NCBI GenBank assembly: GCA_019459455.1
Contig: JAIBEX010000021.1
Coordinates: 407,576-471,575, forward strand
Direction of reading: 5' to 3'
DNA length: 64,000 nt
Source of the DNA: Weeksellaceae bacterium
Lineage (GTDB): Bacteria > Bacteroidota > Bacteroidia > Flavobacteriales > Weeksellaceae
The notes under the pieces are model-generated. The model was not told the origin of the DNA and ran no database searches. It saw nothing but the letters and a program-made list of their open reading frames with translations. Position numbers and translations under genes: made by a program. Shown piece by piece: positions 1 to 64,000 of this stretch. Every line of letters starts with the position of its first letter. Positions within the stretch are counted from its first letter, which is position 1.

Positions 1-1
1 A

Positions 2-3000
2 CTGGCAGAGGCAAAGCAGCGCATCAAGGATGAGGTAGATAAGGTGAAAGGGGACCAGGACTGGCCAACAATGGATTCGGGCTCCCAGGTGGAACCCAAC
101 GTTTTTGACCTTAACCTTTCTGAGGAGTTTCCTATACTCAACATCAATGTTAAAGGAAACTATTCCAAGTTCGACCTTAAATCCTATGCGGAAGATATAA
201 AAGACGACCTGGAAGATATTCCCGAAGTTAAGGAGGCAGAAATCGTGGGGGTAGACGATAATGAAGTGGAGGTTGCCCTGGACCTTTTCAGGATGAATGC
301 CGCGGGCGTCAGTTTCGACCAGGTCATTAATGCGATCCGCAACGAGAACGTTACGATCTCAGGCGGAAACCTGGTAACGGACGGAAACAGGACCAATGTG
401 AGGATTAAAGGACAGATTTCTTCACCCGATGATCTTAATTCTTTTGTAGTAACGCCCGGAATAAGGATCAGGGACATCGCAAAGGTCGAGTTCAAAGAAA
501 AGGAAAAAACCACCTATGCACGCGAGTCCGGACAGGATGTAGTAATGATCAACCTGAAAAAGCGTGCAGGAACAAATATGATTTCTGCAATAGAGCAGGC
601 CAAAGTGAAGATCGATAAGGCGAAGACGACTTATCTTCCCAAAGATCTGGAGATTTCCCTTACCTCCGACCAGTCCACAGCAGTGGAACATCAGGTGAAT
701 GAACTGGCCAACCACATCCTTATCGGGATCCTGTTGGTAATGGCCGTGCTGAGCTTCTCGATGGGGATGAAAAATGCACTCTTTGTAGGTACGGCAATCC
801 CGCTGTCCATGCTCATTGCCTTTGCCATTCTGTATTTCTCCGGCATTACCCTGAACACCATGGTACTGTTTGCGATGATCATGGGCCTCGGAATGCTTGT
901 GGATGATGGGATTGTGGTGGTCGATAATGTGTATGCCAACATGGAAAAGGGGCTCCCGCGTCGCCTGGCCTCCAAATACGGTATAGGTGAAATTGCCTTT
1001 CCTGTAATCACCTCTACGCTAACCACCGTATTTGCCTTCCTGCCCATGCTTTTGTGGCCGGGAATCATGGGTGAGTTCATGAAATATTTCCCGATTACGA
1101 TTTCGGTAACACTTATGGCCTCGCTTTTTGTTGCCATGGTCATCAATGCTTCCATGACGGGTGGCTCGATGTCTCTGGACAATAAGAACATTACCCAGAA
1201 ACAGGCGAAGCGGTACACCCTGATTTTCGCTGTATTGGCTGTTGTTTTCGGAATCCTGCGGTTGGTGACCGGAATTTCGTATTTTATGGGGGTTACCACC
1301 TTTTCCGTAATCGCAATTGGTGCAATTTGGGCTTATAAAAATTTCTTTCACGACCGGATCGAACATTTCCAGTATACCTTCTTCCCGCGTCTGGCTAAAA
1401 AATATCAGGGCTTCCTTGGTAATCTTCTCCAGGGTAAAAAGCCCCGCAATGCCCTCTTTGGAGTGTTTGGCGTTCTGTTTTTTTCTTTTGCACTTTACGC
1501 GGTCATGATGATGGTTGGACGCTCGAAAGTGCTTTTCTTTCCTGAAAGTGAACCACAACAGACCATGATTTACATGGAATATCCGCAGGGAACCGATATT
1601 GGAAAGACGGACCAGGCTACCAAAGTCGTAGAGGAAAGGGTTTTGGGCGTACTTGGGAAATACAAGGAGGGAGAGGAGAACTATCTGGTCGAATCCACCG
1701 TTACGCAGGTGGGTAAGGGGGCCATTAATCCACAGGTTGACGGCGGATCGGCTGCTGAAACTCCCTTCAAGTCCAAAATTACGGTAACCTATGTTGAATA
1801 TGCAGAGCGCAGAGGCGTGAGTACCTCCAAAGTAATGGAGGAAATACGGAAAGCAATGCCGGATATTCCGGGCCTTAATGTTATTGTAGAGAATAACCAA
1901 AACGGGCCGCCCGTCGGTTATCCGATTTCAATCGAGCTGAAGGGCGATGATTACGATGAACTATTGGTCGAAGCCAACAGAATGATTACCTATATCAATG
2001 GCCAGGGATTTCAGGGAATTGAAAAGCTTCAGACCGACGTAAACAAGGAAAGTCCCGAACTCATCATTGACATTGACCGGGAAACGGCCGGAAATATGAA
2101 TGTTTCTACGGAGAAAACGGGAATTACCCTACGCCGGGCGCTTTTCGGGCAGGATATTTCCACATTCAAGGACCTGAACGACGATTATGACATTTCCGTG
2201 AGACTTCAGGAGGATCAGCGGCGCAACCGCAGCATGCTCTTCAACCAGCCCATCACCCTGCAGGGACCGGATGGAACTGTGCTGGTTCCGATTTCTGCTT
2301 TTGCAAAGATGAAGGAGGAATTCACGTTCAATAAAATTAAAAGAAAAGACAATACGAGAACCATCATGGTTTACTCCAACGTTCTGAAAGAGTATAACTC
2401 CAACGAAGTCGTTCAGAAAATCAGAACCTCGCTCGCAAACTATAAAACACCGGACGGCGTCACGTACTCCTTTGGTGGTGAGCAGGAAGAGCAGGCGAAA
2501 AACATGCAGTTCCTGCTGTTTGCGCTCTTTCTTGCCATGGCTATGGTGACGGCAATTATTGTGTACCAGTTTAACTCCCTTTCCAAAACGCTCATCATCA
2601 TGACCACGATATTCCTCAGTTTTGCAGGTGTGTTCCTTGGTCTGGCTATCACCGGGATGGATTTTGTTATCCTGATGACGATGATGGGAATCATTTCCCT
2701 GGCCGGGGTGGTAGTGAAAAACGGGATTGTCCTCATGGACTTTTTCGTACTGAAATTGGATGAGAAGGTTGCGCAGAAGGGAGTGGAAACACATGATGAT
2801 CTGGAACTGGAAGAAGTGAAACAGATCATCATAGAATCCGGCAAGGAACGTTTAAGACCCGTATTGCTCACGGCTACGACCGCCGTTTTGGGGCTGATTC
2901 CGCTGGCCATAGGTTTGAATTTTGATGTGGCCTCCTTCCTTACCACACTTAATCCGCACCTGAGTTTGGGTGGTGATAATGTCGCCTTTTGGGGACCGCT

Positions 3001-3229
3001 GGCTTGGACCATCATCTACGGACTTACCTTCGCTACGTTTCTGACACTAATCATTGTGCCGGTCATGTTCTACATCATTTCCAAAAGGAAAATCAATGCA
3101 CGGCGTAAATTTTTAGACAAGCATGCTCACGATGCCGAAGAAGAGGCTGCAGAAATTGAACGTCTGAAAGTAATGTATCCCGAGGAGTTTGAGATGCATG
3201 CGAGAAGAGACAAACCCACAACTGAATAA
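2..3229 (+). CDS. RND-family efflux transporter permease, 5'-truncated by window edge
   Basis: Inner-membrane proton-driven efflux pump subunit of the AcrB/HAE type. The reading frame is open from base 2, so the start lies outside the window; a GTG at 44 is internal. About 1075 residues are visible, lacking roughly the first 100-150. In order one sees a porter subdomain, a membrane segment at about 225-245, the family signature GLGMLVDDGIVVVDNVY (bases about 880-930), further membrane segments, a second porter half and a final membrane block before a charged cytoplasmic tail. It probably works with a periplasmic adaptor and an outer-membrane channel encoded upstream of the window. The substrate cannot be told from sequence. 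It is followed by a hairpin terminator. Confidence 0.93.
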   Translation: MAEAKQRIKDEVDKVKGDQDWPTMDSGSQVEPNVFDLNLSEEFPILNINVKGNYSKFDLKSYAEDIKDDLEDIPEVKEAEIVGVDDNEVEVALDLFRMNAAGVSFDQVINAIRNENVTISGGNLVTDGNRTNVRIKGQISSPDDLNSFVVTPGIRIRDIAKVEFKEKEKTTYARESGQDVVMINLKKRAGTNMISAIEQAKVKIDKAKTTYLPKDLEISLTSDQSTAVEHQVNELANHILIGILLVMAVLSFSMGMKNALFVGTAIPLSMLIAFAILYFSGITLNTMVLFAMIMGLGMLVDDGIVVVDNVYANMEKGLPRRLASKYGIGEIAFPVITSTLTTVFAFLPMLLWPGIMGEFMKYFPITISVTLMASLFVAMVINASMTGGSMSLDNKNITQKQAKRYTLIFAVLAVVFGILRLVTGISYFMGVTTFSVIAIGAIWAYKNFFHDRIEHFQYTFFPRLAKKYQGFLGNLLQGKKPRNALFGVFGVLFFSFALYAVMMMVGRSKVLFFPESEPQQTMIYMEYPQGTDIGKTDQATKVVEERVLGVLGKYKEGEENYLVESTVTQVGKGAINPQVDGGSAAETPFKSKITVTYVEYAERRGVSTSKVMEEIRKAMPDIPGLNVIVENNQNGPPVGYPISIELKGDDYDELLVEANRMITYINGQGFQGIEKLQTDVNKESPELIIDIDRETAGNMNVSTEKTGITLRRALFGQDISTFKDLNDDYDISVRLQEDQRRNRSMLFNQPITLQGPDGTVLVPISAFAKMKEEFTFNKIKRKDNTRTIMVYSNVLKEYNSNEVVQKIRTSLANYKTPDGVTYSFGGEQEEQAKNMQFLLFALFLAMAMVTAIIVYQFNSLSKTLIIMTTIFLSFAGVFLGLAITGMDFVILMTMMGIISLAGVVVKNGIVLMDFFVLKLDEKVAQKGVETHDDLELEEVKQIIIESGKERLRPVLLTATTAVLGLIPLAIGLNFDVASFLTTLNPHLSLGGDNVAFWGPLAWTIIYGLTFATFLTLIIVPVMFYIISKRKINARRKFLDKHAHDAEEEAAEIERLKVMYPEEFEMHARRDKPTTE

Positions 3230-3240
3230 TCCAACAAAAA

Positions 3241-3267
3241 AACGCTTCGTAATGAAGCGTTTTCTTT
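3241..3267. terminator. Bidirectional terminator between RND permease and K+ channel
   Basis: Inverted arms AACGCTTC (3241-3248) and GAAGCGTT (3254-3261) flank a 5-nt loop. A-rich sequence precedes and T-rich sequence follows, so it can serve both convergent genes. Confidence 0.8.
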
Positions 3268-4108
3268 AAATCTTTTCACCGCATCTTTTGCAGTAGTTGG
3301 CGTCATCGTCAATATCATCATTCGTGCATCTGCTGCAGATTTTTTCAAAATTCTGCCTCTTGTTGCGCATCTCGGCGGTCACAATACCGGTGGGCACCGC
3401 AATAATGGAATAACCGGCAAGCATGAGCAGGATGGCGAAAAACTTACCGAGCGGGGTGGTGGGTGAGACATCGCCGTAACCTACTGTTGTTACGGTAACT
3501 ACTGCCCAGTACACACTTTGCGGGATGCTTTCAAAACCTTCCTTATGGCCCTCAACCATATACATCATAGACCCTACAATGACAGAGAAAATCATCAGGA
3601 AGAGCAGGAAAATATAAATTTTTCTGGAACTGTGTTTCAGCGCCCTTACGATAAGGTAGCCGTCGTTCATGAAATCCAGCAGGTTCAGGATGCGGAATAT
3701 CCTCAGGATCCTAAGCATTCTGATGATGAGGAAGAATTTGGTTACCGGGAACAGCAGGCTCAGAAAGAAGGGCACGATGGCAAGCAGGTCAATGATGCCG
3801 AAAAAACTGAAAATGTACTCCTTTTTATTCCGGATGGTGATGATTCTCAGTATATATTCCGCTGTAAAAAAAAGGGAGATCATCCATTCCAGCACGATAA
3901 ACATGGTATGGAACTTCAGGTCGAAGGAGGGAACACTTTCCATCATAACAATGAAGGTGCTCAGGAAAATAAGAATAAGCAGACAGATGTCGAAAAGCTT
4001 TCCCAGCGGCGTATCTGCGCGGTAAATAATGCGGAACAGCTGCCGTTTCCATTTCTTACGTTCCGGAATAAAATCGTGTTCCTTTTCTATGGTGTGGTGA
4101 GGCTCCAT
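3266..4108 (-). CDS. Kv-type potassium channel with C-terminal zinc ribbon
   Basis: Six-transmembrane voltage-gated-like K+ channel of 280 residues in the inner membrane. Visible are S1-S3 hydrophobic segments (about 41-120), a short arginine-bearing S4-like segment (about 130-140), the pore with the canonical K+ selectivity filter TVGYGD (208-213) and S6 (about 222-245). After S6 the chain ends in a four-cysteine motif (C258, C261, C273, C276), resembling a small zinc ribbon instead of a cyclic-nucleotide or RCK domain. The ion specificity follows from the filter. The role of the zinc-ribbon tail is unknown, and regulation by metal or redox is only a guess. It is divergent from nif3 across a palindromic promoter region. 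Confidence 0.9.
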   Translation of the reverse strand: MEPHHTIEKEHDFIPERKKWKRQLFRIIYRADTPLGKLFDICLLILIFLSTFIVMMESVPSFDLKFHTMFIVLEWMISLFFTAEYILRIITIRNKKEYIFSFFGIIDLLAIVPFFLSLLFPVTKFFLIIRMLRILRIFRILNLLDFMNDGYLIVRALKHSSRKIYIFLLFLMIFSVIVGSMMYMVEGHKEGFESIPQSVYWAVVTVTTVGYGDVSPTTPLGKFFAILLMLAGYSIIAVPTGIVTAEMRNKRQNFEKICSRCTNDDIDDDANYCKRCGEKI

Positions 4109-4121
4109 GCGTCGATATTTA

Positions 4122-4139
4122 GAAATTATGCATAATTTC
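4122..4139. promoter_or_regulatory. Perfect 18-bp palindrome between divergent channel and nif3 genes
   Basis: GAAATTATGCATAATTTC reads the same on both strands. It sits 13 nt from the channel start and 17 nt from the nif3 start and overlaps a near-match to the TAnnTTTG box (TAATTTCG, 4133-4140). Its size and place fit a dimeric repressor site, but AT-rich palindromes can arise by chance. Confidence 0.45.
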
Positions 4140-4156
4140 GTTACAAACTTAATGAA

Positions 4157-5254
4157 ATGAAGTTAAAAGAAGTGGTTTTTGAAATTGAAAATACGATTTC
4201 GATGCAGCAGGCGGAGGATTATGATAACGTGGGACTGCTGTGCGGAAATCCGGACAGGGAAATTACCGGCATTCTGGTCTGTCATGATGCGCTGGAAAAG
4301 GTGGTGGATGAAGCAATTGCGCAGCAGGCGAATTTAATAGTCACCTTTCATCCAATTATATTTTCCGGATTAAAGACGCTTACAGGGAGGAATTATGTGG
4401 AGCGCTCTGTTTTAAAAGCTATTGAGAATAAAATTGCCATTTACGCCATCCATACCGCCTTTGACAATGATTATTTCGGGGTGAATTATGAGATCTGTGA
4501 GAAGTTGGGACTTAAAAACCAACAGGTGCTCATGCCCAAGTCTCAAAACCTGAAAAAGATGGAGGTCATCATTCCGGCACAACATGCGGAAAACTTAAAG
4601 AACGCCCTGTTTTCAGCCGGCGCAGGAGGTATTGGATTCTATGATGAATGCAGCTTTTCCATGCCCGGCAGCGGTACGTTCCGCCCACGCGAAGGTTCAA
4701 ATCCGTTTTCAGGCACACTCGGAGTCCGTGAAACCGTCGGTGAGCTTCTTATCGCAGTGATTTTTGAAAATTTTAAACAGGAAAAGATCCTGGCAGCTAT
4801 GCGGGGTGCACATCCTTACGAGGAAGTGGCATACCAGATCATCAGCCTCGACAATCCAAACCAATATTCAGGTCTCGGGCGGTACGGCGACTTTGAAGAA
4901 GAGATGTCCGAGGACAATTTCCTCCGTTTGGTAAAAGAGAGATTCAGCCTTAAGGTAATCCGGCACAGCGACTGCAGTGGCCGGAATATCAAAAGGGTAG
5001 GCGTGCTGGGCGGAAGCGGTGCCGGCGGAATCAAAGCTGCCCTGTCTGTTAAATGTGATGCATACCTTACCGGTGATGTGAAATACCATGATTTTTTTCT
5101 CGCCGAAAACAGAATGCTGATTTGTGATATCGGCCATTTCGAATCGGAACAGTTTGTAACTCAACAATTATTTGAGATTTTGTCGGAAAAATTTCCTAAA
5201 TTTGCAGTCTCAAAATCTATTGAGAAAACCAATCCTGTAAATTATTTTTTATAA
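4157..5254 (+). CDS. Nif3-like dinuclear metal centre protein
   Basis: NIF3/YbgI family protein of 365 residues; the family forms hexameric toroids with a dinuclear metal site. Its annotated GTP cyclohydrolase activity is poorly established. Metal-site motifs are visible: DNVGLLCGNP near residue 23, FHPIIF near 65, AIHTAFDN near 97 and GHFESEQ near 327. The extra length over the short ~250-residue form comes from a central insert (about 130-230) like the PII/CutA-like insert of YqfO. The next gene starts only 3 nt after its stop, so the two are probably co-transcribed. Confidence 0.92.
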   Translation: MKLKEVVFEIENTISMQQAEDYDNVGLLCGNPDREITGILVCHDALEKVVDEAIAQQANLIVTFHPIIFSGLKTLTGRNYVERSVLKAIENKIAIYAIHTAFDNDYFGVNYEICEKLGLKNQQVLMPKSQNLKKMEVIIPAQHAENLKNALFSAGAGGIGFYDECSFSMPGSGTFRPREGSNPFSGTLGVRETVGELLIAVIFENFKQEKILAAMRGAHPYEEVAYQIISLDNPNQYSGLGRYGDFEEEMSEDNFLRLVKERFSLKVIRHSDCSGRNIKRVGVLGGSGAGGIKAALSVKCDAYLTGDVKYHDFFLAENRMLICDIGHFESEQFVTQQLFEILSEKFPKFAVSKSIEKTNPVNYFL

Positions 5255-5257
5255 AAT

Positions 5258-6037
5258 ATGGCTAAGAAAAACGTAGAAATTTCTGTTGAAGAAAAACTGA
5301 GGGCGCTTTACGACCTGCAAATAATTGACTCCAGATTAGACGATATCCGCAATACAAGAGGTGAACTGCCAATTGAAGTGGAAGATCTGGAAATTGAAAT
5401 TGAAGGTTTGGAAAAGAGAGCAGATAAATTTCAGGCAGAAATAAAGGAACAGAACGACGAGATCAATAATAAGAAGGAGGTCATTAACCATGCAACCTCT
5501 TTGATTGAAAAATATAAGGGGCAGCAGGATAATGTTAGGAACAATAAGGAATTTGAAGCCTTAGGGAAAGAAATAGAGTTCCAGGAACTGGAAATTCAGC
5601 TAGCTGACAAAAGAATCAGCGAATTTGAAATAAAGATCTCCCACAAAAATGAGACGTTCGAAGAGTTGAACACCAAAATCAGTGAGTTGAAGAACCACCT
5701 GAAGTTCAAAAAGGAGGAACTGGAGAACCTTGTAGCCGAAACCCAGAAAGAAGAAGATTTTCTTTTGGAAAAATCAAAGGAATTTTCGAAAAACATCGAT
5801 GAGAGACTGCTTGCATCGTATCAGAGAATCCGCAATAGCTCCACAACAGGGTTAGCGGTAGTAGGACTTGAAAGAGGTGCGCCGAAAGGTTCCTTCTTTA
5901 CCGTTCCGCCTCAGAAGCAGATGGAAATCGCACAGAGAAAGAAAATCATCATTGACGAACATTCAGGTAAAATCCTGGTAGACGATGAGATGGTAAATGA
6001 AGAGAACGAAAAGATGAAAGACATCATTAAGTTTTAA
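5258..6037 (+). CDS. Coiled-coil protein related to C4 zinc-ribbon family, cysteines lost
   Basis: Protein of 259 residues made mostly of charged heptad-like helix (about 10-185), predicted to form a long antiparallel coiled coil. The C-terminal block (about 196-245, with GAPKGSFFTVPPQ and HSGKILVDDE) aligns in shape with the zinc-ribbon tail of the pfam02591 family, but none of the four zinc-binding cysteines is present. The function is unknown; a nucleic-acid or Nif3 partner role is inferred only from the tight coupling to nif3. A strong terminator follows. Confidence 0.82.
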   Translation: MAKKNVEISVEEKLRALYDLQIIDSRLDDIRNTRGELPIEVEDLEIEIEGLEKRADKFQAEIKEQNDEINNKKEVINHATSLIEKYKGQQDNVRNNKEFEALGKEIEFQELEIQLADKRISEFEIKISHKNETFEELNTKISELKNHLKFKKEELENLVAETQKEEDFLLEKSKEFSKNIDERLLASYQRIRNSSTTGLAVVGLERGAPKGSFFTVPPQKQMEIAQRKKIIIDEHSGKILVDDEMVNEENEKMKDIIKF

Positions 6038-6064
6038 GTGACCTTTAAAATATACATAGAAAAA

Positions 6065-6086
6065 GACCGCTGCTGCGGTCTTTTTT
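6065..6086 (+). terminator. Intrinsic terminator after nif3 operon
   Basis: Perfect stem GACCGC/GCGGTC (6065-6070 and 6075-6080) with a 4-nt loop, followed by six T and preceded by A-rich sequence. Confidence 0.85.
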
Positions 6087-6144
6087 AGTTGCGGGAGTGT
6101 AAAACTTCCTAATTGCTGTCATGTCATGAGCAGGGGCGTATAAA

Positions 6145-7929
6145 TTACTCCTTACCATCGTGTCCGTACATCTTATTGTACAGACTGATATATTTCTCCT
6201 TTATGGCCTTACGTTTCAGTTTCAGGGTAGGAGTCAGGAGTCCGTCGTCTATGGACCAGACCTCGGGGGTCAGTTCGAACCTTTTAATCTGCTCCCAGCT
6301 TCCGAGTTTGGTATTCAGGTAATCGATTTCCTTTCCAATTCTTTCCTTCAGTGCCATGCTTTTTGCAATCTCTTCGGGGGTTTTACCAATGTCAAGTTTA
6401 TGCCTTTCCGCCCAGTGTTTCGCAAAATTGAAATCAGGCTGTACAAAAGCGCACGGCATTTTTTCGCCGTCGCCTACCACCATGATCTGTTCGATGAACT
6501 TAGAAGCTTTTGCCTGGTTTTCAATAACCTGAGGGGCAATGTACTTGCCGCCTGAAGTCTTGAACATCTCTTTCTTACGGTCTGTGATTTTCAGGAAGCC
6601 TTCGCTGTCTATATGGCCAATATCGCCGGTTTTAAAGAATCCGTCCTCTGTAAATACCTCTTTTGTAAGTTGGTCGTTTTTAAAATAACCTTTGAATACA
6701 GACGGCCCTTTTACTGTGATTTCACCATCTTCCTGGATCTTCACCTCCAAGTTATCCAATACATGGCCTACAGTGCCCACTTTAAGCCTCTCAAATGAGT
6801 TCACGGAGATTACCGGGGAAGTTTCTGTGAGTCCGTAACCTTCCAGAATAGGGATTCCGGCGTTCTGGAACATTTTGTTGAGCCTGTCGGACAGTGCTGC
6901 AGAGCCGGATACCAATGTCACGATGTTTCCACCAAGACCTTCCCGCCATTTGGAAAACACCAGTTTGTCTGCGATGATTTCCATTAAACCAGATGGTTTT
7001 CCGATGGTTTTCTTTGCTTTGTTCACACCAAGTGCCCACAGGAATATTTTTGCTTTAAGGCCACCGGCGCTGGTTCCTTTGTCATAAATCTTGTCGTATA
7101 CTTTTTCGATCAGTCTTGGAACAACGCTCATATAATGGGGTTTCACCTCCTTGATGTTCTCGCCCATCTTCTCAATGCTCTCCGCAAAATGGATGCTGAA
7201 ACCGTTAAAGGTGAACAGATAGTAAAGCATACGTTCAAAAATATGACAGATCGGTAAAAAGCTGAGCACGCGTGCATCTTTGTAATCCAGACCTTTTTCT
7301 CTTGGGATTCTGTGATCGGAAGCCAGTACATTGGACACGATGTTGTGGTGTGTAAGCATCACACCCTTTGGTTTGCCTGTAGTTCCGGAAGTGTAAATGA
7401 TGGTGGCCAGGTCTTCAGGATTGATTGTTTTTGAGAGGTCCTCGACTTCAGTTTGACTTGCGTCGTCTTCCCCAAGATCCATTACTTCCTGCCAGTTCGC
7501 CGCGCCATCAATGGTGTCGAATGTAAATACGCCCTGCAGGGTCGGAATTTCGGGTTTTGCGGTGTTTACTTTTTCCAAAAGTTCACGGTCGGACACGAAA
7601 CAATATTTTACTTCCGCATCATTGAAGATGTAGACATAATCTTCCGCTGAAATGGTGGGATAAACCGGCACACTTACAGCGCCAATCTGTGAGATTCCCA
7701 AATCCATAACCGCCCATTCGGTACGGGTGGCTGTGGTGATCAGTGCGATTTTGTCGCCCGGCTTGATGCCGAGTTTCAGAAGTCCCCGGGAAATCTTATT
7801 ACCGAGGTTGATGAATTCCTGGGTTGAGGTTTTCTTCCACTCACCGTGATATTTCGTTACAAACATATCGTCCTTGGGAAACTTGGCAAGGGCGTGGTGG
7901 GCAATATCAAATAATCGTCTGATGGACAT
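6145..7929 (-). CDS. Long-chain fatty acid-CoA ligase (AMP-forming)
   Basis: ANL-superfamily enzyme of 594 residues that activates a fatty acid with ATP and CoA to acyl-CoA. The phosphate-binding loop YTSGTTGKPKG lies near residue 177, the GYGLTETSP motif near 364, the hinge/ATP motif KTGDIG follows, and KEMFKTSGGKYIAPQ marks the C-terminal lid. The length matches the bacterial FAA1-like group. It sits divergently beside an acyl-CoA dehydrogenase, which fits a role in beta-oxidation or fatty acid salvage. A second homologue lies at 30730-32493. Chain-length preference is not readable. Confidence 0.93.
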   Translation of the reverse strand: MSIRRLFDIAHHALAKFPKDDMFVTKYHGEWKKTSTQEFINLGNKISRGLLKLGIKPGDKIALITTATRTEWAVMDLGISQIGAVSVPVYPTISAEDYVYIFNDAEVKYCFVSDRELLEKVNTAKPEIPTLQGVFTFDTIDGAANWQEVMDLGEDDASQTEVEDLSKTINPEDLATIIYTSGTTGKPKGVMLTHHNIVSNVLASDHRIPREKGLDYKDARVLSFLPICHIFERMLYYLFTFNGFSIHFAESIEKMGENIKEVKPHYMSVVPRLIEKVYDKIYDKGTSAGGLKAKIFLWALGVNKAKKTIGKPSGLMEIIADKLVFSKWREGLGGNIVTLVSGSAALSDRLNKMFQNAGIPILEGYGLTETSPVISVNSFERLKVGTVGHVLDNLEVKIQEDGEITVKGPSVFKGYFKNDQLTKEVFTEDGFFKTGDIGHIDSEGFLKITDRKKEMFKTSGGKYIAPQVIENQAKASKFIEQIMVVGDGEKMPCAFVQPDFNFAKHWAERHKLDIGKTPEEIAKSMALKERIGKEIDYLNTKLGSWEQIKRFELTPEVWSIDDGLLTPTLKLKRKAIKEKYISLYNKMYGHDGKE

Positions 7930-8030
7930 GGGGATTTTTTTTGGTTAAAAGTGAATCGTATTTGTAAAAGTATAATTTTTTAACCAATTTTCCAACATCA
8001 AAGTTATTTTCAGTTATGGGTCAAAAACCT

Positions 8031-8038
8031 TAAATTTG
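8031..8038 (+). promoter_or_regulatory. Bacteroidota -7 box of acyl-CoA dehydrogenase gene
   Basis: TAAATTTG matches the TAnnTTTG element; it lies 20 nt before the start codon. Confidence 0.6.
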
Positions 8039-8058
8039 CCTGCAAACAAAAATCTATT

Positions 8059-9201
8059 ATGAACTTTAATTTATCAGACGAGCATTTGATGATACAGCAG
8101 GCGGCAAGAGATTTTGCACAGGCTGAACTCTTACCGGGGGTAATTGAAAGAGACAATGCTCAAAAATTTCCTCACGAGCAGGTTAAAAAGATGGGAGAAC
8201 TCGGATTCCTGGGGATGATGGTGGATCCAAAATACGGTGGAGCCGGAATGGACAGTATTTCTTACGTTCTTGCGATTGAGGAAATTGCAAAAGTTGACGC
8301 TTCTGCTGCTGTCGTGATGTCGGTGAACAACTCACTGGTCTGCGCAGGTCTGGAAAAATACTGTAATGAAGAACAGAAGATGAAGTATCTTTTCCCACTG
8401 GCAAGTGGCGAAGTTATTGGTGCCTTTGCACTCTCCGAGCCGGAAGCCGGATCAGACGCCACTTCTCAGAGAACTACAGCGGTAGATATGGGCGACCACT
8501 ATATCCTGAACGGAACCAAGAACTGGATTACGAACGGTGGAAATGCTACCTATTACATTGTAATCGCACAGACAGATCCAGAGAAAAAACACAAAGGAAT
8601 TAACGCGTTTATTGTAGAGAAAGGTTGGGAAGGTTTTGAAATCGGCCCTAAAGAAGATAAGTTGGGGATCCGCGGAAGTGATACCCACTCCCTGCTTTTT
8701 ACGGATGTAAAAGTTCCGAAAGAAAACAGGATTGGTGAAGACGGCTTCGGATTTAACTTTGCCATGGGTGTTTTGAACGGCGGCCGTATCGGTATTGCTT
8801 CTCAGGCGTTGGGTATCGCATCAGGTGCTTATGAACTGGCGCTGAAGTATGCAAAGGAGAGAAAGGCATTTGGTACGGAAATCATTAACCACCAGGCCAT
8901 CGCTTTTAAACTGGCTGACATGGCCACGCAGATTATGGCTGCCAGGATGCTTTGCTACAAAGCTGCCGTGGAAAAGGATGAAGGAAAGGATATCTCTGAA
9001 ATCGGGGCTATGGCAAAACTTTATGCTTCTCAGGTTGCAATGGATACTTCTATAGAAGCAGTTCAGATTCACGGGGGATACGGATATGTAAAAGAATACC
9101 ATGTGGAACGTATGATGCGTGACGCAAAGATTACCCAGATTTATGAAGGTACTTCTGAGATCCAGCGAATCGTAATCTCAAGGAGTATTTCAAAGAAATA
9201 A
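8059..9201 (+). CDS. Acyl-CoA dehydrogenase
   Basis: FAD-dependent dehydrogenase of 380 residues that introduces the alpha-beta double bond into an acyl-CoA and passes electrons to electron-transfer flavoprotein. The signature LSEPEAGSDA is near residue 126, and the C-terminal motif YEGTSEIQR near 360 carries the expected catalytic glutamate. The length is typical for short- or medium-chain enzymes; the substrate could also be a branched-chain acyl-CoA. It has its own promoter box and lies beside the acyl-CoA ligase on the opposite strand. Confidence 0.94.
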   Translation: MNFNLSDEHLMIQQAARDFAQAELLPGVIERDNAQKFPHEQVKKMGELGFLGMMVDPKYGGAGMDSISYVLAIEEIAKVDASAAVVMSVNNSLVCAGLEKYCNEEQKMKYLFPLASGEVIGAFALSEPEAGSDATSQRTTAVDMGDHYILNGTKNWITNGGNATYYIVIAQTDPEKKHKGINAFIVEKGWEGFEIGPKEDKLGIRGSDTHSLLFTDVKVPKENRIGEDGFGFNFAMGVLNGGRIGIASQALGIASGAYELALKYAKERKAFGTEIINHQAIAFKLADMATQIMAARMLCYKAAVEKDEGKDISEIGAMAKLYASQVAMDTSIEAVQIHGGYGYVKEYHVERMMRDAKITQIYEGTSEIQRIVISRSISKK

Positions 9202-9249
9202 GAAGAAGTCTCTTTTACGGAAAGCGCAGTTTAACTAAAATATAAAACC

Positions 9250-9651
9250 ATGGCCGAATATCAGTTTGAAGAAAAAAAGAGTGGATTCGGAAAGATTCTG
9301 TTCTGGATTGTGCTTGTCATTTTTCTGTTCGGCGGAGTTTTCTTCTGGTACAAATATTATTTTGTATTTGGCGAAGGAGTTAAATCCGGTTACCTGAATT
9401 ATGCGGTTAAGAAAGGATATATTTTCAAGACCTACGAGGGTAAGATTATTCAGGAGGGTTTCGGCAAAGGGAAAACCGGCACTTTTACAAGCTATGAGTT
9501 CGAATTTTCTGTAGATGACGCGAAAGTATTCAAACAGCTTGAAGAAAATAGCGGCAAACATTTTGACCTTCATTACAAGGAATATAACGGAACGCTTCCG
9601 TGGCGTGGAAATACCAAATATGTGGTTGACAGAATTGTCAGCATGAAATAA
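9250..9651 (+). CDS. Small single-pass membrane protein, unknown function
   Basis: Protein of 133 residues with a charged N-terminus, one strong membrane helix at about 14-35 and a soluble domain (about 45-133) rich in beta-strand-like pattern and lysine/glycine. No catalytic motif is recognised. It starts 48 nt after the acyl-CoA dehydrogenase and ends in a terminator, so it may belong to that transcript. The function is not known. Confidence 0.75.
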   Translation: MAEYQFEEKKSGFGKILFWIVLVIFLFGGVFFWYKYYFVFGEGVKSGYLNYAVKKGYIFKTYEGKIIQEGFGKGKTGTFTSYEFEFSVDDAKVFKQLEENSGKHFDLHYKEYNGTLPWRGNTKYVVDRIVSMK

Positions 9652-9655
9652 TGTG

Positions 9656-9686
9656 AATCCCTTCAGAAAAATGAGGGGATTTTTTA
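9656..9686 (+). terminator. Intrinsic terminator
   Basis: Arms AATCCCTTCA (9656-9665) and TGAGGGGATT (9672-9681) pair with one G-U wobble and run into a T tract. Confidence 0.8.
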
Positions 9687-9698
9687 AAACCCGATCCT

Positions 9699-9950
9699 AT
9701 GAGAGCATATTTTTTAAAACGTGAAACCGTCATCCGCCTGTTGTCATTGGTTTCTATCACAGCATCTGTTTTTCTACAGGACATTGCCCTAAAGATCGGG
9801 TTGCTCGGTCTGGGGATTTTAGGACTCATGGCTCTTGCATACTTCAAAAAACAAAAAATTACGCTGATTGTCTACGCCATTTTGTTGATTGCCGGTGGTG
9901 TGGGTTATTATCTTCTTGTTAAAGACATCGTTCATCTTCCACAACAATAA
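9699..9950 (+). CDS. Small hydrophobic membrane protein, unknown function
   Basis: Protein of 83 residues, nearly all of it two or three membrane helices (about 12-30, 32-50 and 54-76) with positively charged residues at the N-terminus and in the loop FKKQK. No family is recognised. It starts shortly after the preceding terminator and has the same orientation as its neighbours. Confidence 0.6.
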   Translation: MRAYFLKRETVIRLLSLVSITASVFLQDIALKIGLLGLGILGLMALAYFKKQKITLIVYAILLIAGGVGYYLLVKDIVHLPQQ

Positions 9951-10022
9951 ATTAACTTTAACATCTATTAACAGGGGCTTTGCACCATTATTGCAGGTCC
10001 AAAAACAATAAACAATCAAAAA

Positions 10023-10400
10023 ATGAACAACCAGAAATTAGCAGGGCTTTGGATCGATACTGAAAAAGCAGTAGTAGTAAAAAATCATGATGACCAGAAT
10101 GCATTTAAATTTTTCCTTTGCAGCCCGGTAAAGCACAACATTCAGCACGGAAACTCCAACGAAAACGCCGGAAACAACGCGGAACAGACCAACAAAAAGA
10201 AATTCTTCAAGGAAATAGAACACCTGATTACAAACACGACCCAGCTGTACATTACAGGTCCGGGTACGATGCAGGAAGAACTGAAAAGTTATCTTTTGGA
10301 CACCGCCCAGTTTAAAAATCTTGATATTACATTGGATAAATCCCAGCAAATGGGCGATGAGCAGGTTTTGGAAGCAGTGAAAGCACACTTCGGAGAATAA
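10023..10400 (+). CDS. Single-domain protein resembling eRF1/Pelota domain 2
   Basis: Protein of 125 residues. The opening LAGLWIDTEKAVVV and the later ITGPGTMQEELKSYL (near 82-96), followed by a strand and a C-terminal helix, match the layout of the RNase-H-like central domain of archaeo-eukaryotic release factors, where a 'GPG..K..F..YL' segment is typical. The middle is asparagine- and lysine-rich and looks disordered. A ribosome-associated or stress role is an inference from that fold resemblance. The family is not confirmed by a search. Confidence 0.7.
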   Translation: MNNQKLAGLWIDTEKAVVVKNHDDQNAFKFFLCSPVKHNIQHGNSNENAGNNAEQTNKKKFFKEIEHLITNTTQLYITGPGTMQEELKSYLLDTAQFKNLDITLDKSQQMGDEQVLEAVKAHFGE

Positions 10401-10423
10401 TAACGAAACAAAAGATATTTATG

Positions 10424-10458
10424 AATCCCCTCAGCCGATGCTGAGGGGATTTTTTTTA
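10424..10458 (+). terminator. Intrinsic terminator
   Basis: Perfect 12-bp stem AATCCCCTCAGC/GCTGAGGGGATT (10424-10435 and 10440-10451) with a 4-nt loop and a T tract. The outer part of the stem nearly equals that of the terminator at 9656. Confidence 0.88.
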
Positions 10459-10478
10459 CATTTGATTAAAGTTATATA

Positions 10479-11555
10479 ATGAAAAACCTGTCCTTCATCA
10501 TCCTGTTCATTTCTTTCTGCCCTTCGGCCCAACAAATTCCGGTTCTGGATGATAAAGTTGCCCTGCAGCTGGCCGAGAAACCGCTGCACTGCATCAACCA
10601 GGAATACCCTAATAAGACCGCACACGTCATTAACGGAGAAAAGGACGCTGCAATGACACCGAAGCAGCTTCACCCCAGTTTCTACGGCTGTTTCGACTGG
10701 CATTCGTCGGTTCACGGACACTGGATGCTCGTGCATCTGCTGAAAACCCATCCAAATCTTCCCAAATCGGCAGAAATAATCGCCTTGCTGAATGGCTCCT
10801 TTCAAAAGGAAAAAATTGCAGCAGAAGCCCGATATTTCACGCAATATGAGGTGGCCCAGAATTTTGAGAGAACCTACGGCTGGGCGTGGCTGTTGAAACT
10901 GGATGAGGAACTCGCTACCTGGGATCACCCCCAGGCGCGGGTATGGCACCAAAATCTGAAACCCCTGACCGATGAGATCTTAAGGCTGTGGAAGCTTTAT
11001 CTGCCCAAGCAGACCTATCCAAACCGGACCGGCGTACATCCCAATTCAGCATTTGCAATGGCCTTCGCTGTAGACTGGGCACGGGCTACCGGTGATCAGG
11101 TTTTTGAGCAGCAACTTGTCGAAAAATCCAAATATTTCTATCTGAAAGACCGTAAGACACCCGCCTATCTGGAGCCTGACGGCAGCGATTTTTTTTCGCC
11201 CAGCCTTCAGATTGCCGATTTAATGAGGCGAATCCTGCCGCGCAGGGAATTTGTTTTGTGGTTTAACGGCTTCTACGATAAGCGAAGTCTGGAAAATATC
11301 TCAAAGATGCCGGTCATCAGCGATATGAAGGATTACCAGACCATTCACCTGCTGGGGCTTTCGTTCAGCAGGGCCTGGGCCATGAAAGGAGTGGCAAAGG
11401 CGCTGCCCGACAATCACCGTCTGAAACATAGGTTTATGAATACATCGGATGAGTTTCTGAAGAATGCCCTGCCGCTCGTATTCCAGGGCAATTACGGCGG
11501 TGATCACTGGCTGGCCAGCTTTGCAGTCTACGCGCTTTCCGAAGCAGAAAATTGA
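10479..11555 (+). CDS. DUF2891 family secreted protein
   Basis: Protein of 358 residues with an N-terminal signal peptide (hydrophobic 5-14, probable cleavage before QQIP). The mature part is alpha-helical and carries the family hallmark HPSFYGCFDWHSSVHGHWML at about 65-84. DUF2891 proteins resemble alpha/alpha-barrel glycan-acting enzymes, but no activity is established to my knowledge. It probably acts in the periplasm or outside the cell. It is convergent with the DUF4349 lipoprotein gene. Confidence 0.88.
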   Translation: MKNLSFIILFISFCPSAQQIPVLDDKVALQLAEKPLHCINQEYPNKTAHVINGEKDAAMTPKQLHPSFYGCFDWHSSVHGHWMLVHLLKTHPNLPKSAEIIALLNGSFQKEKIAAEARYFTQYEVAQNFERTYGWAWLLKLDEELATWDHPQARVWHQNLKPLTDEILRLWKLYLPKQTYPNRTGVHPNSAFAMAFAVDWARATGDQVFEQQLVEKSKYFYLKDRKTPAYLEPDGSDFFSPSLQIADLMRRILPRREFVLWFNGFYDKRSLENISKMPVISDMKDYQTIHLLGLSFSRAWAMKGVAKALPDNHRLKHRFMNTSDEFLKNALPLVFQGNYGGDHWLASFAVYALSEAEN

Positions 11556-11588
11556 TCCGCTGAGCCTTGTCGGACTTAAATCCCCGAT

Positions 11589-12755
11589 TTACTTCGGTTT
11601 GTATCTGGCATAGGGATCCTCATTAGCATTTCCGCTGTCATTTGGTGTATCATTCTCCTTTCTGACGGGGTTTGTGTCAATGAATTCTTCCTGCGGAAGG
11701 TTTTCAGCTTGCGGCATCCGGGCAGCTTCAGCGTTTTTCTTCAAGTTTCTACGGCTGATGAAATACCACACCAGTCCAATGACGAGAAAGACCGGCCAAA
11801 AGGGAAGGAGTGCCATGAACACCTGGCCCATCACCTTGAACCCTTTCATAAAGGCTCCGGAATAGGAATCTTCTCCGGTTTCATTTTTTTGCGCCGGGTC
11901 GGTAGCAACGCTCTCGGTACCGGCAACTGTACGGTTTTCGCTTAGGGTAATTTCCAGGTCAGACATTTGATTGGGGTCGTAATCAGTGCCGGAGCTTTCC
12001 ATATTCTTGCTTTTAAGCATACCCAGGCGTTCAGGGATGCGTTTTGTGGCTTCATCAAAATACTGATTGGGCACTTTTGCCCGCACAACCTGCTTGCGGA
12101 AACCGTTTTGCTCTCCAAAATTCTCTGAAACGATATCCCCACCGAAACGCCGGAGTTCCATGGCGAGGTCGTCGCGCGAAGTGCTGAGGTCGTCTACCGT
12201 TATCTCCATTTCAGCGGATTTCACCACGGGGTTGGTTACGATTGCGTTGGATTGCTCATACGGCTTCGGAACCGTCACCTCTTCAGGCTGCTTTTGGGTT
12301 GGAGTAACCGCGTCCTGACGTTTTTCCGGATCTTTGTTTGATTTCGTTACCTTATCAATGGTCTTTGATATGGTGGAAAGTATATCGATGGGGTTGCTGG
12401 TTTCCTTAAGCACCTTTCCGGCAGAATCCACGGTCTTAATGACCTCCGCACTCCTTTCAATGTCTTTCTTAGCCCTTTTAAGAACAGAATTTAGTGAATC
12501 CAGGCTCTTTGCGTTATCTTTTATGACCCTTTCCACGCTTTCCTTGGTTTTTTCAATACCCGGAACCACCACTTTATTGAATTTTGCGGAATCATTAACA
12601 ATTGTAGAGATGGAATCAAGTGTCCTGAAACCGTCATTGGCTTTCGTGAAAAGGCTGTCGGCACGCTTTATCGTATCATTGGTCTGCTGCATCTCTGTTT
12701 TTGAACAGGAGATAAGGGCTGATGCAAATGCCAAAGAAAAAATCAGGTTCTTCAT
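11589..12755 (-). CDS. DUF4349-like lipoprotein with coiled coil and membrane anchor
   Basis: Protein of 388 residues. The signal sequence ends in the lipobox LISC, so it is probably lipid-anchored. Residues about 25-135 are a serine/lysine/aspartate-rich helical region likely to be coiled coil. About 175-280 is the DUF4349-type domain (VKSAEMEITVDDL, ending in LEITLSENR). A membrane helix follows near 320-342 and then an acidic, proline-rich tail. The function is unknown; related proteins are envelope proteins. Having both a lipid anchor and a membrane helix is noteworthy. Confidence 0.82.
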   Translation of the reverse strand: MKNLIFSLAFASALISCSKTEMQQTNDTIKRADSLFTKANDGFRTLDSISTIVNDSAKFNKVVVPGIEKTKESVERVIKDNAKSLDSLNSVLKRAKKDIERSAEVIKTVDSAGKVLKETSNPIDILSTISKTIDKVTKSNKDPEKRQDAVTPTQKQPEEVTVPKPYEQSNAIVTNPVVKSAEMEITVDDLSTSRDDLAMELRRFGGDIVSENFGEQNGFRKQVVRAKVPNQYFDEATKRIPERLGMLKSKNMESSGTDYDPNQMSDLEITLSENRTVAGTESVATDPAQKNETGEDSYSGAFMKGFKVMGQVFMALLPFWPVFLVIGLVWYFISRRNLKKNAEAARMPQAENLPQEEFIDTNPVRKENDTPNDSGNANEDPYARYKPK

Positions 12756-12962
12756 ATATTTATATTATCGAAGGGGTAGAATCAAAATGTATTCCTTTAA
12801 AACGGATCAATACCGGCAATTAATTATAATAGGTTCGCAGTCACAGTTTTGCAAATCATTTTACAAGAACTTTACAAAGTTACGGTCCGGGTTTAGACCA
12901 TGGTAACGCGACAGTGATGATTTTCTTATCATAGGTCAATTTATATTTCTTTTCAGAAAGTC

Positions 12963-12970
12963 TATTTTTG
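12963..12970 (+). promoter_or_regulatory. -7 box of yceI
   Basis: TATTTTTG (TAnnTTTG element), 30 nt before the start codon. Confidence 0.55.
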
Positions 12971-13000
12971 CTTCATTAATAATTAAATAACTTAGAATTT

Positions 13001-13567
13001 ATGAAAAAACTTGCTCTTGCATTCGTATTGCTATCCGCAGTGGTTACTGGACAAACCAAGAAAGTAATTACCTCCGATGTTAACTGGTGGGGTTACAAAG
13101 TGGCAAAAACTGAATCTTCCTCACACTATGGTGACCTGAAAGTGAAAAACGGCACCGTACAGATGAGGAACAACCAGGTTGCAGGCGGAACTTTCGTTTT
13201 GGATATGAACAGCATCAATGCGACCGATTTAACCGGTGAATACCAGCAGAAGCTTAACGGACATCTGAAGAACGGCGATTTTTTCGAAGTGGACAAATAT
13301 CCGACGGCTGTTTTTAAGATCACCAATGTGAAGAAATCTGGAAACGCAGCTTTTCCTTATGCTGTTACCGGAACCCTGAACGCGAAAGGAAAATCCAACG
13401 CGGTTACCTTCCCTGCAAAAATTGCTGTTAAGAACGGAGTCGTGACTTTCGCATCAGACAAATTCGCCATTGACCGTCAGAAATGGGATATCGCATACCA
13501 GTCTTCGATGAAAGATGTAGTAATAAAAGACGATATTGACTTACAGATTAACTTTACTGCAAAGTAA
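13001..13567 (+). CDS. YceI family periplasmic lipid-binding protein
   Basis: Protein of 188 residues with a signal peptide (about 1-18, cleavage near VTGQ). The mature chain has the YceI beta-barrel pattern: HYGDLKVKNG, the central ATDLTGEYQQKLNGHLKNGDFFEVDKYP-like segment near 70-97 and the C-terminal FAIDRQKWDIAY. The family binds polyisoprenoid or other amphiphilic ligands in the periplasm; the ligand here is unknown. It is a single gene with its own promoter box and terminator. Confidence 0.93.
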   Translation: MKKLALAFVLLSAVVTGQTKKVITSDVNWWGYKVAKTESSSHYGDLKVKNGTVQMRNNQVAGGTFVLDMNSINATDLTGEYQQKLNGHLKNGDFFEVDKYPTAVFKITNVKKSGNAAFPYAVTGTLNAKGKSNAVTFPAKIAVKNGVVTFASDKFAIDRQKWDIAYQSSMKDVVIKDDIDLQINFTAK

Positions 13568-13586
13568 TTGTCCTTATTCGAACAGT

Positions 13587-13622
13587 AAAGAGGCGGTCCC
13601 GAAAAAGGGCTGCCTCTTTTTT
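13587..13622 (+). terminator. Intrinsic terminator after yceI
   Basis: Arms AAAGAGGC (13587-13594) and GCCTCTTT (13612-13619) plus an inner TCCC/GGG pairing, followed by T-rich sequence. Confidence 0.8.
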
Positions 13623-13685
13623 ATTACGGTAACAGAACTGAGAACCGCATGCTGACCGGTAATTTATCGATTTGAAAGAAATCTT

Positions 13686-15281
13686 TTACTGATTCTGATA
13701 CTCACTCACGAAATGCAGCTTCACATTAGGAAATTTTTCCTGTGTCATGTGAATGGTGAATGAAGAATCGGCCAGGAATACAAGCTGGTCGTACTTGTCC
13801 CTTGCGAGGAAACGCTGTTTGAGACGTGCAAATTCCTTGAATTCTTCCGACTTCTCATCGGCTTCCACCCAGCAGGCCTTATGGATGGACAGCGGTTCGT
13901 AGGTACATTTTGCGCCGTATTCGTGTTCCAGACGGTACTGGATGACCTCATACTGCAGGGCGCCCACCGTTCCGATAAGTTTCCGGCCGTTCATTCCCAT
14001 GGTGAAAAGCTGTGCTACCCCTTCGTCCATCAGCTGGTCAATTCCTTTTGCGAGCTGTTTCGCCTTCAGCGGATCATCATTGTTGATGTATCTGAAATGT
14101 TCCGGAGAGAAACTCGGAATTCCTTTGAAGCTGAGTTTTTCGCCACCGGTAAGGGTGTCACCAATCCGGAAGTTCCCTGTATCATGCAGCCCGACAATGT
14201 CGCCGGGGAAACTCTCATCAACCACCTCTTTCTTATCGGCAAAGAAGGCATTAGGGGAAGAGAACTTCATCTTTTTGTTTTCCCTTACCAGTAAATAGTT
14301 TTCATTTCTTTTAAAGGTGCCGGAAACGATCTTCACGAAAGCCAGCCTGTCCCGGTGTTTGGGATCCATATTTGCGTGGATCTTGAATACAAATCCTGTG
14401 AAATCTTTCTCCTCCGGCTTTACAACCCGTGTTTCGCTTTCCTTAGGTTGGGGCATTGGCGCAATGTCGATAAAAGCGTCCAGCAGTTCGCGGACCCCGA
14501 AATTGTTCAGGGCGGATCCGAAGAATACCGGCTGCAAGTCCCCGTTCAGATAATCTTCCCGGTTAAATGGCGGATAGACCGACTGTACCAGTTCCAGCTC
14601 TTCCCTTAAGGTGGCGGCAGCTTTTTCGCCGATGATTTCATCAATCTTGGAATCGGCTATGTCATCAAACTTAATCGCTTCGCCTACCCTTTGTTTTTTC
14701 TCCTCCAAAAAGAGCTGAATGTTGTTTTCCCAGATGTTATATATACCCTGGAAATCCGCCCCCATTCCTATCGGCAGAGAAAGTGGAACTACGGTAAGTC
14801 CTAATTTCTGTTCCACTTCATCCAGCAAATCAAAGGCATCCTTACCTTCGCGGTCCAGTTTGTTGATGAAAACAAGCATCGGGATGTTACGCATGCGGCA
14901 AACCTTAACCAGTTTTTCAGTCTGTTCCTCAACCCCCTTTGCAACGTCGATCACCACGATTACGGAATCAACAGCGGTGAGGGTTCTGTACGTATCTTCG
15001 GCAAAATCCTTGTGTCCGGGCGTATCCAGGATGTTGATTTTGTGTCCTTTATATTCAAACGCCAAAACGGAAGTCGCTACGGAGATTCCCCTTTGTCTTT
15101 CGATTTCCATAAAGTCGGAAGTCGCCCCTTTTTTGATCTTGTTCGATTTCACGGCACCGGCCTCCTGTATGGCTCCACCGAAAAGCAGCAGCTTCTCTGT
15201 AAGTGTGGTTTTTCCCGCATCGGGGTGAGAAATGATGCCGAAGGTTTTCCGTTTCTGAATTTCTTTGATTAAATCTGACAT
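13686..15281 (-). CDS. prfC: Peptide chain release factor 3
   Basis: Translational GTPase of 531 residues that recycles class I release factors from the ribosome. The G-domain motifs are clear: HPDAGKTTL near residue 18, DTPGHKDF near 84 and NKLDREGKD near 138, followed by EF-G-like domain II and the RF3 C-terminal domain. I place the start at the ATG at 15281 (MSDLIKEIQKRKTFG), where the conserved RF3 N-terminus begins; a longer in-frame reading to 15323 adds 14 residues without family similarity. It is divergent from the CPBP protease gene. Confidence 0.96.
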   Translation of the reverse strand: MSDLIKEIQKRKTFGIISHPDAGKTTLTEKLLLFGGAIQEAGAVKSNKIKKGATSDFMEIERQRGISVATSVLAFEYKGHKINILDTPGHKDFAEDTYRTLTAVDSVIVVIDVAKGVEEQTEKLVKVCRMRNIPMLVFINKLDREGKDAFDLLDEVEQKLGLTVVPLSLPIGMGADFQGIYNIWENNIQLFLEEKKQRVGEAIKFDDIADSKIDEIIGEKAAATLREELELVQSVYPPFNREDYLNGDLQPVFFGSALNNFGVRELLDAFIDIAPMPQPKESETRVVKPEEKDFTGFVFKIHANMDPKHRDRLAFVKIVSGTFKRNENYLLVRENKKMKFSSPNAFFADKKEVVDESFPGDIVGLHDTGNFRIGDTLTGGEKLSFKGIPSFSPEHFRYINNDDPLKAKQLAKGIDQLMDEGVAQLFTMGMNGRKLIGTVGALQYEVIQYRLEHEYGAKCTYEPLSIHKACWVEADEKSEEFKEFARLKQRFLARDKYDQLVFLADSSFTIHMTQEKFPNVKLHFVSEYQNQ

Positions 15282-15394
15282 ATAGAAAATTGTGGCTGCA
15301 AAAATCGTGATTTTTAATGACATGTGAAAGGTGTAGGTGTCCGGCTTGCTGAATCGCGAATTATTCGGGATTTCTTACGGTGCTTCCAAAGTAT

Positions 15395-15402
15395 TATATT
15401 TG
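15395..15402 (+). promoter_or_regulatory. -7 box of CPBP protease gene
   Basis: TATATTTG, 11 nt before the first plausible ATG at 15414. It argues against starts upstream of this box. Confidence 0.55.
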
Positions 15403-15419
15403 CGCAAAATTTAATGTTA

Positions 15420-16238
15420 ATGGAAAAATCGCAGAAAGGCGCACTTCCTCATTTTGTATTTGACTGGCGTGGGGTTTTGGCCCTGCTCCTGGGTGTCCTG
15501 ATTCCTGCAATTGCCGCGCAGTTTTTTGTGGATGAAAGTGGTCGGTTCAGTGATGCCTTTCTCGTAATCTCAAATGCCGCGCTGTGGTTGGGAGCAATCT
15601 TTTCCTTTGATTATTTCGTGTGCCGGCCGCAAACCGGCCGCAAACTGAATTTCAGTTTTGCCCCACAAAATTTCACGACCTATCTTTTCATTTTTCCGCT
15701 TATGCTGGGGATGATGCTGATTGCGGAATTCCTTACCTCGCAACTCCCCGTTAGAGGACCTTTCTTCGGACCTATGTATGAAACTTTTTCTAAACTTATG
15801 GAGCAAATGACGAAAAATACCGGTACGCTGGTTGTGCTGGCTGTCATGATGGCTCCTCTGTTTGAAGAGATTGTATTTCGCGGCATTATACAGAAAGGAC
15901 TCATAAATAAAGGGGTAAAACCTATTTGGGCAATCTGGATCGCAGCCCTTGCTTTTGGCATCGTCCACGGGAATCCATGGCAGTTTGTAGGTGCAGTACT
16001 TTTGGGTTATGTGCTGGGGCTTGTTTATTACAGAACAAAATCACTGCTCATGCCGATTCTCCTGCACGCGTTCAACAACCTCGTATCGGTACTGCTGATC
16101 CATTATACCAAAACGGAAAGTTTTGCGGAAGCCTTCAGAATTTCAGAGTATCTTCTTTTGGGAATTGGGATCGTTATGTTTGGTCTGTTTTTTTACCTCT
16201 TCACCCAAAAATACGGGATTCATCACTCAGAAAATTAA
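15420..16238 (+). CDS. CPBP family intramembrane glutamic protease
   Basis: Multipass inner-membrane protein of about 272 residues related to CAAX prenyl protease Rce1. The three hallmark motifs are in order: EEIVFRG near 148, FGIVHGN near 178 and HAFNNL near 215, giving the glutamates and histidines of the active site. About eight membrane helices are visible. The frame is open back to 15324, but the TAnnTTTG box at 15395-15402 points to a start at 15414 or 15420. The substrate is unknown; bacterial members include maturation and immunity factors. rdgB starts 20 nt downstream, suggesting one transcript. Confidence 0.9.
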   Translation: MEKSQKGALPHFVFDWRGVLALLLGVLIPAIAAQFFVDESGRFSDAFLVISNAALWLGAIFSFDYFVCRPQTGRKLNFSFAPQNFTTYLFIFPLMLGMMLIAEFLTSQLPVRGPFFGPMYETFSKLMEQMTKNTGTLVVLAVMMAPLFEEIVFRGIIQKGLINKGVKPIWAIWIAALAFGIVHGNPWQFVGAVLLGYVLGLVYYRTKSLLMPILLHAFNNLVSVLLIHYTKTESFAEAFRISEYLLLGIGIVMFGLFFYLFTQKYGIHHSEN

Positions 16239-16258
16239 ACCTTTACACTTATTGATTA

Positions 16259-16828
16259 ATGGAATTATTAGTAGCAACACACAACCAGCATAAAAAGGAA
16301 GAGATACAACAGATTCTTGAGGCCGAATTTGTCGTAAAAAGTCTGACGGATTACAACCTTCATGATGAGGTTGTTGAAGACGGACTTACGTTTCACGAAA
16401 ATGCGCTCATCAAAGCCAAATACTGTTTTGAAAAGACAGGGATCCCGAGTCTCGGCGACGATTCCGGTCTGGTGGTCGAATCCCTGGACGGGCGGCCGGG
16501 AATCTACTCAGCCCGATACGCCTCAAACCATGATTTTCCGAAAAACATAGCGAAGGTACTGCAGGAAATGGAGGGAAATAAAAACAGAAGCGCTTATTTT
16601 GTCACGGTACTCTGTTATTATACCTCCAAAGGGCCGGAGTATTTTGAAGGCCGCGTGTACGGGAATTTGCTTACTGAAAACAAAGGAAAGCAGGGTTTTG
16701 GTTACGATCCCATCTTTGTTCCGGAAGGTCATCGGATGACCTTCGCAGAGATGCAGGCCGAGGAAAAGAACAAAATCAGCCACCGAAAGAGGGCACTGGA
16801 TGCCTTTCTGGAAGACTTAAGAAAATAG
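16259..16828 (+). CDS. rdgB: Non-canonical purine NTP pyrophosphatase
   Basis: RdgB/HAM1-family enzyme of 189 residues that hydrolyses ITP, dITP and XTP to monophosphates, cleansing the nucleotide pool. Motifs: THNQHKKEEI at the N-terminus, LGDDSGLVVESLDGRPG with its metal-binding acidic residues near 65-81, and GFGYDPIFVPEG near 147. The length is typical. It is probably co-transcribed with the CPBP protease upstream; RNase Z downstream has its own promoter box. Confidence 0.96.
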   Translation: MELLVATHNQHKKEEIQQILEAEFVVKSLTDYNLHDEVVEDGLTFHENALIKAKYCFEKTGIPSLGDDSGLVVESLDGRPGIYSARYASNHDFPKNIAKVLQEMEGNKNRSAYFVTVLCYYTSKGPEYFEGRVYGNLLTENKGKQGFGYDPIFVPEGHRMTFAEMQAEEKNKISHRKRALDAFLEDLRK

Positions 16829-16874
16829 CTGTTCCCAGCCGCGGTTTTTAGCCTGTCGCCACCCAAATCTTTCC

Positions 16875-16882
16875 TATCTTTG
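16875..16882 (+). promoter_or_regulatory. -7 box of rnz
   Basis: TATCTTTG, 30 nt before the TTG start of the RNase Z gene. Confidence 0.6.
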
Positions 16883-16912
16883 TATGATAATTAAAATTCA
16901 TTTCTCAGTATT

Positions 16913-17830
16913 TTGAGTACCTACCTTACTATTTTAGGATATAATTCCGCCATTCCTACCGTTAATTCTTCGCCAACTGCGCAGTTTCTTGATATGGAGG
17001 AGCGCCACTTCCTTATCGACTGTGGTGAGGGAACTCAGGTGCAGCTGCGCAAGGCAAAAGCCCGGTTTTCCAAGATAAACCATATATTTATTTCCCACCT
17101 TCACGGCGACCACTGCTTCGGCTTGCCAGGGCTCATCGCATCGTTCCGCCTGCTCGGACGCGAAGTTCCGATCCACATTTACGGTCCGAAAGGGATTAAG
17201 GAAATGCTCGAAACCATTTTCCGCATAACGGAAACACACCGGGGTTTCGAAATTGTCTACCATGAGCTGGAAAGCAAAACATCTGAGAAGATTTATGAGG
17301 ACAACAGGGTAGAGGTATTTACCATTCCTCTGAATCACAGGATTTACTGCAATGGCTACCTGTTCCGGGAAAAACCGAAGGAAAGGCATCTGGACATGCG
17401 CGAGGTTTCCAAGTATCCAGAAATCGAGACCTGTGACTATCACAACATTAAACTCGGAAAAGATTTTGTGCTCAGCGACGGTTATGTCCTTAAAAATGAA
17501 ATACTCACTCTGGAACCCAGCAAATCGGTAAGTTATGCCTTCTGCAGTGATACGCGCTATCTGGAAAGCATCCTTCCCCTCATTGAGAATGTAGATGTGC
17601 TCTATCACGAAGCTACCTTTCTGCACGACCTGAAGGAAATGGCCGATTATACCGGGCACACCACCGCACTTGAGGCAGCCAGGATTGCCCGGAAAGCCAA
17701 CGTGGGTAAGCTGATCCTTGGACACTTCTCTAACAGGTACGGCGATCTTGCGGTTTTTACAGACGAGGCACGCACGGTCTTCCCGAATTCGTTTCTTCCC
17801 AAGGCACTGGAACCGGTGAAAATCGGTTGA
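16913..17830 (+). CDS. rnz: Ribonuclease Z
   Basis: tRNA 3'-end-processing endonuclease of the metallo-beta-lactamase fold, 305 residues. The zinc-binding motif HLHGDHCFG is near residue 62-70, the conserved CSDTRY near 210, the TGHTTALEAA segment near 247 and GHFSNRYGD near 269. The start codon is TTG: the family N-terminus (STYLTILG) begins right there and no in-frame ATG precedes it. It may cleave downstream of the discriminator in tRNAs lacking an encoded CCA, such as the tRNA-Pro in this window. Confidence 0.96.
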   Translation: MSTYLTILGYNSAIPTVNSSPTAQFLDMEERHFLIDCGEGTQVQLRKAKARFSKINHIFISHLHGDHCFGLPGLIASFRLLGREVPIHIYGPKGIKEMLETIFRITETHRGFEIVYHELESKTSEKIYEDNRVEVFTIPLNHRIYCNGYLFREKPKERHLDMREVSKYPEIETCDYHNIKLGKDFVLSDGYVLKNEILTLEPSKSVSYAFCSDTRYLESILPLIENVDVLYHEATFLHDLKEMADYTGHTTALEAARIARKANVGKLILGHFSNRYGDLAVFTDEARTVFPNSFLPKALEPVKIG

Positions 17831-17947
17831 GCCTTACCACCTTACATGAATTGATGATAATTTAAATTTTATTTTGATAAATAAAATATAGTTGTATCTT
17901 GCAGCAAATTATTTAATGAGAAATTCAATCAAAGTTCCTTCGTTCGT

Positions 17948-17976
17948 TTGTTGATTTCCGCTTATTTAATCAACAA
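17948..17976 (+). promoter_or_regulatory. 9-bp perfect hairpin in leader of RRM gene
   Basis: Arms TTGTTGATT (17948-17956) and AATCAACAA (17968-17976) enclose an 11-nt loop, ending 17 nt before the start codon. No T tract follows, so it is not a normal terminator. Its placement suits a temperature- or protein-responsive RNA element. Confidence 0.5.
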
Positions 17977-17993
17977 TTTATTATTATTTTATT

Positions 17994-18341
17994 ATGAACA
18001 TTTTTATCTCAAACCTTAACTATTCAGTAGTTGAGTCCGAATTACAAGCGTTATTCGAAAATTATGGCGAAGTAGAATCAGCCAAAGTTATTTCAGACAG
18101 AGAAACCGGAAGAAGCAGAGGCTTTGGTTTCGTAGAAATGCCAAACAACGATGAGGCACTTAAGGCAATTGAAGAACTTAACCAACAGGAATTCAAGCAA
18201 AAAGTACTGAACGTTTCTGAAGCACGTCCGAAAGAAGACAAACCAAGAAGTTTTGGTGGAAACAGCGGTGGCGGTTTCAACAGAGGCGGCGGTGGCGGTG
18301 GTTACAACAAAGGTGGTAACGACAGAAAAAGAGAGTGGTAA
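17994..18341 (+). CDS. RRM-domain RNA-binding protein, glycine-rich tail
   Basis: Small RNA-binding protein of 115 residues. One RNA recognition motif fills residues 1-80: RNP2 is NIFISNLNY near 2-10 and RNP1 is RGFGFVEM near 41-48. The tail (about 82-115) is glycine/asparagine/arginine-rich, as in cyanobacterial and plant cold-inducible glycine-rich RNA-binding proteins. It probably binds many transcripts as a chaperone. The leader is about 160 nt long and AT-rich with a stem-loop, so autoregulation or thermal control is plausible but not shown. Confidence 0.93.
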   Translation: MNIFISNLNYSVVESELQALFENYGEVESAKVISDRETGRSRGFGFVEMPNNDEALKAIEELNQQEFKQKVLNVSEARPKEDKPRSFGGNSGGGFNRGGGGGGYNKGGNDRKREW

Positions 18342-18366
18342 GCTAATCACCTCAATAAAAACCAGG

Positions 18367-18395
18367 AGTCCGGGATTTTCCCCGGACTTTTTTTA
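18367..18395 (+). terminator. Intrinsic terminator after RRM gene
   Basis: Stem AGTCCGGG/CCCGGACT (18367-18374 and 18381-18388), 6-nt loop, T tract. Confidence 0.87.
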
Positions 18396-18461
18396 TGTAA
18401 AATTTTCAACACCTCAGTGCCGGTAGTGAATATCTGATTTTCAATTCACAATCCATATCAC

Positions 18462-18469
18462 TATCTTTG
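18462..18469 (+). promoter_or_regulatory. -7 box of ychF
   Basis: TATCTTTG, 69 nt upstream of the ychF start codon. Confidence 0.5.
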
Positions 18470-18538
18470 CGCACATTAATTTTAAAGGTTTGACTGATAC
18501 ATCGGACGGCAGGCCTGCAACAGCAAATAATTCTCTTT

Positions 18539-19630
18539 ATGAAATGTGGTATCGTAGGACTCCCAAACGTAGGTAAGTCCACACTTTTTAACTGTTTAAG
18601 CAACGCCAAAGCGCAATCGGCCAACTATCCCTTCTGTACCATTGAGCCGAATCTGGGCACGGTATCTGTTCCGGATGAAAGACTGTTTGAACTGGAAAAG
18701 TTAGTTAATCCTGAGCGGGTCCTTCCTGCGGTGGTTGAAATTGTGGACATTGCCGGCCTCGTAAAGGGAGCCAGCAAAGGAGAAGGGTTGGGGAACCAGT
18801 TCCTGGCCAATATCCGCGAATGCGAAGCCATCATTCATGTTCTGAGATGTTTCGAAAACGGAAATATCATCCATGTGGAAGGGTCTGTGGATCCGATCCG
18901 TGATAAGGAGATCATTGATATTGAACTGCAGCTTAAGGACCTGGAAACCGTTGGTAAATCGGTGGAGAAGGCAAAGAAATTCATCAAATCCGGTAAGAAG
19001 GATGATATCCTCAATTATGAAACGCTGCTGAGTCTGCAGAAGTTTCTGGAAGACGGCCGGAATGCCCGGGAATTCACGACCAATGAACATACGAAGCCAA
19101 TCATTGAGGAAGTACAGCTGCTTACGAACAAGCCGGTACTTTACGTATGCAACGTGGACGAAAACTCCATCAAGAACGGAAACGAATGGATTGCGAAGAT
19201 TGAGGACATGGCAAAAAGGGAAAGCGCTGAAGTCGTGGTCCTGGCTGCCCAGATCGAGGCAGACATCAACGAACTGGATACCTTCGAAGAAAGACAGATG
19301 TTCCTGGAAGAACTTGGACTGGACGAACCCGGTGTAAACAAACTGATTAGAAAAGCATACGAACTGCTGCATCTCCAAACTTATTTCACAGCAGGTGTAA
19401 AGGAGGTACGCGCGTGGACCATCGGGAAAGGATGGACGGCCCCACAGGCTGCGAGCGTCATCCATACCGATTTTGAAAAAGGATTCATCCGCGCAGAAGT
19501 GATTAAATACAGCGACTTCATTACCTACGGTTCAGAAGCCAAAGTAAAAGAGGCCGGAAAAATGGGCGTGGAAGGCAAAGAATACATTGTTCAGGATGGC
19601 GACATCATGCATTTCAGGTTCAACGTGTAA
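18539..19630 (+). CDS. ychF: Redox-regulated ATPase YchF (Obg family)
   Basis: Obg-like P-loop protein of 363 residues, known to prefer ATP to GTP and to bind ribosomes and 70S/50S particles. G1 is GLPNVGKST (7-15), switch II is DIAGLVKGASKGEG near 70, and the altered G4 region near NKPVLYVCNVDE explains the ATP preference. A coiled-coil region sits between about 125 and 170, and the TGS domain fills the C-terminus (TYFTAGVKEVRAWTI onward). The length is standard and it is a single-gene unit. Confidence 0.96.
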   Translation: MKCGIVGLPNVGKSTLFNCLSNAKAQSANYPFCTIEPNLGTVSVPDERLFELEKLVNPERVLPAVVEIVDIAGLVKGASKGEGLGNQFLANIRECEAIIHVLRCFENGNIIHVEGSVDPIRDKEIIDIELQLKDLETVGKSVEKAKKFIKSGKKDDILNYETLLSLQKFLEDGRNAREFTTNEHTKPIIEEVQLLTNKPVLYVCNVDENSIKNGNEWIAKIEDMAKRESAEVVVLAAQIEADINELDTFEERQMFLEELGLDEPGVNKLIRKAYELLHLQTYFTAGVKEVRAWTIGKGWTAPQAASVIHTDFEKGFIRAEVIKYSDFITYGSEAKVKEAGKMGVEGKEYIVQDGDIMHFRFNV

Positions 19631-19725
19631 CACCAAACTTTAAAACCTTAAAAATACAGCCACCGAGAGATTCCGGTTTTCATAGACTGCCTGTCTGTAA
19701 ACATCCCGCAATACTACACCCAACG

Positions 19726-20490
19726 TTACTCTTTTTTTTGGGTTTCCATGATCTTCCGAAGTGCAATGATTTCTGATTTCAGTTCTTCAATTTCCTTCGA
19801 TCCTGCAAGGGGGGCATCTTTTTCTTCGGCATCACGACCGATGAAATAGGTGGCAAAAGTCGCAGTAACATAGCCGAAAATGCTGTATCCGAAAACAGCG
19901 ATTAAGAAACCTAATCCCCGCCCTTCAGGCGTAGCCGGATGAAATTCGTTACCTGCCGTTATCACGCGCATTGCGGTCCACCACAGTGCAAGTCCATAGC
20001 TTGTGAAACCAGGGGTCGGATTTTCCAAAGCATACATGCCGGCGGCTCCGGCAAAGATGACAATCAGCGTAATGATCATTACATATCCAAAGGCACGGCG
20101 CTGCATGGTTTTGCCCAGGCTTCGCGTGCTTCTGTTGAACGACGCGATAATCCGCACCAGCCGTATCCCCCTAAGACCGCGCAAAAGTCTGACAAAGCGA
20201 AAAACCCTAAATACACGTAACGCGGGAATAAACAATGAAATGGCAGTAAGCCAATTTTTTTTCAGGAAGTTGAGTTTTTCCGTGGCCAGTGAAAATTTGA
20301 TCACGAAATCGATAATAAATATGATCCAGATTCCAATGGAGATATATTCGAGTATGATGTTGATTCCCCATACCAATTCAACCACTAGCAGGACAAGCCA
20401 AACAAATCCTAAAAAAATCATCGGTCCCTCAAGAATTCGTTCTACCGATCCGAGCAGTTTTTTCCGTTCATTGATAACTTCTTTTTTCAT
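19726..20490 (-). CDS. Voltage-sensor ion channel with non-canonical pore filter
   Basis: Six-transmembrane channel protein of 254 residues. S4 is very regular, with arginine at 92, 95, 98, 101, 104, 107, 110 and 113. Pore helix WWTAMRV (160-166) leads into ITAGNEFHPATPEG where K+ channels have TVGYGD, so the filter is not a standard K+ filter and does not match the NaChBac type (LESWAS) either. S6 follows, then an acidic, probable coiled-coil tail (about 215-254). It may be an ion transporter of other selectivity. The inner-membrane location is clear, the ion is not. Confidence 0.85.
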   Translation of the reverse strand: MKKEVINERKKLLGSVERILEGPMIFLGFVWLVLLVVELVWGINIILEYISIGIWIIFIIDFVIKFSLATEKLNFLKKNWLTAISLFIPALRVFRVFRFVRLLRGLRGIRLVRIIASFNRSTRSLGKTMQRRAFGYVMIITLIVIFAGAAGMYALENPTPGFTSYGLALWWTAMRVITAGNEFHPATPEGRGLGFLIAVFGYSIFGYVTATFATYFIGRDAEEKDAPLAGSKEIEELKSEIIALRKIMETQKKE

Positions 20491-20522
20491 ACTGTAAGTG
20501 CTCTTGTATTAATAGGGAATTT

Positions 20523-20530
20523 CAAAGATA
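20523..20530 (-). promoter_or_regulatory. -7 box of the voltage-sensor channel gene
   Basis: TATCTTTG on the minus strand, 32 nt before the start; it overlaps the inverted repeat at 20528-20547. Confidence 0.55.
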
Positions 20531-20547
20531 TTGGATATTTCCAATAT
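20528..20547. promoter_or_regulatory. Operator-like inverted repeat at channel promoter
   Basis: Arms ATATTGG (20528-20534) and CCAATAT (20541-20547) separated by 6 nt. It abuts and partly overlaps the -7 box, where a repressor would block transcription. Confidence 0.45.
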
Positions 20548-20638
20548 ATTAATCCGCTACTGGAAGATTCATTTATTGTGAATGAAGGTTTTAGAATTTC
20601 ATTTCATAAGCGATGTCTTTCTGCAGGTATACTAAAGG

Positions 20639-22786
20639 TCAGATCCTATCCAGTTCATCTGCATCAATTGTAGTCTTGAAGGTGCCATAATTGACGACCA
20701 CCTTATTTTTTGAAATCTTTTCAATGGTTCCCACGCTTGTACTTCCTTTTATACGGACCCGCTGACCCAGTTTCAGCCATACTGCACGTTCTTCTTTTCG
20801 TTTTTCCTCAAGTTTGTCATGGGTTTCGGCTATCTTTTCCTGGATGTCCACTTTTTTCAGCTGTTGGGTAATCTTACGTTTAACCACCTGGAGTTTTTTC
20901 GATTCGTCCCTGTCTGTCCCAAGTTTTCTGAATTTTTCCTGCTCCAGGATCTTAACGAAATCCCTCACGACATCTTTCCGCGATTTTCCCTTCATATAGG
21001 CATCTATGAATCCTTCGATCTTGTTTCCGAACTGAAGTTTGCGGTGCTCTTCCTCATAAAGTTTCTGGAAATTGAAAAGCTTCTGCTGAAGCTGCTCATT
21101 CAGTTTCTGAAGGTTGTCGCGCTTATCCACCACGGATTCCTTCTGTTCGGTAAGGTTAGACCTCAGTTTTTCCACTTCAAATTTTTCCTGCTGAAGTTTC
21201 ACGATGGTCTTGTCCAGGTTTACCACATCCTTTTCCACCTTTTCCCGGGCCGATTTCAGGATGAACTGCGGAATCTTGTTTTTTTCGGCCACCTCAAAGG
21301 TGAACGAACTTCCGGCCTGTCCGACTTCCAGTTTGTAAAGCGGTTCGAGCGAATGTTCATCAAAGAGCATGGCCGCATTTTCCGCATTCGGAAGGTGTTC
21401 CACCACCAGTTTGATGTTGGTATAATGGGTGGTGATGATGGCAAAACTTTTCTTGCCGTAGAAATACTCCAGGAAACTTTCCGCCAGCGCACCGCCAAGT
21501 TCCGGGTCGGAACCGGTACCAAATTCATCAATGAGCAGCAGCGTTTTCCCGTCGGCCTCCTTTATGATGCCGGACATTTTCTTGAGCCGCGACGAGTAGG
21601 TGGACAGGTGATTCTCAATGGACTGGTTATCCCCGATATCGGTCATGATCTTTTCAAAGAAAAACATTTCCGATTTTGGATGTGCCGGAATAAGGATGCC
21701 GCTTTGGATCATGAGCTGCAGCAGGCCCACAGTCTTCAGCGTGATGGATTTTCCACCGGCGTTGGGTCCGGAAATACAGAGAATGCGGTTGTGCTCGGTA
21801 AGCGAGAGGGTCTGTGAAAAGATCTGCTTGCCCTCGGCTTTATTGCTAAGCCAGAGTAAAGGATGATAGGCCTCCCGCAATTTCAAAGTGGGGTGACGGT
21901 TGATTTTTGGAAGGATTCCGTTGATCTGTTCCGCAAATTTTGCTTTTGCACGTATGAGGTCCAGGTTAAAGATATAGTCCTGATAATCGGTAAGTTGAGG
22001 CTGGAATTCGGATATCTCAGCAGTGAGATTCCTTAAAATGCGGTCAATTTCTTTTTTTTCCTCTTCCTCGTTTTCCCGCTGTTTGAAAAAGTGCTTCAGC
22101 ACACTTTCGGGTTGGATGTAGGTTATGGAACCCGTTTTGGAAATCCCGAGTACGCGGCCCGGAACCCTTTTCTTGAACCCCGACTTCACCGCCAGCACGC
22201 GCTGGTCGTCTATTATCGTTTCACGGATTTCGTCCAGGAAATCACTTTGCCCGTGGGTCGTGAGTGCTCGGTTAAAATTTTCCTGAATAGCCTTCTTCGC
22301 ATGCTGGATCTCGGTCCTAATAATTTTGAGAACGGGTGAGGCGTCACTTTTTATTTCTCCGAAACGGTTGAATACCTTGTCGATCTTGTCGATGATTTCC
22401 TTGCGGAATTCCAGATCTCTGATCTCTGCGAGGAGGTTGGGAAAGGTCTCCGTAAAGGCCGGAAAAAACTTCTGGAGTCTTCCGATCTGGGCGGTAATAT
22501 TCTTAATCTTCCCAAATGCTTTCGCATCCAGACGGTAATTCTCAATGACCATGAGTTTCAGTTCTTCTTCAATGTCGTCAAACTCATCAAAGGGAATGAT
22601 GTTATGACTTTCGAAACTTGTTAGAAATTCCGCCGTTTTTTTTAGCGATATTTCGGCTTCATCAATAGGAATCGGACGGAGTTCCATAATCCGGTCCGCG
22701 GTCTTGTGGGAGTAGGCAAAGGGGGCAATTTCCGAAAGGAGTTCCGGAAATTCAAGCTCATGTAAATCATCGTTTTTTATCAGCAC
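20639..22786 (-). CDS. mutS2: MutS2-family ATPase lacking the Smr domain
   Basis: MutS2 protein of about 715 residues. The N-terminal lever/clamp region is followed by the ATPase with Walker A SGPNAGGKSITLK, Walker B LLLIDEFGTGSD and the THYTNIK switch, then a long charged coiled coil (about 500-640) and a small barrel ending IDADELDRI. The chain stops there; the Smr endonuclease domain found at the end of typical MutS2 is absent. I choose the GTG at 22786 (LIKNDDLHELEFPELL) because family similarity begins there; an ATG at 22840 lies upstream of the promoter box. Known homologues act in ribosome collision rescue and in limiting recombination. Confidence 0.92.
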   Translation of the reverse strand: MLIKNDDLHELEFPELLSEIAPFAYSHKTADRIMELRPIPIDEAEISLKKTAEFLTSFESHNIIPFDEFDDIEEELKLMVIENYRLDAKAFGKIKNITAQIGRLQKFFPAFTETFPNLLAEIRDLEFRKEIIDKIDKVFNRFGEIKSDASPVLKIIRTEIQHAKKAIQENFNRALTTHGQSDFLDEIRETIIDDQRVLAVKSGFKKRVPGRVLGISKTGSITYIQPESVLKHFFKQRENEEEEKKEIDRILRNLTAEISEFQPQLTDYQDYIFNLDLIRAKAKFAEQINGILPKINRHPTLKLREAYHPLLWLSNKAEGKQIFSQTLSLTEHNRILCISGPNAGGKSITLKTVGLLQLMIQSGILIPAHPKSEMFFFEKIMTDIGDNQSIENHLSTYSSRLKKMSGIIKEADGKTLLLIDEFGTGSDPELGGALAESFLEYFYGKKSFAIITTHYTNIKLVVEHLPNAENAAMLFDEHSLEPLYKLEVGQAGSSFTFEVAEKNKIPQFILKSAREKVEKDVVNLDKTIVKLQQEKFEVEKLRSNLTEQKESVVDKRDNLQKLNEQLQQKLFNFQKLYEEEHRKLQFGNKIEGFIDAYMKGKSRKDVVRDFVKILEQEKFRKLGTDRDESKKLQVVKRKITQQLKKVDIQEKIAETHDKLEEKRKEERAVWLKLGQRVRIKGSTSVGTIEKISKNKVVVNYGTFKTTIDADELDRI

Positions 22787-22790
22787 ATTG

Positions 22791-22798
22791 CAAATATA
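22791..22798 (-). promoter_or_regulatory. -7 box of mutS2, 4 nt before the GTG start
   Basis: TATATTTG on the minus strand; only CAAT separates it from the start codon, so the mRNA may be leaderless. Confidence 0.5.
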
Positions 22799-22891
22799 AG
22801 GTAAAGTTGTGAAGCGATAAAGAGCGGCCGGTACGTGCATTTGTATTTTTATGGAAAGATTCTTGCTGGTCAGATTTAAATCTTAATAATC

Positions 22892-23590
22892 ATGAAAAAG
22901 GTACTGATTGGAGCAGGTTTAATCACTCTGTTTTCCTGTAGTAAAAAAGAAGACCGGTCTGTTAATGCCGCTCCGCCGGTCAAAGTGGAAAAGCAAAATC
23001 GGGACTCTGCAACTGCACCGCCATGGATTTCCAAAAACCGGGACTTTCTTGATAAATTCCCTCAAATCATACCTGACACGCTGAGGTTTCGGGCACCAAA
23101 TTACGATGATCAGGACTTAGGCAAAAAACTGACCAGGGAGGAAGTGCAGCTCTTTCCAAACGGTCTCCAGCTCGAATCCTTTCTGGATGGTGGTGATTTC
23201 GAAGCTGTTGGTAAATTTGAACTGGATGAGAACACCCTTGGTATAGTCGCCCGAATGCCGGGCGAATACTCTTTCACCGCCCTAAAGCTGTTTTTCTACG
23301 ATAAAAAAAGGGATTCATTTCTTCCGCGACATTTTGAACTGGCCGACAAACTGGGTGATGCCGGCTACAGCGAGGAGATCAGGAGTTGGCTTTTTTGGGA
23401 TACAAATAAAAGACTTACTGCATTTACCCACGTTTATACTTCAGTTGAAAAGATAGATCCCGTGGATGCGGTCAGACCCTCAAAAACGAATGATTACTAC
23501 ATGGTCACTCTGACGCCGGAAAAATTTGATACGGTAAGAGTCAACGCAAAAACGTTTGCGAAAATGAGACATTTGCTGAATCAGAAATAA
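22892..23590 (+). CDS. Lipoprotein, unknown function
   Basis: Protein of 232 residues with a short signal sequence ending in the lipobox LFSC (cysteine near residue 16), followed by a charged, proline-containing linker. The rest is a soluble domain with no recognised motif. A segment IVARMPGEYSFTALKLFFYD near 108-127 is beta-strand-like. It is divergent from mutS2 and followed after 30 nt by ung, perhaps in the same transcript. Confidence 0.8.
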   Translation: MKKVLIGAGLITLFSCSKKEDRSVNAAPPVKVEKQNRDSATAPPWISKNRDFLDKFPQIIPDTLRFRAPNYDDQDLGKKLTREEVQLFPNGLQLESFLDGGDFEAVGKFELDENTLGIVARMPGEYSFTALKLFFYDKKRDSFLPRHFELADKLGDAGYSEEIRSWLFWDTNKRLTAFTHVYTSVEKIDPVDAVRPSKTNDYYMVTLTPEKFDTVRVNAKTFAKMRHLLNQK

Positions 23591-23620
23591 TCTGCAAATT
23601 TGTGCCTAAATAAACTGGAG

Positions 23621-24262
23621 ATGACCTGGAAAGAAATCCTAGCACCAATTAAAAATTCTGAGTACTTCGAAAACCTGTGGCAGAAGGTGCAGGATGAGTA
23701 CGCTGCGGGGAAATGTTTCCCACCGAGAAATCACATATTCCGTGCCCTGGAACTCACTCCTTTTGATGAGGTGAAGGTCGTGATCCTGGGTCAGGATCCG
23801 TATCACAATGATTTTCAGGCGAACGGCCTGTGTTTTTCTGTTTCGGAAGAGGTCGCTGCGCCACCCTCCCTGAAGAATATCTTTACCGAACTGAAGTCGG
23901 ACTTAGGAATTGAAAGGTCGAAAAGAGAACTGGATGACTGGGCGCAACAGGGTGTCCTCCTGCTAAATGCAACGCTCTCCGTTCGTGCTCATTCCCCAAA
24001 TTCCCACAAGGATCTTGGGTGGGAAAAGTTCACCGATTTTGTTATTCATGAGGTTTCGGAGAGAAAGGAAAATGTAGTATTTGTCCTTTGGGGAGCTTTT
24101 GCACAAAAAAAGGAGGAGCTTATTGATTCCTCCAAACATCTTATACTAAAATCTGCCCATCCGTCGCCTTTCTCTGTATACAGGGGTTTTTACGGCAGCA
24201 AACCTTTTTCCAGCATTAATTCCTACCTTGTTTCAACGGGTCAGCAGTTCATATCGTGGTAA
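23621..24262 (+). CDS. ung: Uracil-DNA glycosylase
   Basis: Family 1 UDG of 213 residues that removes uracil from DNA to start base excision repair. The water-activating loop GQDPYHN is near residue 56-62, the uracil-binding LLLNATLSVR near 113 and the DNA-intercalation loop HPSPFSVYRGF near 180. The start is set at ATG 23621 (MTWKEIL); a TTG reading from 23600 would add 7 residues without support. Its stop codon directly abuts that of the convergent lipoprotein gene. Confidence 0.96.
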   Translation: MTWKEILAPIKNSEYFENLWQKVQDEYAAGKCFPPRNHIFRALELTPFDEVKVVILGQDPYHNDFQANGLCFSVSEEVAAPPSLKNIFTELKSDLGIERSKRELDDWAQQGVLLLNATLSVRAHSPNSHKDLGWEKFTDFVIHEVSERKENVVFVLWGAFAQKKEELIDSSKHLILKSAHPSPFSVYRGFYGSKPFSSINSYLVSTGQQFISW

Positions 24263-24847
24263 TCAGCGGGTGCTGGGCTCAATTCTGTTTTCCGCAACTT
24301 TATCGATTCGTACGCCAATCACATACCGGCCTGAATTTGCGGTGAATCCACTTGATGGAGTTGGATAGGGATCGGCCTGTACCAGGGTGTATTGATAACC
24401 GTTGAATATCGCTTTATTGTTATAACCTTTCTGTGGACTGTCGACGGTCGATAACTTTACTTTAACCGGTCGGGTATAAGAACCCATAAGTTCAACTTCA
24501 GCCGTGGCCACGCCTTCCCACACGCAGTTAACGCCTTTGGGACAACGGCTGTCTTCCAACATTTTCTTAAAAAAGAAACTCATTTCCTGATCCTTGAGAA
24601 ATACGGATTCTCCCTCCTTAAAATATACAATTCCGGCCATTTTTTGTGTGGTTTGCGACGTGGAGGTTTGTTTTGGAGTGGCAGATTTAGACTCCACAGT
24701 CTTTGGAGGAGCTGCTGGTTTTGCGGGTGCTTCCTTAAGTGTTGAGGTAACCTCTGTCTTTTTAGCTTTACTATCGGCTGTTTTCTGTGCGGAACACGCG
24801 AGAACAGAAAGTGCGGTTATACTTGAGATTAGCAGGTTGTTTAACAT
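24263..24847 (-). CDS. Lipoprotein with conserved cysteine pair, unknown function
   Basis: Protein of 194 residues. The signal sequence ends in the lipobox LACS. Residues about 20-70 are a low-complexity lysine/threonine/proline/alanine linker. The C-terminal domain contains SRCPKGVNCVWEG near 105-117, a motif that recurs in short Bacteroidota envelope proteins; the two cysteines may form a disulfide. No function is known. DUF456 lies 15 nt upstream on the same strand, so the two may form an operon. Confidence 0.8.
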   Translation of the reverse strand: MLNNLLISSITALSVLACSAQKTADSKAKKTEVTSTLKEAPAKPAAPPKTVESKSATPKQTSTSQTTQKMAGIVYFKEGESVFLKDQEMSFFFKKMLEDSRCPKGVNCVWEGVATAEVELMGSYTRPVKVKLSTVDSPQKGYNNKAIFNGYQYTLVQADPYPTPSSGFTANSGRYVIGVRIDKVAENRIEPSTR

Positions 24848-24862
24848 GATTGGAGATTTAGA

Positions 24863-25351
24863 TTAAATAATATCAATTAAAACCACCAAAAACATTGCCA
24901 AGCCCACCATGAAATTAAATCCTGTTCCAAATATAAATCCTACAAAAGCGCCCTTCACAGAATTGAAGGCTTTCTTTTTGTCGCTGGCATCATGCAAAAG
25001 TTCCCCAACGAATACGCCCAGAAACATGCCGATGAGGAAACCGAAGGGGACGGGAATGAAGAACATGCCAAGGAGTGTTCCTATGACCGACCCTATGCTT
25101 CCCCAGCGTGTACCACCGTATTTACGGTTGGTCTTCGCAGGAATCACATAATTCAGTACCATGGATGCGAGGGTGAGAATGGAGAAGATCCAGATATACA
25201 CCATAGACAAATCCGAATCTGTTCCGAATTTGTAGATGAGGACTCCGCACAGACTTAATAGCAATCCGGGCAGTACCGGGAGAATTGTTCCCACCATACC
25301 CAGAATCAGCAGGATGATGCAGAGCAGGGTAATTAATCCATATTCCATCAT
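24863..25351 (-). CDS. DUF456 family membrane protein
   Basis: Integral membrane protein of 162 residues with about four or five helices. The glycine-rich pattern G.IGTLLG.FF.PVPFGFLIG.FLG.F..EL is visible at about 85-120, typical of DUF456, where glycine-zipper packing is likely. The function of the family is unknown. It is probably co-transcribed with the lipoprotein gene downstream. Confidence 0.88.
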   Translation of the reverse strand: MMEYGLITLLCIILLILGMVGTILPVLPGLLLSLCGVLIYKFGTDSDLSMVYIWIFSILTLASMVLNYVIPAKTNRKYGGTRWGSIGSVIGTLLGMFFIPVPFGFLIGMFLGVFVGELLHDASDKKKAFNSVKGAFVGFIFGTGFNFMVGLAMFLVVLIDII

Positions 25352-25381
25352 ATAAAATTTATAAATTCAAATGTATAAAAA

Positions 25382-25413
25382 ATAAAAAAAGCGGCCTTTA
25401 CATTTGCCGCTTT
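25382..25413 (-). terminator. Intrinsic terminator of the lipoprotein gene at 25435-26625
   Basis: Arms AAAGCGGC (25388-25395) and GCCGCTTT (25406-25413). Read on the minus strand the stem is followed by a run of T. Confidence 0.8.
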
Positions 25414-25434
25414 AATTCTGAATATAGTTAGGTT

Positions 25435-26625
25435 TTACAGGTTAAGTATAACATATTCGAGGATAGGCCCGGTATTGCCGATGTTGCCGGCAGCATGGTT
25501 ATGGAAAGTCGTATAATAAATGTTTCCACTTGTGGAAACTCCTGAGCAGGTACCTACCGTATCGCCGTGTCCCAGATGGGCCTGAAGGGCAGCTTGATCT
25601 ATGGTTAAGGTTACCGGCGTGCCATTGTCATCATGACAGATGGTGATGAAACCACTGTTTACTGAAGTTCCAACAGGAACTGCAGGCGAACTGGCACTCT
25701 GGAATTTATTTGTACGCATCATCAGGGCTTCATTGTTATGTTGTACCAGAATTTCCCAGAAAGCGGCATCATAACTGATGATTTTCTGCCAGGAGCCCAG
25801 ATCGTACTGTATGTCAAGTGTTGAAAAGCCCAAAGCATTGGCAAGATTCACATTGGAAACTGTACAGTTGGTATACGTCGTGGAGGAGCCGGTGCTTGTA
25901 GAGCATAATAAAAGGTCCGGAATGAATCCGCCGGCCGTATTGCAGGCCGTGGTGTGGGATTCACCGCCTATGAGGTAAGCGATGTCCCAGTCGGAAGCGT
26001 AAAGGCTGCCTCCATTGGTTACGAAGGTTGCGAGGTTATCATAGATTACGGTATCCGAATTGGGGGTGGAAGTTCCTGAATTCCCCATGGTTCTGGAACC
26101 ACAGTTCAGGAATATTACATCATAAGCCGCAATGGTATTCATGTTCTTCAGGTCATTGTAATCAATTTCCGTGATCGTGTACCCCAAGCCGATTACGATG
26201 TCTTCAATCTCGTCGTAGCTTCCTTTTACATAGGCCATGGTAGCCACCTGCGTAAGTTTGGTGACGTTCGCAGGTACGGTAATGTCCTCTTTATTCTGAA
26301 CCGTCACATTGAATACCGTCCTGAAATTGGAGCCGTCACCCGTTTGGATGTGTATTTTTCTGTTACCGGCAGGTGTTTCCAGAGAAAAATTTCCCTGGGG
26401 GTCGGAGTAGGTATGGAACAGTTTGTTTTGGTCATCGAAAGTGAAAACCAGCGCACCTCCAATAGGTTTAATTCCGTTTTGCGCAAAAACTTTCCCGCTT
26501 ACACTTCCCTTTTTAACACTAATGGGAGTCGGGTTCGTAACCTCTACAGATGTGTCTTCACTCCTGATGCAGCTGTACAGAAACAGCAAAGTAACGCTCA
26601 GAAAAAGATAGAGAATTTTTTTCAT
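25435..26625 (-). CDS. Lipoprotein with carboxypeptidase-regulatory-like domain and glutamine-amidotransferase-like region
   Basis: Protein of 396 residues. The signal sequence ends in the lipobox LYSC. Residues about 38-105 form a carboxypeptidase-regulatory-like beta-sandwich (GSVSGKVFAQNG, SDPQGNFSLETPAG). About 125-240 has the alternating pattern of a class I glutamine-amidotransferase/ThuA-like fold (IAAYDVIFLNCGSRTMG, then FVTNGGSLYASDWD). The C-terminal third is a beta-rich region. No catalytic triad can be assigned with certainty. It is likely surface-exposed and may bind or process a carbohydrate, but that is inference. Confidence 0.75.
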   Translation of the reverse strand: MKKILYLFLSVTLLFLYSCIRSEDTSVEVTNPTPISVKKGSVSGKVFAQNGIKPIGGALVFTFDDQNKLFHTYSDPQGNFSLETPAGNRKIHIQTGDGSNFRTVFNVTVQNKEDITVPANVTKLTQVATMAYVKGSYDEIEDIVIGLGYTITEIDYNDLKNMNTIAAYDVIFLNCGSRTMGNSGTSTPNSDTVIYDNLATFVTNGGSLYASDWDIAYLIGGESHTTACNTAGGFIPDLLLCSTSTGSSTTYTNCTVSNVNLANALGFSTLDIQYDLGSWQKIISYDAAFWEILVQHNNEALMMRTNKFQSASSPAVPVGTSVNSGFITICHDDNGTPVTLTIDQAALQAHLGHGDTVGTCSGVSTSGNIYYTTFHNHAAGNIGNTGPILEYVILNL

Positions 26626-26665
26626 AGATTATTTTTAATGGTTAAACGATTTGTGAGTTGTTCAA

Positions 26666-26673
26666 CAAATTTA
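26666..26673 (-). promoter_or_regulatory. -7 box of the 25435-26625 lipoprotein gene
   Basis: TAAATTTG on the minus strand, 40 nt before the start codon. Confidence 0.5.
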
Positions 26674-26792
26674 ACAAATATTTATAAACAAGGTAATAAT
26701 TATTACAAAAATTGTCTAAATATTTTCAATACATCTCATTCAGCTATTAAATTGGAAATTGAATAATGCACCATGAATGCTGGAATTATTCG

Positions 26793-26800
26793 TATTTTTG
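26793..26800 (+). promoter_or_regulatory. -7 box of the MscS-family gene, 5 nt before ATG
   Basis: TATTTTTG followed by CATGA and the start ATG at 26806, a leaderless-like arrangement. Confidence 0.5.
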
Positions 26801-26805
26801 CATGA

Positions 26806-28062
26806 ATGAAAGAGGAGATACAGCAAACAAAAACTTTTCTGGCGGAGATGGTGACTGACATTCACCGGTTCATTGCGCAAAACATATCAGAACATTGGGA
26901 AGTACAGGTGCTAATTAAGTTCCTGTTGCTTCTTGCTGTAGTATTGGCCTTCGACATCATAATTAAACTTATTCTGCTGCCTATATTTGCGAGATATAAA
27001 GATGGGGATAAATATCCGTACTTCAAGGCGGTACATTCATCTAAGGTCAGCCGTTCCTTTGCAAACATTATTGCACTGCTGCTCGGTAAGATAGTATTTA
27101 CCACCCTGTTCGACGATTACCACCCCGGTACTTTCAGTTTACTGGAAAGGCTGTACAATGTGGTTGCAATCCTCGCTGTTGCCAAACTCTCGCTGCGCAT
27201 TATGAAGGCAGTGGAAAACTACTTCTTCTATAAAAAAGACTATTACAAGATAGTAGCATTAAAGGCCATTTCGGAAACCGTAAAGACCATTGGGGTCTTC
27301 ATTTTCGTAATTGTGCTTATTTCGGTGATCTTCGGGATTAGAAGTACGACCATAATTGGGAGTTTAGGTGCAATAACGGCCGTTCTGGTACTTGTTTTCC
27401 GTGATACGATCCTCGGATTCATGACGAGCCTGCACGTGGCAACCTCTAAAAACCTGAAGGTGGGTGACTGGATTGGCATTCCAAAATATAACCTGGAAGG
27501 GACCATTGAGGAAATTAACCTGCTTACGACCAAAATTCAGAATTTTGACAAGACAATCTCCACCATACCAACCTATGACCTGCTCTCCACGGAAATTAAG
27601 AATCTGCAGGTTATGGCCGAAAGTAATACAAGGAGGATTAAAAGGTCCATCATCTTTAACATCAACTCATTCAAATTTCTGAACCGCGAAAACATTGACA
27701 AACTGGCCAGAATCAATTTGATTACCACATACCTTGAAGAGAAAAAGGCTGAAATGAGCAGGGAAAGGGAATCAATTAACAATCCGGAACTGCTCATCAA
27801 CGGCCGGCAACTCACCAATATTGGCGTCTTCCGTGAATATGTGTTCAACTATCTGAAGAACAATCCACACATCGACCAAAGCGGGACGATCCTTGTAAGG
27901 CAGCTGGAAAATACGCCGCAGGGAATGCCCTTGGAAATCTACTGTTTTACCAATGATTCCGAATGGGCAACCTATGAGGATATTCTGGCAGACATTTTCG
28001 ACCATTTGCTGGTGGCTTCAAAGGAATTTGAGCTGGAAGTGGTGCAGTTCTCCAAAATTTAA
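26806..28062 (+). CDS. Mechanosensitive ion channel, YbdG-like
   Basis: MscS-superfamily channel of 418 residues that opens under membrane tension during osmotic downshock. About five membrane helices occupy residues 40-215; the pore-lining helix and beta domain start at GSLGAITAVLVLVFRDTILG near 184-203 and run through VGDWIGIP and EEINLLTTKIQNFD. A C-terminal alpha/beta domain follows. The length and domain order are like E. coli YbdG (MscM type). pdxJ starts 5 nt after the stop, so they are likely co-transcribed. Confidence 0.93.
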   Translation: MKEEIQQTKTFLAEMVTDIHRFIAQNISEHWEVQVLIKFLLLLAVVLAFDIIIKLILLPIFARYKDGDKYPYFKAVHSSKVSRSFANIIALLLGKIVFTTLFDDYHPGTFSLLERLYNVVAILAVAKLSLRIMKAVENYFFYKKDYYKIVALKAISETVKTIGVFIFVIVLISVIFGIRSTTIIGSLGAITAVLVLVFRDTILGFMTSLHVATSKNLKVGDWIGIPKYNLEGTIEEINLLTTKIQNFDKTISTIPTYDLLSTEIKNLQVMAESNTRRIKRSIIFNINSFKFLNRENIDKLARINLITTYLEEKKAEMSRERESINNPELLINGRQLTNIGVFREYVFNYLKNNPHIDQSGTILVRQLENTPQGMPLEIYCFTNDSEWATYEDILADIFDHLLVASKEFELEVVQFSKI

Positions 28063-28067
28063 AAGCA

Positions 28068-28787
28068 ATGACAAAACTCAGTGTAAATATCAATAAAATC
28101 GCAACCCTTCGCAATGCTCGTGGAGGTGAATTGCCCAGCGTAACGGAGGCTGCGGTGCGCCTTCAGAAATTCGGTGCACACGGTATAACAATCCATCCGC
28201 GACCGGATGAAAGGCATATCACGCGGAGAGATGTCTTTGACCTGAAACCGTTGGTTTACACAGAATTCAATATTGAAGGGAATCCTCACCGTCCTTTTAT
28301 TGATATGGTTTTGGAAGTGAAACCGGAACAGGTGACCCTGGTTCCCGATGCTGATGATGCGGTGACGTCCAACGCAGGGTGGGACTGCCGGACCCATCTG
28401 GGATTTTTAAAACATGTGATTCAGGAGTTTAAAAGTGCCGGAATACGCACCTCCATATTTCTGGACCCTGATTGGGAGATGGTAAAGTATGCCGCAGAAA
28501 CAGGAACAGACCGGATTGAGCTGTATACCGAAGCCTATGCGAAGAACTATTCAGCAAACAGGGACGAAGCAATCATCCCTTACATCAAAACCTCTGAAGA
28601 GGCCCAGAAATACGGACTTGGGGTAAATGCCGGACATGATTTGAGTCTGGAAAACCTTAAATATTTTGCTGAAAATATACCGGGCCTTCTGGAAGTCTCC
28701 ATCGGGCACGCGCTGATTTCTGAAGCCCTGTATATGGGAATGGAGAATACCGTGCAGGCCTACCTGAAGAGACTCGCCATTTGGTAG
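28068..28787 (+). CDS. pdxJ: Pyridoxine 5'-phosphate synthase
   Basis: TIM-barrel enzyme of 239 residues that condenses 1-deoxyxylulose 5-phosphate with 3-amino-2-oxopropyl phosphate to make pyridoxine 5'-phosphate (DXP-dependent vitamin B6 route). LSVNINKIATLRNARGG at the N-terminus, HPRPDERHI near 43, TEFNIEG near 66 and the C-terminal GHDL and IGHALI segments are diagnostic. Because it needs deoxyxylulose phosphate, the cell should have DXP synthase even though isoprenoids appear to be made through mevalonate (mvaD in this window). Confidence 0.96.
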   Translation: MTKLSVNINKIATLRNARGGELPSVTEAAVRLQKFGAHGITIHPRPDERHITRRDVFDLKPLVYTEFNIEGNPHRPFIDMVLEVKPEQVTLVPDADDAVTSNAGWDCRTHLGFLKHVIQEFKSAGIRTSIFLDPDWEMVKYAAETGTDRIELYTEAYAKNYSANRDEAIIPYIKTSEEAQKYGLGVNAGHDLSLENLKYFAENIPGLLEVSIGHALISEALYMGMENTVQAYLKRLAIW

Positions 28788-28869
28788 GATAGGTTGGTGC
28801 GTTTACTCTGTTGCCCTTGAATCAGCGCTTCTTTATTTCATAATTGGGGGCTTTAGCCGAAATTTGTGT

Positions 28870-28877
28870 TATTTTTG
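28870..28877 (+). promoter_or_regulatory. -7 box of the seven-gene cluster
   Basis: TATTTTTG, 19 nt before the hydrolase start; no other clear box is seen before the end of the cluster at 35023. Confidence 0.5.
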
Positions 28878-28896
28878 AACCTTAAAACTTCTGTCA

Positions 28897-29685
28897 ATGG
28901 AAATCCTTCACTCAAAGATATACGGTCAGGACAAATCCGGAACACCCCTCCTCGTGTTCCACGGACTGTTCGGTATGCTGGACAACTGGGCAAGTTTCGC
29001 AAAAGCTATGGGCGGGTTTTTCCCTGTCCATGTACTGGACCTTCGTAATCATGGCAAAAGTTTTCATTCCGAAGAAATGTCGCATGACGATCTTGCACAC
29101 GATATCTTGCATTATCTGGATTTTCATAAACTGGAGAAGGTAAATTTGCTCGGGCATTCCCTGGGCGGAAAGGCAGTGATGCAGTTCGCGATAAAATACC
29201 CCGTGAAAGTGGAAAAGTTAATCGTTGTAGATATTGCACCCAAGGCATATCCACCTCACCATCAGGGTATCATAAAAGCGCTGGAAACTGTCGATTTTGA
29301 AAAGATATCGACCCGTCAGGAAGTGGAGGATATCCTGAAACAGTATATTCCCGAAACTTCGGTTATTCAGTTCCTTGCAAAAAACCTGTACTGGACCGAT
29401 GAGAAGAAGCTTGCCTGGCGGTTCAACCTTCAGACCCTGTCAGAAAAATATGATCAGTTCGTTTCCAACGCCATCAAATTCGGGGTCTTTGCAGGTAAAA
29501 CAATGTTCATTGCCGGTGAAAAATCCAACTACATCCTTCCACAGGATGAGTTCCAGATCAAACAGCAGTTTCCCCATGCGTCTATCGTGAAGATCGCGAA
29601 GGCCGGACATTGGGTGCAGGCAGAGAATCCCACCGATTTCAATGAAGTAGTGAAGGATTTTATTTTTGACATTAAAATTTACTGA
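28897..29685 (+). CDS. Alpha/beta hydrolase, YbfF-like esterase
   Basis: Alpha/beta-hydrolase of 262 residues. The oxyanion region LVFHGLFG is near 24, the nucleophile elbow GHSLGG near 86-91 and the catalytic histidine segment KAGHWVQAENP near 239. The cytoplasmic YbfF group cleaves short- and medium-chain acyl esters, including acyl-CoA and palmitoyl thioesters, in vitro. First gene of a seven-gene co-directional cluster with lipid and isoprenoid genes, which fits an acyl-ester substrate. Confidence 0.9.
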   Translation: MEILHSKIYGQDKSGTPLLVFHGLFGMLDNWASFAKAMGGFFPVHVLDLRNHGKSFHSEEMSHDDLAHDILHYLDFHKLEKVNLLGHSLGGKAVMQFAIKYPVKVEKLIVVDIAPKAYPPHHQGIIKALETVDFEKISTRQEVEDILKQYIPETSVIQFLAKNLYWTDEKKLAWRFNLQTLSEKYDQFVSNAIKFGVFAGKTMFIAGEKSNYILPQDEFQIKQQFPHASIVKIAKAGHWVQAENPTDFNEVVKDFIFDIKIY

Positions 29686-29709
29686 AGCTACTAACCCTCA
29701 ATACACGCT

Positions 29710-30720
29710 ATGATCTTAGTTACGGGCGCAACAGGTATTCTTGGCAGAGTAATCGTTTTGGAACTCCTGAAGCGGGGGAATCGTGTGCGCGCCACAAAAC
29801 GTCCATCCAGTAATGTGGATGAGGTCAGGAATTCCTTTAAGTTCTATACCGACAATCCCGATGAATATTTCAGCAAAATCGAGTGGACTGATGTGGATTT
29901 TGACGACCTGCAGGCCCTTCAGGAAGCGCTGCACGGAGTCGAAGAGGTCTATCACTGCGCCGGTAAGGTGAGTTTTTATCCAAATGACAGCAGGGAAATT
30001 TACCGCACCAACATTTTAGGCACCAGGAATCTGCTTTATGCCTGTGAGGGTTCGTCGGTTAGAAACTTCTGCTTCGTAAGTTCTGTGGCAGTTCTGGACG
30101 GCTTCAATGATGAAGGTTTCATGGACGAGAATTCAGACTTCAACTCCAAACTGGAACATTCATCCTATGCGATTTCAAAGCACTTTTCCGAAATGGAGGT
30201 TTGGCGAGCCTCTGCAGAAGGCCTGAATACGGTGATCGTAAATCCCGGCATCATCCTGGGCAGCGGAAACTGGGAGTCCAGCAGTGGGGAGCTCTTCGGT
30301 ACGCTGGAAAAATACCCTTATGCGATGAGTGGAACCACATCTTATGTGGATGTGCGGGATGTCGCTCAAATTTCAATAGAACTTATGGAAAAAAACATCT
30401 TTGGCGAAAGGTTTATCCTGATTGCTGAGAACCGTAAGTATTTGTATATTGCTGAAAAGGTTCGCACAAAACTCGGAAAAACAAAACCTACGGTACTTTC
30501 CAAAACGCTGCTGAAAGTAGGATATGTCCTGAACCTGTTGTTTGGGGGGATCTTCCCAAAACTTCGGATTATGAATAAAATAAATCTGGATACCGTGACT
30601 TCAAACAACATCGTTTCCAACAGAAAAATCGCCGGTAAACTGAACTGGCAGTTCATTCCGGTTTCGGAAAGTATTGACTTTCACCTGGGCAATTTTATTG
30701 CTGATAAAAAAAATTCTTAA
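29710..30720 (+). CDS. NAD(P)-dependent epimerase/dehydratase-like SDR
   Basis: Extended short-chain dehydrogenase of 336 residues. The Rossmann loop GATGILG (5-11) binds NAD(P), and the catalytic YAISK (Y..K) is near residue 156-160. The substrate region is not diagnostic; possible roles are sugar nucleotide epimerase, dihydroflavonol-reductase-like or sterol dehydrogenase-like enzyme. Next to an acyl-CoA ligase and mevalonate decarboxylase, a lipid or isoprenoid-derived substrate is plausible. 24 nt after the hydrolase and 9 nt before the ligase. Confidence 0.88.
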   Translation: MILVTGATGILGRVIVLELLKRGNRVRATKRPSSNVDEVRNSFKFYTDNPDEYFSKIEWTDVDFDDLQALQEALHGVEEVYHCAGKVSFYPNDSREIYRTNILGTRNLLYACEGSSVRNFCFVSSVAVLDGFNDEGFMDENSDFNSKLEHSSYAISKHFSEMEVWRASAEGLNTVIVNPGIILGSGNWESSSGELFGTLEKYPYAMSGTTSYVDVRDVAQISIELMEKNIFGERFILIAENRKYLYIAEKVRTKLGKTKPTVLSKTLLKVGYVLNLLFGGIFPKLRIMNKINLDTVTSNNIVSNRKIAGKLNWQFIPVSESIDFHLGNFIADKKNS

Positions 30721-30729
30721 AATTTGCTG

Positions 30730-32493
30730 ATGAATATTGCAGAGTTTCTAAATGTTAATGCAGAAAAACACCCTTATAAGCCCGCCATAGGTTTTAAAGT
30801 AAGGGATGAATGGAAGGAACTGAACTGGCCAAAGTTCAGTGATATGGTTTTCCGTACGGCAAATGCTCTCCGCGAAGCCGGAATCAAGGAAAATGACAGA
30901 GTAGCCATTTATTCCGATAACTCTGCCGAATGGATTACGATGGACCTCGCGGTACTGTCTGTGGGAGCTGTTACAGTTCCGGTATATTCCACGAACAATA
31001 TGGAGCAGGCGGCATACATCCTGGATGACGCCGAAGCCCGGATCGTGCTGGTGGGGAACCAGGAGCAGTATGATGCGTGTTATCAACATCTGCAGCAAAG
31101 TCCATTTTTGGAACTTATCATTTTGGCGAAAAAGAAAGACTGGATCAAAAAAGACCGCAGTGTATATTTTGAAGATTTCATTAAAAAGACTTCCCCAAAG
31201 TTTGTAATCTGTCCGAAAAAAGAGGATGATCTGGCCACCCTAATTTACACCTCCGGGACTACAGGAGTTCCAAAAGGAGTCATGCTTACCCACGGTAATT
31301 TCAAAAAAAGTTTTGATGCCCATTTTGATTTTTTCAGGTTCAAAAATTTTGAAAACGAACACTCCCTGGCATTTCTGCCCCTAAGCCATGTTTTTGAACG
31401 GAGCTGGACTTTGCTGTCCCTCTCCGGTGGTGCAAAAGTCACGTTCCTCGAGAATACCAAGCTTATTGCACACACATTAACGGAAGTGAAACCAACGATG
31501 ATGTGCGCCGTTCCAAGGTTTTACCAGAAAATTTATTCCGGAGTGAATGAAATGGTGAAGGAAGGCTCCGACATCAAGAAGAAAATCTTCAACTGGGCGC
31601 TGAATGTGGGCAGCGAAGTGGCTGAACTGAAAAGAATAGAGAAAGCAGTTCCTGTTGGCCTTAAGTTGAAGAATTTCGTTGCAAACCGGCTGGTTTTTCA
31701 GAAAATAAAAGACAAGATGGGCGGAAAACTCTGGTTCATGCCCTGCGGAGGCGCTTCACTTTCACCAGACGTGACGCGTTTCTTCGATGCCATGGGGGTT
31801 CACATAACAGTGGGTTACGGTTTAACAGAAACCACCGCCACTTTAACCGCTTTTCCCTTTACCCGATACATACATGGCAGTGCCGGGATCGCGCTCGGAG
31901 ATACCCAGATCAAAATCGAGGAAAACAGTGAAATCCTGGCGAAAGGCAGCGGGATTATGAAAGGGTATTATAAAAAACCCCGGGAAACTGCGGAAGTCTT
32001 CACCAAAGACGGCTGGTTTAAAACAGGAGACGCCGGCGAGTTTGATGAACAGGGCAACCTGACAATCACCGACCGCATCAAGGACCTCATGAAAACCTCG
32101 AACGGAAAATATGTGGCGCCACAGCCTATAGAAAATTTACTGTCCAACAACAGCCTCATTGAGCAGGTGATGGTTGTTGCGGAGGGGAAACCTTTCGTTA
32201 CGGCGCTCATTGTCCCGAATTTTGAATTCCTGAAACAGCAGCTGGAGAAACTCAACATCCCTTTTTCTTCCTGGAAGGAAATCGTCGATATGCAGCAAAT
32301 CAAGGATTTGTATAACCAGAAAATTGAGGAACTGCAGACCGGGCTTTCAGGCTTTGAAAAAGTGAAGAAGTTCGCCCTTATGCCGGCAGAATTCGAAATC
32401 AGCGCCGGTGAAATCACACCCACCTTAAAAATCAAGCGAAACATTCTCCTTAAAAAATATGAAGAGCTGATTGAGCGGATGTATAGAAATTAA
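30730..32493 (+). CDS. Long-chain fatty acid-CoA ligase (AMP-forming), second copy
   Basis: ANL enzyme of 587 residues that adenylates a fatty acid and transfers it to CoA. YTSGTTGVPKG is near residue 172, GYGLTETT near 361, KTGDAGEFDEQGN and the lid motif MKTSNGKYVAPQ near 455-466. It is a paralogue of the ligase at 6145-7929, but the context differs: here it sits in a compact cluster with an SDR and mvaD. The ATG at 30730 is chosen; a TTG two codons earlier is less likely. Confidence 0.93.
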   Translation: MNIAEFLNVNAEKHPYKPAIGFKVRDEWKELNWPKFSDMVFRTANALREAGIKENDRVAIYSDNSAEWITMDLAVLSVGAVTVPVYSTNNMEQAAYILDDAEARIVLVGNQEQYDACYQHLQQSPFLELIILAKKKDWIKKDRSVYFEDFIKKTSPKFVICPKKEDDLATLIYTSGTTGVPKGVMLTHGNFKKSFDAHFDFFRFKNFENEHSLAFLPLSHVFERSWTLLSLSGGAKVTFLENTKLIAHTLTEVKPTMMCAVPRFYQKIYSGVNEMVKEGSDIKKKIFNWALNVGSEVAELKRIEKAVPVGLKLKNFVANRLVFQKIKDKMGGKLWFMPCGGASLSPDVTRFFDAMGVHITVGYGLTETTATLTAFPFTRYIHGSAGIALGDTQIKIEENSEILAKGSGIMKGYYKKPRETAEVFTKDGWFKTGDAGEFDEQGNLTITDRIKDLMKTSNGKYVAPQPIENLLSNNSLIEQVMVVAEGKPFVTALIVPNFEFLKQQLEKLNIPFSSWKEIVDMQQIKDLYNQKIEELQTGLSGFEKVKKFALMPAEFEISAGEITPTLKIKRNILLKKYEELIERMYRN

Positions 32494-32543
32494 CTTTTTA
32501 TAAAATGGAGCGCCGGGGCATTGCCCGGGTTTATACAATACCT

Positions 32544-33599
32544 ATGGAAAACGAATTTTCAGGAAAGAAAGCATCTAAAATAGCGGACTGTACCGTGTCT
32601 GCAAGTTGTCCTTCCAACATTGCTTTGATTAAATATTGGGGAAAATATGCAGGTCAGATTCCGGCCAATCCAAGCATAAGCTATACCCTTAACCACTGTA
32701 AAACAAATACTTCGCTTGAATTTACTGCTGATGAAGATTTTTCGGTGCAGACTTTTTTGGGTGGTAAGGAAGAAACAGGCTTTGCGGCAAAAATTGAAAA
32801 GTATTTCAGGGAAATCGAAGCGTACCTGCCCTGGATCCTTCAGGGAAAATACATCATCCGTACGGAAAACACCTTTCCGCACAGTTCCGGAATTGCCAGT
32901 TCGGCCTCGGGATTTGGAGCCATCGCGAAGTGTCTTATGGAGCTTGATGAATCATTTTCAGCTACATTGGATGTTGAATTTAAGATGAAGAAAGCCAGTT
33001 TTCTCGCGCGGCTGGGAAGCGGAAGCGCCAGCAGAAGCCTGTATGACGGTCTGGTGGTTTGGGGTAAAACCGGGGAAGTGGAAGGCAGTTCAGATTTGTT
33101 CGCCGTACCGTTTCCGGTTGATGGAATCCATCCGGTGTTCAGGAGTTTCAACGACTGGGTACTCCTTATTCACGAAGGTGAAAAATCGGTGAGTTCTACC
33201 GTGGGTCATGGACTGATGAAGACGAACCCGTACGCAGCAAGGAGATTTCAGGAAGCGCACGAAAATTTTGAGATGATGAAGAGGATTCTCAAAAACGGTG
33301 ATATGAAAAGCTTTATTAAACTGGTGGAACACGAAGCGCTGACACTCCACGCTATGATGATGATGAGTGACCCAGCATTTATCCTGTTGAAAACCGGAAC
33401 TCTGGCGGTCATCAATACGGTATGGGAATTCCGGAAGAGAACGGAGTTGCCCCTTTTCTTTACTCTTGATGCCGGTGCGAATGCCCACCTGCTCTTCCCA
33501 TCGGATGGTAATGAAGGCAAAATACAGGAGTTCATTGAAAAGGAGTTGCTGCAGTACACGCAGAATAACGGTATAGTGAAGGATGTGATGAGGTTTTAG
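32544..33599 (+). CDS. mvaD: Diphosphomevalonate decarboxylase
   Basis: GHMP-superfamily enzyme of 351 residues that phosphorylates and decarboxylates mevalonate 5-diphosphate to isopentenyl diphosphate. SCPSNIALIKYWGKYAGQIP near residues 19-38 and the phosphate loop FPHSSGIASSASG near 112-124 are diagnostic. The frame opens at an ATG at 32505, but the sequence between the two ATGs has a GC-rich hairpin (32513-32528) and no family similarity, so 32544 is the likelier start; this is not certain. A phosphomevalonate substrate cannot be excluded. Confidence 0.93.
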   Translation: MENEFSGKKASKIADCTVSASCPSNIALIKYWGKYAGQIPANPSISYTLNHCKTNTSLEFTADEDFSVQTFLGGKEETGFAAKIEKYFREIEAYLPWILQGKYIIRTENTFPHSSGIASSASGFGAIAKCLMELDESFSATLDVEFKMKKASFLARLGSGSASRSLYDGLVVWGKTGEVEGSSDLFAVPFPVDGIHPVFRSFNDWVLLIHEGEKSVSSTVGHGLMKTNPYAARRFQEAHENFEMMKRILKNGDMKSFIKLVEHEALTLHAMMMMSDPAFILLKTGTLAVINTVWEFRKRTELPLFFTLDAGANAHLLFPSDGNEGKIQEFIEKELLQYTQNNGIVKDVMRF

Positions 33600-33601
33600 A
33601 G

Positions 33602-34096
33602 ATGAAAACGGAAAATTTGGAAATAAAAATCAGAACGCTCCATCGCAGCAGGTTGTCAAGGTTTTATACAATGCCAATTCCTGATGTTAAGAAGTATTTT
33701 GAGACAAAAAGAAATTCAGTTTTTTCTTTAATTTTAACGGTCACAATATTTCTGCTTCTGATCCTCTTTACCGAGTACAGGGAATGGTCATTAAGGATAG
33801 GGATATTCGCTGCTTTATTCGGCCTTTACAAACTGTACAAAGTGATAACTGAACCGCAAGTGATGTTAGATGCACAAGGGGTCCATTTCCGCACCGTAAG
33901 TGTTTATTGGAAAGACATACGCAGGATAATTCTGACTTTTGAAAAGACTGGTGTAAGGTTTCATGTTGATTTTGAAAATGGAAAAAAAATGACTGAAGCG
34001 ATTGATAACTTTCCTCTTTTCAGTTATTTTGATCTCAAAATGGACGTTAGGTCCTTTAAAAAGAAATTCAGAAAAAAATTTGTTCTTAAGCAATGA
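33602..34096 (+). CDS. Small two-helix membrane protein, unknown function
   Basis: Protein of 164 residues with two adjacent membrane helices (about 40-56 and 66-83) and a C-terminal domain (about 88-164) of beta strands ending in a lysine-rich helix, a layout reminiscent of PH-like bacterial membrane proteins. It is more AT-rich than its neighbours. It starts 2 nt after the mvaD stop and its stop overlaps the next start by 4 nt (ATGA), so translational coupling is likely. The function is not known. Confidence 0.75.
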   Translation: MKTENLEIKIRTLHRSRLSRFYTMPIPDVKKYFETKRNSVFSLILTVTIFLLLILFTEYREWSLRIGIFAALFGLYKLYKVITEPQVMLDAQGVHFRTVSVYWKDIRRIILTFEKTGVRFHVDFENGKKMTEAIDNFPLFSYFDLKMDVRSFKKKFRKKFVLKQ

Positions 34097-34470
34097 AAAT
34101 TCACCACATCGCCATCATCTGTTCCAATTATGAGGTCTCCAGGAAATTCTATACCGAAATCCTGGGGCTCGATATTTTGCGGGAGGTCTACCGTGCAGAA
34201 AGACAGTCTTATAAGTTGGATTTAGCAATTGGAGGCGAATATGTAATTGAACTTTTTTCCTTTCCGGATCCCCCGCCAAGACCCTCCCGTCCTGAAAGCT
34301 GCGGCCTGCGTCATATTGCTTTCGGTGTCGAAAATGTAAATGTAAAGCGTACAGAACTAAGCGGCAAAGGCCTTGCGTGCGAAGAAATCCGCGAAGATGA
34401 ATTCACCGGTAAAAAGTTCTTCTTTACTCAGGACCCGGATCATTTGCCTCTTGAATTTTACGAATATTAA
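34093..34470 (+). CDS. VOC family glyoxalase-like protein (YaeR type)
   Basis: Vicinal oxygen chelate protein of 125 residues with two beta-alpha-beta-beta-beta modules. Metal ligand candidates are in KIHHIAIIC near residue 4, the IELFSF segment near 54-59, LRHIAFGV near 74 and the C-terminal LPLEFYEY. It resembles the SMU1112c/YaeR branch; the substrate is unknown, although a lactoylglutathione-lyase-like or small-molecule resistance role is often assumed. It overlaps the upstream gene by 4 nt. Confidence 0.9.
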   Translation: MKIHHIAIICSNYEVSRKFYTEILGLDILREVYRAERQSYKLDLAIGGEYVIELFSFPDPPPRPSRPESCGLRHIAFGVENVNVKRTELSGKGLACEEIREDEFTGKKFFFTQDPDHLPLEFYEY

Positions 34471-34474
34471 AGAA

Positions 34475-35023
34475 ATGAAATTATTTTACGTCATCCTCGG
34501 TGCAACGCCCAAGGGCAGAAACATTGAACAGCACGATGTCTATTTCGGAATCGCAGAAAAGCTGAAAGACCTTGTTCCTTCCATGAAAGCCTTCTGGCCG
34601 GAAGCTAATGGAGAAATCCATATTGATGCGTATCAGGAAGTTCGTTTTGTGGACGGATTTGAAGTGAGCATTGTTGAAAAAAATCTTGTGAAGTCAGAAA
34701 ATCTGTTATTTTTCATCAACCTGGGCGGATACAAATCCGGTGTATTTGGGGAAAAGCATGAGCAGCACCTGATGGCTGGGAAATCGATGGCTGATGTGGT
34801 TAAAAGGGCGGAGCAAACCGAATTCTACAAAACCATGGGTTTCGAAAATGCCGTGAGCCATATCGATGATGAGTACGCAGTCGATATAGATGATATCTAC
34901 AATGTACAAGACATCCTGCCGCAGGAAATGAAAGACAGATTTTCAGTCGTACTGCAAAAGCCCGGCAATGAAGTTGGGCAAAACGTGATGAAAATCGGCT
35001 ATCTTAAAATTGATACAATCTAG
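34475..35023 (+). CDS. DUF1543 family protein
   Basis: Protein of 182 residues. The N-terminal KLFYVILGATPKGRNIEQHD and the internal echo FFINLGGYKSGVFGEKHEQH near 86-105 show the two DUF1543 repeats. The activity is unknown. The start is ATG 34475; an open frame extends back to 34373 inside the VOC gene but carries no similarity. Its TAG stop forms the palindrome CTAG with the stop of the convergent gene. Confidence 0.88.
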   Translation: MKLFYVILGATPKGRNIEQHDVYFGIAEKLKDLVPSMKAFWPEANGEIHIDAYQEVRFVDGFEVSIVEKNLVKSENLLFFINLGGYKSGVFGEKHEQHLMAGKSMADVVKRAEQTEFYKTMGFENAVSHIDDEYAVDIDDIYNVQDILPQEMKDRFSVVLQKPGNEVGQNVMKIGYLKIDTI

Positions 35024-36114
35024 AGCAGTTTTTTCTGGGCAACCGGTTCACGGTTGTCCGATTCCTCCTTAAGCCCTTCTTCAATCAGTTCCTCAACCTC
35101 TTCAGCCTCTTCAGGTTCCAGCGTTTTCACTTCATCTTCCTGTTTGTCATCTTTCAAATTGATGTGGAATACGCACAGAATAGGGAAATGATCCGACCCT
35201 ATGTGTTCCAGTGTTTTCAGCTTCTCAACAAAAATCTCGGGACTGTGAAAAAGCAGGTCCAGCGGAACGCGGAAAAACCAATATTTCGCATGAAAGGTCG
35301 CCAGGATTCCCCGGCCCACACGTGCATCGATAAGTTCGCTTGTCTTGCGGAACAGGATGGAGGTCACCGACCAGGCCACCGTATTGAAATCGCCGATGAC
35401 GAGCGATGGGATGTGAATCTTCCTGATTTTTTTTGCCACACACAGCAAATCACCGTCGCGCTCTTTCGAAGTTTTTTCTTCCGTCGGACTCGGTGGTGGC
35501 GGATGCACGGCAAAAACCGCGAATGCGTGACCGTCAGGGGTTTTAAAATGCGCTTCTATACTTGGGATATCATCTGCAACAAAAAAGTGTATCTCTCCCT
35601 TTTCAATCGGAATCCTGGAATACAGATGCATACCGTAAGTATTTTCAAGGGTCATTTTCAGTGAATGCGGATAATCACCTTCCAGATTGCGGTTGGCCTT
35701 CTCCCAGCCGGAATTGCTTTCCATCGTGATGAAGATGTCCGGACTGTATTTAGTGACCAGATCGTGAAATTTTTTAAAGTCCCTGTTAAACTGATGCACA
35801 TTAACAGAAAGCACTTTAACCGTTTGCGATGCATTGGACTTTTTCCTTACCTCTTTTTTCTTATAGAATTTCGTATAACGGATCAGGATGTAAAGGTGAT
35901 AGATGATTAAGCTCAGCTGTATGGCATTTATTACCCAAAACCAAGCACCTTTCTCAAGAAACAGAATACTTAGAATCAGGACGGTAATCTGCAAGATAAG
36001 AAGCTGTATTTTCATGAATTCCGGTACACGGAAAACCCAGTGCTGGTTCTTTGCAAATGGGAGTATGCTTAAGAGGATCAGCAGTACAGACAGCGTGTTG
36101 AGAAGTAGTTCCAT
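35020..36114 (-). CDS. Membrane-anchored endonuclease/exonuclease/phosphatase family protein
   Basis: Protein of 364 residues. Two or three membrane helices occupy about residues 4-80; the EEP catalytic domain follows, with NVHQFNRD near 107, the metal-ligand ME in TMESNSGWE near 134, GDFNTVAWS near 240 and GSDHFPIL near 315. An acidic glutamate-rich tail (about 330-358) ends the chain. The catalytic domain probably faces the periplasm. It may act as a phosphodiesterase or nuclease; the substrate is unknown. Confidence 0.9.
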   Translation of the reverse strand: MELLLNTLSVLLILLSILPFAKNQHWVFRVPEFMKIQLLILQITVLILSILFLEKGAWFWVINAIQLSLIIYHLYILIRYTKFYKKKEVRKKSNASQTVKVLSVNVHQFNRDFKKFHDLVTKYSPDIFITMESNSGWEKANRNLEGDYPHSLKMTLENTYGMHLYSRIPIEKGEIHFFVADDIPSIEAHFKTPDGHAFAVFAVHPPPPSPTEEKTSKERDGDLLCVAKKIRKIHIPSLVIGDFNTVAWSVTSILFRKTSELIDARVGRGILATFHAKYWFFRVPLDLLFHSPEIFVEKLKTLEHIGSDHFPILCVFHINLKDDKQEDEVKTLEPEEAEEVEELIEEGLKEESDNREPVAQKKLL

Positions 36115-36216
36115 AGTTTGTTTGATGCAAAGTAAAAATAAAATTGTTTCACTTCCAGCGTTTGTGCAGAAATTTTAAATAATGTGGGGATTTTTGTGCC
36201 ATAGGAATTGCTTTTG

Positions 36217-36224
36217 TATTTTTG
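36217..36224 (+). promoter_or_regulatory. -7 box of purK
   Basis: TATTTTTG, 59 nt before the start. A TTG at 36194-36196 lies 20 nt upstream, in the place expected for the -33 element. Confidence 0.6.
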
Positions 36225-36283
36225 CCGGGTTACCTGCTTCGCAATTAACAGAGCATGGATACTATTAAAACAAACTAAGAACT

Positions 36284-37390
36284 ATGAAAATCGGAATACT
36301 TGGCGGCGGGCAACTGGGGCGGATGCTCATTCAGGAAGCACTGAAATATGATGACGAATGGTTTACGCTGGATCCTGTAGCCGATGCGCCCTGCAGCAGA
36401 ATTTCGGACTTCACACAAGGCAAATTTGATGATTTCGACACCGTTTTTGACTTTGGAAAAGGGAAAGATGTTGTTTCCATTGAGATTGAGCATGTAAATG
36501 TGGATGCACTGCTGGAACTTCAGGAATGTGGTATTAAAGTTATCCCAAGTCCCGAAATCATCCGGATTATCCAGCAGAAGATCTTACAGAAAGAATTTTA
36601 CAGGAAGAATAATATTCCAAGTCCCGATTTCCAGGTCATCCAAAACAGGTCGGAAGCAGATTTTCCGCTTCCATTTGTTCAGAAGATGAATACAGGCGGA
36701 TACGACGGCAAAGGCGTACAGGTCATCAGGACCGGAGAAGATCTGCAGCACCTCTGGAATGTTCCTTCCGTTCTCGAAAGTCTTGTTGATATTGAAAAGG
36801 AACTTTCCATCATCCTTGCCATCAGTGAAAATGGCGAAACCCGAACTTTTCCCGTCACTGAAATGGTTGCGGATCCCAAACTCAACCTGCTTGATTTCAA
36901 TATCTGTCCCGCGCATATTTCTGAACATGTTGAAAAACAGATTCGGGACATCGCAGCACAATTTATCGCAGCGGCAAATTCCCCGGGGCTTTTTGCAATT
37001 GAACTTTTTCTTGATAAGGAAGGAAAGGTTTGGGTGAATGAGACCGCGCCGAGACTTCATAATTCCGGCCACCAGACACAGGAAGGAAATGCAAATTCTC
37101 AGTTTGAGCAACTCTATCGCGTCATTAAAAACCTTCCGCTGGCCGACACGGATAGTTCAGGATATTCAGGCATGCTTAATCTGGTCGGGGAGGAGCACTT
37201 TTCCGGAAAGGTGAAATATGACGGGCTGGAAAAGGTGCTGAGGCTGCCCAAGACCTATGTGCATCTTTACGGTAAGACCGAAACGAAGCCGGGGCGAAAA
37301 ATGGGACACATCAATGTGCTCGCCGACTCCCGAAAAGAACTCATGGAAAAACTCCTCCACATTAAATCTCTTGTAAGGGTCATTTCTTAG
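36284..37390 (+). CDS. purK: 5-(carboxyamino)imidazole ribonucleotide synthase
   Basis: ATP-grasp enzyme of 368 residues that carboxylates AIR to N5-CAIR with ATP and bicarbonate in purine biosynthesis. GILGGGQLGRMLIQEA opens the N-terminal domain, QKMNTGGYDGKGVQV near 131-145 is the ATP loop and NETAPRLHNSGH near 251-262 the metal/product site. Its last 11 bp overlap the end of the convergent EamA gene. The partner mutase purE is 986 bp downstream on the same strand, so purK and purE are not an adjacent operon. Confidence 0.95.
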   Translation: MKIGILGGGQLGRMLIQEALKYDDEWFTLDPVADAPCSRISDFTQGKFDDFDTVFDFGKGKDVVSIEIEHVNVDALLELQECGIKVIPSPEIIRIIQQKILQKEFYRKNNIPSPDFQVIQNRSEADFPLPFVQKMNTGGYDGKGVQVIRTGEDLQHLWNVPSVLESLVDIEKELSIILAISENGETRTFPVTEMVADPKLNLLDFNICPAHISEHVEKQIRDIAAQFIAAANSPGLFAIELFLDKEGKVWVNETAPRLHNSGHQTQEGNANSQFEQLYRVIKNLPLADTDSSGYSGMLNLVGEEHFSGKVKYDGLEKVLRLPKTYVHLYGKTETKPGRKMGHINVLADSRKELMEKLLHIKSLVRVIS

Positions 37391-38285
37391 CAAACATACC
37401 GTGTTTATAATTCATCATGAAAACACCGCTGATGATCAGTACCGCTGCCACAATGAACTTAAGGGTGATTTCCTCATTCAGCACCAGCCATCCCAGAAAA
37501 ATGGCAATCACCGTATTTACATAAGACAGCATTGAAACCTGCGTGGGCAGAAGTCTTTTAAGCGCATAATTAAATGCGAAGTAAGCCGCAACGGACCCAA
37601 AGAGTGCGAGATAGAGGGTAGCCAGGATGCTGCGGCCGGACCATGTCGAAAAGTCGAAGTTTTCAGAGAAAATAAAGGCGAAAACCAGCTGCACAATGCC
37701 CGCAAATGCAAACTGATAGAAAAGGTTGAGGAATAAGTTTTCATTCCTGTACTGTATTTTCTTTGTGTAAATCGTACCTCCGGCCCAACCGCAAATCGCC
37801 AGAAAAAGAAGGAAAATCCCGGAGAGGTAATTCGGATTTGCCAGATCGGAAATGCCGTTCCAGAAAATGAACACTACACCGCTGAATCCCAGAAGGATGC
37901 CGGCCAGGGAACGGTATGAAAATTTCTCTAGACCGAACATCAGACTGCCTATGAGTACCATAATGGGCGACATGGAGCTTACAAGGGAAGCAAGACTGCT
38001 TGAAACGTGGGCCTCTGCCACCGTCGTCAGGCCGTTTGCCATAATCAGCATTAGTGATGAAAGGGTAATCTGTACGATGAAATTTTTACGTCCGATCCAT
38101 GTCAATTCCTTTCTGAAGAGGAGGAAAACCATAAGAATCAGGGCTGCCAAAAACTGGCGGATTCCGGCGACAAACCAGGGAGGGATGGTTTCCACGCCAA
38201 TCTTGATTCCCAGAAAAGTGGTTCCCCAAACAATTGCCACTGTAAACACGGCAATGATGAGCCGGATATCCTTGCTAAATTTCAC
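37380..38285 (-). CDS. EamA/DMT family transporter
   Basis: Ten-helix drug/metabolite transporter of 301 residues with two EamA repeats. Typical segments are AIVWGTTFLGIKIG near 18-31, SSLASLVSSMSPIMVLI near 95-111 and GSVAAYFAFNYALKRL near 230. The substrate is unknown (purine, amino acid or metabolite export are all seen in the family). The start is GTG at 38285, placed 4 nt after a TAnnTTTG box. Lying antisense between purK and purE, it interrupts a pair that is often adjacent. Confidence 0.9.
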   Translation of the reverse strand: MKFSKDIRLIIAVFTVAIVWGTTFLGIKIGVETIPPWFVAGIRQFLAALILMVFLLFRKELTWIGRKNFIVQITLSSLMLIMANGLTTVAEAHVSSSLASLVSSMSPIMVLIGSLMFGLEKFSYRSLAGILLGFSGVVFIFWNGISDLANPNYLSGIFLLFLAICGWAGGTIYTKKIQYRNENLFLNLFYQFAFAGIVQLVFAFIFSENFDFSTWSGRSILATLYLALFGSVAAYFAFNYALKRLLPTQVSMLSYVNTVIAIFLGWLVLNEEITLKFIVAAVLIISGVFMMNYKHGMFAKK

Positions 38286-38289
38286 GCTA

Positions 38290-38297
38290 CAAAAATA
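38290..38297 (-). promoter_or_regulatory. -7 box of EamA gene, 4 nt before GTG
   Basis: TATTTTTG on the minus strand, then TAGC and the GTG start; leaderless-like. Confidence 0.5.
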
Positions 38298-38375
38298 AGG
38301 TTTTCCAAAGCGGAAAGGACCAGTTAGTCTAAATTTTCCTAACTTTAATGCTTCAAATTAAACCTTAAAAAAAGA

Positions 38376-38876
38376 ATGGTAGGAATTATAATGGGAAGCC
38401 AGAGCGATCTGGAAATCATGCAGCAGGCAGCGGATTTTTTAAATTCAATGGAAATCCCATATGAACTTACGGTAGTTTCGGCTCACCGTACCCCGGAACG
38501 CATGTTTGACTACGCCAAAACAGCAAAGAAGCGCGGACTGAAGGTAATCATAGCCGGAGCCGGTGGCGCCGCCCACCTGCCGGGCATGGTTGCCAGCTGT
38601 ACTACACTTCCCGTAATCGGCGTTCCCATTTTGTCGTCCAATTCCATTGACGGGTGGGACTCCATCCTCTCCATCCTGCAGATGCCTTCCGGAATTCCTG
38701 TTGCAACCGTCGCGCTGAACGGAGCGATGAATGCCGGCATCTTAGCCGCAAAAATCATAGGAAGTTCTGACACTGCAGTCTCAGAAAAACTGGAAATTTA
38801 TCAGAATACATTAAAAGACAAGGTTTTGGGTACGGTTGCGGAGATAAAAAAAACGCATCCGAATCAGTTTGATTAG
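38376..38876 (+). CDS. purE: N5-carboxyaminoimidazole ribonucleotide mutase
   Basis: Class I PurE of 166 residues that converts N5-CAIR to [13 protein letters not shown] near residue 7, [14 protein letters not shown] near 34-47 with the catalytic histidine, and [14 protein letters not shown] near 62-75 are diagnostic. It acts right after PurK in the purine pathway. No promoter box with full consensus was found; TAACTTTA upstream differs by one base. Confidence 0.96.
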
Positions 38877-38888
38877 TTAAGCTTTCAT

Positions 38889-40025
38889 TTAGTTCCGGAA
38901 CAGCCACAGGTAGGCGCTTCCAAACTCCATGGACCAGTAACTTTCGGAATGGGTACCGTCCGCATCAAATTTGGTGAGGATGTTTTTTTGACGAACTCCC
39001 TGTTTCCGCAGCAAGGGTACTACTTTCTCTATATCCGATACCATTTCCTGAGACTCCTTTTTACCGGCCAAAAAATATAATTTGATTTTCCGGACTTCTT
39101 TGTTAGAATTATTATGGATGAAGGCATTCACTTCCGCATTGGCAAACCAGAAGCTGGGACTGAAGATCAAAAGTTTACCAAATTTTTCGGGATATCTCAT
39201 TCCGGTGTAAAAAGAAATCAGTCCACCCATTGAAGAGCCGGCCAGCACCGTATTCCGTGCCTGTTTTTTAGTGCGGTACGTCCTGTCGATATAAGGTTTA
39301 AGGGTATTTGCGAGAAAATCTGAATAAAGTGCACCTTTCCCGCCACCGTATTTTGCGTTTTTCCAGGGACTGTATTCGTTCAGCCTTTCGCTTCCGCCAT
39401 TGTCTATCCCCACGACGATTGCACTTTCTTTTCCATCGACAAAAAGCTGATCGAGGGTTTCATCCACCTTCCATTCTCCGGAGAATGACGTTGCTTCATT
39501 AAACAGGTTTTGTCCGTCCTGCATATAAATGACGGGATATTTCTTCTTTGATGAGTCATAATCAGGCGGCAGATAAATCCAGATTTTACGGGTCGTATTA
39601 AGTTGCGGAAGAGGGAAGTGTTCACTTAAGACGTGTACATTTTTGGAAAGGGTGTTTTTCTTTGGCGTTGCCTGCTCCCAGGACAGGATCTGGTTTTCTA
39701 CGGTTTGGGGTTTTCCGGTAAACGTGCAGGTTCTGTTGTCAGCTTTCTTTCCCGATGCATCTCCCTCCGCACTTTCCCAACTTCCCAGGGTGAACTTGTA
39801 TTCGGTTTTCCCGGTATGTTCCAGAATTGACAGCGAATATTGACCGTGTCCATCTTTCCTAAGTTCAAAATTTTCATCTTTAGGATTCCAGCTGTTTAGT
39901 GAGGAGGCCATGAAGATTCTGGCATTTTCAGGAGTAGTTGCTGGTAAAGCGGTAATTTTAACAAAAACCTGGCTGTGCGCAATCAGGCTCCATAAAATGA
40001 AAGGGAATAACCAGAAATTTTTCAT
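38889..40025 (-). CDS. Secreted esterase with N-terminal carbohydrate-binding-like domain
   Basis: Protein of 378 residues with a signal peptide (about 1-18). Residues about 20-115 form a CBM48/AMPK-like beta-sandwich (MASSLNSWNPKDENF, then YSLSILEHTGKTEYKFTLGSWE). The rest is an esterase-D-type alpha/beta-hydrolase with YPVIYMQDGQNLF near 165, nucleophile elbow GSSMGG near 258-263 and the histidine in DGTHSESYW near 356. It may hydrolyse acetylated or feruloylated glycans or siderophore esters. The downstream gene on the same strand, at 40035, encodes another hydrolase. Confidence 0.88.
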   Translation of the reverse strand: MKNFWLFPFILWSLIAHSQVFVKITALPATTPENARIFMASSLNSWNPKDENFELRKDGHGQYSLSILEHTGKTEYKFTLGSWESAEGDASGKKADNRTCTFTGKPQTVENQILSWEQATPKKNTLSKNVHVLSEHFPLPQLNTTRKIWIYLPPDYDSSKKKYPVIYMQDGQNLFNEATSFSGEWKVDETLDQLFVDGKESAIVVGIDNGGSERLNEYSPWKNAKYGGGKGALYSDFLANTLKPYIDRTYRTKKQARNTVLAGSSMGGLISFYTGMRYPEKFGKLLIFSPSFWFANAEVNAFIHNNSNKEVRKIKLYFLAGKKESQEMVSDIEKVVPLLRKQGVRQKNILTKFDADGTHSESYWSMEFGSAYLWLFRN

Positions 40026-40034
40026 GGGGAGGTA

Positions 40035-40676
40035 CTATTTTTTGCCAAAGAAGTCCATAAGATCCATATAATTTTTCTGGTTCACTCCATGCCCGCTCAT
40101 ATATTCCCGGAAACTGAAGTAACAGCTCAGGTCATACAGCAGGTCGGCAGCTTTGCGCCCCCATTCTAGCGGGATTACGGCGTCATCGGTCCCGTGGGAA
40201 ATGAAAAAACGCAGGTGTTCCAGTTTCTTTTTGTCTTTCACGATTTCGCCCAGCAGTTTTTCCTCAGGATAGCAGCTTAAACAGGCCACTTTGCTGAAAA
40301 GTTCCGGTAGGCGGAGCGCCAGTGCATAGCAGAGGATTCCACCCTGGGAAAATCCGCAGAGATGGGTCTCATTTTCAGTCAGCCCGTACTGGTTGGATAT
40401 CTTCAGGATATGGTCCAGGATGGCGTTCAAAGCAGTGTTTGCCTGTTGGGTGTTTATGAATTTCTCCTGATCCATGAAATCGATGTCATACCAGGAAAAT
40501 CCTTCGTATTCTGTGGTGTATGGTGCCTGGAAACTGACCACAATCCAGTCCTCGGGAAGCGTGGGGGTAAATGAGAAGAGATCCTGCTCATTGCTTCCAT
40601 AGCCGTGGATGAGAAAGATGATGGGCGTCTTTGAGGTGATGTTTTGAGGTTCCCGAATGAGGTATTTCAGTTCCAT
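40035..40676 (-). CDS. Phospholipase/carboxylesterase family alpha/beta hydrolase
   Basis: Cytoplasmic hydrolase of 213 residues of the carboxylesterase/thioesterase-like group. The nucleophile motif GFSQGG is near 108-113, the acid in GTDDAVIP near 164 and the histidine in SGHGVN near 196. There is no signal peptide. It lies 9 nt upstream of the secreted esterase gene on the same strand, so the two are probably one transcript. Substrates are likely small esters or acyl thioesters. Confidence 0.9.
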   Translation of the reverse strand: MELKYLIREPQNITSKTPIIFLIHGYGSNEQDLFSFTPTLPEDWIVVSFQAPYTTEYEGFSWYDIDFMDQEKFINTQQANTALNAILDHILKISNQYGLTENETHLCGFSQGGILCYALALRLPELFSKVACLSCYPEEKLLGEIVKDKKKLEHLRFFISHGTDDAVIPLEWGRKAADLLYDLSCYFSFREYMSGHGVNQKNYMDLMDFFGKK

Positions 40677-40852
40677 AGGATTTTTTTTCGAAGGTAGTCA
40701 ATTACCTGGCCAAAAGTAAAATCTGTCAATTAGTCATGCATCGTATTAGCTTCTTGTTAAATTATTTTAAAGCTGCACACAGGAATGGATCCTAATGATT
40801 TATTTAGCGGTAATTTTTCAGCAAATAGTAAAGCTGTTTTATGAAAAAAAAC

Positions 40853-40860
40853 TATATTTG
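40853..40860 (+). promoter_or_regulatory. -7 box of small lipoprotein gene
   Basis: TATATTTG, 22 nt before the ATG at 40883. Confidence 0.55.
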
Positions 40861-40882
40861 AACGTTACTAATATTATTTGAC

Positions 40883-41296
40883 ATGAAAAGAACATTTCTT
40901 CCCGGAAAAAAAATGAATTTTACTCTACCCTTAATAGCTTCAATTGCAATTTTAAGTGTTTTCTCTTCCTGTAAGGAGCGGGAGGAAGATCCAAACGAGA
41001 GCTTGAGCGTAGCATTTACGGTGCAGGCGACTCCTGGAGTGAAAATCAAGTCCGTAGTCACACAGGTCGGCACAGTACAGAGCACAAAATTTAATGTGCC
41101 GGGAACAACCTGGAGCAGCGAACCCCAAATTGTGAATACTTCGCAGGGCGCGGTTCACCTCGCATCAACAGCTGAAGGTACCGGAGCAGACTCCAGATTA
41201 ATTGTGAGAATTTTTGTTAATGGCGAGCAAAAAGCCGTAGATACTGCAAATGGTATCAACCTTATGGCAAAAACAGTGGTTGATTTTAATAAGTAA
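40883..41296 (+). CDS. Small lipoprotein, unknown function
   Basis: Protein of 137 residues, or 127 if the ATG at 40913 is used, which gives a more ordinary signal peptide (MNFTLPLIASIAILSVFSSC). The lipobox is FSSC. The mature part is a small beta-rich domain of about 105 residues (VAFTVQATPGVKIKSVVTQVG, RLIVRIFVNGEQKA) resembling an Ig- or MmpS-like fold. No function is known. A strong terminator follows. Confidence 0.78.
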   Translation: MKRTFLPGKKMNFTLPLIASIAILSVFSSCKEREEDPNESLSVAFTVQATPGVKIKSVVTQVGTVQSTKFNVPGTTWSSEPQIVNTSQGAVHLASTAEGTGADSRLIVRIFVNGEQKAVDTANGINLMAKTVVDFNK

Positions 41297-41317
41297 ACCT
41301 TAGAAATAGAGAAACAA

Positions 41318-41349
41318 AATCCCGGAAAGCATTTTCCGGGATTTTTTTT
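41318..41349 (+). terminator. Intrinsic terminator
   Basis: Perfect 11-bp stem AATCCCGGAAA/TTTCCGGGATT (41318-41328 and 41333-41343) with a 4-nt loop and a T tract. Confidence 0.88.
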
Positions 41350-41388
41350 GATGCTGTTAAGCCGTTACTGAAGTGATTCTTACTGTTA

Positions 41389-42141
41389 TCAGATTTCTCT
41401 TTGCACTGGTGCCACAGGATTCAGCTTAATCAGTTTCATTTTGTCAAGTAGGACCATGATGTAATAGGTAACATCGATCTCGTGCCACCGTACACCGCCA
41501 AAATTTGCTCTGCCACCGTATTTGTGATGGTTATTATGATATCCTTCGCCCATCATGAGCCAGTCAAAACGGAACAGGTTCTTGGAGGTATCTGAAACCT
41601 TGAAGTTCACGTAACCATAAATATGACCAAACCAATTGATAATGACCCCATGAATAGGTGCCATCATGTAGGCCATTGGAAGCAGCAGCCACTGCCACCA
41701 TGCTGTTGCAAAGATATAGAAGAAGGCCGTATAAGCAACAGCCCAGCCAATCCTGGATCCCCATGAACTCGCAAATCTGTCAAATTTTTCCCACTGAGGG
41801 ACATTCTTAGTGAATTTTTCCTCAATCTTCATCTTTTGCTGGTTGATTTGCTGATAGCTCGATTTGGTGCGCCACATCATCGTGAAAAGATTGTGGTCGT
41901 ATTTGGGGGAGTGCGGGTCTTTTTCCGTGTCAGCATATGCATGGTGCATACGGTGCATAACCCCATAACCGTATGCAGAAAGATAGTTGGAGCCCTGCGT
42001 AACCCAAGTGAGAACATAGCAGATCTTCTCGCCGAATTTGGACATTTTAAAAGTCTGGTGCGCCGCGTAACGGTGCAGAAAGAAAGTCTGAAAGAAGAGT
42101 CCTGAATACCACAGAACGATAATAAAGATAACAATGGTCAT
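41389..42141 (-). CDS. Acyl-CoA/fatty acid desaturase
   Basis: Membrane-bound di-iron desaturase of 250 residues. The three histidine boxes are HRYAAH near 24-29, HRMHH near 62-66 and HNNHH near 199-203, and about four membrane helices lie between them. It is of the stearoyl-CoA delta-9 desaturase type, introducing a double bond into saturated acyl chains with O2 and an electron donor. It is short, without a fused cytochrome b5 or ferredoxin. It probably tunes membrane fluidity. Confidence 0.93.
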   Translation of the reverse strand: MTIVIFIIVLWYSGLFFQTFFLHRYAAHQTFKMSKFGEKICYVLTWVTQGSNYLSAYGYGVMHRMHHAYADTEKDPHSPKYDHNLFTMMWRTKSSYQQINQQKMKIEEKFTKNVPQWEKFDRFASSWGSRIGWAVAYTAFFYIFATAWWQWLLLPMAYMMAPIHGVIINWFGHIYGYVNFKVSDTSKNLFRFDWLMMGEGYHNNHHKYGGRANFGGVRWHEIDVTYYIMVLLDKMKLIKLNPVAPVQREI

Positions 42142-42160
42142 GTAAAGAAGTACTTTTATG

Positions 42161-42168
42161 CAAAGTTA
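42161..42168 (-). promoter_or_regulatory. -7 box of desaturase gene
   Basis: TAACTTTG on the minus strand, 19 nt before the start codon. Confidence 0.55.
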
Positions 42169-42230
42169 TCCCAATTCAACAGTACTTGCATGGGGTTTGT
42201 GAATTTTTAACGAAGGTTCGCATATGAATA

Positions 42231-42262
42231 ATGCCGAAGTTGTACTCCGGCATCATTTTGTA
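42231..42262 (-). terminator. Probable terminator after tyrS
   Basis: Arms ATGCCG/CGGCAT (42231-42236 and 42248-42253) extended inward by AGT/ACT after one mismatch. The T-rich tract on the minus strand is weak, so efficiency is uncertain. Confidence 0.45.
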
Positions 42263-42268
42263 TTCAAT

Positions 42269-43564
42269 CTAAACCGCTTTGACGATGAAATAATTTTTCT
42301 TTCCTTTCTGAAGGAGTAAAAACTTCCCGTCAATCAGATCTTTTTCTGAAACGTCAAAGGTATCATTTACTTTCTCCTTGTTTATGGAAATTGAGTTTCC
42401 CTGGAGTTCCCTTTTTGCTTCCCCTTTGGATTTCAGGAAACCGGATTTTTCAGAGATCAGATCGATGATACTGCTTCCCAAAACTTCATCTTTGCTTATC
42501 TCCTTCTGCGGCACCCCATCAAATACTTCCAGAAAAGTGGCTTCATCGAGGTTAACCAAATCTTCTGCAGTGGAACGTCCAAAAAGTATTTCTGATGCTT
42601 TAACGGCTTTAGCATACTCTTTACTGTTATGTACCCACACAGTCACTTCTTCCGCGAGTTTTTTCTGAAGTTTTCTTTCATGTGGCGCCGTTTGGTGGTC
42701 AGTAATTAACTGTTCAATCGCCTCCTTACTGAGGAAAGTGTAAAATTTAATAAAACGTTCTGCGTCTTCATCGGTTGCATTAACCCAAAACTGGTAAAAA
42801 CGGTAAGGGGAAGTCCTTTTAGGATCCAGCCAGAAATTCTCACCACTTTCGGATTTCCCAAACTTAGAGCCGTCTGATTTTGTGATGAGCGGCACCGTGA
42901 GCGCGTAAGCTTCACCCTGCACTTTCCTCCTGATGAGTTCGGTACCGGTCGTGATGTTTCCCCACTGGTCGGAACCTCCCATCTGCAGTTTAACGTTATT
43001 TTCTTTGTAAAGATGAAGGAAATCGTATCCCTGCAGCAACTGATAGGTAAACTCGGTAAAACTCATTCCTTCCGCGCCGTTTTCCCCCGTAATCCGCTTT
43101 TTTACGGATTCCTTCGCCATCATATAATTAACGGTAATGTTTTTGCCCACTTCACGTACAAAGTCCAGGAAACTGAACGCCTTCATCCAATCGTAATTGT
43201 TTACCAGTTCAGCTTTATTGGCCTCATTACCTTCAAAATTAAGAAATTTGGAGAGCTGATTCTTAATGCAGTCCACATAGTGATTCAAGGTAGTCTCATC
43301 AAGCAGATTCCGCTCGCTTGATTTTCCGGAAGGGTCGCCTATCATCCCCGTAGCTCCTCCTACCAAGGCGATGGGCTTATGACCATGCTGCTGAAAATGC
43401 GCCAGAATCTTGATCTGAATCAGACTTCCAATATGCAGTGAATCCGCGGTGGGATCAAACCCGATGTAAGCGGAAGTGACTTCTTTGTTCAGCTGTTCCT
43501 CGGTTCCGGGCATCATATCAGCAAAAAGGCCGCGCCATTTCAGTTCTTCAATAAAAGGATTCAT
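42269..43564 (-). CDS. tyrS: Tyrosyl-tRNA synthetase
   Basis: Class I aminoacyl-tRNA synthetase of 431 residues that charges tRNA-Tyr. The HIGH-type motif is HIGS near 42 within [13 protein letters not shown], the KMSKS-type motif is KFGKS near 232, and a C-terminal S4-like RNA-binding domain starts near 350. The ATG at 43564 ([12 protein letters not shown]) is chosen; the frame continues to 43585, but those 7 residues are atypical and would leave only about 18 nt less leader from the promoter box at 43583-43590. Confidence 0.96.
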
Positions 43565-43582
43565 TTTCTTAAAAATTTCGTG

Positions 43583-43590
43583 CAAAGATA
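43583..43590 (-). promoter_or_regulatory. -7 box of tyrS
   Basis: TATCTTTG on the minus strand, 18 nt before the ATG at 43564. It overlaps the longer reading frame, which supports the shorter protein. Confidence 0.6.
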
Positions 43591-43632
43591 CAGGTTTTCA
43601 CGGTCACACCGAAAGGGATAAAACGCGCTTTG

Positions 43633-44460
43633 TTATTCAGTGGCTCTACTTACAGCGTGATTTTCCTTTTGTATTCTTTTATAAGTCCTTGAGCTCAGGC
43701 CGATGCTGAATTCAAAAAGAATGAGGAGTGGAATGGCCGCCATCATCATACTGATGACATCGGCAGGGGTAATAACCGCCGCTATTACCATAATCAGCAC
43801 AATTGCGTGCCTTCTGTAGGTTTTCAGGAATTTGGGAGTTAGGATCCCGATGGTGGTCAGGAAGTACACAATAATCGGGAAAAGAAATACGATACCCATT
43901 CCCAGTACAATCTGAAAGAAGAGAGCCGTATAGTCCGAAAGGTCGTATAATGGTTCAATGATATCGGAAATTTTGAAGAGCACTGCAAAGTTGATGGCAA
44001 AAGGAAGGATAAGGTAGTAGCCGCAAAGTATCCCAATCAGGAAAAGGATCCAGACCGAATTGATCATCACCAGGGAATTGTTTTTTTCCTGCGGACGCAA
44101 TGCCGGTGAAATGAACCGCCAGAGTTCCCATACAATGTAGGGAAAAGCCAATACCACACCCCCCAAAAAAGAAACCGACATCATGACATTGAACTGCTGG
44201 TAAAGCTTCTGGACACGAACCGGGAAATCTTTAGGAAGATCAATGGCGTCCGATCCGGTGAGGCGTTGCGATAAACTGTTAAGTACCTTGAAAGTTGGAA
44301 AATCATTCCGGACAGGCCCGAAGAAAACCTGATCCATGATCCATTCAATGTTGAAGCCCACCACGAACCCTCCGATGATGATCGCAATGAGACATCTGAT
44401 GAGGTGTCCCCGCAATTCTCCGATGTGTCCCATAAAGGACATGTCCTTACCTTCTTTCAT
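43633..44460 (-). CDS. tatC: Sec-independent protein translocase TatC
   Basis: Six-helix inner-membrane protein of 275 residues, the signal-peptide receptor of the twin-arginine translocation system. MSFMGHIGELRGHLIRC at the N-terminus is the conserved entry motif, and helix order and length match TatC. TatA/E is not in the window. It is followed by tyrS, which has its own promoter, and preceded by kdsD on the same strand. Confidence 0.95.
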   Translation of the reverse strand: MKEGKDMSFMGHIGELRGHLIRCLIAIIIGGFVVGFNIEWIMDQVFFGPVRNDFPTFKVLNSLSQRLTGSDAIDLPKDFPVRVQKLYQQFNVMMSVSFLGGVVLAFPYIVWELWRFISPALRPQEKNNSLVMINSVWILFLIGILCGYYLILPFAINFAVLFKISDIIEPLYDLSDYTALFFQIVLGMGIVFLFPIIVYFLTTIGILTPKFLKTYRRHAIVLIMVIAAVITPADVISMMMAAIPLLILFEFSIGLSSRTYKRIQKENHAVSRATE

Positions 44461-44558
44461 TTTAAGTTTCCGGATTGAAGTTAATCAAAATTTGAAGTTG
44501 CGAAATTACTCATTTATGGGCGAAAATGGATAAGGCAGAGGCAAATATTGCATCAATG

Positions 44559-45518
44559 CTAGTTGATGCCTTCGTCCAGAAGTCTGTGGATATCGATAAT
44601 CCCGAAATAGCTCCCCTGGTCCGTAACGATCAGCTGCCCGATATTCCTCTCTTTTAAAATGGCCATGGCCTCCTTAGCCAATGCATCTTTCTCGATGCTT
44701 TTTGGATGGTGACTCATGATTTCCCGTGCCGATACTTTGGCGAGATCCTGTTCGCTGAGGAGCATTCGACGCAAGTCCCCGTCTGTAATGACGCCTGTAA
44801 TTTTTTCCTCATCGGTTACCACCGTGATCCCGTGAGAGGAACCGCTTACCGAAATAATGATCTCGCGGATATTGGCATCCTGCGTAACCTGCGGCTTTTG
44901 TGAGGAGAGAAACTGTTCTACTTTCGCGGTAAGGTTTTTGCCGAGACTTCCGCCCGGATGGAATTTTGCAAAATCCTTTTCCCGAAACCCGTTAAGTTCC
45001 ATTAAACAGACTGCCAGTGCGTCGCCTAAAGCCATTTGTACAGTGGTTGAACTTGTGGGAGCCAGTTTGATAGGGCAGGCCTCCTTTTCCACAGCGGAAT
45101 TGAGGATGACATCAGAAAACTCCGCAAGTTTTGAATTTTTATTACCTGTCATCCCTATCAGTGCTGAAGAATATTCTTTCAGAAAAGGCAGCAGATTAAC
45201 GATTTCCGGAGAGTTTCCGGAATTAGAGATGCAGAGGACCACATCGGTCTTTTGGATCACCCCCAGATCTCCGTGAATGGCCTCTGATGCGTGAAGAAAC
45301 TGCGCCGGAGTGCCTGTCGAGTTTAGGGTGGCTACAATTTTGTTCCCGACATGGGCCGATTTTCCTATCCCGACAATGATTAGTTTTCCTTTGCCTGAGT
45401 TGATGATCTCAACTGCTTTCAGAAAATTGGCGTCCAAACGGTTTCTCAGACTTTCAAGTTCAGCTATTTCAATGGCTACCGCTTCTTTTGCGATTTGCAG
45501 AATGTGATTTTGATTCAT
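44559..45518 (-). CDS. kdsD: Arabinose 5-phosphate isomerase (KpsF/GutQ family)
   Basis: Enzyme of 319 residues that makes arabinose 5-phosphate from ribulose 5-phosphate, the precursor of Kdo in lipopolysaccharide. The SIS domain (about 35-190) carries GIGKSAHVGNKIVATLNSTG near 50 and HGDLG near 83; two CBS domains fill about 205-319. It lies upstream of tatC on the same strand with a ~100-nt gap and is divergent from recQ. Confidence 0.94.
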   Translation of the reverse strand: MNQNHILQIAKEAVAIEIAELESLRNRLDANFLKAVEIINSGKGKLIIVGIGKSAHVGNKIVATLNSTGTPAQFLHASEAIHGDLGVIQKTDVVLCISNSGNSPEIVNLLPFLKEYSSALIGMTGNKNSKLAEFSDVILNSAVEKEACPIKLAPTSSTTVQMALGDALAVCLMELNGFREKDFAKFHPGGSLGKNLTAKVEQFLSSQKPQVTQDANIREIIISVSGSSHGITVVTDEEKITGVITDGDLRRMLLSEQDLAKVSAREIMSHHPKSIEKDALAKEAMAILKERNIGQLIVTDQGSYFGIIDIHRLLDEGIN

Positions 45519-45627
45519 CTTTTTATATTAAAATGAGCGCCTTTCGTGTTATAAGATATAAATATTTTTTAAATCTTTCCCTGTTAAAATAGTACTTCAA
45601 ATATTCGGATAATGATTTTTAATTATT

Positions 45628-45635
45628 TAACTTTG
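45628..45635 (+). promoter_or_regulatory. Candidate -7 box of recQ
   Basis: TAACTTTG, giving a leader of about 110 nt before recQ. Confidence 0.4.
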
Positions 45636-45752
45636 GGTTAACTGCAAATTTAGCAAACAATTTTAGATCAGGATACCGCTCGCTAATAAAGTTAGTGTGA
45701 AAATGGAAAGTTTAGCCGTGCTGCCTCTGGTCTTAGAAATGACAATAAATAA

Positions 45753-47957
45753 ATGAAAACAAATACTGCCGATCTATCTAAGGAACTCAAGAAATATTTC
45801 GGCTTCTCAAAATTTAAGGGTCATCAGGAAGAAATTATACACACTTTATTAAATGGTAAGGATGTGTTTGTTCTGATGCCGACGGGGGGCGGAAAATCCC
45901 TATGTTACCAGCTACCCGCACTTATTTCTGAAGGAACGGCAATTGTAGTTTCCCCATTGATCGCCTTAATGAAAAACCAGGTGGATGCCGTGAACGGACT
46001 GTCTTCGGATGTTGGCGTGGCACATGTGCTTAATTCTTCCCTTAACAAAACCCAGACGAAACAGGTCTTTGATGATATTACCGCAGGAAGGACCAAACTT
46101 CTATACGTCGCACCCGAATCCTTGATTAAAGAGGAATACCTTGATTTCCTGAAGGACGTTAAGATTTCCTTTGTAGCAATTGATGAGGCTCACTGTATTT
46201 CGGAGTGGGGACACGATTTCCGGCCGGAATACCGCAACCTTAAACTCATCATCGATAAAATCGCCGATGTACCGGTCATTGCACTAACCGCCACGGCTAC
46301 TCCTAAGGTGCAGGACGATATTCAGAAAACATTGGGTATGTCTGATGCCCGGGTTTTCAAGGAGAGTTTTAACCGCCCCAATCTGTATTATGAGGTTCGT
46401 CCTAAGGTTAATGTTGATAAGGAAATTGTACGCTTCATCAATCAGCATAAAGGAAAATCAGGGATTGTTTACTGTCTGAGCCGCCGGAAGGTTGAGGAGT
46501 TTGCCCAGCTTTTACAGGTGAACGGAATTAATGCACTTCCATATCATGCGGGTCTGGACCAAAAGACCAGGGTCGCAAATCAGGATAAGTTTCTGATGGA
46601 AGATGCGGATGTAATCGTTGCAACCATTGCCTTTGGGATGGGAATTGATAAGCCGGATGTCCGCTTTGTGATTCATTATGATATCCCGAAATCGCTGGAG
46701 AGCTATTATCAGGAAACAGGCCGTGCGGGACGTGACGGAGGCGAAGGAATCTGTCTTGCGTTCTATGACCCGAAAGATATAGAAAAACTGGAAAAATTTC
46801 TGGCCCAGAAACCTGTTTCAGAACGCGAAATCGGACTTCAGCTTCTGAATGAGGTGGTGGGTTATGCCGAAACCTCCATGAGCCGCCGACAGTACATTTT
46901 ATACTATTTTGGGGAACAGTTTGATCCTGTAAGTGGAGCCGGTGCACAGATGTGTGACAATTTTGTAAATCCACCCAAACTGAAGGACGCGACCAAAGAA
47001 CTAAAAATGGTGCTGAGTCTAGTGAAGGACCTGGAAGAAAAATTCAAAACTAAGGATTTGATTTCGGTGATTGTTGGAAAGGAGAATTCCGTTACAAAAT
47101 CCTACAAGCTGGAAACCACGGCTCACTTCGGAATGGGCAGGAATGAATCGGAGAACTTTTGGAAATCCATTATTCGTCAGGCTACGGTACAGAACTACTT
47201 ACAGAAAGACATTGAAACCTATGGCGTCCTGAAAGTTACTGAAAAAGGGCTTAAAGTCGTGGAGGGAAAGGACAGAAATTCCTTTCTCATTGCAGAGGAC
47301 AGGCAATATGACCTAGCGCAGACCAAAGCGGACTCCGATCAGGTGCAGGTGCAGCAAAGTGGCGGCCTGGATCAGAATCTCTTCAACCAGCTGAAGGAGC
47401 TCCGGAAAACCGTAGCCAAAAAGTACGGAATTCCGCCTTATACGGTATTCATGGATCCCAGCCTGGAAGATATGACCGTTCAGTATCCGGTTAAGATTGA
47501 GGAAATAGGCAAGATTTATGGCGTAGGCGAAGGCAAAGCTAAGAAGTACGGGAAAGAGTTTGCCGATTTCATCAGCAAATATGTCGCCGAGAACAACATT
47601 GAACGCACCCAGGATATGGTGCTTAAACAGGTGGCCAATAAATCTTCGCACAAAGTCTTCATCATTCAGAGTACCGACAAGAAAATTGATCTGGAAGATA
47701 TCGCAAAGGCAAAGAATCTCAGCATGGACGACCTCTTGAAAGAGATGGAAAGCATCGTTTACCAGGGAACAAAGCTCAATATTGACTATTATATTGACGA
47801 AAATTTTGATGAAGATATTGTGGAAGAGTTCATGGATTTCATGAAAGAATCAGACAGCGACAGCATGAAGGTCCTTTTATCTGAATTCGGTGATGATTTA
47901 AGCGATGAGGAGGTCCGGATGCTGCGCATAAAATTCATTTCGGATGTCGCAAACTGA
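45753..47957 (+). CDS. recQ: RecQ-type DNA helicase
   Basis: 3'-5' superfamily 2 helicase of 734 residues in replication-fork repair and recombination. Walker A TGGGKS is near 45, DEAHC near 143, ALTATATP near 180 and the helicase C domain with YYQETGRAGRDG near 315. The RQC zinc-binding subdomain (about 377-404) has the expected frame, SRRQYILYYFGE and MCDNF, but lacks most zinc-ligand cysteines. A winged helix and an HRDC domain (about 545-620) follow, then an acidic extension of about 110 residues. Confidence 0.95.
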   Translation: MKTNTADLSKELKKYFGFSKFKGHQEEIIHTLLNGKDVFVLMPTGGGKSLCYQLPALISEGTAIVVSPLIALMKNQVDAVNGLSSDVGVAHVLNSSLNKTQTKQVFDDITAGRTKLLYVAPESLIKEEYLDFLKDVKISFVAIDEAHCISEWGHDFRPEYRNLKLIIDKIADVPVIALTATATPKVQDDIQKTLGMSDARVFKESFNRPNLYYEVRPKVNVDKEIVRFINQHKGKSGIVYCLSRRKVEEFAQLLQVNGINALPYHAGLDQKTRVANQDKFLMEDADVIVATIAFGMGIDKPDVRFVIHYDIPKSLESYYQETGRAGRDGGEGICLAFYDPKDIEKLEKFLAQKPVSEREIGLQLLNEVVGYAETSMSRRQYILYYFGEQFDPVSGAGAQMCDNFVNPPKLKDATKELKMVLSLVKDLEEKFKTKDLISVIVGKENSVTKSYKLETTAHFGMGRNESENFWKSIIRQATVQNYLQKDIETYGVLKVTEKGLKVVEGKDRNSFLIAEDRQYDLAQTKADSDQVQVQQSGGLDQNLFNQLKELRKTVAKKYGIPPYTVFMDPSLEDMTVQYPVKIEEIGKIYGVGEGKAKKYGKEFADFISKYVAENNIERTQDMVLKQVANKSSHKVFIIQSTDKKIDLEDIAKAKNLSMDDLLKEMESIVYQGTKLNIDYYIDENFDEDIVEEFMDFMKESDSDSMKVLLSEFGDDLSDEEVRMLRIKFISDVAN

Positions 47958-48129
47958 TTTGGTACCACCCTTAAAATTCTGTTAAGTTGCCTGATGTGCA
48001 CTGCGTTGATTTATTCAACAAATTGGTTAGCATTCAAAACCAACATTTTAGCAAATTCCTATGATTACACTCATACTTCCTTTCAAAAATTGTTAACTTT
48101 TAAAGTGTATAAAATATTTTTTGATTTGA

Positions 48130-48147
48130 TAGTCAGCCTGTTGACTA
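48130..48147. promoter_or_regulatory. Inverted repeat upstream of class II ribonucleotide reductase
   Basis: Perfect arms TAGTCA (48130-48135) and TGACTA (48142-48147) with a 6-nt spacer, about 70 nt before the start codon. It could be an operator or a small RNA hairpin. No match to a cobalamin riboswitch B12 box is apparent in the upstream region. Confidence 0.4.
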
Positions 48148-48216
48148 AAATTATTTGTTAACTTTTTTTTATTCAGATTATCTTCAGTAAATTTATTTCG
48201 TTAAAAAAACGATATA

Positions 48217-50763
48217 ATGGAGACAATAAAATTTGCTAAAAAATCACAAAGATTTACCTACGGTGATGCCTATACCAGCACTCTGGAATATTTTGAAGGG
48301 GACGATTTGGCCGCGAAAGTGTGGGTCAGTAAGTATGCACTGAAGGATTCGGAAGGTAATATCTATGAACAGACGCCAGACGATATGCACCGAAGGATTG
48401 CCGGTGAAATTGCAAGAATAGAGGCCAAATACCCTAATCCGCTTTCCCAAGAGGAAGTTTTCGGACTGATTAAAAAATTCAAATACATTATTCCTCAGGG
48501 AAGCCCAATGACGGGAATAGGGAATGATTTTCAGATTGCATCCCTTTCCAACTGTTTCGTTATCGGCAGCGGTACTGACAGTGATTCCTACGGAAGCATT
48601 ATGAAAATTGATGAGGAGCAGGTTCAGTTGATGAAAAGGCGCGGCGGTGTAGGTCATGACCTTTCCCATATCCGCCCGAAAGGTTCTCCTGTGAAAAACT
48701 CAGCATTGACTTCCACCGGCCTTGTTCCGTTTATGGAACGGTACTCCAATTCCACCCGTGAAGTAGCACAAGACGGCAGAAGAGGCGCTTTGATGCTCTC
48801 CGTTTCCGTAAACCATCCTGATTCCGAAGATTTTGTAAATGCTAAACTGGAGCAGGGCAAGATCACCGGCGCCAATATCTCGGTGCGGATCGATGATGAG
48901 TTTATGAAAGCCGTGGTTGGAAAGGCCCATTATGTTCAGAAATATCCGATTCACAGCAACAATCCGAAGTTCAGTAAAGAAATTAAAGCCACTGATCTTT
49001 GGGATAAGATCATCCACAATGCCTGGAAATCTGCCGAGCCCGGAGTACTCTTTTGGGACACGATTATCCATGAATCCTTACCGGATTGTTATGCCGATTT
49101 AGGTTACGAAACGGTTTCCACGAACCCGTGCGGCGAGATTCCGCTCTGTCCTTATGATTCCTGCAGACTTTTGGCGGTAAATCTGTTCTCTTATGTTGAA
49201 AATCCCTTTACCAGTAACGCAAAATTCAACTTTGATCTCTTTAAAGAGCACGTGGGATCTGCCCAAAGGATGATGGACGATATTATCGACCTCGAAATGG
49301 AAAAAATAGACGCCATTTTATTAAAAATTGATGCCGATCCTGAAGCTGATGAGATTAAGGCTACCGAAAGAAACCTCTGGCTGAAAATTAAGAAGAAAAC
49401 AATCGAGGGCCGCAGAACCGGAGTCGGAATTACGGCGGAAGGGGATATGCTGGCTGCTTTAAACATTCAGTACGGCAGTAAAGACGGCAATGAATTTTCT
49501 ACTTTGGTCCATAAAACCTTAGCACTCGCGGCGTACCGTTCATCGGTTATAATGGCGAAAGAGAGAGGTGCTTTTGCAATTTATGATGCAAAAAGGGAAG
49601 AGAAAAATCCGTTTATACTCAGGATGAAGGAAGCCGATCCGCAGCTATATACCGACATGAAAAAATTCGGCAGAAGAAATATAGCCTTACTGACAATCGC
49701 CCCTACAGGAAGCACCTCGCTGATGTCTCAGACTACTTCGGGCATTGAACCCGTATTCCTTCCCGTATACAAAAGACGCAGAAAAGTAAATCCAAATGAT
49801 CGGGACATCCGGGTTGATTTTGTAGATGAAACTGGGGATTCATGGGAGGAATACATCGTCTTTCACCACCGCTTTAAGGAATGGATGGAAGCGAGCGGTA
49901 TCGATACAGACAGAAAGTATACGCAGGAAGAAATCAATAAGATCATTGAGATTTCACCATATTATAAAGCCACCTCCAATGATGTGGACTGGCTAAGCAA
50001 GGTGGAGATGCAGGGCGCCATACAGAAATGGGTGGACCATTCCATTTCGGTGACGATTAATATCCCTCACGACGCCACGGAAGAACTCGTGAACCAACTC
50101 TATATCAAAGCCTGGGAAGTAGGCTGCAAAGGTGTTACCGTGTACCGTGATGGGTCGCGTTCAGGAGTTTTGATTTCCAATGAAGAAAAGAAAGAGGAAA
50201 CTTCGGTCCACACCACGTTCCCAACCAAAAGGCCACAGGTTTTAGAGGCTGAAATTGTCCGGTTCCAGAATAACAAAGACAAATGGATTGCTTTTGTGGG
50301 ATTGATCGACAAAAAACCTTATGAAATCTTTACTGGATTGGCCGATGATGAAGAAGGAATTGCCCTTCCGCGTTGGGTAAACGAAGGCCTGATTATCAAA
50401 AACCGGGATGAGGACGGAAAATCAAGATACGATTTCCAGTTCACAAACCTTAGGGGTTATAAAACCACAATTGAGGGGCTTTCGCACAAGTTCAATCCGG
50501 AATTCTGGAACTATGCGAAACTGATTTCGGGCACGTTAAGACAGGGAATGCCGATTGAAAATGTGGTCGAACTCATCAACCGCCTTGAACTCGATTCCGA
50601 ATCCATCAACAACTGGAAAGCTGGCGTTGCCCGTGCGTTGAAACGGTATATCGCCGACGGGACTGAAGCAGGAGGAAAATGTTCGAATTGCGGCTCCGAT
50701 CAGGTCGTTTACCAGGAAGGGTGTCTGATCTGTAAGAATTGCGGAAGTTCTAAATGTGGATAA
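48217..50763 (+). CDS. nrdJ: Adenosylcobalamin-dependent (class II) ribonucleoside reductase
   Basis: Enzyme of 848 residues that reduces ribonucleotides to deoxyribonucleotides using a radical generated from adenosylcobalamin, independent of O2. Visible are SNCFVIGSGTDSD near 110, the catalytic NPCGEIPLCPYDSC near 302 with its cysteines, PTGSTSLMSQTTSGIEP near 496, and a C-terminal cysteine-rich tail (CSNCG, then CLICKNCGSSKC), the thioredoxin-accessible redox shuttle. Depends on vitamin B12; a cobalamin adenosyltransferase begins at 63709. Typical class II length; single gene. Confidence 0.94.
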   Translation: METIKFAKKSQRFTYGDAYTSTLEYFEGDDLAAKVWVSKYALKDSEGNIYEQTPDDMHRRIAGEIARIEAKYPNPLSQEEVFGLIKKFKYIIPQGSPMTGIGNDFQIASLSNCFVIGSGTDSDSYGSIMKIDEEQVQLMKRRGGVGHDLSHIRPKGSPVKNSALTSTGLVPFMERYSNSTREVAQDGRRGALMLSVSVNHPDSEDFVNAKLEQGKITGANISVRIDDEFMKAVVGKAHYVQKYPIHSNNPKFSKEIKATDLWDKIIHNAWKSAEPGVLFWDTIIHESLPDCYADLGYETVSTNPCGEIPLCPYDSCRLLAVNLFSYVENPFTSNAKFNFDLFKEHVGSAQRMMDDIIDLEMEKIDAILLKIDADPEADEIKATERNLWLKIKKKTIEGRRTGVGITAEGDMLAALNIQYGSKDGNEFSTLVHKTLALAAYRSSVIMAKERGAFAIYDAKREEKNPFILRMKEADPQLYTDMKKFGRRNIALLTIAPTGSTSLMSQTTSGIEPVFLPVYKRRRKVNPNDRDIRVDFVDETGDSWEEYIVFHHRFKEWMEASGIDTDRKYTQEEINKIIEISPYYKATSNDVDWLSKVEMQGAIQKWVDHSISVTINIPHDATEELVNQLYIKAWEVGCKGVTVYRDGSRSGVLISNEEKKEETSVHTTFPTKRPQVLEAEIVRFQNNKDKWIAFVGLIDKKPYEIFTGLADDEEGIALPRWVNEGLIIKNRDEDGKSRYDFQFTNLRGYKTTIEGLSHKFNPEFWNYAKLISGTLRQGMPIENVVELINRLELDSESINNWKAGVARALKRYIADGTEAGGKCSNCGSDQVVYQEGCLICKNCGSSKCG

Positions 50764-50814
50764 ACCAGTACCAAAATCTCCCGATACCATACAATCCGCA
50801 CCCAAAAATTTTCG

Positions 50815-50822
50815 TATTTTTG
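50815..50822 (+). promoter_or_regulatory. -7 box of lpd
   Basis: TATTTTTG, 38 nt before the start codon. Confidence 0.55.
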
Positions 50823-50860
50823 TGCCACTTTAATTTTAAATAAATCAAACAAAAATAAAG

Positions 50861-52264
50861 ATGAGTCAATTCGATGTTACCGTTATCGGTTCCGGTCCCG
50901 GAGGTTATGTTGCGGCAATCCGCTGCGCACAGTTAGGGTTAAAAACCGCCATTATTGAGAAGTATTCTGTGATGGGTGGAACGTGCCTGAATGTGGGATG
51001 TATTCCCTCCAAAGCACTTCTGGACAGTTCTGAACATTTCGAAAACGCCAAACATAGCTTTGCGGACCATGGAATCATCATTAACGAACCCAAGGCCGAC
51101 CTGGCCAGAATGGTTGCCAGAAAGGATGAAGTGGTGGACCAGACAACGAAAGGAATTAAGTTTTTAATGGACAAGAACAATATCACCGTTTTTGAAGGTG
51201 TTGGTAGTTTCGAATCAGCGACCCAGGTTAAAGTGACCAAAAACGACGGTTCAACCGAAACCATTGACTCAAAATATACAATTATAGCGACGGGTTCAAA
51301 ACCAAGTTCGCTGCCTTTCATCACTTTGGATAAAGAAAGAGTAATCACTTCCACGGAAGCTTTGAACCTTAAGGAAATTCCGAAACATTTGGTCGTTATC
51401 GGCGGCGGTGTGATCGGTCTGGAGCTCGGTTCTGTATACAAGAGACTGGGTTCCGAAGTGACTGTGGTTGAGTTTATGGATAAGATTATCCCAACAATGG
51501 ACGGTTCATTATCAAAAGAGTTAAACAAGGTCTTAAGAAAGCAGGGAATGAAATTCATGCTTTCCACCGCGGTTCAGGCAGTGGAAAGAAATGGGGCGAC
51601 CATAAAAGTGACCGCAAAAGATAAAAAAGGTGCCGAAGTTGTGGTTGAAGGCGATTATGTTTTGGTTTCAGTGGGCAGAAAACCGTTTACCGACGGTCTT
51701 GCTGTTGAAAAAGCCGGCGTTGACCTGGATGAAAGAGGAAGGGTGAAAGTAAACCAACACCTTCAGACCAATGTTTCCAATATTTATGCGGTTGGTGATG
51801 TGGTTGTAGGTCCAATGCTTGCACACAAGGCATCTGAGGAAGGCGTTTTGGTTGCCGAGCAGATTGCAGGACAGAAACCGCACATCAATTATAACCTGAT
51901 TCCGGGTGTCGTGTACACCTGGCCGGAAGTTGCTGCCGTTGGAAAAACGGAAGAGCAGCTGAAAGCGGAAGGCGTTGCCATCAAAGTCGGAAATTTCCCG
52001 ATGAGAGCCTTAGGAAGAAGTCGTGCATCAGGAGACGTTGACGGTTTCGTGAAAATCATCGCAGATGAGAAGACCGACGAAATTCTGGGTGTTCACATGA
52101 TTGGAGCCAGGGCAGCCGATATGATCGCTGCAGCCGTAACCGCCATGGAATACCGCGCAAGTGCCGAAGATATCTCAAGAATGTCACACGCACATCCAAC
52201 TTTTGCTGAAGCTATTAAGGAAGCGGCCCTGGATGCTACAGGAAAAATTGCACTGCATATGTAA
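50861..52264 (+). CDS. lpdA: Dihydrolipoyl dehydrogenase
   Basis: FAD/NAD-dependent disulfide oxidoreductase of 467 residues, the E3 subunit of 2-oxo acid dehydrogenase complexes, reoxidising dihydrolipoamide. GSGPGGYVAAIR near residue 9 binds FAD, the redox disulfide is in GGTCLNVGCIPSK near 39-51, GGGVIGLELG near 183 binds NAD and HAHPTFAEA near 442 holds the catalytic His-Glu pair. No E1/E2 genes are adjacent. Confidence 0.96.
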   Translation: MSQFDVTVIGSGPGGYVAAIRCAQLGLKTAIIEKYSVMGGTCLNVGCIPSKALLDSSEHFENAKHSFADHGIIINEPKADLARMVARKDEVVDQTTKGIKFLMDKNNITVFEGVGSFESATQVKVTKNDGSTETIDSKYTIIATGSKPSSLPFITLDKERVITSTEALNLKEIPKHLVVIGGGVIGLELGSVYKRLGSEVTVVEFMDKIIPTMDGSLSKELNKVLRKQGMKFMLSTAVQAVERNGATIKVTAKDKKGAEVVVEGDYVLVSVGRKPFTDGLAVEKAGVDLDERGRVKVNQHLQTNVSNIYAVGDVVVGPMLAHKASEEGVLVAEQIAGQKPHINYNLIPGVVYTWPEVAAVGKTEEQLKAEGVAIKVGNFPMRALGRSRASGDVDGFVKIIADEKTDEILGVHMIGARAADMIAAAVTAMEYRASAEDISRMSHAHPTFAEAIKEAALDATGKIALHM

Positions 52265-52310
52265 AATACACGCGGTGCCGCATAGCGGGCTGTCCGGGTT
52301 CAAAATAATA

Positions 52311-52346
52311 AATGCTGTAAAACCCTGGTTTTGCAGCATTTTCTTT
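52311..52346. terminator. Bidirectional terminator between lpd and radical SAM gene
   Basis: 14-bp stem with one wobble: AATGCTGTAAAACC (52311-52324) and GGTTTTGCAGCATT (52327-52340), with A- and T-rich flanks. Confidence 0.8.
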
Positions 52347-52371
52347 TAGGGTATTTCCAATCCCACTAATT

Positions 52372-54567
52372 TTACAACATCAGAATGATTCCATTCTCTC
52401 TGAGTTTCTGCAGCGGCTTTGAAAACCAGAAGATATCAAAGTCCTCAAATTGTTCCTCAAACTCGTTTTTAAGTTCCTGAAGGGTAATTTTTCGGGGATT
52501 ATCGATGGAAAACTCTGCAAGGATGTTCATCAGCCATTCCGCTTTTTCTCTTTCGAGTTCAATTTTCACAATATTGGTTTTTAAATGGAAGGTGAGTTGT
52601 GTAAACGCGGACGAATTTCCTTTTCTTGTTTTGATGTAGTGCTCGGCCAGGGCATTTTTATCCGGAAAAATAAGCTTTGAATTTCCTTTGAATGCGAGCG
52701 TTTCTTCGCGAAGCAGACAGTCGTGAATATAATCGGGAGGAATGGTGGTCTGGGGGATTTTAAAACCGAACCAGTCCTGCAGCGGAAGATCGAAATTGAT
52801 TCCGTGCATATAGTTGAACAGTGATTTCTTCAGCCCCGCACTGAATCGGCTGTGGTCAATTCCTGTAGTATCGGTAAACTGAATATCGTTGTTTGCAAAC
52901 ACAATTTCCTTTGTTAACGGTTCAACCCCAAATTCTTCCGGATTTTTTCCGATAGGTGAGTGGGCTGTCATCGCAAACTGATGCCAGAAGCCACTCTGTA
53001 TAATGCCCATCTCAAAAAGCTGCCGCACCATTTCCAGGGAATCCACCGTTTCCTGTATGGTTTGTGTCGGAAAACCGTACATGAGGTACGAATGCACCAT
53101 GATGCCTGCCTCGGTGAAGTTTCCCGTCACCTTTGCGACCTGTTCTACGGAAACGCCTTTTTCAATGAGTTTTAGCAGCCGGTCGCTGGCTACTTCGAGT
53201 CCACCGGAGACGGCTATACAGCCAGAAAGCTTCAGTAAAAAGCAGAGATCGCGGCTGAAGCTTTTTTCAAACCGGATATTCGTCCACCACGTCACCACGA
53301 GTTTCCGGCGCAGTATTTCCAGTGCCACTTCTCTCATCAGCGCAGGCGGTGCTGCTTCATCAACAAAATGAAAGCCGGATTCCCCCGTCTGCGCGATCAG
53401 AGACTCCATACGGTCCACCAAAATCTTCGCGGAAACAGGTTCGTACGTTTTGATATAATCCAGGGAAATATCGCAGAAGGTGCATTTTCCCCAATAGCAA
53501 CCATGCGCCATCGTGAGTTTGTTCCACCTGCCGTCGCTCCATAGACTGTGCATCGGATTTGCCACTTCTATGACGGAGATATACCGGTCCAGGGGCAGGT
53601 CACTGTAGTCAGGAGTTCCTGTGAAAGCCAGCTTATAATCTGGTCGGGGTGAATTGTTCAGATACGTCACTTCCCCGTCCTTCAGCATAAATGTCCTTTT
53701 AGACAGAGCTACCGCACCTTCAGCTGGCTGACAAATGTTTTCATAGATCAGTTCAATGGGAAGTTCGCCGTCATCAAGTGTAATGAAATCAAAGAATTCG
53801 AACACCCTTTGGTCCTTCAGTTCCCTTAATTCAGTATTCGGAAAACCGCCGCCCATTGCTGTTCTAATTTGTGGGTGGTTTAGTTTTATGAACTGTGCAG
53901 CTTTGAATGCAGAATACAAATTCCCCGGAAAGGGCACTGAAAAACAGACAATTTTTGGCTGCGCCGTTTCAATTTTCTCCTGCAGGATTTTTAACGTTAA
54001 CTGATCAGTAAAAGTTGGTGGACTGTTCAGTTTGGAATACAGCTCATCAAACGTATTTGCGCTTTGCCCAATGCGTTCCGCATACCTGCTGAATCCGAAA
54101 TCTGCATCAATATTTTCAACGATATAATCTGAAATATCTTCCAGATACAGGGTTGCAAGATGCTTGGCTTTGTCCTGCATGCCCATATTTCCAAAGGCGA
54201 ATTCCATATCATCAAGCTGATTGAAACGGGACGATTCGGGCAGGAAGTTCATGCTGCAGATCTGTCTGGCGAGTGTTGGGTTTTTATTCTGGAGGAAAAG
54301 TACCACCTGGTCAACTGTTTTCAGGTATTCTTCCCTTAAAGCAAAAATTCGTTTGCTATTTTCCGAAGAATGCTGCAGGTCTGGATTGTGGGAAAACACT
54401 TTACGTAGACCTTCTTGGGAAAAGAGCTCCAGTATGACTTCAATCCCCAAATCCATCTGACAGGAGGAGATGTTCCGCGTGTTCAGAAACCCTTTAAGAT
54501 AAGCCGTAGCCGGATAGGGGGTGTTGAGCTGGGTAAAAGGGGGAGTAATGAGCAGGAGATCTATCAA
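52372..54567 (-). CDS. Radical SAM protein with N-terminal cobalamin-binding-like domain
   Basis: Protein of 731 residues. The N-terminal region (LLITPPFTQLNTPYPATAYLKG) is like the B12-binding domains of class B radical SAM enzymes, but no DxHxxG motif is seen, so cobalamin binding is uncertain. The cluster motif HGCYWGKCTFCD near residue 354 has four residues between the first two cysteines. An SPASM-free TIM-barrel core and a C-terminal helical domain follow. The start codon appears to be TTG at 54567 after a TAAATTTG box. The reaction is unknown; methylation or carbon rearrangement is typical of the class. Confidence 0.88.
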   Translation of the reverse strand: MIDLLLITPPFTQLNTPYPATAYLKGFLNTRNISSCQMDLGIEVILELFSQEGLRKVFSHNPDLQHSSENSKRIFALREEYLKTVDQVVLFLQNKNPTLARQICSMNFLPESSRFNQLDDMEFAFGNMGMQDKAKHLATLYLEDISDYIVENIDADFGFSRYAERIGQSANTFDELYSKLNSPPTFTDQLTLKILQEKIETAQPKIVCFSVPFPGNLYSAFKAAQFIKLNHPQIRTAMGGGFPNTELRELKDQRVFEFFDFITLDDGELPIELIYENICQPAEGAVALSKRTFMLKDGEVTYLNNSPRPDYKLAFTGTPDYSDLPLDRYISVIEVANPMHSLWSDGRWNKLTMAHGCYWGKCTFCDISLDYIKTYEPVSAKILVDRMESLIAQTGESGFHFVDEAAPPALMREVALEILRRKLVVTWWTNIRFEKSFSRDLCFLLKLSGCIAVSGGLEVASDRLLKLIEKGVSVEQVAKVTGNFTEAGIMVHSYLMYGFPTQTIQETVDSLEMVRQLFEMGIIQSGFWHQFAMTAHSPIGKNPEEFGVEPLTKEIVFANNDIQFTDTTGIDHSRFSAGLKKSLFNYMHGINFDLPLQDWFGFKIPQTTIPPDYIHDCLLREETLAFKGNSKLIFPDKNALAEHYIKTRKGNSSAFTQLTFHLKTNIVKIELEREKAEWLMNILAEFSIDNPRKITLQELKNEFEEQFEDFDIFWFSKPLQKLRENGIILML

Positions 54568-54580
54568 GAATTCTTTTTTG

Positions 54581-54588
54581 CAAATTTA
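54581..54588 (-). promoter_or_regulatory. -7 box of radical SAM gene
   Basis: TAAATTTG on the minus strand, 13 nt before the TTG start. Confidence 0.5.
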
Positions 54589-54819
54589 TCTAAATATTGG
54601 GAATGTGGCGTAAGCTTATGGAATTAACCGAATACCGTACGCTATGAAGACTCTGTGATGTACCCATAACTTGAATACGTAAATGGTTACAGTAAAAATC
54701 AATAGAAAGCATGTATTCCGGAATATCAGAGCACCGACAACTAACATCACTCATTACTAATGCAGGTTTAAGGTTCTCATATTTGAAATTTATCGCTAAT
54801 TTTACAGAAATGACGTGTA

Positions 54820-55014
54820 ATGAACCAAAACAGTTCAGGACCTTTGAAGGACGGAGATTTGTGTAAAGTTACCGCCGGAACACATAAAGGAAAATCAGGA
54901 ACCGTACAGGACCTCCATCTGAGCAAAACAGGTCACCTCACCATCACTGTGCTGCAGGAAAACGGCACCCGTTTTAAAACGTTGGGGAAAAATGTAGAAG
55001 TGGCCCGGAAGTGA
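54820..55014 (+). CDS. Small KOW-domain protein
   Basis: Protein of 64 residues, almost all of it one KOW motif (GDLCKVTAGTHKGKSGTVQDL near 12-32) as in NusG and ribosomal proteins L24/L26, followed by two strands. It may bind RNA or a ribosome/RNA polymerase surface. It is too short to be a standard NusG or ribosomal protein. The stop is 56 nt before the hemerythrin gene start. Confidence 0.78.
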   Translation: MNQNSSGPLKDGDLCKVTAGTHKGKSGTVQDLHLSKTGHLTITVLQENGTRFKTLGKNVEVARK

Positions 55015-55070
55015 CCTACCGGATCCGGCATCGGTCTCACAATTTAAGCATACCCTTTACACCAGATAAT

Positions 55071-55523
55071 ATGAAAAGAAATCCAAATATCATCCCACTT
55101 TCGCGCGACCACCATTTTGGTTTGCTCTGCAGCTGGAAGATTCGCGAGGGACTTAAGAAAAACATCAGCCCGGGACGTATTAGCGACTACCTGATTTATT
55201 TTTGGTCGACACACCTCAAAACTCATTTTGAAGAGGAAGAACAGCTGCTCTTCACCAACACAGACGATCCGTTGACTGCGCAGGCTCTAAAAGAACATCA
55301 GCACCTCCGGCTTCTGATGGAACGTATCAAGGAAAATGCGGAAGAGTCGCTGCTGGCCGAATTTGCAGCATTGCTGCAGGAGCACATCCGCTTCGAAGAG
55401 CGGGTTTTATTTCCGCACCTGGAAAAATCCCTAAGCGAGGCGGAATTGGTATCAATAGGAGCCGAGCTGGACCGCATACACCAGCATCAGACTGACGATT
55501 ATAAAGATGAGTTCTGGCGGTAG
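55071..55523 (+). CDS. Hemerythrin HHE-domain protein
   Basis: Four-helix di-iron protein of 150 residues. Candidate iron ligands are in DHH near 13-15, HLKTHFEEEE near 48-57, EHQHL near 74-78 and HIRFEERVLF near 104-113. HHE proteins sense or carry O2 or NO. The ATG at 55071 is chosen because it starts the conserved MKRNPNIIPLSRDHH; the open frame back to 55011 overlaps the KOW stop and shows no similarity. Confidence 0.9.
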   Translation: MKRNPNIIPLSRDHHFGLLCSWKIREGLKKNISPGRISDYLIYFWSTHLKTHFEEEEQLLFTNTDDPLTAQALKEHQHLRLLMERIKENAEESLLAEFAALLQEHIRFEERVLFPHLEKSLSEAELVSIGAELDRIHQHQTDDYKDEFWR

Positions 55524-55641
55524 TTGCCCTTTCTAAATTATCTTACTGTCAATTTGTGCTATAGGATTTGTACTAAAAACTCAGCAAGTTGAGAAATCAA
55601 CAGAGAAAAAAAACGATGTCCGGTGCGGCCAAAACGTCTTG

Positions 55642-55839
55642 TCAGCTTTTTTTCTCATATTGGTAGTATGGTTTGAGGTTTTTGTTCAGGAATACCCCTT
55701 TTGAATAAGCGGCCCGGAAATCATCGAAAACGTCCTGCGGAACATCCAAATAATCATATACAGCTCCGGAAACGTATATAATGGTTAGCACCTGAAGTTC
55801 GGGTTTGTAATAATATTTCCTGATGACGGATGAGGGCAT
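55642..55839 (-). CDS. KTSC domain protein
   Basis: Protein of 65 residues, essentially one KTSC domain: SSVIRKYYYKPELQVLTIIY, then GAVYDYLDVPQDVFDDFRAA and YSKGVFLNKNLKPYY. KTSC domains occur next to or fused with lysyl-tRNA synthetase or as free small proteins and are thought to bind RNA. It is divergent from the CvfB-like gene. Confidence 0.85.
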   Translation of the reverse strand: MPSSVIRKYYYKPELQVLTIIYVSGAVYDYLDVPQDVFDDFRAAYSKGVFLNKNLKPYYQYEKKS

Positions 55840-55876
55840 GTGTGGATTTCTGCAATTTCCGTTCCTTTACTTTTCT

Positions 55877-55884
55877 TACCTTTG
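55877..55884 (+). promoter_or_regulatory. -7 box of CvfB-like gene
   Basis: TACCTTTG, 21 nt before the ATG at 55906; it lies inside the longer reading frame and supports the shorter protein. Confidence 0.55.
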
Positions 55885-55905
55885 CAGCAATATTACGCAC
55901 AACTT

Positions 55906-56742
55906 ATGGATCTCGGCAAAACCCAGTTATTAAAAATCGCAGAAAAGAATTATTCCGGACTCTTCCTGGAAGATGAAAACGGAGAAAGGGCTTTTCTTCC
56001 TAAGATTTTTGCGTCAGAAGATGCTGAATTGGGCAGTGAAATGGAAGTCTTCGTTTATCAGGATGATGATAAACTGAAAGCAACCACCGAAAAACCAAAT
56101 GCGGAAGTCGGCGATTTTGCCGTCATGACCTGTGTGCAGAGTTTACCGAGCGGTGCCTTCATGGATTGGGGCATCATTAAGGACCTCTTTATCCCTTACA
56201 AGGAGCAGAAACTGAAAATCATTGAAGGTAAAAGATATTTGGTCTATGTCTATATCGATGAAATTCTGGGACTGATTACAGGAACGACAAAATTTAAAAG
56301 GAATCCCCAATACGAAGATTTACCTTTCCGTAAAGGAGATAAGGTACACCTTATACTGATGGGAGAAGGTGAGTTGGGCTGGAATGTCGTTGTTAACAAA
56401 AAGTTTATCGGTCTCATTTACGCTTCCGACGTCTATAAGAAACTTTTTCCATTGTCTGAAGAAGTCGGGTTTATTAAAGCCATCCGCGAAGACGGTAAGA
56501 TTGATGTTACCTTACAGCCTGAAGGATATGATAATATTGATGAATATCAGCAGGTGATTCTTGACAGGCTGGAGCAGAACTACGGCTTGCTCTACCTTTC
56601 CGATAAATCGGAGCCGGAGGAAATAAAGCAGGAGCTTCAGATGAGCAAGAAGAATTTCAAGAAAGCCATCGGCGGACTTTACCGCGATAAAAAGATTGAA
56701 ATTTTAGAAGATAAAATCAGACTGGTGGATGAAGGGGAATAA
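55906..56742 (+). CDS. S1 RNA-binding-domain protein, CvfB-like
   Basis: Protein of 278 residues resembling staphylococcal CvfB. It has tandem S1-type barrels: about 1-60 (KTQLLKIAEKNYSGLFLEDENGE), 65-130 (VGDFAVMTCVQSLPSGAFMDWG, IKDLFIPYKEQ) and 135-215, followed by a winged-helix-like C-terminus (KKNFKKAIGGLYRDKKIEI). It probably binds RNA and regulates gene expression. The start at 55906 is supported by the promoter box. Confidence 0.9.
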   Translation: MDLGKTQLLKIAEKNYSGLFLEDENGERAFLPKIFASEDAELGSEMEVFVYQDDDKLKATTEKPNAEVGDFAVMTCVQSLPSGAFMDWGIIKDLFIPYKEQKLKIIEGKRYLVYVYIDEILGLITGTTKFKRNPQYEDLPFRKGDKVHLILMGEGELGWNVVVNKKFIGLIYASDVYKKLFPLSEEVGFIKAIREDGKIDVTLQPEGYDNIDEYQQVILDRLEQNYGLLYLSDKSEPEEIKQELQMSKKNFKKAIGGLYRDKKIEILEDKIRLVDEGE

Positions 56743-56770
56743 AGATCTCCGCAGCAGCAAATAAAAATAA

Positions 56771-56800
56771 AAAGAGCAGTTTTTCAACTGCTCTTTTTTT
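56771..56800. terminator. Bidirectional terminator between CvfB-like gene and tRNA-Pro
   Basis: Perfect 11-bp stem AAAGAGCAGTT/AACTGCTCTTT (56771-56781 and 56786-56796), 4-nt loop, T tract; A-rich on the other side, serving the minus-strand tRNA. Confidence 0.87.
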
Positions 56801-56804
56801 ATTG

Positions 56805-56878
56805 TCGGGATGACTGGATTCGAACCAGCGACCCCTTGCACCCCATGCAAGTACGCTACCGGGCTGCGCTACATCCCG
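56805..56878 (-). tRNA. tRNA-Pro (anticodon GGG)
   Basis: 74-nt cloverleaf on the minus strand. Acceptor arms CGGGATG and CATCCCG with discriminator A, anticodon stem CTTGC/GCAAG with loop ATGGGGT giving anticodon GGG, and the T-arm GGTTCGAATCC are clear. No CCA is encoded. C1-G72 is usual for bacterial tRNA-Pro. Confidence 0.96.
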
Positions 56879-56897
56879 AACGCAGGTGCAAAAATAA

Positions 56898-57245
56898 TCA
56901 ATCCTTCCTTACCAGCAAAATCCAGTCGTCTTCAAGCAGTTTATAGCCGATGTCATAAACAAAACGGTATTCGGCACCGTTCTTATAAACCTTCAGGTTT
57001 GTGAAATAGTCAAAATCAAAACCATCCCCTGTCAGTTTGTTTCTCGTCGTTTTGGCCTTACCCTCAGTGTATTTCTGTTCGGCCAAAATACGGTGGTTTT
57101 TGCGCAGTTTATTGTTGATGTTACGCATGAGGTTTGAAGAATCTTTATTCTGTTTGTTGTTGAAGGCATTCCGGCAGCCGTCCGAACAGAATTTCTTGTC
57201 GGACCTTCCGTGAATTGCTTCTCCGCATTCAAGACAGTTATTCAT
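56898..57245 (-). CDS. Small zinc-finger protein, unknown function
   Basis: Protein of 115 residues. A C4 zinc-ribbon opens it: CLECGEAIHGRSDKKFCSDGC near 4-24. A basic region (about 28-60) and a compact alpha/beta tail (about 70-115) follow. Similar DUF2116-like proteins are common in Bacteroidota. It overlaps the upstream VOC gene by 4 nt (ATGA), so the two are probably coupled. RNA or DNA binding is inferred from the zinc ribbon and basic stretch. Confidence 0.82.
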   Translation of the reverse strand: MNNCLECGEAIHGRSDKKFCSDGCRNAFNNKQNKDSSNLMRNINNKLRKNHRILAEQKYTEGKAKTTRNKLTGDGFDFDYFTNLKVYKNGAEYRFVYDIGYKLLEDDWILLVRKD

Positions 57246-57649
57246 GGTGCTGGTTTTTTAATTTTAGTCGCAAAAACAATGATATGGCCGTCCGGATCTG
57301 CCAAATAGAAGGCAAGGTCACCCCAGTTTTGGATCAGTAAAGGGCTGATGATTTTGGCACCCATCTCTACTGCGTTCTCATATTCAGCTTCCACATCATC
57401 CACATAAAGGTAAAGTTCACACCTCGGTATTCCGGTACCGGTTGCGGGGTCAGGCGTCTGGTCCTGGAGGATTCTTGATATACTGCTGTTCGGCATAAGG
57501 CCTAATGTGAAGGCGGAAGAAAGGTCAAATTCCGTCATTCCGGGCACATCGAGTGTCGGTGGAATACGAAAGACCTTTTCATAAAAATCTTTGCTTATTT
57601 CCTGACTGGTTATATACAGTATCGTGTGGATTTTTAAAAACGGGCTCAT
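57242..57649 (-). CDS. VOC family glyoxalase/bleomycin-resistance-like protein
   Basis: VOC-fold protein of 135 residues with two repeats: FLKIHTILYITSQEISKDFYE near 4-24 and PRCELYLYVDDVEAEYENAVE near 70-90, ending in LADPDGHIIVF. The glutamate/histidine metal-ligand pattern is only partly kept. The substrate is unknown. ATG 57649 is chosen over the longer reading to 57679, since a TAnnTTTG box at 57668-57675 sits within the longer version. Confidence 0.88.
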   Translation of the reverse strand: MSPFLKIHTILYITSQEISKDFYEKVFRIPPTLDVPGMTEFDLSSAFTLGLMPNSSISRILQDQTPDPATGTGIPRCELYLYVDDVEAEYENAVEMGAKIISPLLIQNWGDLAFYLADPDGHIIVFATKIKKPAP

Positions 57650-57667
57650 TGTTGGAGTTAACGTATT

Positions 57668-57675
57668 CAAATATA
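57668..57675 (-). promoter_or_regulatory. -7 box of VOC/zinc-finger operon
   Basis: TATATTTG on the minus strand, 18 nt before the ATG at 57649. Confidence 0.5.
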
Positions 57676-57678
57676 ACA

Positions 57679-57704
57679 AAATATCCGTTTGAAAACGGAT
57701 ATTT
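57679..57704 (-). terminator. Hairpin after T9SS sorting-domain gene
   Basis: Perfect 12-bp stem AAATATCCGTTT/AAACGGATATTT (57679-57690 and 57693-57704). T-rich sequence follows on the minus strand and overlaps the next promoter box region; terminator strength is uncertain. Confidence 0.55.
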
Positions 57705-57759
57705 ATTAATATGTTGAAAACTGTGGAAGAATAGGTGCGTTGAGCCCCATCGCCAATGT

Positions 57760-58110
57760 TTACTGCTTAATGATTTGCTTTATTTTCTGCGTATTGTCAC
57801 TCATCGTATATCTCATGAGATATTTACCCGGTCTCAGCCTTTCAAGATTGATTTCGGCTGCATTCATATTGATGTTATAGTTTGCTACCTGCATTCCGAG
57901 AATGGAGTAGAAGGAAACACTCTTTACTTTAACAGCGGGGTCCTTTGCTCTCAATAACAGTACATCCCGTGTAGGATTTGGGTAAGCCAAAAGTACACCG
58001 TCATCATTCTTTTGAATGCCGGTGAATTGATCCCTGTTGCTTTGAGCCTGCACCGTAGATGCTCCAAAACCGAGACCTAAAAACAGTATAATGAATAAAA
58101 ATCTTTTCAT
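57760..58110 (-). CDS. Minimal T9SS type A sorting-domain protein
   Basis: Protein of 116 residues: signal peptide (about 1-22), a linker of some 18 residues and then a T9SS type A C-terminal sorting domain (AYPNPTRDVLLLRAKD near 42-57, SILGMQV, then LRPGKYLMRYTMSD near 92-105). T9SS substrates normally carry a large secreted cargo before such a domain; here there is almost none. Perhaps a secreted peptide, an adaptor, or a remnant of a larger gene. The sorting domain itself is intact. Confidence 0.9.
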   Translation of the reverse strand: MKRFLFIILFLGLGFGASTVQAQSNRDQFTGIQKNDDGVLLAYPNPTRDVLLLRAKDPAVKVKSVSFYSILGMQVANYNINMNAAEINLERLRPGKYLMRYTMSDNTQKIKQIIKQ

Positions 58111-58192
58111 GCTTCTTTTCTTAAATACACAATACTTTACGAAGATAAGAAACTTCTGACAATTTGCAATAGTTTTTTACGTTTTGTATTGT

Positions 58193-59230
<1,038 letters not shown>

Positions 59231-59681
59231 ATTTACATGGAATAAGAGGACTCTTGATTTCGAGACTGTTCTTTAGGAGAGGTTAACATCTTTCGCTGTC
59301 GTAAATTTTGCGGCTAAATGCACCTATTGCCTTATTGGTAAGTTTGATGTGCTTTTCGTTCAATATTCACCTCGGCTTCAGTGTAATACCGGTGGTTTCA
59401 AAACTGACACCGAAGTCCGCTGTGGCTTCCTTTTTAAGTACTACTCAACCCGTTCTGAAAAATGGAAGTGCTGAGCCAGGTGAACTGGATGTTTTGGCGG
59501 TACGTTTTATTTTTCGGCAGGGTGAATGCTTATAGCCGTTTAAATATTTCAGGGCTTTGTAACCATCTGTTTTGGATGCTGATTCCCAGTTCCGAAGATA
59601 TAAGGGCAATAAGTTCTTTATTTATTGCCATCACAATTGCTTTTAATGAAAGAAGTTTTGGACGTGCAAAAATATTAGAGG
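59231..59681. other. 451-bp stretch without a convincing gene
   Basis: No ORF here looks like a real gene. Short frames on both strands (for example plus 59308-59535, or minus frames broken by stops) lack recognisable domains. On the minus strand, 59437-59526 reads FTLPKNKTYRQNIQFTWLS, with a stop codon 5' of it and, after a frame change, ADFGVSFETTGITLKPR, so a decayed beta-barrel-like gene is possible. Nothing resembles an RNA gene or a terminator. Confidence 0.5.
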
Positions 59682-59972
59682 TTAGAACCAGGGTTTTCTG
59701 TCCTGCACATAGGTCCTGTCGAACTGTTCGTCGCTCATCGTAAGGTAAATGATACCTTCTATGAAGGGGATTACGGTTGCAAGGCCACAAGTTACGATGT
59801 TCAGAACGATCTGTATGATTCCTTCATTGATGTAGCCCAGGTAAAATTTGTTGGCACCAAAGGCTCCCAGCAGTATGCCCAGCAGGCCCGCAGCCAGCTT
59901 CTTCTCTGATCTGTAATTTCTGTTATCGTATGCCGGTTGGGGTCCGGGATTGTTGTAGCCGTAAGTTTCCAT
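59682..59972 (-). CDS. TM2 domain membrane protein
   Basis: Protein of 96 residues. A tyrosine/asparagine/proline-rich N-terminus (about 1-25) precedes two membrane helices in the TM2 pattern KKLAAGLLGILLGAFGANKFYLG near 25-47 and a second helix to about 75, with the short DRKPWF tail. TM2 proteins are small and ubiquitous; the function is unknown. The AT-rich leader contains no clear box. Confidence 0.88.
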   Translation of the reverse strand: METYGYNNPGPQPAYDNRNYRSEKKLAAGLLGILLGAFGANKFYLGYINEGIIQIVLNIVTCGLATVIPFIEGIIYLTMSDEQFDRTYVQDRKPWF

Positions 59973-60074
59973 TTTTCTTTTTTAATTATTAATTTTTTAA
60001 TCAGTCTGCATTTTTAAAATTTTGTTACAGTTTATTTGACGGTCAGCGCCTCCAAGGTCTTCCGCCAATTTTAT

Positions 60075-60082
60075 TATATTTG
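60075..60082 (+). promoter_or_regulatory. -7 box of lptB, 4 nt before ATG
   Basis: TATATTTG then CCTC and the start ATG at 60087; leaderless-like. Confidence 0.5.
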
Positions 60083-60086
60083 CCTC

Positions 60087-61148
60087 ATGGTTTTAAGGGG
60101 AGAAAATTTAGTCAAGGAATACGGGCCGAAAAAAGTGGTTAAGGGTGTTTCTGTGGAAGTTGCACAGGGCGAAATCGTTGGGCTCCTGGGACCAAACGGT
60201 GCCGGAAAAACCACTTCTTTCTATATGATCGTTGGTTTGGTAAAGCCTACGGCAGGAAAGATCTTCCTGGACAACAAGGAAATCACGACGGATGCCATGT
60301 ACCGGCGTGCGCAGAAGGGCATCGGCTATCTGGCGCAGGAAGCCTCCGTTTTCCGTAAACTCTCCGTAGAAGAAAACATTTTGGGCGTCCTGCAACTCAC
60401 CAATCTATCCAAACGCGCACAGCAAATTAAATGCGACGAACTGATTGAGGAGTTTTCCCTGCAGCATGTCCGCAAAAACCGGGGGGATCTCCTTTCGGGA
60501 GGTGAAAGACGGCGTACTGAAATCGCGAGATGTCTGGCCACCAGTCCGAATTTTATTTTGTTGGATGAGCCTTTCGCCGGAGTGGACCCGATTGCTGTGG
60601 AGGATATCCAGAAAATTGTAAGGAGTCTGGTTGATAAGAACATCGGTATCCTGATCACCGATCACAACGTTCAGCAAACACTGGCCATCACGCATAAAAC
60701 CTATATCATGTTTGAAGGAAAGATCCTGAAAGAGGGACTTCCACATGATCTGGCAAACGATCCCCAGGTCCGTGAGGCCTATCTGGGGGAGAATTTCGTG
60801 TATCAGGATATCCTGAACAGAGAACATAAGAAATCGTACGTATACAACATCTGGGCTGGAAATTTTGATTCCAAGGGTGAGTTCCAGAGCTTCGTAGACC
60901 AGAATTTTAAGGACCAGGATAACCTGCGGCTCATGCACGGGTTTGAGGACATCAGTTTTGCTTCCCTGGCCAATTCCGAAATTGAACACATCTTCAATGA
61001 TGTGGTGGATAAAGGCGCAAACAACTCTTTTCTTTTCCAGAAAAAGGAACTGACTTCCCGTTATCCGCTCGAGCTGGCAGAATCTGATTCCAAGGTCGCA
61101 AGCCGTCCCGAACTCCACTATTTAACGAGCTACCGCTACCAGGCTTAG
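60087..61148 (+). CDS. lptB: LPS export ATPase LptB with extra C-terminal domain
   Basis: ABC ATPase powering transport of lipopolysaccharide from the inner membrane by LptFG. The core (1-242) has Walker A GPNGAGKT (35-42), signature LLSGGERRR (135-143) and Walker B ILLDEP (157-162), and ends at REAYLGENF as standard LptB proteins do. A further 111 residues (243-353; bases 60813-61145) follow in frame: SYVYNIWAGNFDSKGEFQSF onward, acidic and resembling Imm22-like domains. The start is ATG 60087, the conserved MVLRGENLVK; the frame opens earlier at 60036 but that part is before the promoter box. An ABC exporter gene follows on the same strand. Confidence 0.93.
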   Translation: MVLRGENLVKEYGPKKVVKGVSVEVAQGEIVGLLGPNGAGKTTSFYMIVGLVKPTAGKIFLDNKEITTDAMYRRAQKGIGYLAQEASVFRKLSVEENILGVLQLTNLSKRAQQIKCDELIEEFSLQHVRKNRGDLLSGGERRRTEIARCLATSPNFILLDEPFAGVDPIAVEDIQKIVRSLVDKNIGILITDHNVQQTLAITHKTYIMFEGKILKEGLPHDLANDPQVREAYLGENFVYQDILNREHKKSYVYNIWAGNFDSKGEFQSFVDQNFKDQDNLRLMHGFEDISFASLANSEIEHIFNDVVDKGANNSFLFQKKELTSRYPLELAESDSKVASRPELHYLTSYRYQA

Positions 61149-61216
61149 GAATCTTTGGTCAAATTTTTGTTAAATTAGGGCACTGGAATTATTTTAAACT
61201 TTTGCAGTTCTCAAAT

Positions 61217-63028
61217 ATGCCGAAAGCCTTTACGCGCACCACCAATTTAATCAGTATTTATAAGCAGCTGCGGCCTTTCATATCGCCATACCGCTATATG
61301 ATCTACGGTACGCTTTTCCTAACCTTCCTGGGCGCACTTGCGGCACAGGTGAATCCGCTTGTGCTGAAGTATACGGTGGACGAAGTGACCGAACTCACGA
61401 AACTGCCGGACCCAATGGCGGAGGGAATCCACGTACTGGTCATCATCACCGCTATCTTGCTCGGTAAGGAGCTTGCAAATATCTTCATACAGTTCGGGCA
61501 GAAATTTTACGGCGAAAAGATACGTATCAGCGTAAGCTCGGTCCTGGCGCAGTCGGCCATTGACAAAATCCTGCGTTACCGGATTGCTTATTTCAACGAT
61601 GAAAACCATGAAACCGGAAAGCTGCAGATTAGGATCGACCGCGGAATCGAAAGTCTGACAAAGCTCGTGCAGAATTTTTTCATCGATATTCTTCCGCTCT
61701 TTTCCAACGCCATTATCGCACTTGTCATTATGTACTGGCAAAACATATATGTCGGACTGGTTTCCACCATCGTGGTGCCGATTTACTTTTACGTAAGTTC
61801 TCTGCAGGCTAAGCGGCTCTCGGGTGTGCGCCGGACCCTGAGGAATCAGCGGGAACAGAAAACCTCAGGATTGCTGAATCTCATCAGCTCCATTATGGTG
61901 ATCAAAAGTTTTGTGCGGGAGAAATTTGAAGGTAAAAAACAGTATGACCTGCAGATGCAGCTGATGGAAAGCCAACTCTACACCCGGAGGACCAACTTCA
62001 TCTATGACGGCCTCAAGACGTTTATTGAACAGTTTGGGGTGGTTCTCATCATTCTGCTCACTGTTTATCTGGTGCTGGACCAGCAGATGACCATTGGCGC
62101 GATCATGCTTCATATTATGCTTTTTAACAATGTCTCGTCACCCATACGCCAGCTTCACCGCATCTATGATGATATGAATGATGCCTTTATCTATGCCGAA
62201 GGTTATTTTGACATCCTGAACGCCGATGAGGAAACCGAACCCAATGGAACGCTTATAGAAAACAACATCAATGGCACATTTGAACTGAAGAATGTTGATT
62301 TCACCTATCCCAACGGTACAAAGGCACTGCATAACGTCTCCATGCTTATAGAAAATGGTAAAACTACCGCTCTGGTAGGGCTCAGTGGTGCCGGAAAATC
62401 AACCGTCATCAACCTGCTCTGTAAATTCTATCTTCCGGATTCGGGCGACATCCTTTTGGACGGTATCAACCTTAATCAGTATGAGAACACTTTCCTGCGC
62501 GATGATATCGGGCTGGTGCTGCAAAAGAACCACATATTTCAGGGCAGCATTGAAGACAACATAAGGTACGGAAACATGAATGCCACCTTTGAGGAAATCG
62601 AAACTGCTGCAAAGAAGGCCTATCTGCACGACCAAATCCTGGATTTGCCGGAGAAGTATCTGCACGATGCGACCCAGCTTTCCGGCGGCCAGCAGCAGCG
62701 GATTGCCATTGCGCGGCTCTTCCTTAAAGACCCACCGATCATTTTCCTGGATGAACCCACGGCCAGCCTCGATGCAATTGCCACCGAGCAGATTAAGAAC
62801 TCACTCGATGCCATAAAAGAAGGCAGGACGGTAATCATCATATCACATTCCCTGTCTCAGATTCTGGACAGTGATACCATTTATGTAATGAAAAAAGGGA
62901 AGGTGGTGGAAAACGGAACGCACGATGAACTCATTGATATGAACGGAACCTACCGAGAAATCTTCGATGCGTCGGCTCGGAGCCTGAACCTAGACAAGCT
63001 CGTTAGCTCCTACCGCGAAAACAAATAA
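61217..63028 (+). CDS. ABC transporter, fused permease and ATPase (MsbA-like)
   Basis: Type IV ABC exporter half-transporter of 603 residues. Six membrane helices lie in residues 1-310 and the nucleotide-binding domain follows, with Walker A GLSGAGKST near 387, signature LSGGQQQR near 488 and Walker B IIFLDEPTASLD near 509. It probably functions as a homodimer exporting lipid or drug; the MsbA role in lipid A flipping is possible and suits the adjacent lptB but is not proven. The ATG at 61217 (MPKAFTRTT) is preferred over the TTG at 61202. Confidence 0.92.
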   Translation: MPKAFTRTTNLISIYKQLRPFISPYRYMIYGTLFLTFLGALAAQVNPLVLKYTVDEVTELTKLPDPMAEGIHVLVIITAILLGKELANIFIQFGQKFYGEKIRISVSSVLAQSAIDKILRYRIAYFNDENHETGKLQIRIDRGIESLTKLVQNFFIDILPLFSNAIIALVIMYWQNIYVGLVSTIVVPIYFYVSSLQAKRLSGVRRTLRNQREQKTSGLLNLISSIMVIKSFVREKFEGKKQYDLQMQLMESQLYTRRTNFIYDGLKTFIEQFGVVLIILLTVYLVLDQQMTIGAIMLHIMLFNNVSSPIRQLHRIYDDMNDAFIYAEGYFDILNADEETEPNGTLIENNINGTFELKNVDFTYPNGTKALHNVSMLIENGKTTALVGLSGAGKSTVINLLCKFYLPDSGDILLDGINLNQYENTFLRDDIGLVLQKNHIFQGSIEDNIRYGNMNATFEEIETAAKKAYLHDQILDLPEKYLHDATQLSGGQQQRIAIARLFLKDPPIIFLDEPTASLDAIATEQIKNSLDAIKEGRTVIIISHSLSQILDSDTIYVMKKGKVVENGTHDELIDMNGTYREIFDASARSLNLDKLVSSYRENK

Positions 63029-63068
63029 AGCAAGTTGTTTTACGTTTAAAAATATTAAATAAAATAGA

Positions 63069-63644
63069 ATGAAGAATAAAGTGATGATGGTCATGGCAAC
63101 CGCCCTGTTGGTTTCCTGCCAGAAAATAGAGGAAAGTGTAAGCAGTGTCGTGACCGATACCAAAGAGAAAGTTCAGCAGAAAGCGATGGAAACCGTTCAG
63201 GAAACCGTTGCCGAACAGATGGGTAAGGTGGTTAATGCAGAAAACGTACGCTTCGACAGCATCTTTCCAAATCAGAATACCCTGGTGCTGGAAAATGAAA
63301 TCGGCAAAAAAGTGGCGTTCCCGAACGGTACCCCTTTCTATGTTTTCAAATATAAGACAGCTGATAAAGAAGTACTGCTGAAATCGCTGGTAGCGCAACC
63401 TACGGCGAATGAAGCACAGTCCACAAAGGAATACAGCAAGGTTGACGGAGCTTCTATCATCGAGAAGATTACGTTCTTTGAGAAGTTTCTTCCGGGAAAC
63501 ACAATCGATACCAGCTTCCTGGATGACATTAAGAATGACAGGAATGTAGAATACTACAAGGTGAAGCGTTTTCCGAATGCCAGCACCGTTATTTACAATC
63601 CAAGGACCCAGATGGTCTATCATTTCGTGGAAGTGAAGAAATAG
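63069..63644 (+). CDS. Lipoprotein, unknown function
   Basis: Protein of 191 residues. The signal sequence ends in the lipobox LVSC near residue 17. Residues about 20-60 form an amphipathic helix (EESVSSVVTDTKEKVQQKAMETVQ) like those of small envelope-stress or late-embryogenesis-like lipoproteins; the rest is an alpha/beta domain without known motif. It lies 40 nt after the ABC exporter gene. Confidence 0.8.
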   Translation: MKNKVMMVMATALLVSCQKIEESVSSVVTDTKEKVQQKAMETVQETVAEQMGKVVNAENVRFDSIFPNQNTLVLENEIGKKVAFPNGTPFYVFKYKTADKEVLLKSLVAQPTANEAQSTKEYSKVDGASIIEKITFFEKFLPGNTIDTSFLDDIKNDRNVEYYKVKRFPNASTVIYNPRTQMVYHFVEVKK

Positions 63645-63697
63645 GGGTAAGCGGGTAAGCAGAACCTCAAATTCAAGAACAAATCCTCTTTAATAAT

Positions 63698-63705
63698 TAT
63701 CTTTG
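63698..63705 (+). promoter_or_regulatory. -7 box of cobalamin adenosyltransferase gene, 3 nt before ATG
   Basis: TATCTTTG, then AGC and the ATG at 63709, an arrangement expected for a leaderless mRNA. Confidence 0.5.
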
Positions 63706-63708
63706 AGC

Positions 63709-64000
63709 ATGAAAATTTACACAAAGACCGGCGACAAAGGTGAAACTTCACTCTACGGCGGAACGCGGGTTTCCAAAGCATCCGCCCGGGTAGAGTCGTA
63801 CGGGACCATAGATGAGCTTAATTCCTTTATCGGCTTTGCAAAAACTGAGATTACTGACGCTAAGCTCCTTTATCAGCTGAAAAAAATACAGTTCGACCTG
63901 TTTACGGTAGGTTCAGAATCTGCAACTCCGGTCGACAAGCTGATGCTGGCCAATGGCAAATCGCGGCTGACCCTTATGATTTCTGATACCGAAATCGAAG
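63709..64000 (+). CDS. Cob(I)alamin adenosyltransferase, PduO type, 3'-truncated by window edge
   Basis: N-terminal 97 residues of a PduO-family ATP:corrinoid adenosyltransferase, which makes adenosylcobalamin from cob(I)alamin and ATP. The signature KIYTKTGDKGETSLYGGTR is at residues 2-20, followed by RVESYGTIDELNSFIG. Its product would be the cofactor of the class II ribonucleotide reductase at 48217-50763. It starts at ATG 63709, just after a promoter box; the gene continues past the window. Confidence 0.93.
   Translation, partial: MKIYTKTGDKGETSLYGGTRVSKASARVESYGTIDELNSFIGFAKTEITDAKLLYQLKKIQFDLFTVGSESATPVDKLMLANGKSRLTLMISDTEIE

Follow-up and report, generated by a model that had tools for sequence, protein, structure and literature searches.

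A C-terminal accessory domain on LptB in Weeksellaceae, likely a distant relative of DUF4284/Imm22

LptB and the layout of the fused gene

LptB, an ATPase that is essential and serves as an antibiotic target, has a C-terminus that is tied tightly to dimer turnover in Escherichia coli (PMC6703430). As set out in that source, the C-terminal region of the E. coli protein (residues 230-241) is essential, its C-terminal loop governs dimerisation and turnover, and R198 is contacted in both monomers by the L241 carboxylate. E. coli LptB is impaired by C-terminal extensions, either one of 34 residues or tags (PMC6703430). Other ABC ATPases carry C-terminal domains of 15-125 residues that, according to the accounts in PMC7367683 and PMC10710835, are generally thought to be regulatory. 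A small extra C-terminal domain or extension is found on the ATPase in the case of the ferredoxin-like C2 domain of MetN, the TOBE domains of MalK and ModC, and the C-terminal extension of MlaF (PMC7367683, PMC10710835).

An lptB gene with such an addition was found in the window, i.e., the whole stretch of 64,000 nucleotides from a Weeksellaceae bacterium that was analysed. Its coding sequence on the plus strand (60087-61148, with ATG at 60087 and the stop codon ending at 61148) encodes a protein of 353 amino acids, in which an LptB core is joined to a further domain at its C-terminus. The product matched the family model TIGR04406 with 354.6 bits (cut-off 240), over model positions 2-238 of 239 and residues 3-238. 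This match and the alignments delimit an LptB core of residues 1-237 (60087-60797), which ends with LGENF and matches the whole family model as well as the solved LptBs of LptB2FGC (6MBN, 6MJP), the alignments to solved structures reaching residues 237-240. The solved proteins stop near residue 241, whereas the lptB product has 111-116 residues more. Residue F237 is presumed to be the equivalent of E. coli F239, based on an alignment to the E. coli sequence. This numbering agrees with PMC6703430, and the E. coli C-terminal residues Y234, L235, G236 and F239 (Y232, L233, G234 and F237 here) did not vary among the 27 tailed and 19 tail-less LptBs of the family that were compared.

The core is followed by VYQDI (residues 238-242; 60798-60812), which extends the C-terminal loop and of which V, Y, Q and I were invariant in all 104 tailed proteins examined. 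Next come a short basic linker (residues 243-250; 60813-60836), delimited by comparison of tailed proteins, and an accessory domain of about 100 residues (residues 251-353; 60837-61145), backed by a structure prediction, a weak PF14112 match and dN/dS values. The lptB product is a normal LptB with a genuine added C-terminal domain. The initial annotation had given the 111-residue in-frame tail (residues 243-353; 60813-61145) exactly, but the motif REAYLGENF, which it had placed at residue 242, ends at residue 237 instead.

The source genome yielded one LptB match at E <= 1e-75, the fused protein itself (10 of the 32 candidates scored), so that this protein must serve the essential function; a role in LPS export is predicted for it. 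A second, unfused LptB was rejected on the same single match. Two matches to LptF/LptG genes were retrieved in this genome. The genes around lptB comprise hemB, a TM2 gene, an ABC exporter gene, one gene that matched no Pfam family, and a cobalamin adenosyltransferase gene. Between the latter and the ABC exporter, a 191-amino-acid ORF (63069-63641) had no Pfam match at E <= 0.001, and its start resembles a lipoprotein signal by eye.

Distribution, constraint and apparent loss of the tail

The tail was surveyed in 197 evenly drawn Weeksellaceae genomes, 192 of which had an LptB match at E <= 1e-75. This match extended into the tail in 106 of the 192, and the remaining 86 ranked below every tailed match among the matches listed. 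Hence, many Weeksellaceae LptBs are without the tail, and a fusion peculiar to the window was ruled out by its wide occurrence across the family. At least one tailed genome was present in 15 of the 31 family genera, one genus (g23) being mixed, with a tail in one of six sampled genomes (G115). The tail also occurred in all 80 named loci (72 of Chryseobacterium and eight of Kaistella), although these were the best 80 of 190 relatives found with the fused protein as query and are biased towards tailed genes. Of the LptB genes in tail-less genomes, 25 were retrieved, 22 of them belonging to 17 genera of the family and three to outgroup families. A length of 242 amino acids, which the initial annotation took as the LptB standard, was exact in 18 of these 25, the others having 243-258. 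No LptB match was found in five of the 197 genomes (G009, G015, G071, G110 and G129), probably due to missing sequence, as completeness is 80-83% in four of these, and the G071 draft comprises about 190 contigs.

The source genome contained the tail domain at a single place. A profile of 24 tails gave strong matches in eight of 395 Bacteroidota genomes, every one belonging to the Weeksellaceae; ten further genomes of the phylum matched at E 0.0135 to 0.1, which was taken for chance. Plasmids and phages gave no match. Weak matches at E 0.02-0.9 were viewed roughly through the plus-strand ORFs at the centres of their loci, although several of these loci lie on the other strand.

The tail is under purifying selection and clearly constrained. 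Across 183 pairs with moderate dS among 81 genes, pairs beyond the dS limits being dropped, the tail had a median dN/dS of 0.053 (5-95%: 0.020-0.089; maximum 0.118), as against 0.007 in the core, values that are rough since the pairs are non-independent and filtered on dS, and the tail dS is high (median 0.89). The rate of evolution is thus several-fold higher in the tail than in the core. A chance or read-through ORF was ruled out by these values and the conservation of the tail. Over 60087-61145, the median dS of the tail (0.89) was nearly twice that of the core (0.49) in the pairs compared, perhaps due to stronger silent-site conservation of the core. As for single residues, V238, Y239, Q240, I242, Y253, G258 and F260 were invariant in all 98 proteins of 353 amino acids, most of which are from Chryseobacterium, and W256 was present in 103 of 104 tails. 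The core and loop columns that best discriminated tailed from tail-less proteins (238, 230, 241, 240, 239 and 227) all lie beside the fusion point.

The codon for Q196 (60672-60674), in the switch helix, aligns with R198 of E. coli LptB, and the solved LptBs aligned have R there. This position was Q in 27 of 27 tailed LptBs compared. Among the 19 tail-less LptBs of the family, 16 had Q and three had S, and of the three outgroups two had Q and one had S. A contact between R198 and the terminal carboxylate is impossible in the fused protein, because the chain continues and the position is occupied by Q. Since Q or S also occurs in tail-less and outgroup LptBs, the change most simply predates the tail and may have made it possible; on these alignments, the constraint of this contact would most simply have gone before the tail arrived. 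E. coli LptB1 and His-tagged LptB are likewise longer than the natural end; however, as described in PMC6703430, these are a frameshift product or unselected tags and are impaired, whereas the tail is natural and conserved.

Three tail-less genera bear traces of an apparent loss. Their LptBs (G019 of g17, G005 of g3 and G017 of g15) end with NFVYQD(I/F), as the loop of tailed proteins does, and are identical to tailed proteins in columns 238-241, whereas 16 of the 19 other tail-less family LptBs end with (R/K)(F/Y)EK(I/F/Y). This makes a strong, if not airtight, case for scars of tail loss in which the linker or loop was kept, given that an outgroup LptB (G038) has a V-Y loop too, although with VYKKIERE instead of VYQD. 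In G019, the lptB frame continues past the linker into the first part of a cobalamin adenosyltransferase-like gene, and in the window the gene for this enzyme starts about 2.6 kb past the lptB stop. In G017 (L226), broken pieces resembling a decayed cobalamin adenosyltransferase gene were seen by eye 3' of the stop of the shortened lptB, as if the stretch deleted in G019 had been deleted there too and had then decayed. As a short LptB apparently suffices in these three genera, the domain is dispensable at least there.

On the rpoB tree, the distribution of the tail needs seven changes, at least three of which are forced by well-supported branches. On the LptB-core tree, the tailed G115 adjoins tail-less g10, g19 and g33, and constraining the tailed and scarred genes to one clade gave a p-AU of 0.06. 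In the rpoB+rpoC FastTree, tail-less g6 and g8 fall inside tailed genera with mixed support. As the trees yield no single tailed clade, the tail may have had one origin or several, and its distribution may reflect subsequent loss, a replaced 3' end or lateral transfer.

Resemblance to DUF4284/Imm22 and predicted fold

The Imm22-like identity proposed in the initial annotation stood in part. Indeed, PF14112 (DUF4284, Immunity protein 22) was the only recurrent Pfam match of the tails, found in 16 of 24 scanned at E <= 10 and in none of nine shuffled tails; other families gave scattered single matches (ten families in one or two of the 24 members). However, the tail of the window scored 18.1 bits and the best match among the 24 tails had an E value of 0.0053 with 18 bits, so that the gathering cut-off of 27 was reached by none. 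An hhalign comparison of 41 tails with 15 free-standing DUF4284 sequences from relatives gave a probability of 86.6% over 77 columns; with 17 DUF4284 sequences, the match shrank to 21 columns at 76.9%. The score with this wider set (35.1) was reached neither by any of 200 column permutations (maximum 25.6) nor by the reversed alignment (12.2). The firm part covers about 21 columns, namely the first strand and helix; W256 aligns with the invariant W of DUF4284. The acidic D53, D55 and E58 of DUF4284 stand opposite non-acidic or unaligned tail residues, in a weak part of the alignment.

The structure prediction agrees with a folded domain. AlphaFold2, run as a single-chain tail model on 24 aligned tails out of 41 non-redundant ones, gave one compact domain (mean pLDDT 78.4, pTM 0.66), so that the tail is predicted to be folded rather than disordered. 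The order of elements is strand-helix-strand-helix-helix-strand-helix-strand, which we read as ferredoxin-like with an extra helix; this predicted order would suit the ferredoxin-like fold described for MetN C2 (PMC7367683, PMC10710835). A DUF4284 protein modelled at pLDDT 70.8 shows its main elements in a similar order; it has an insert following helix 1 and lacks the helix that the tail model shows between the last two strands. Structure searches returned common folds only, with no MetN or MalK chain among the matches listed. Foldseek gave no PDB match at E <= 0.001, and the best VIA match had a Z of 6.4 (102 residues at rmsd 6.7; 98 at 4.1), with ACT domains (Z about 6), ribosomal protein S6 and many unrelated chains tied within 1 of it. 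PDB sequence searches gave nothing convincing with the tail and no solved member with DUF4284.

Taken as a comparison with the family described in PMC3482391, the tail shares the opening IWxGNFxSxxxFxxFV, the W and G that are conserved, and a similar predicted order of elements, but differs by its score below the cut-off, acidic positions that are not kept, its fusion to LptB instead of a free-standing state, and the additional helix. The tail and DUF4284/Imm22 are likely distant kin, a relationship in which the alignment is firm in the first strand and helix alone and does not amount to family membership.

Free-standing DUF4284 genes scoring above the cut-off were present in 15 of 196 genomes of the order, 14 of these belonging to g20. 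In all three g20 loci inspected (L330 3944-4342, L331 6300-6698 and L333 6030-6428), they lie near a large ORF, which by eye we take to be a DNA polymerase I. This ORF directly adjoins the DUF4284 gene in L331 and L333, with one small ORF between them in L330, and a PAAR-like or DUF4280-looking ORF was seen by eye past it in L331 and L333. In G651 (L332 5561-6061 and 6213-6614), the DUF4284 gene adjoins an ORF that by eye presumably encodes an immunity protein of the SUKH (SMI1/KNR4) type, as would suit an immunity locus.

Possible roles of the accessory domain

With moderate confidence, we favour the tail being a genuine clade-specific accessory domain of LptB, probably derived from a DUF4284/Imm22-like domain, and likely a module that regulates or tethers on the cytoplasmic side, below the LptB dimer. 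It would have been gained inside the Weeksellaceae, and it is placed directly after the C-terminal helix and loop that control dimer closure and turnover in E. coli. Its spread over 15 genera, its low dN/dS, the compact predicted fold, the single LptB match of the source genome and the discriminating columns beside the fusion point speak for this reading; the three apparent losses, the faster evolution relative to the core, the lack of an outstanding PDB match and LptF/LptG lengths unrelated to the tail by eye speak against it. As it continues from these dimer-controlling elements, two tails could meet below the NBD dimer and shift the balance between its open and closed states, either by themselves or upon binding of a ligand or partner, like the C-terminal domains of MetN and MalK. 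By this analogy, the domain is probably regulatory, and we infer its position in the dimer, its regulation and the signal. MetN C2 and the MalK/ModC domains belong to importers, whereas the tail sits on an LPS exporter. Moreover, the MetN C2 family (NIL/ACT-like) was absent among the hmmscan matches of 24 tails at E up to 10, and the TOBE family was absent among their Pfam matches.

A possible but doubtful alternative is that the domain stays outside the ATPase cycle and brings a cytoplasmic partner to the exporter, for instance an enzyme of LPS synthesis or a protease adaptor. A domain that is predicted to be folded, is constrained, sits on a short linker and is kin to a protein-binding immunity family would suit such recruitment, but no candidate partner was found, and, inspected by eye, the lengths of LptF and LptG did not obviously vary with the tail. 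Slightly less probable is a tolerated passenger, accidentally fused after the loss of the R198 contact, which folds and is kept mainly since its removal needs a deletion. The Q or S at the R198 position in all 19 tail-less family LptBs, the three apparent losses and the faster evolution of the tail are consistent with this. In contrast, a dN/dS well under 1 in all 183 pairs argues against it, although a folding constraint alone could also lower this ratio, as does retention of the tail in 15 genera. An extended form of the favoured regulatory reading appears equally unlikely, in which a domesticated toxin-immunity-type domain serves as a clamp: the R198 contact would have been lost, the fusion accepted, and the domain would then control dimer opening, resulting in regulated LPS export, unlike in E. 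coli. Lastly, a domain that still binds a toxin or shields LptB from one is very improbable: the distant DUF4284/Imm22 resemblance and the free-standing DUF4284 genes of relatives speak for it, but the acidic positions are replaced in the aligned tail, the domain is single-copy and fixed in most tailed genera, and no toxin was found among the lptB neighbours, so that an immunity function is unlikely and protection of LPS export has little support.

Regulation of LPS export by the tail, as in the favoured reading of a module under the dimer, is plausible. A literature search of open-licence PMC papers (LptB extension, Imm22, DUF4284) returned no prior description of such a tail domain in titles or abstracts. 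If regulatory, it would to our knowledge be without precedent on LptB. The occurrence of a domain, predicted to be folded, at the turnover-linked C-terminus of LptB throughout a large clade, together with three genera that have apparently lost it, represents a natural experiment on how LPS export is tuned.
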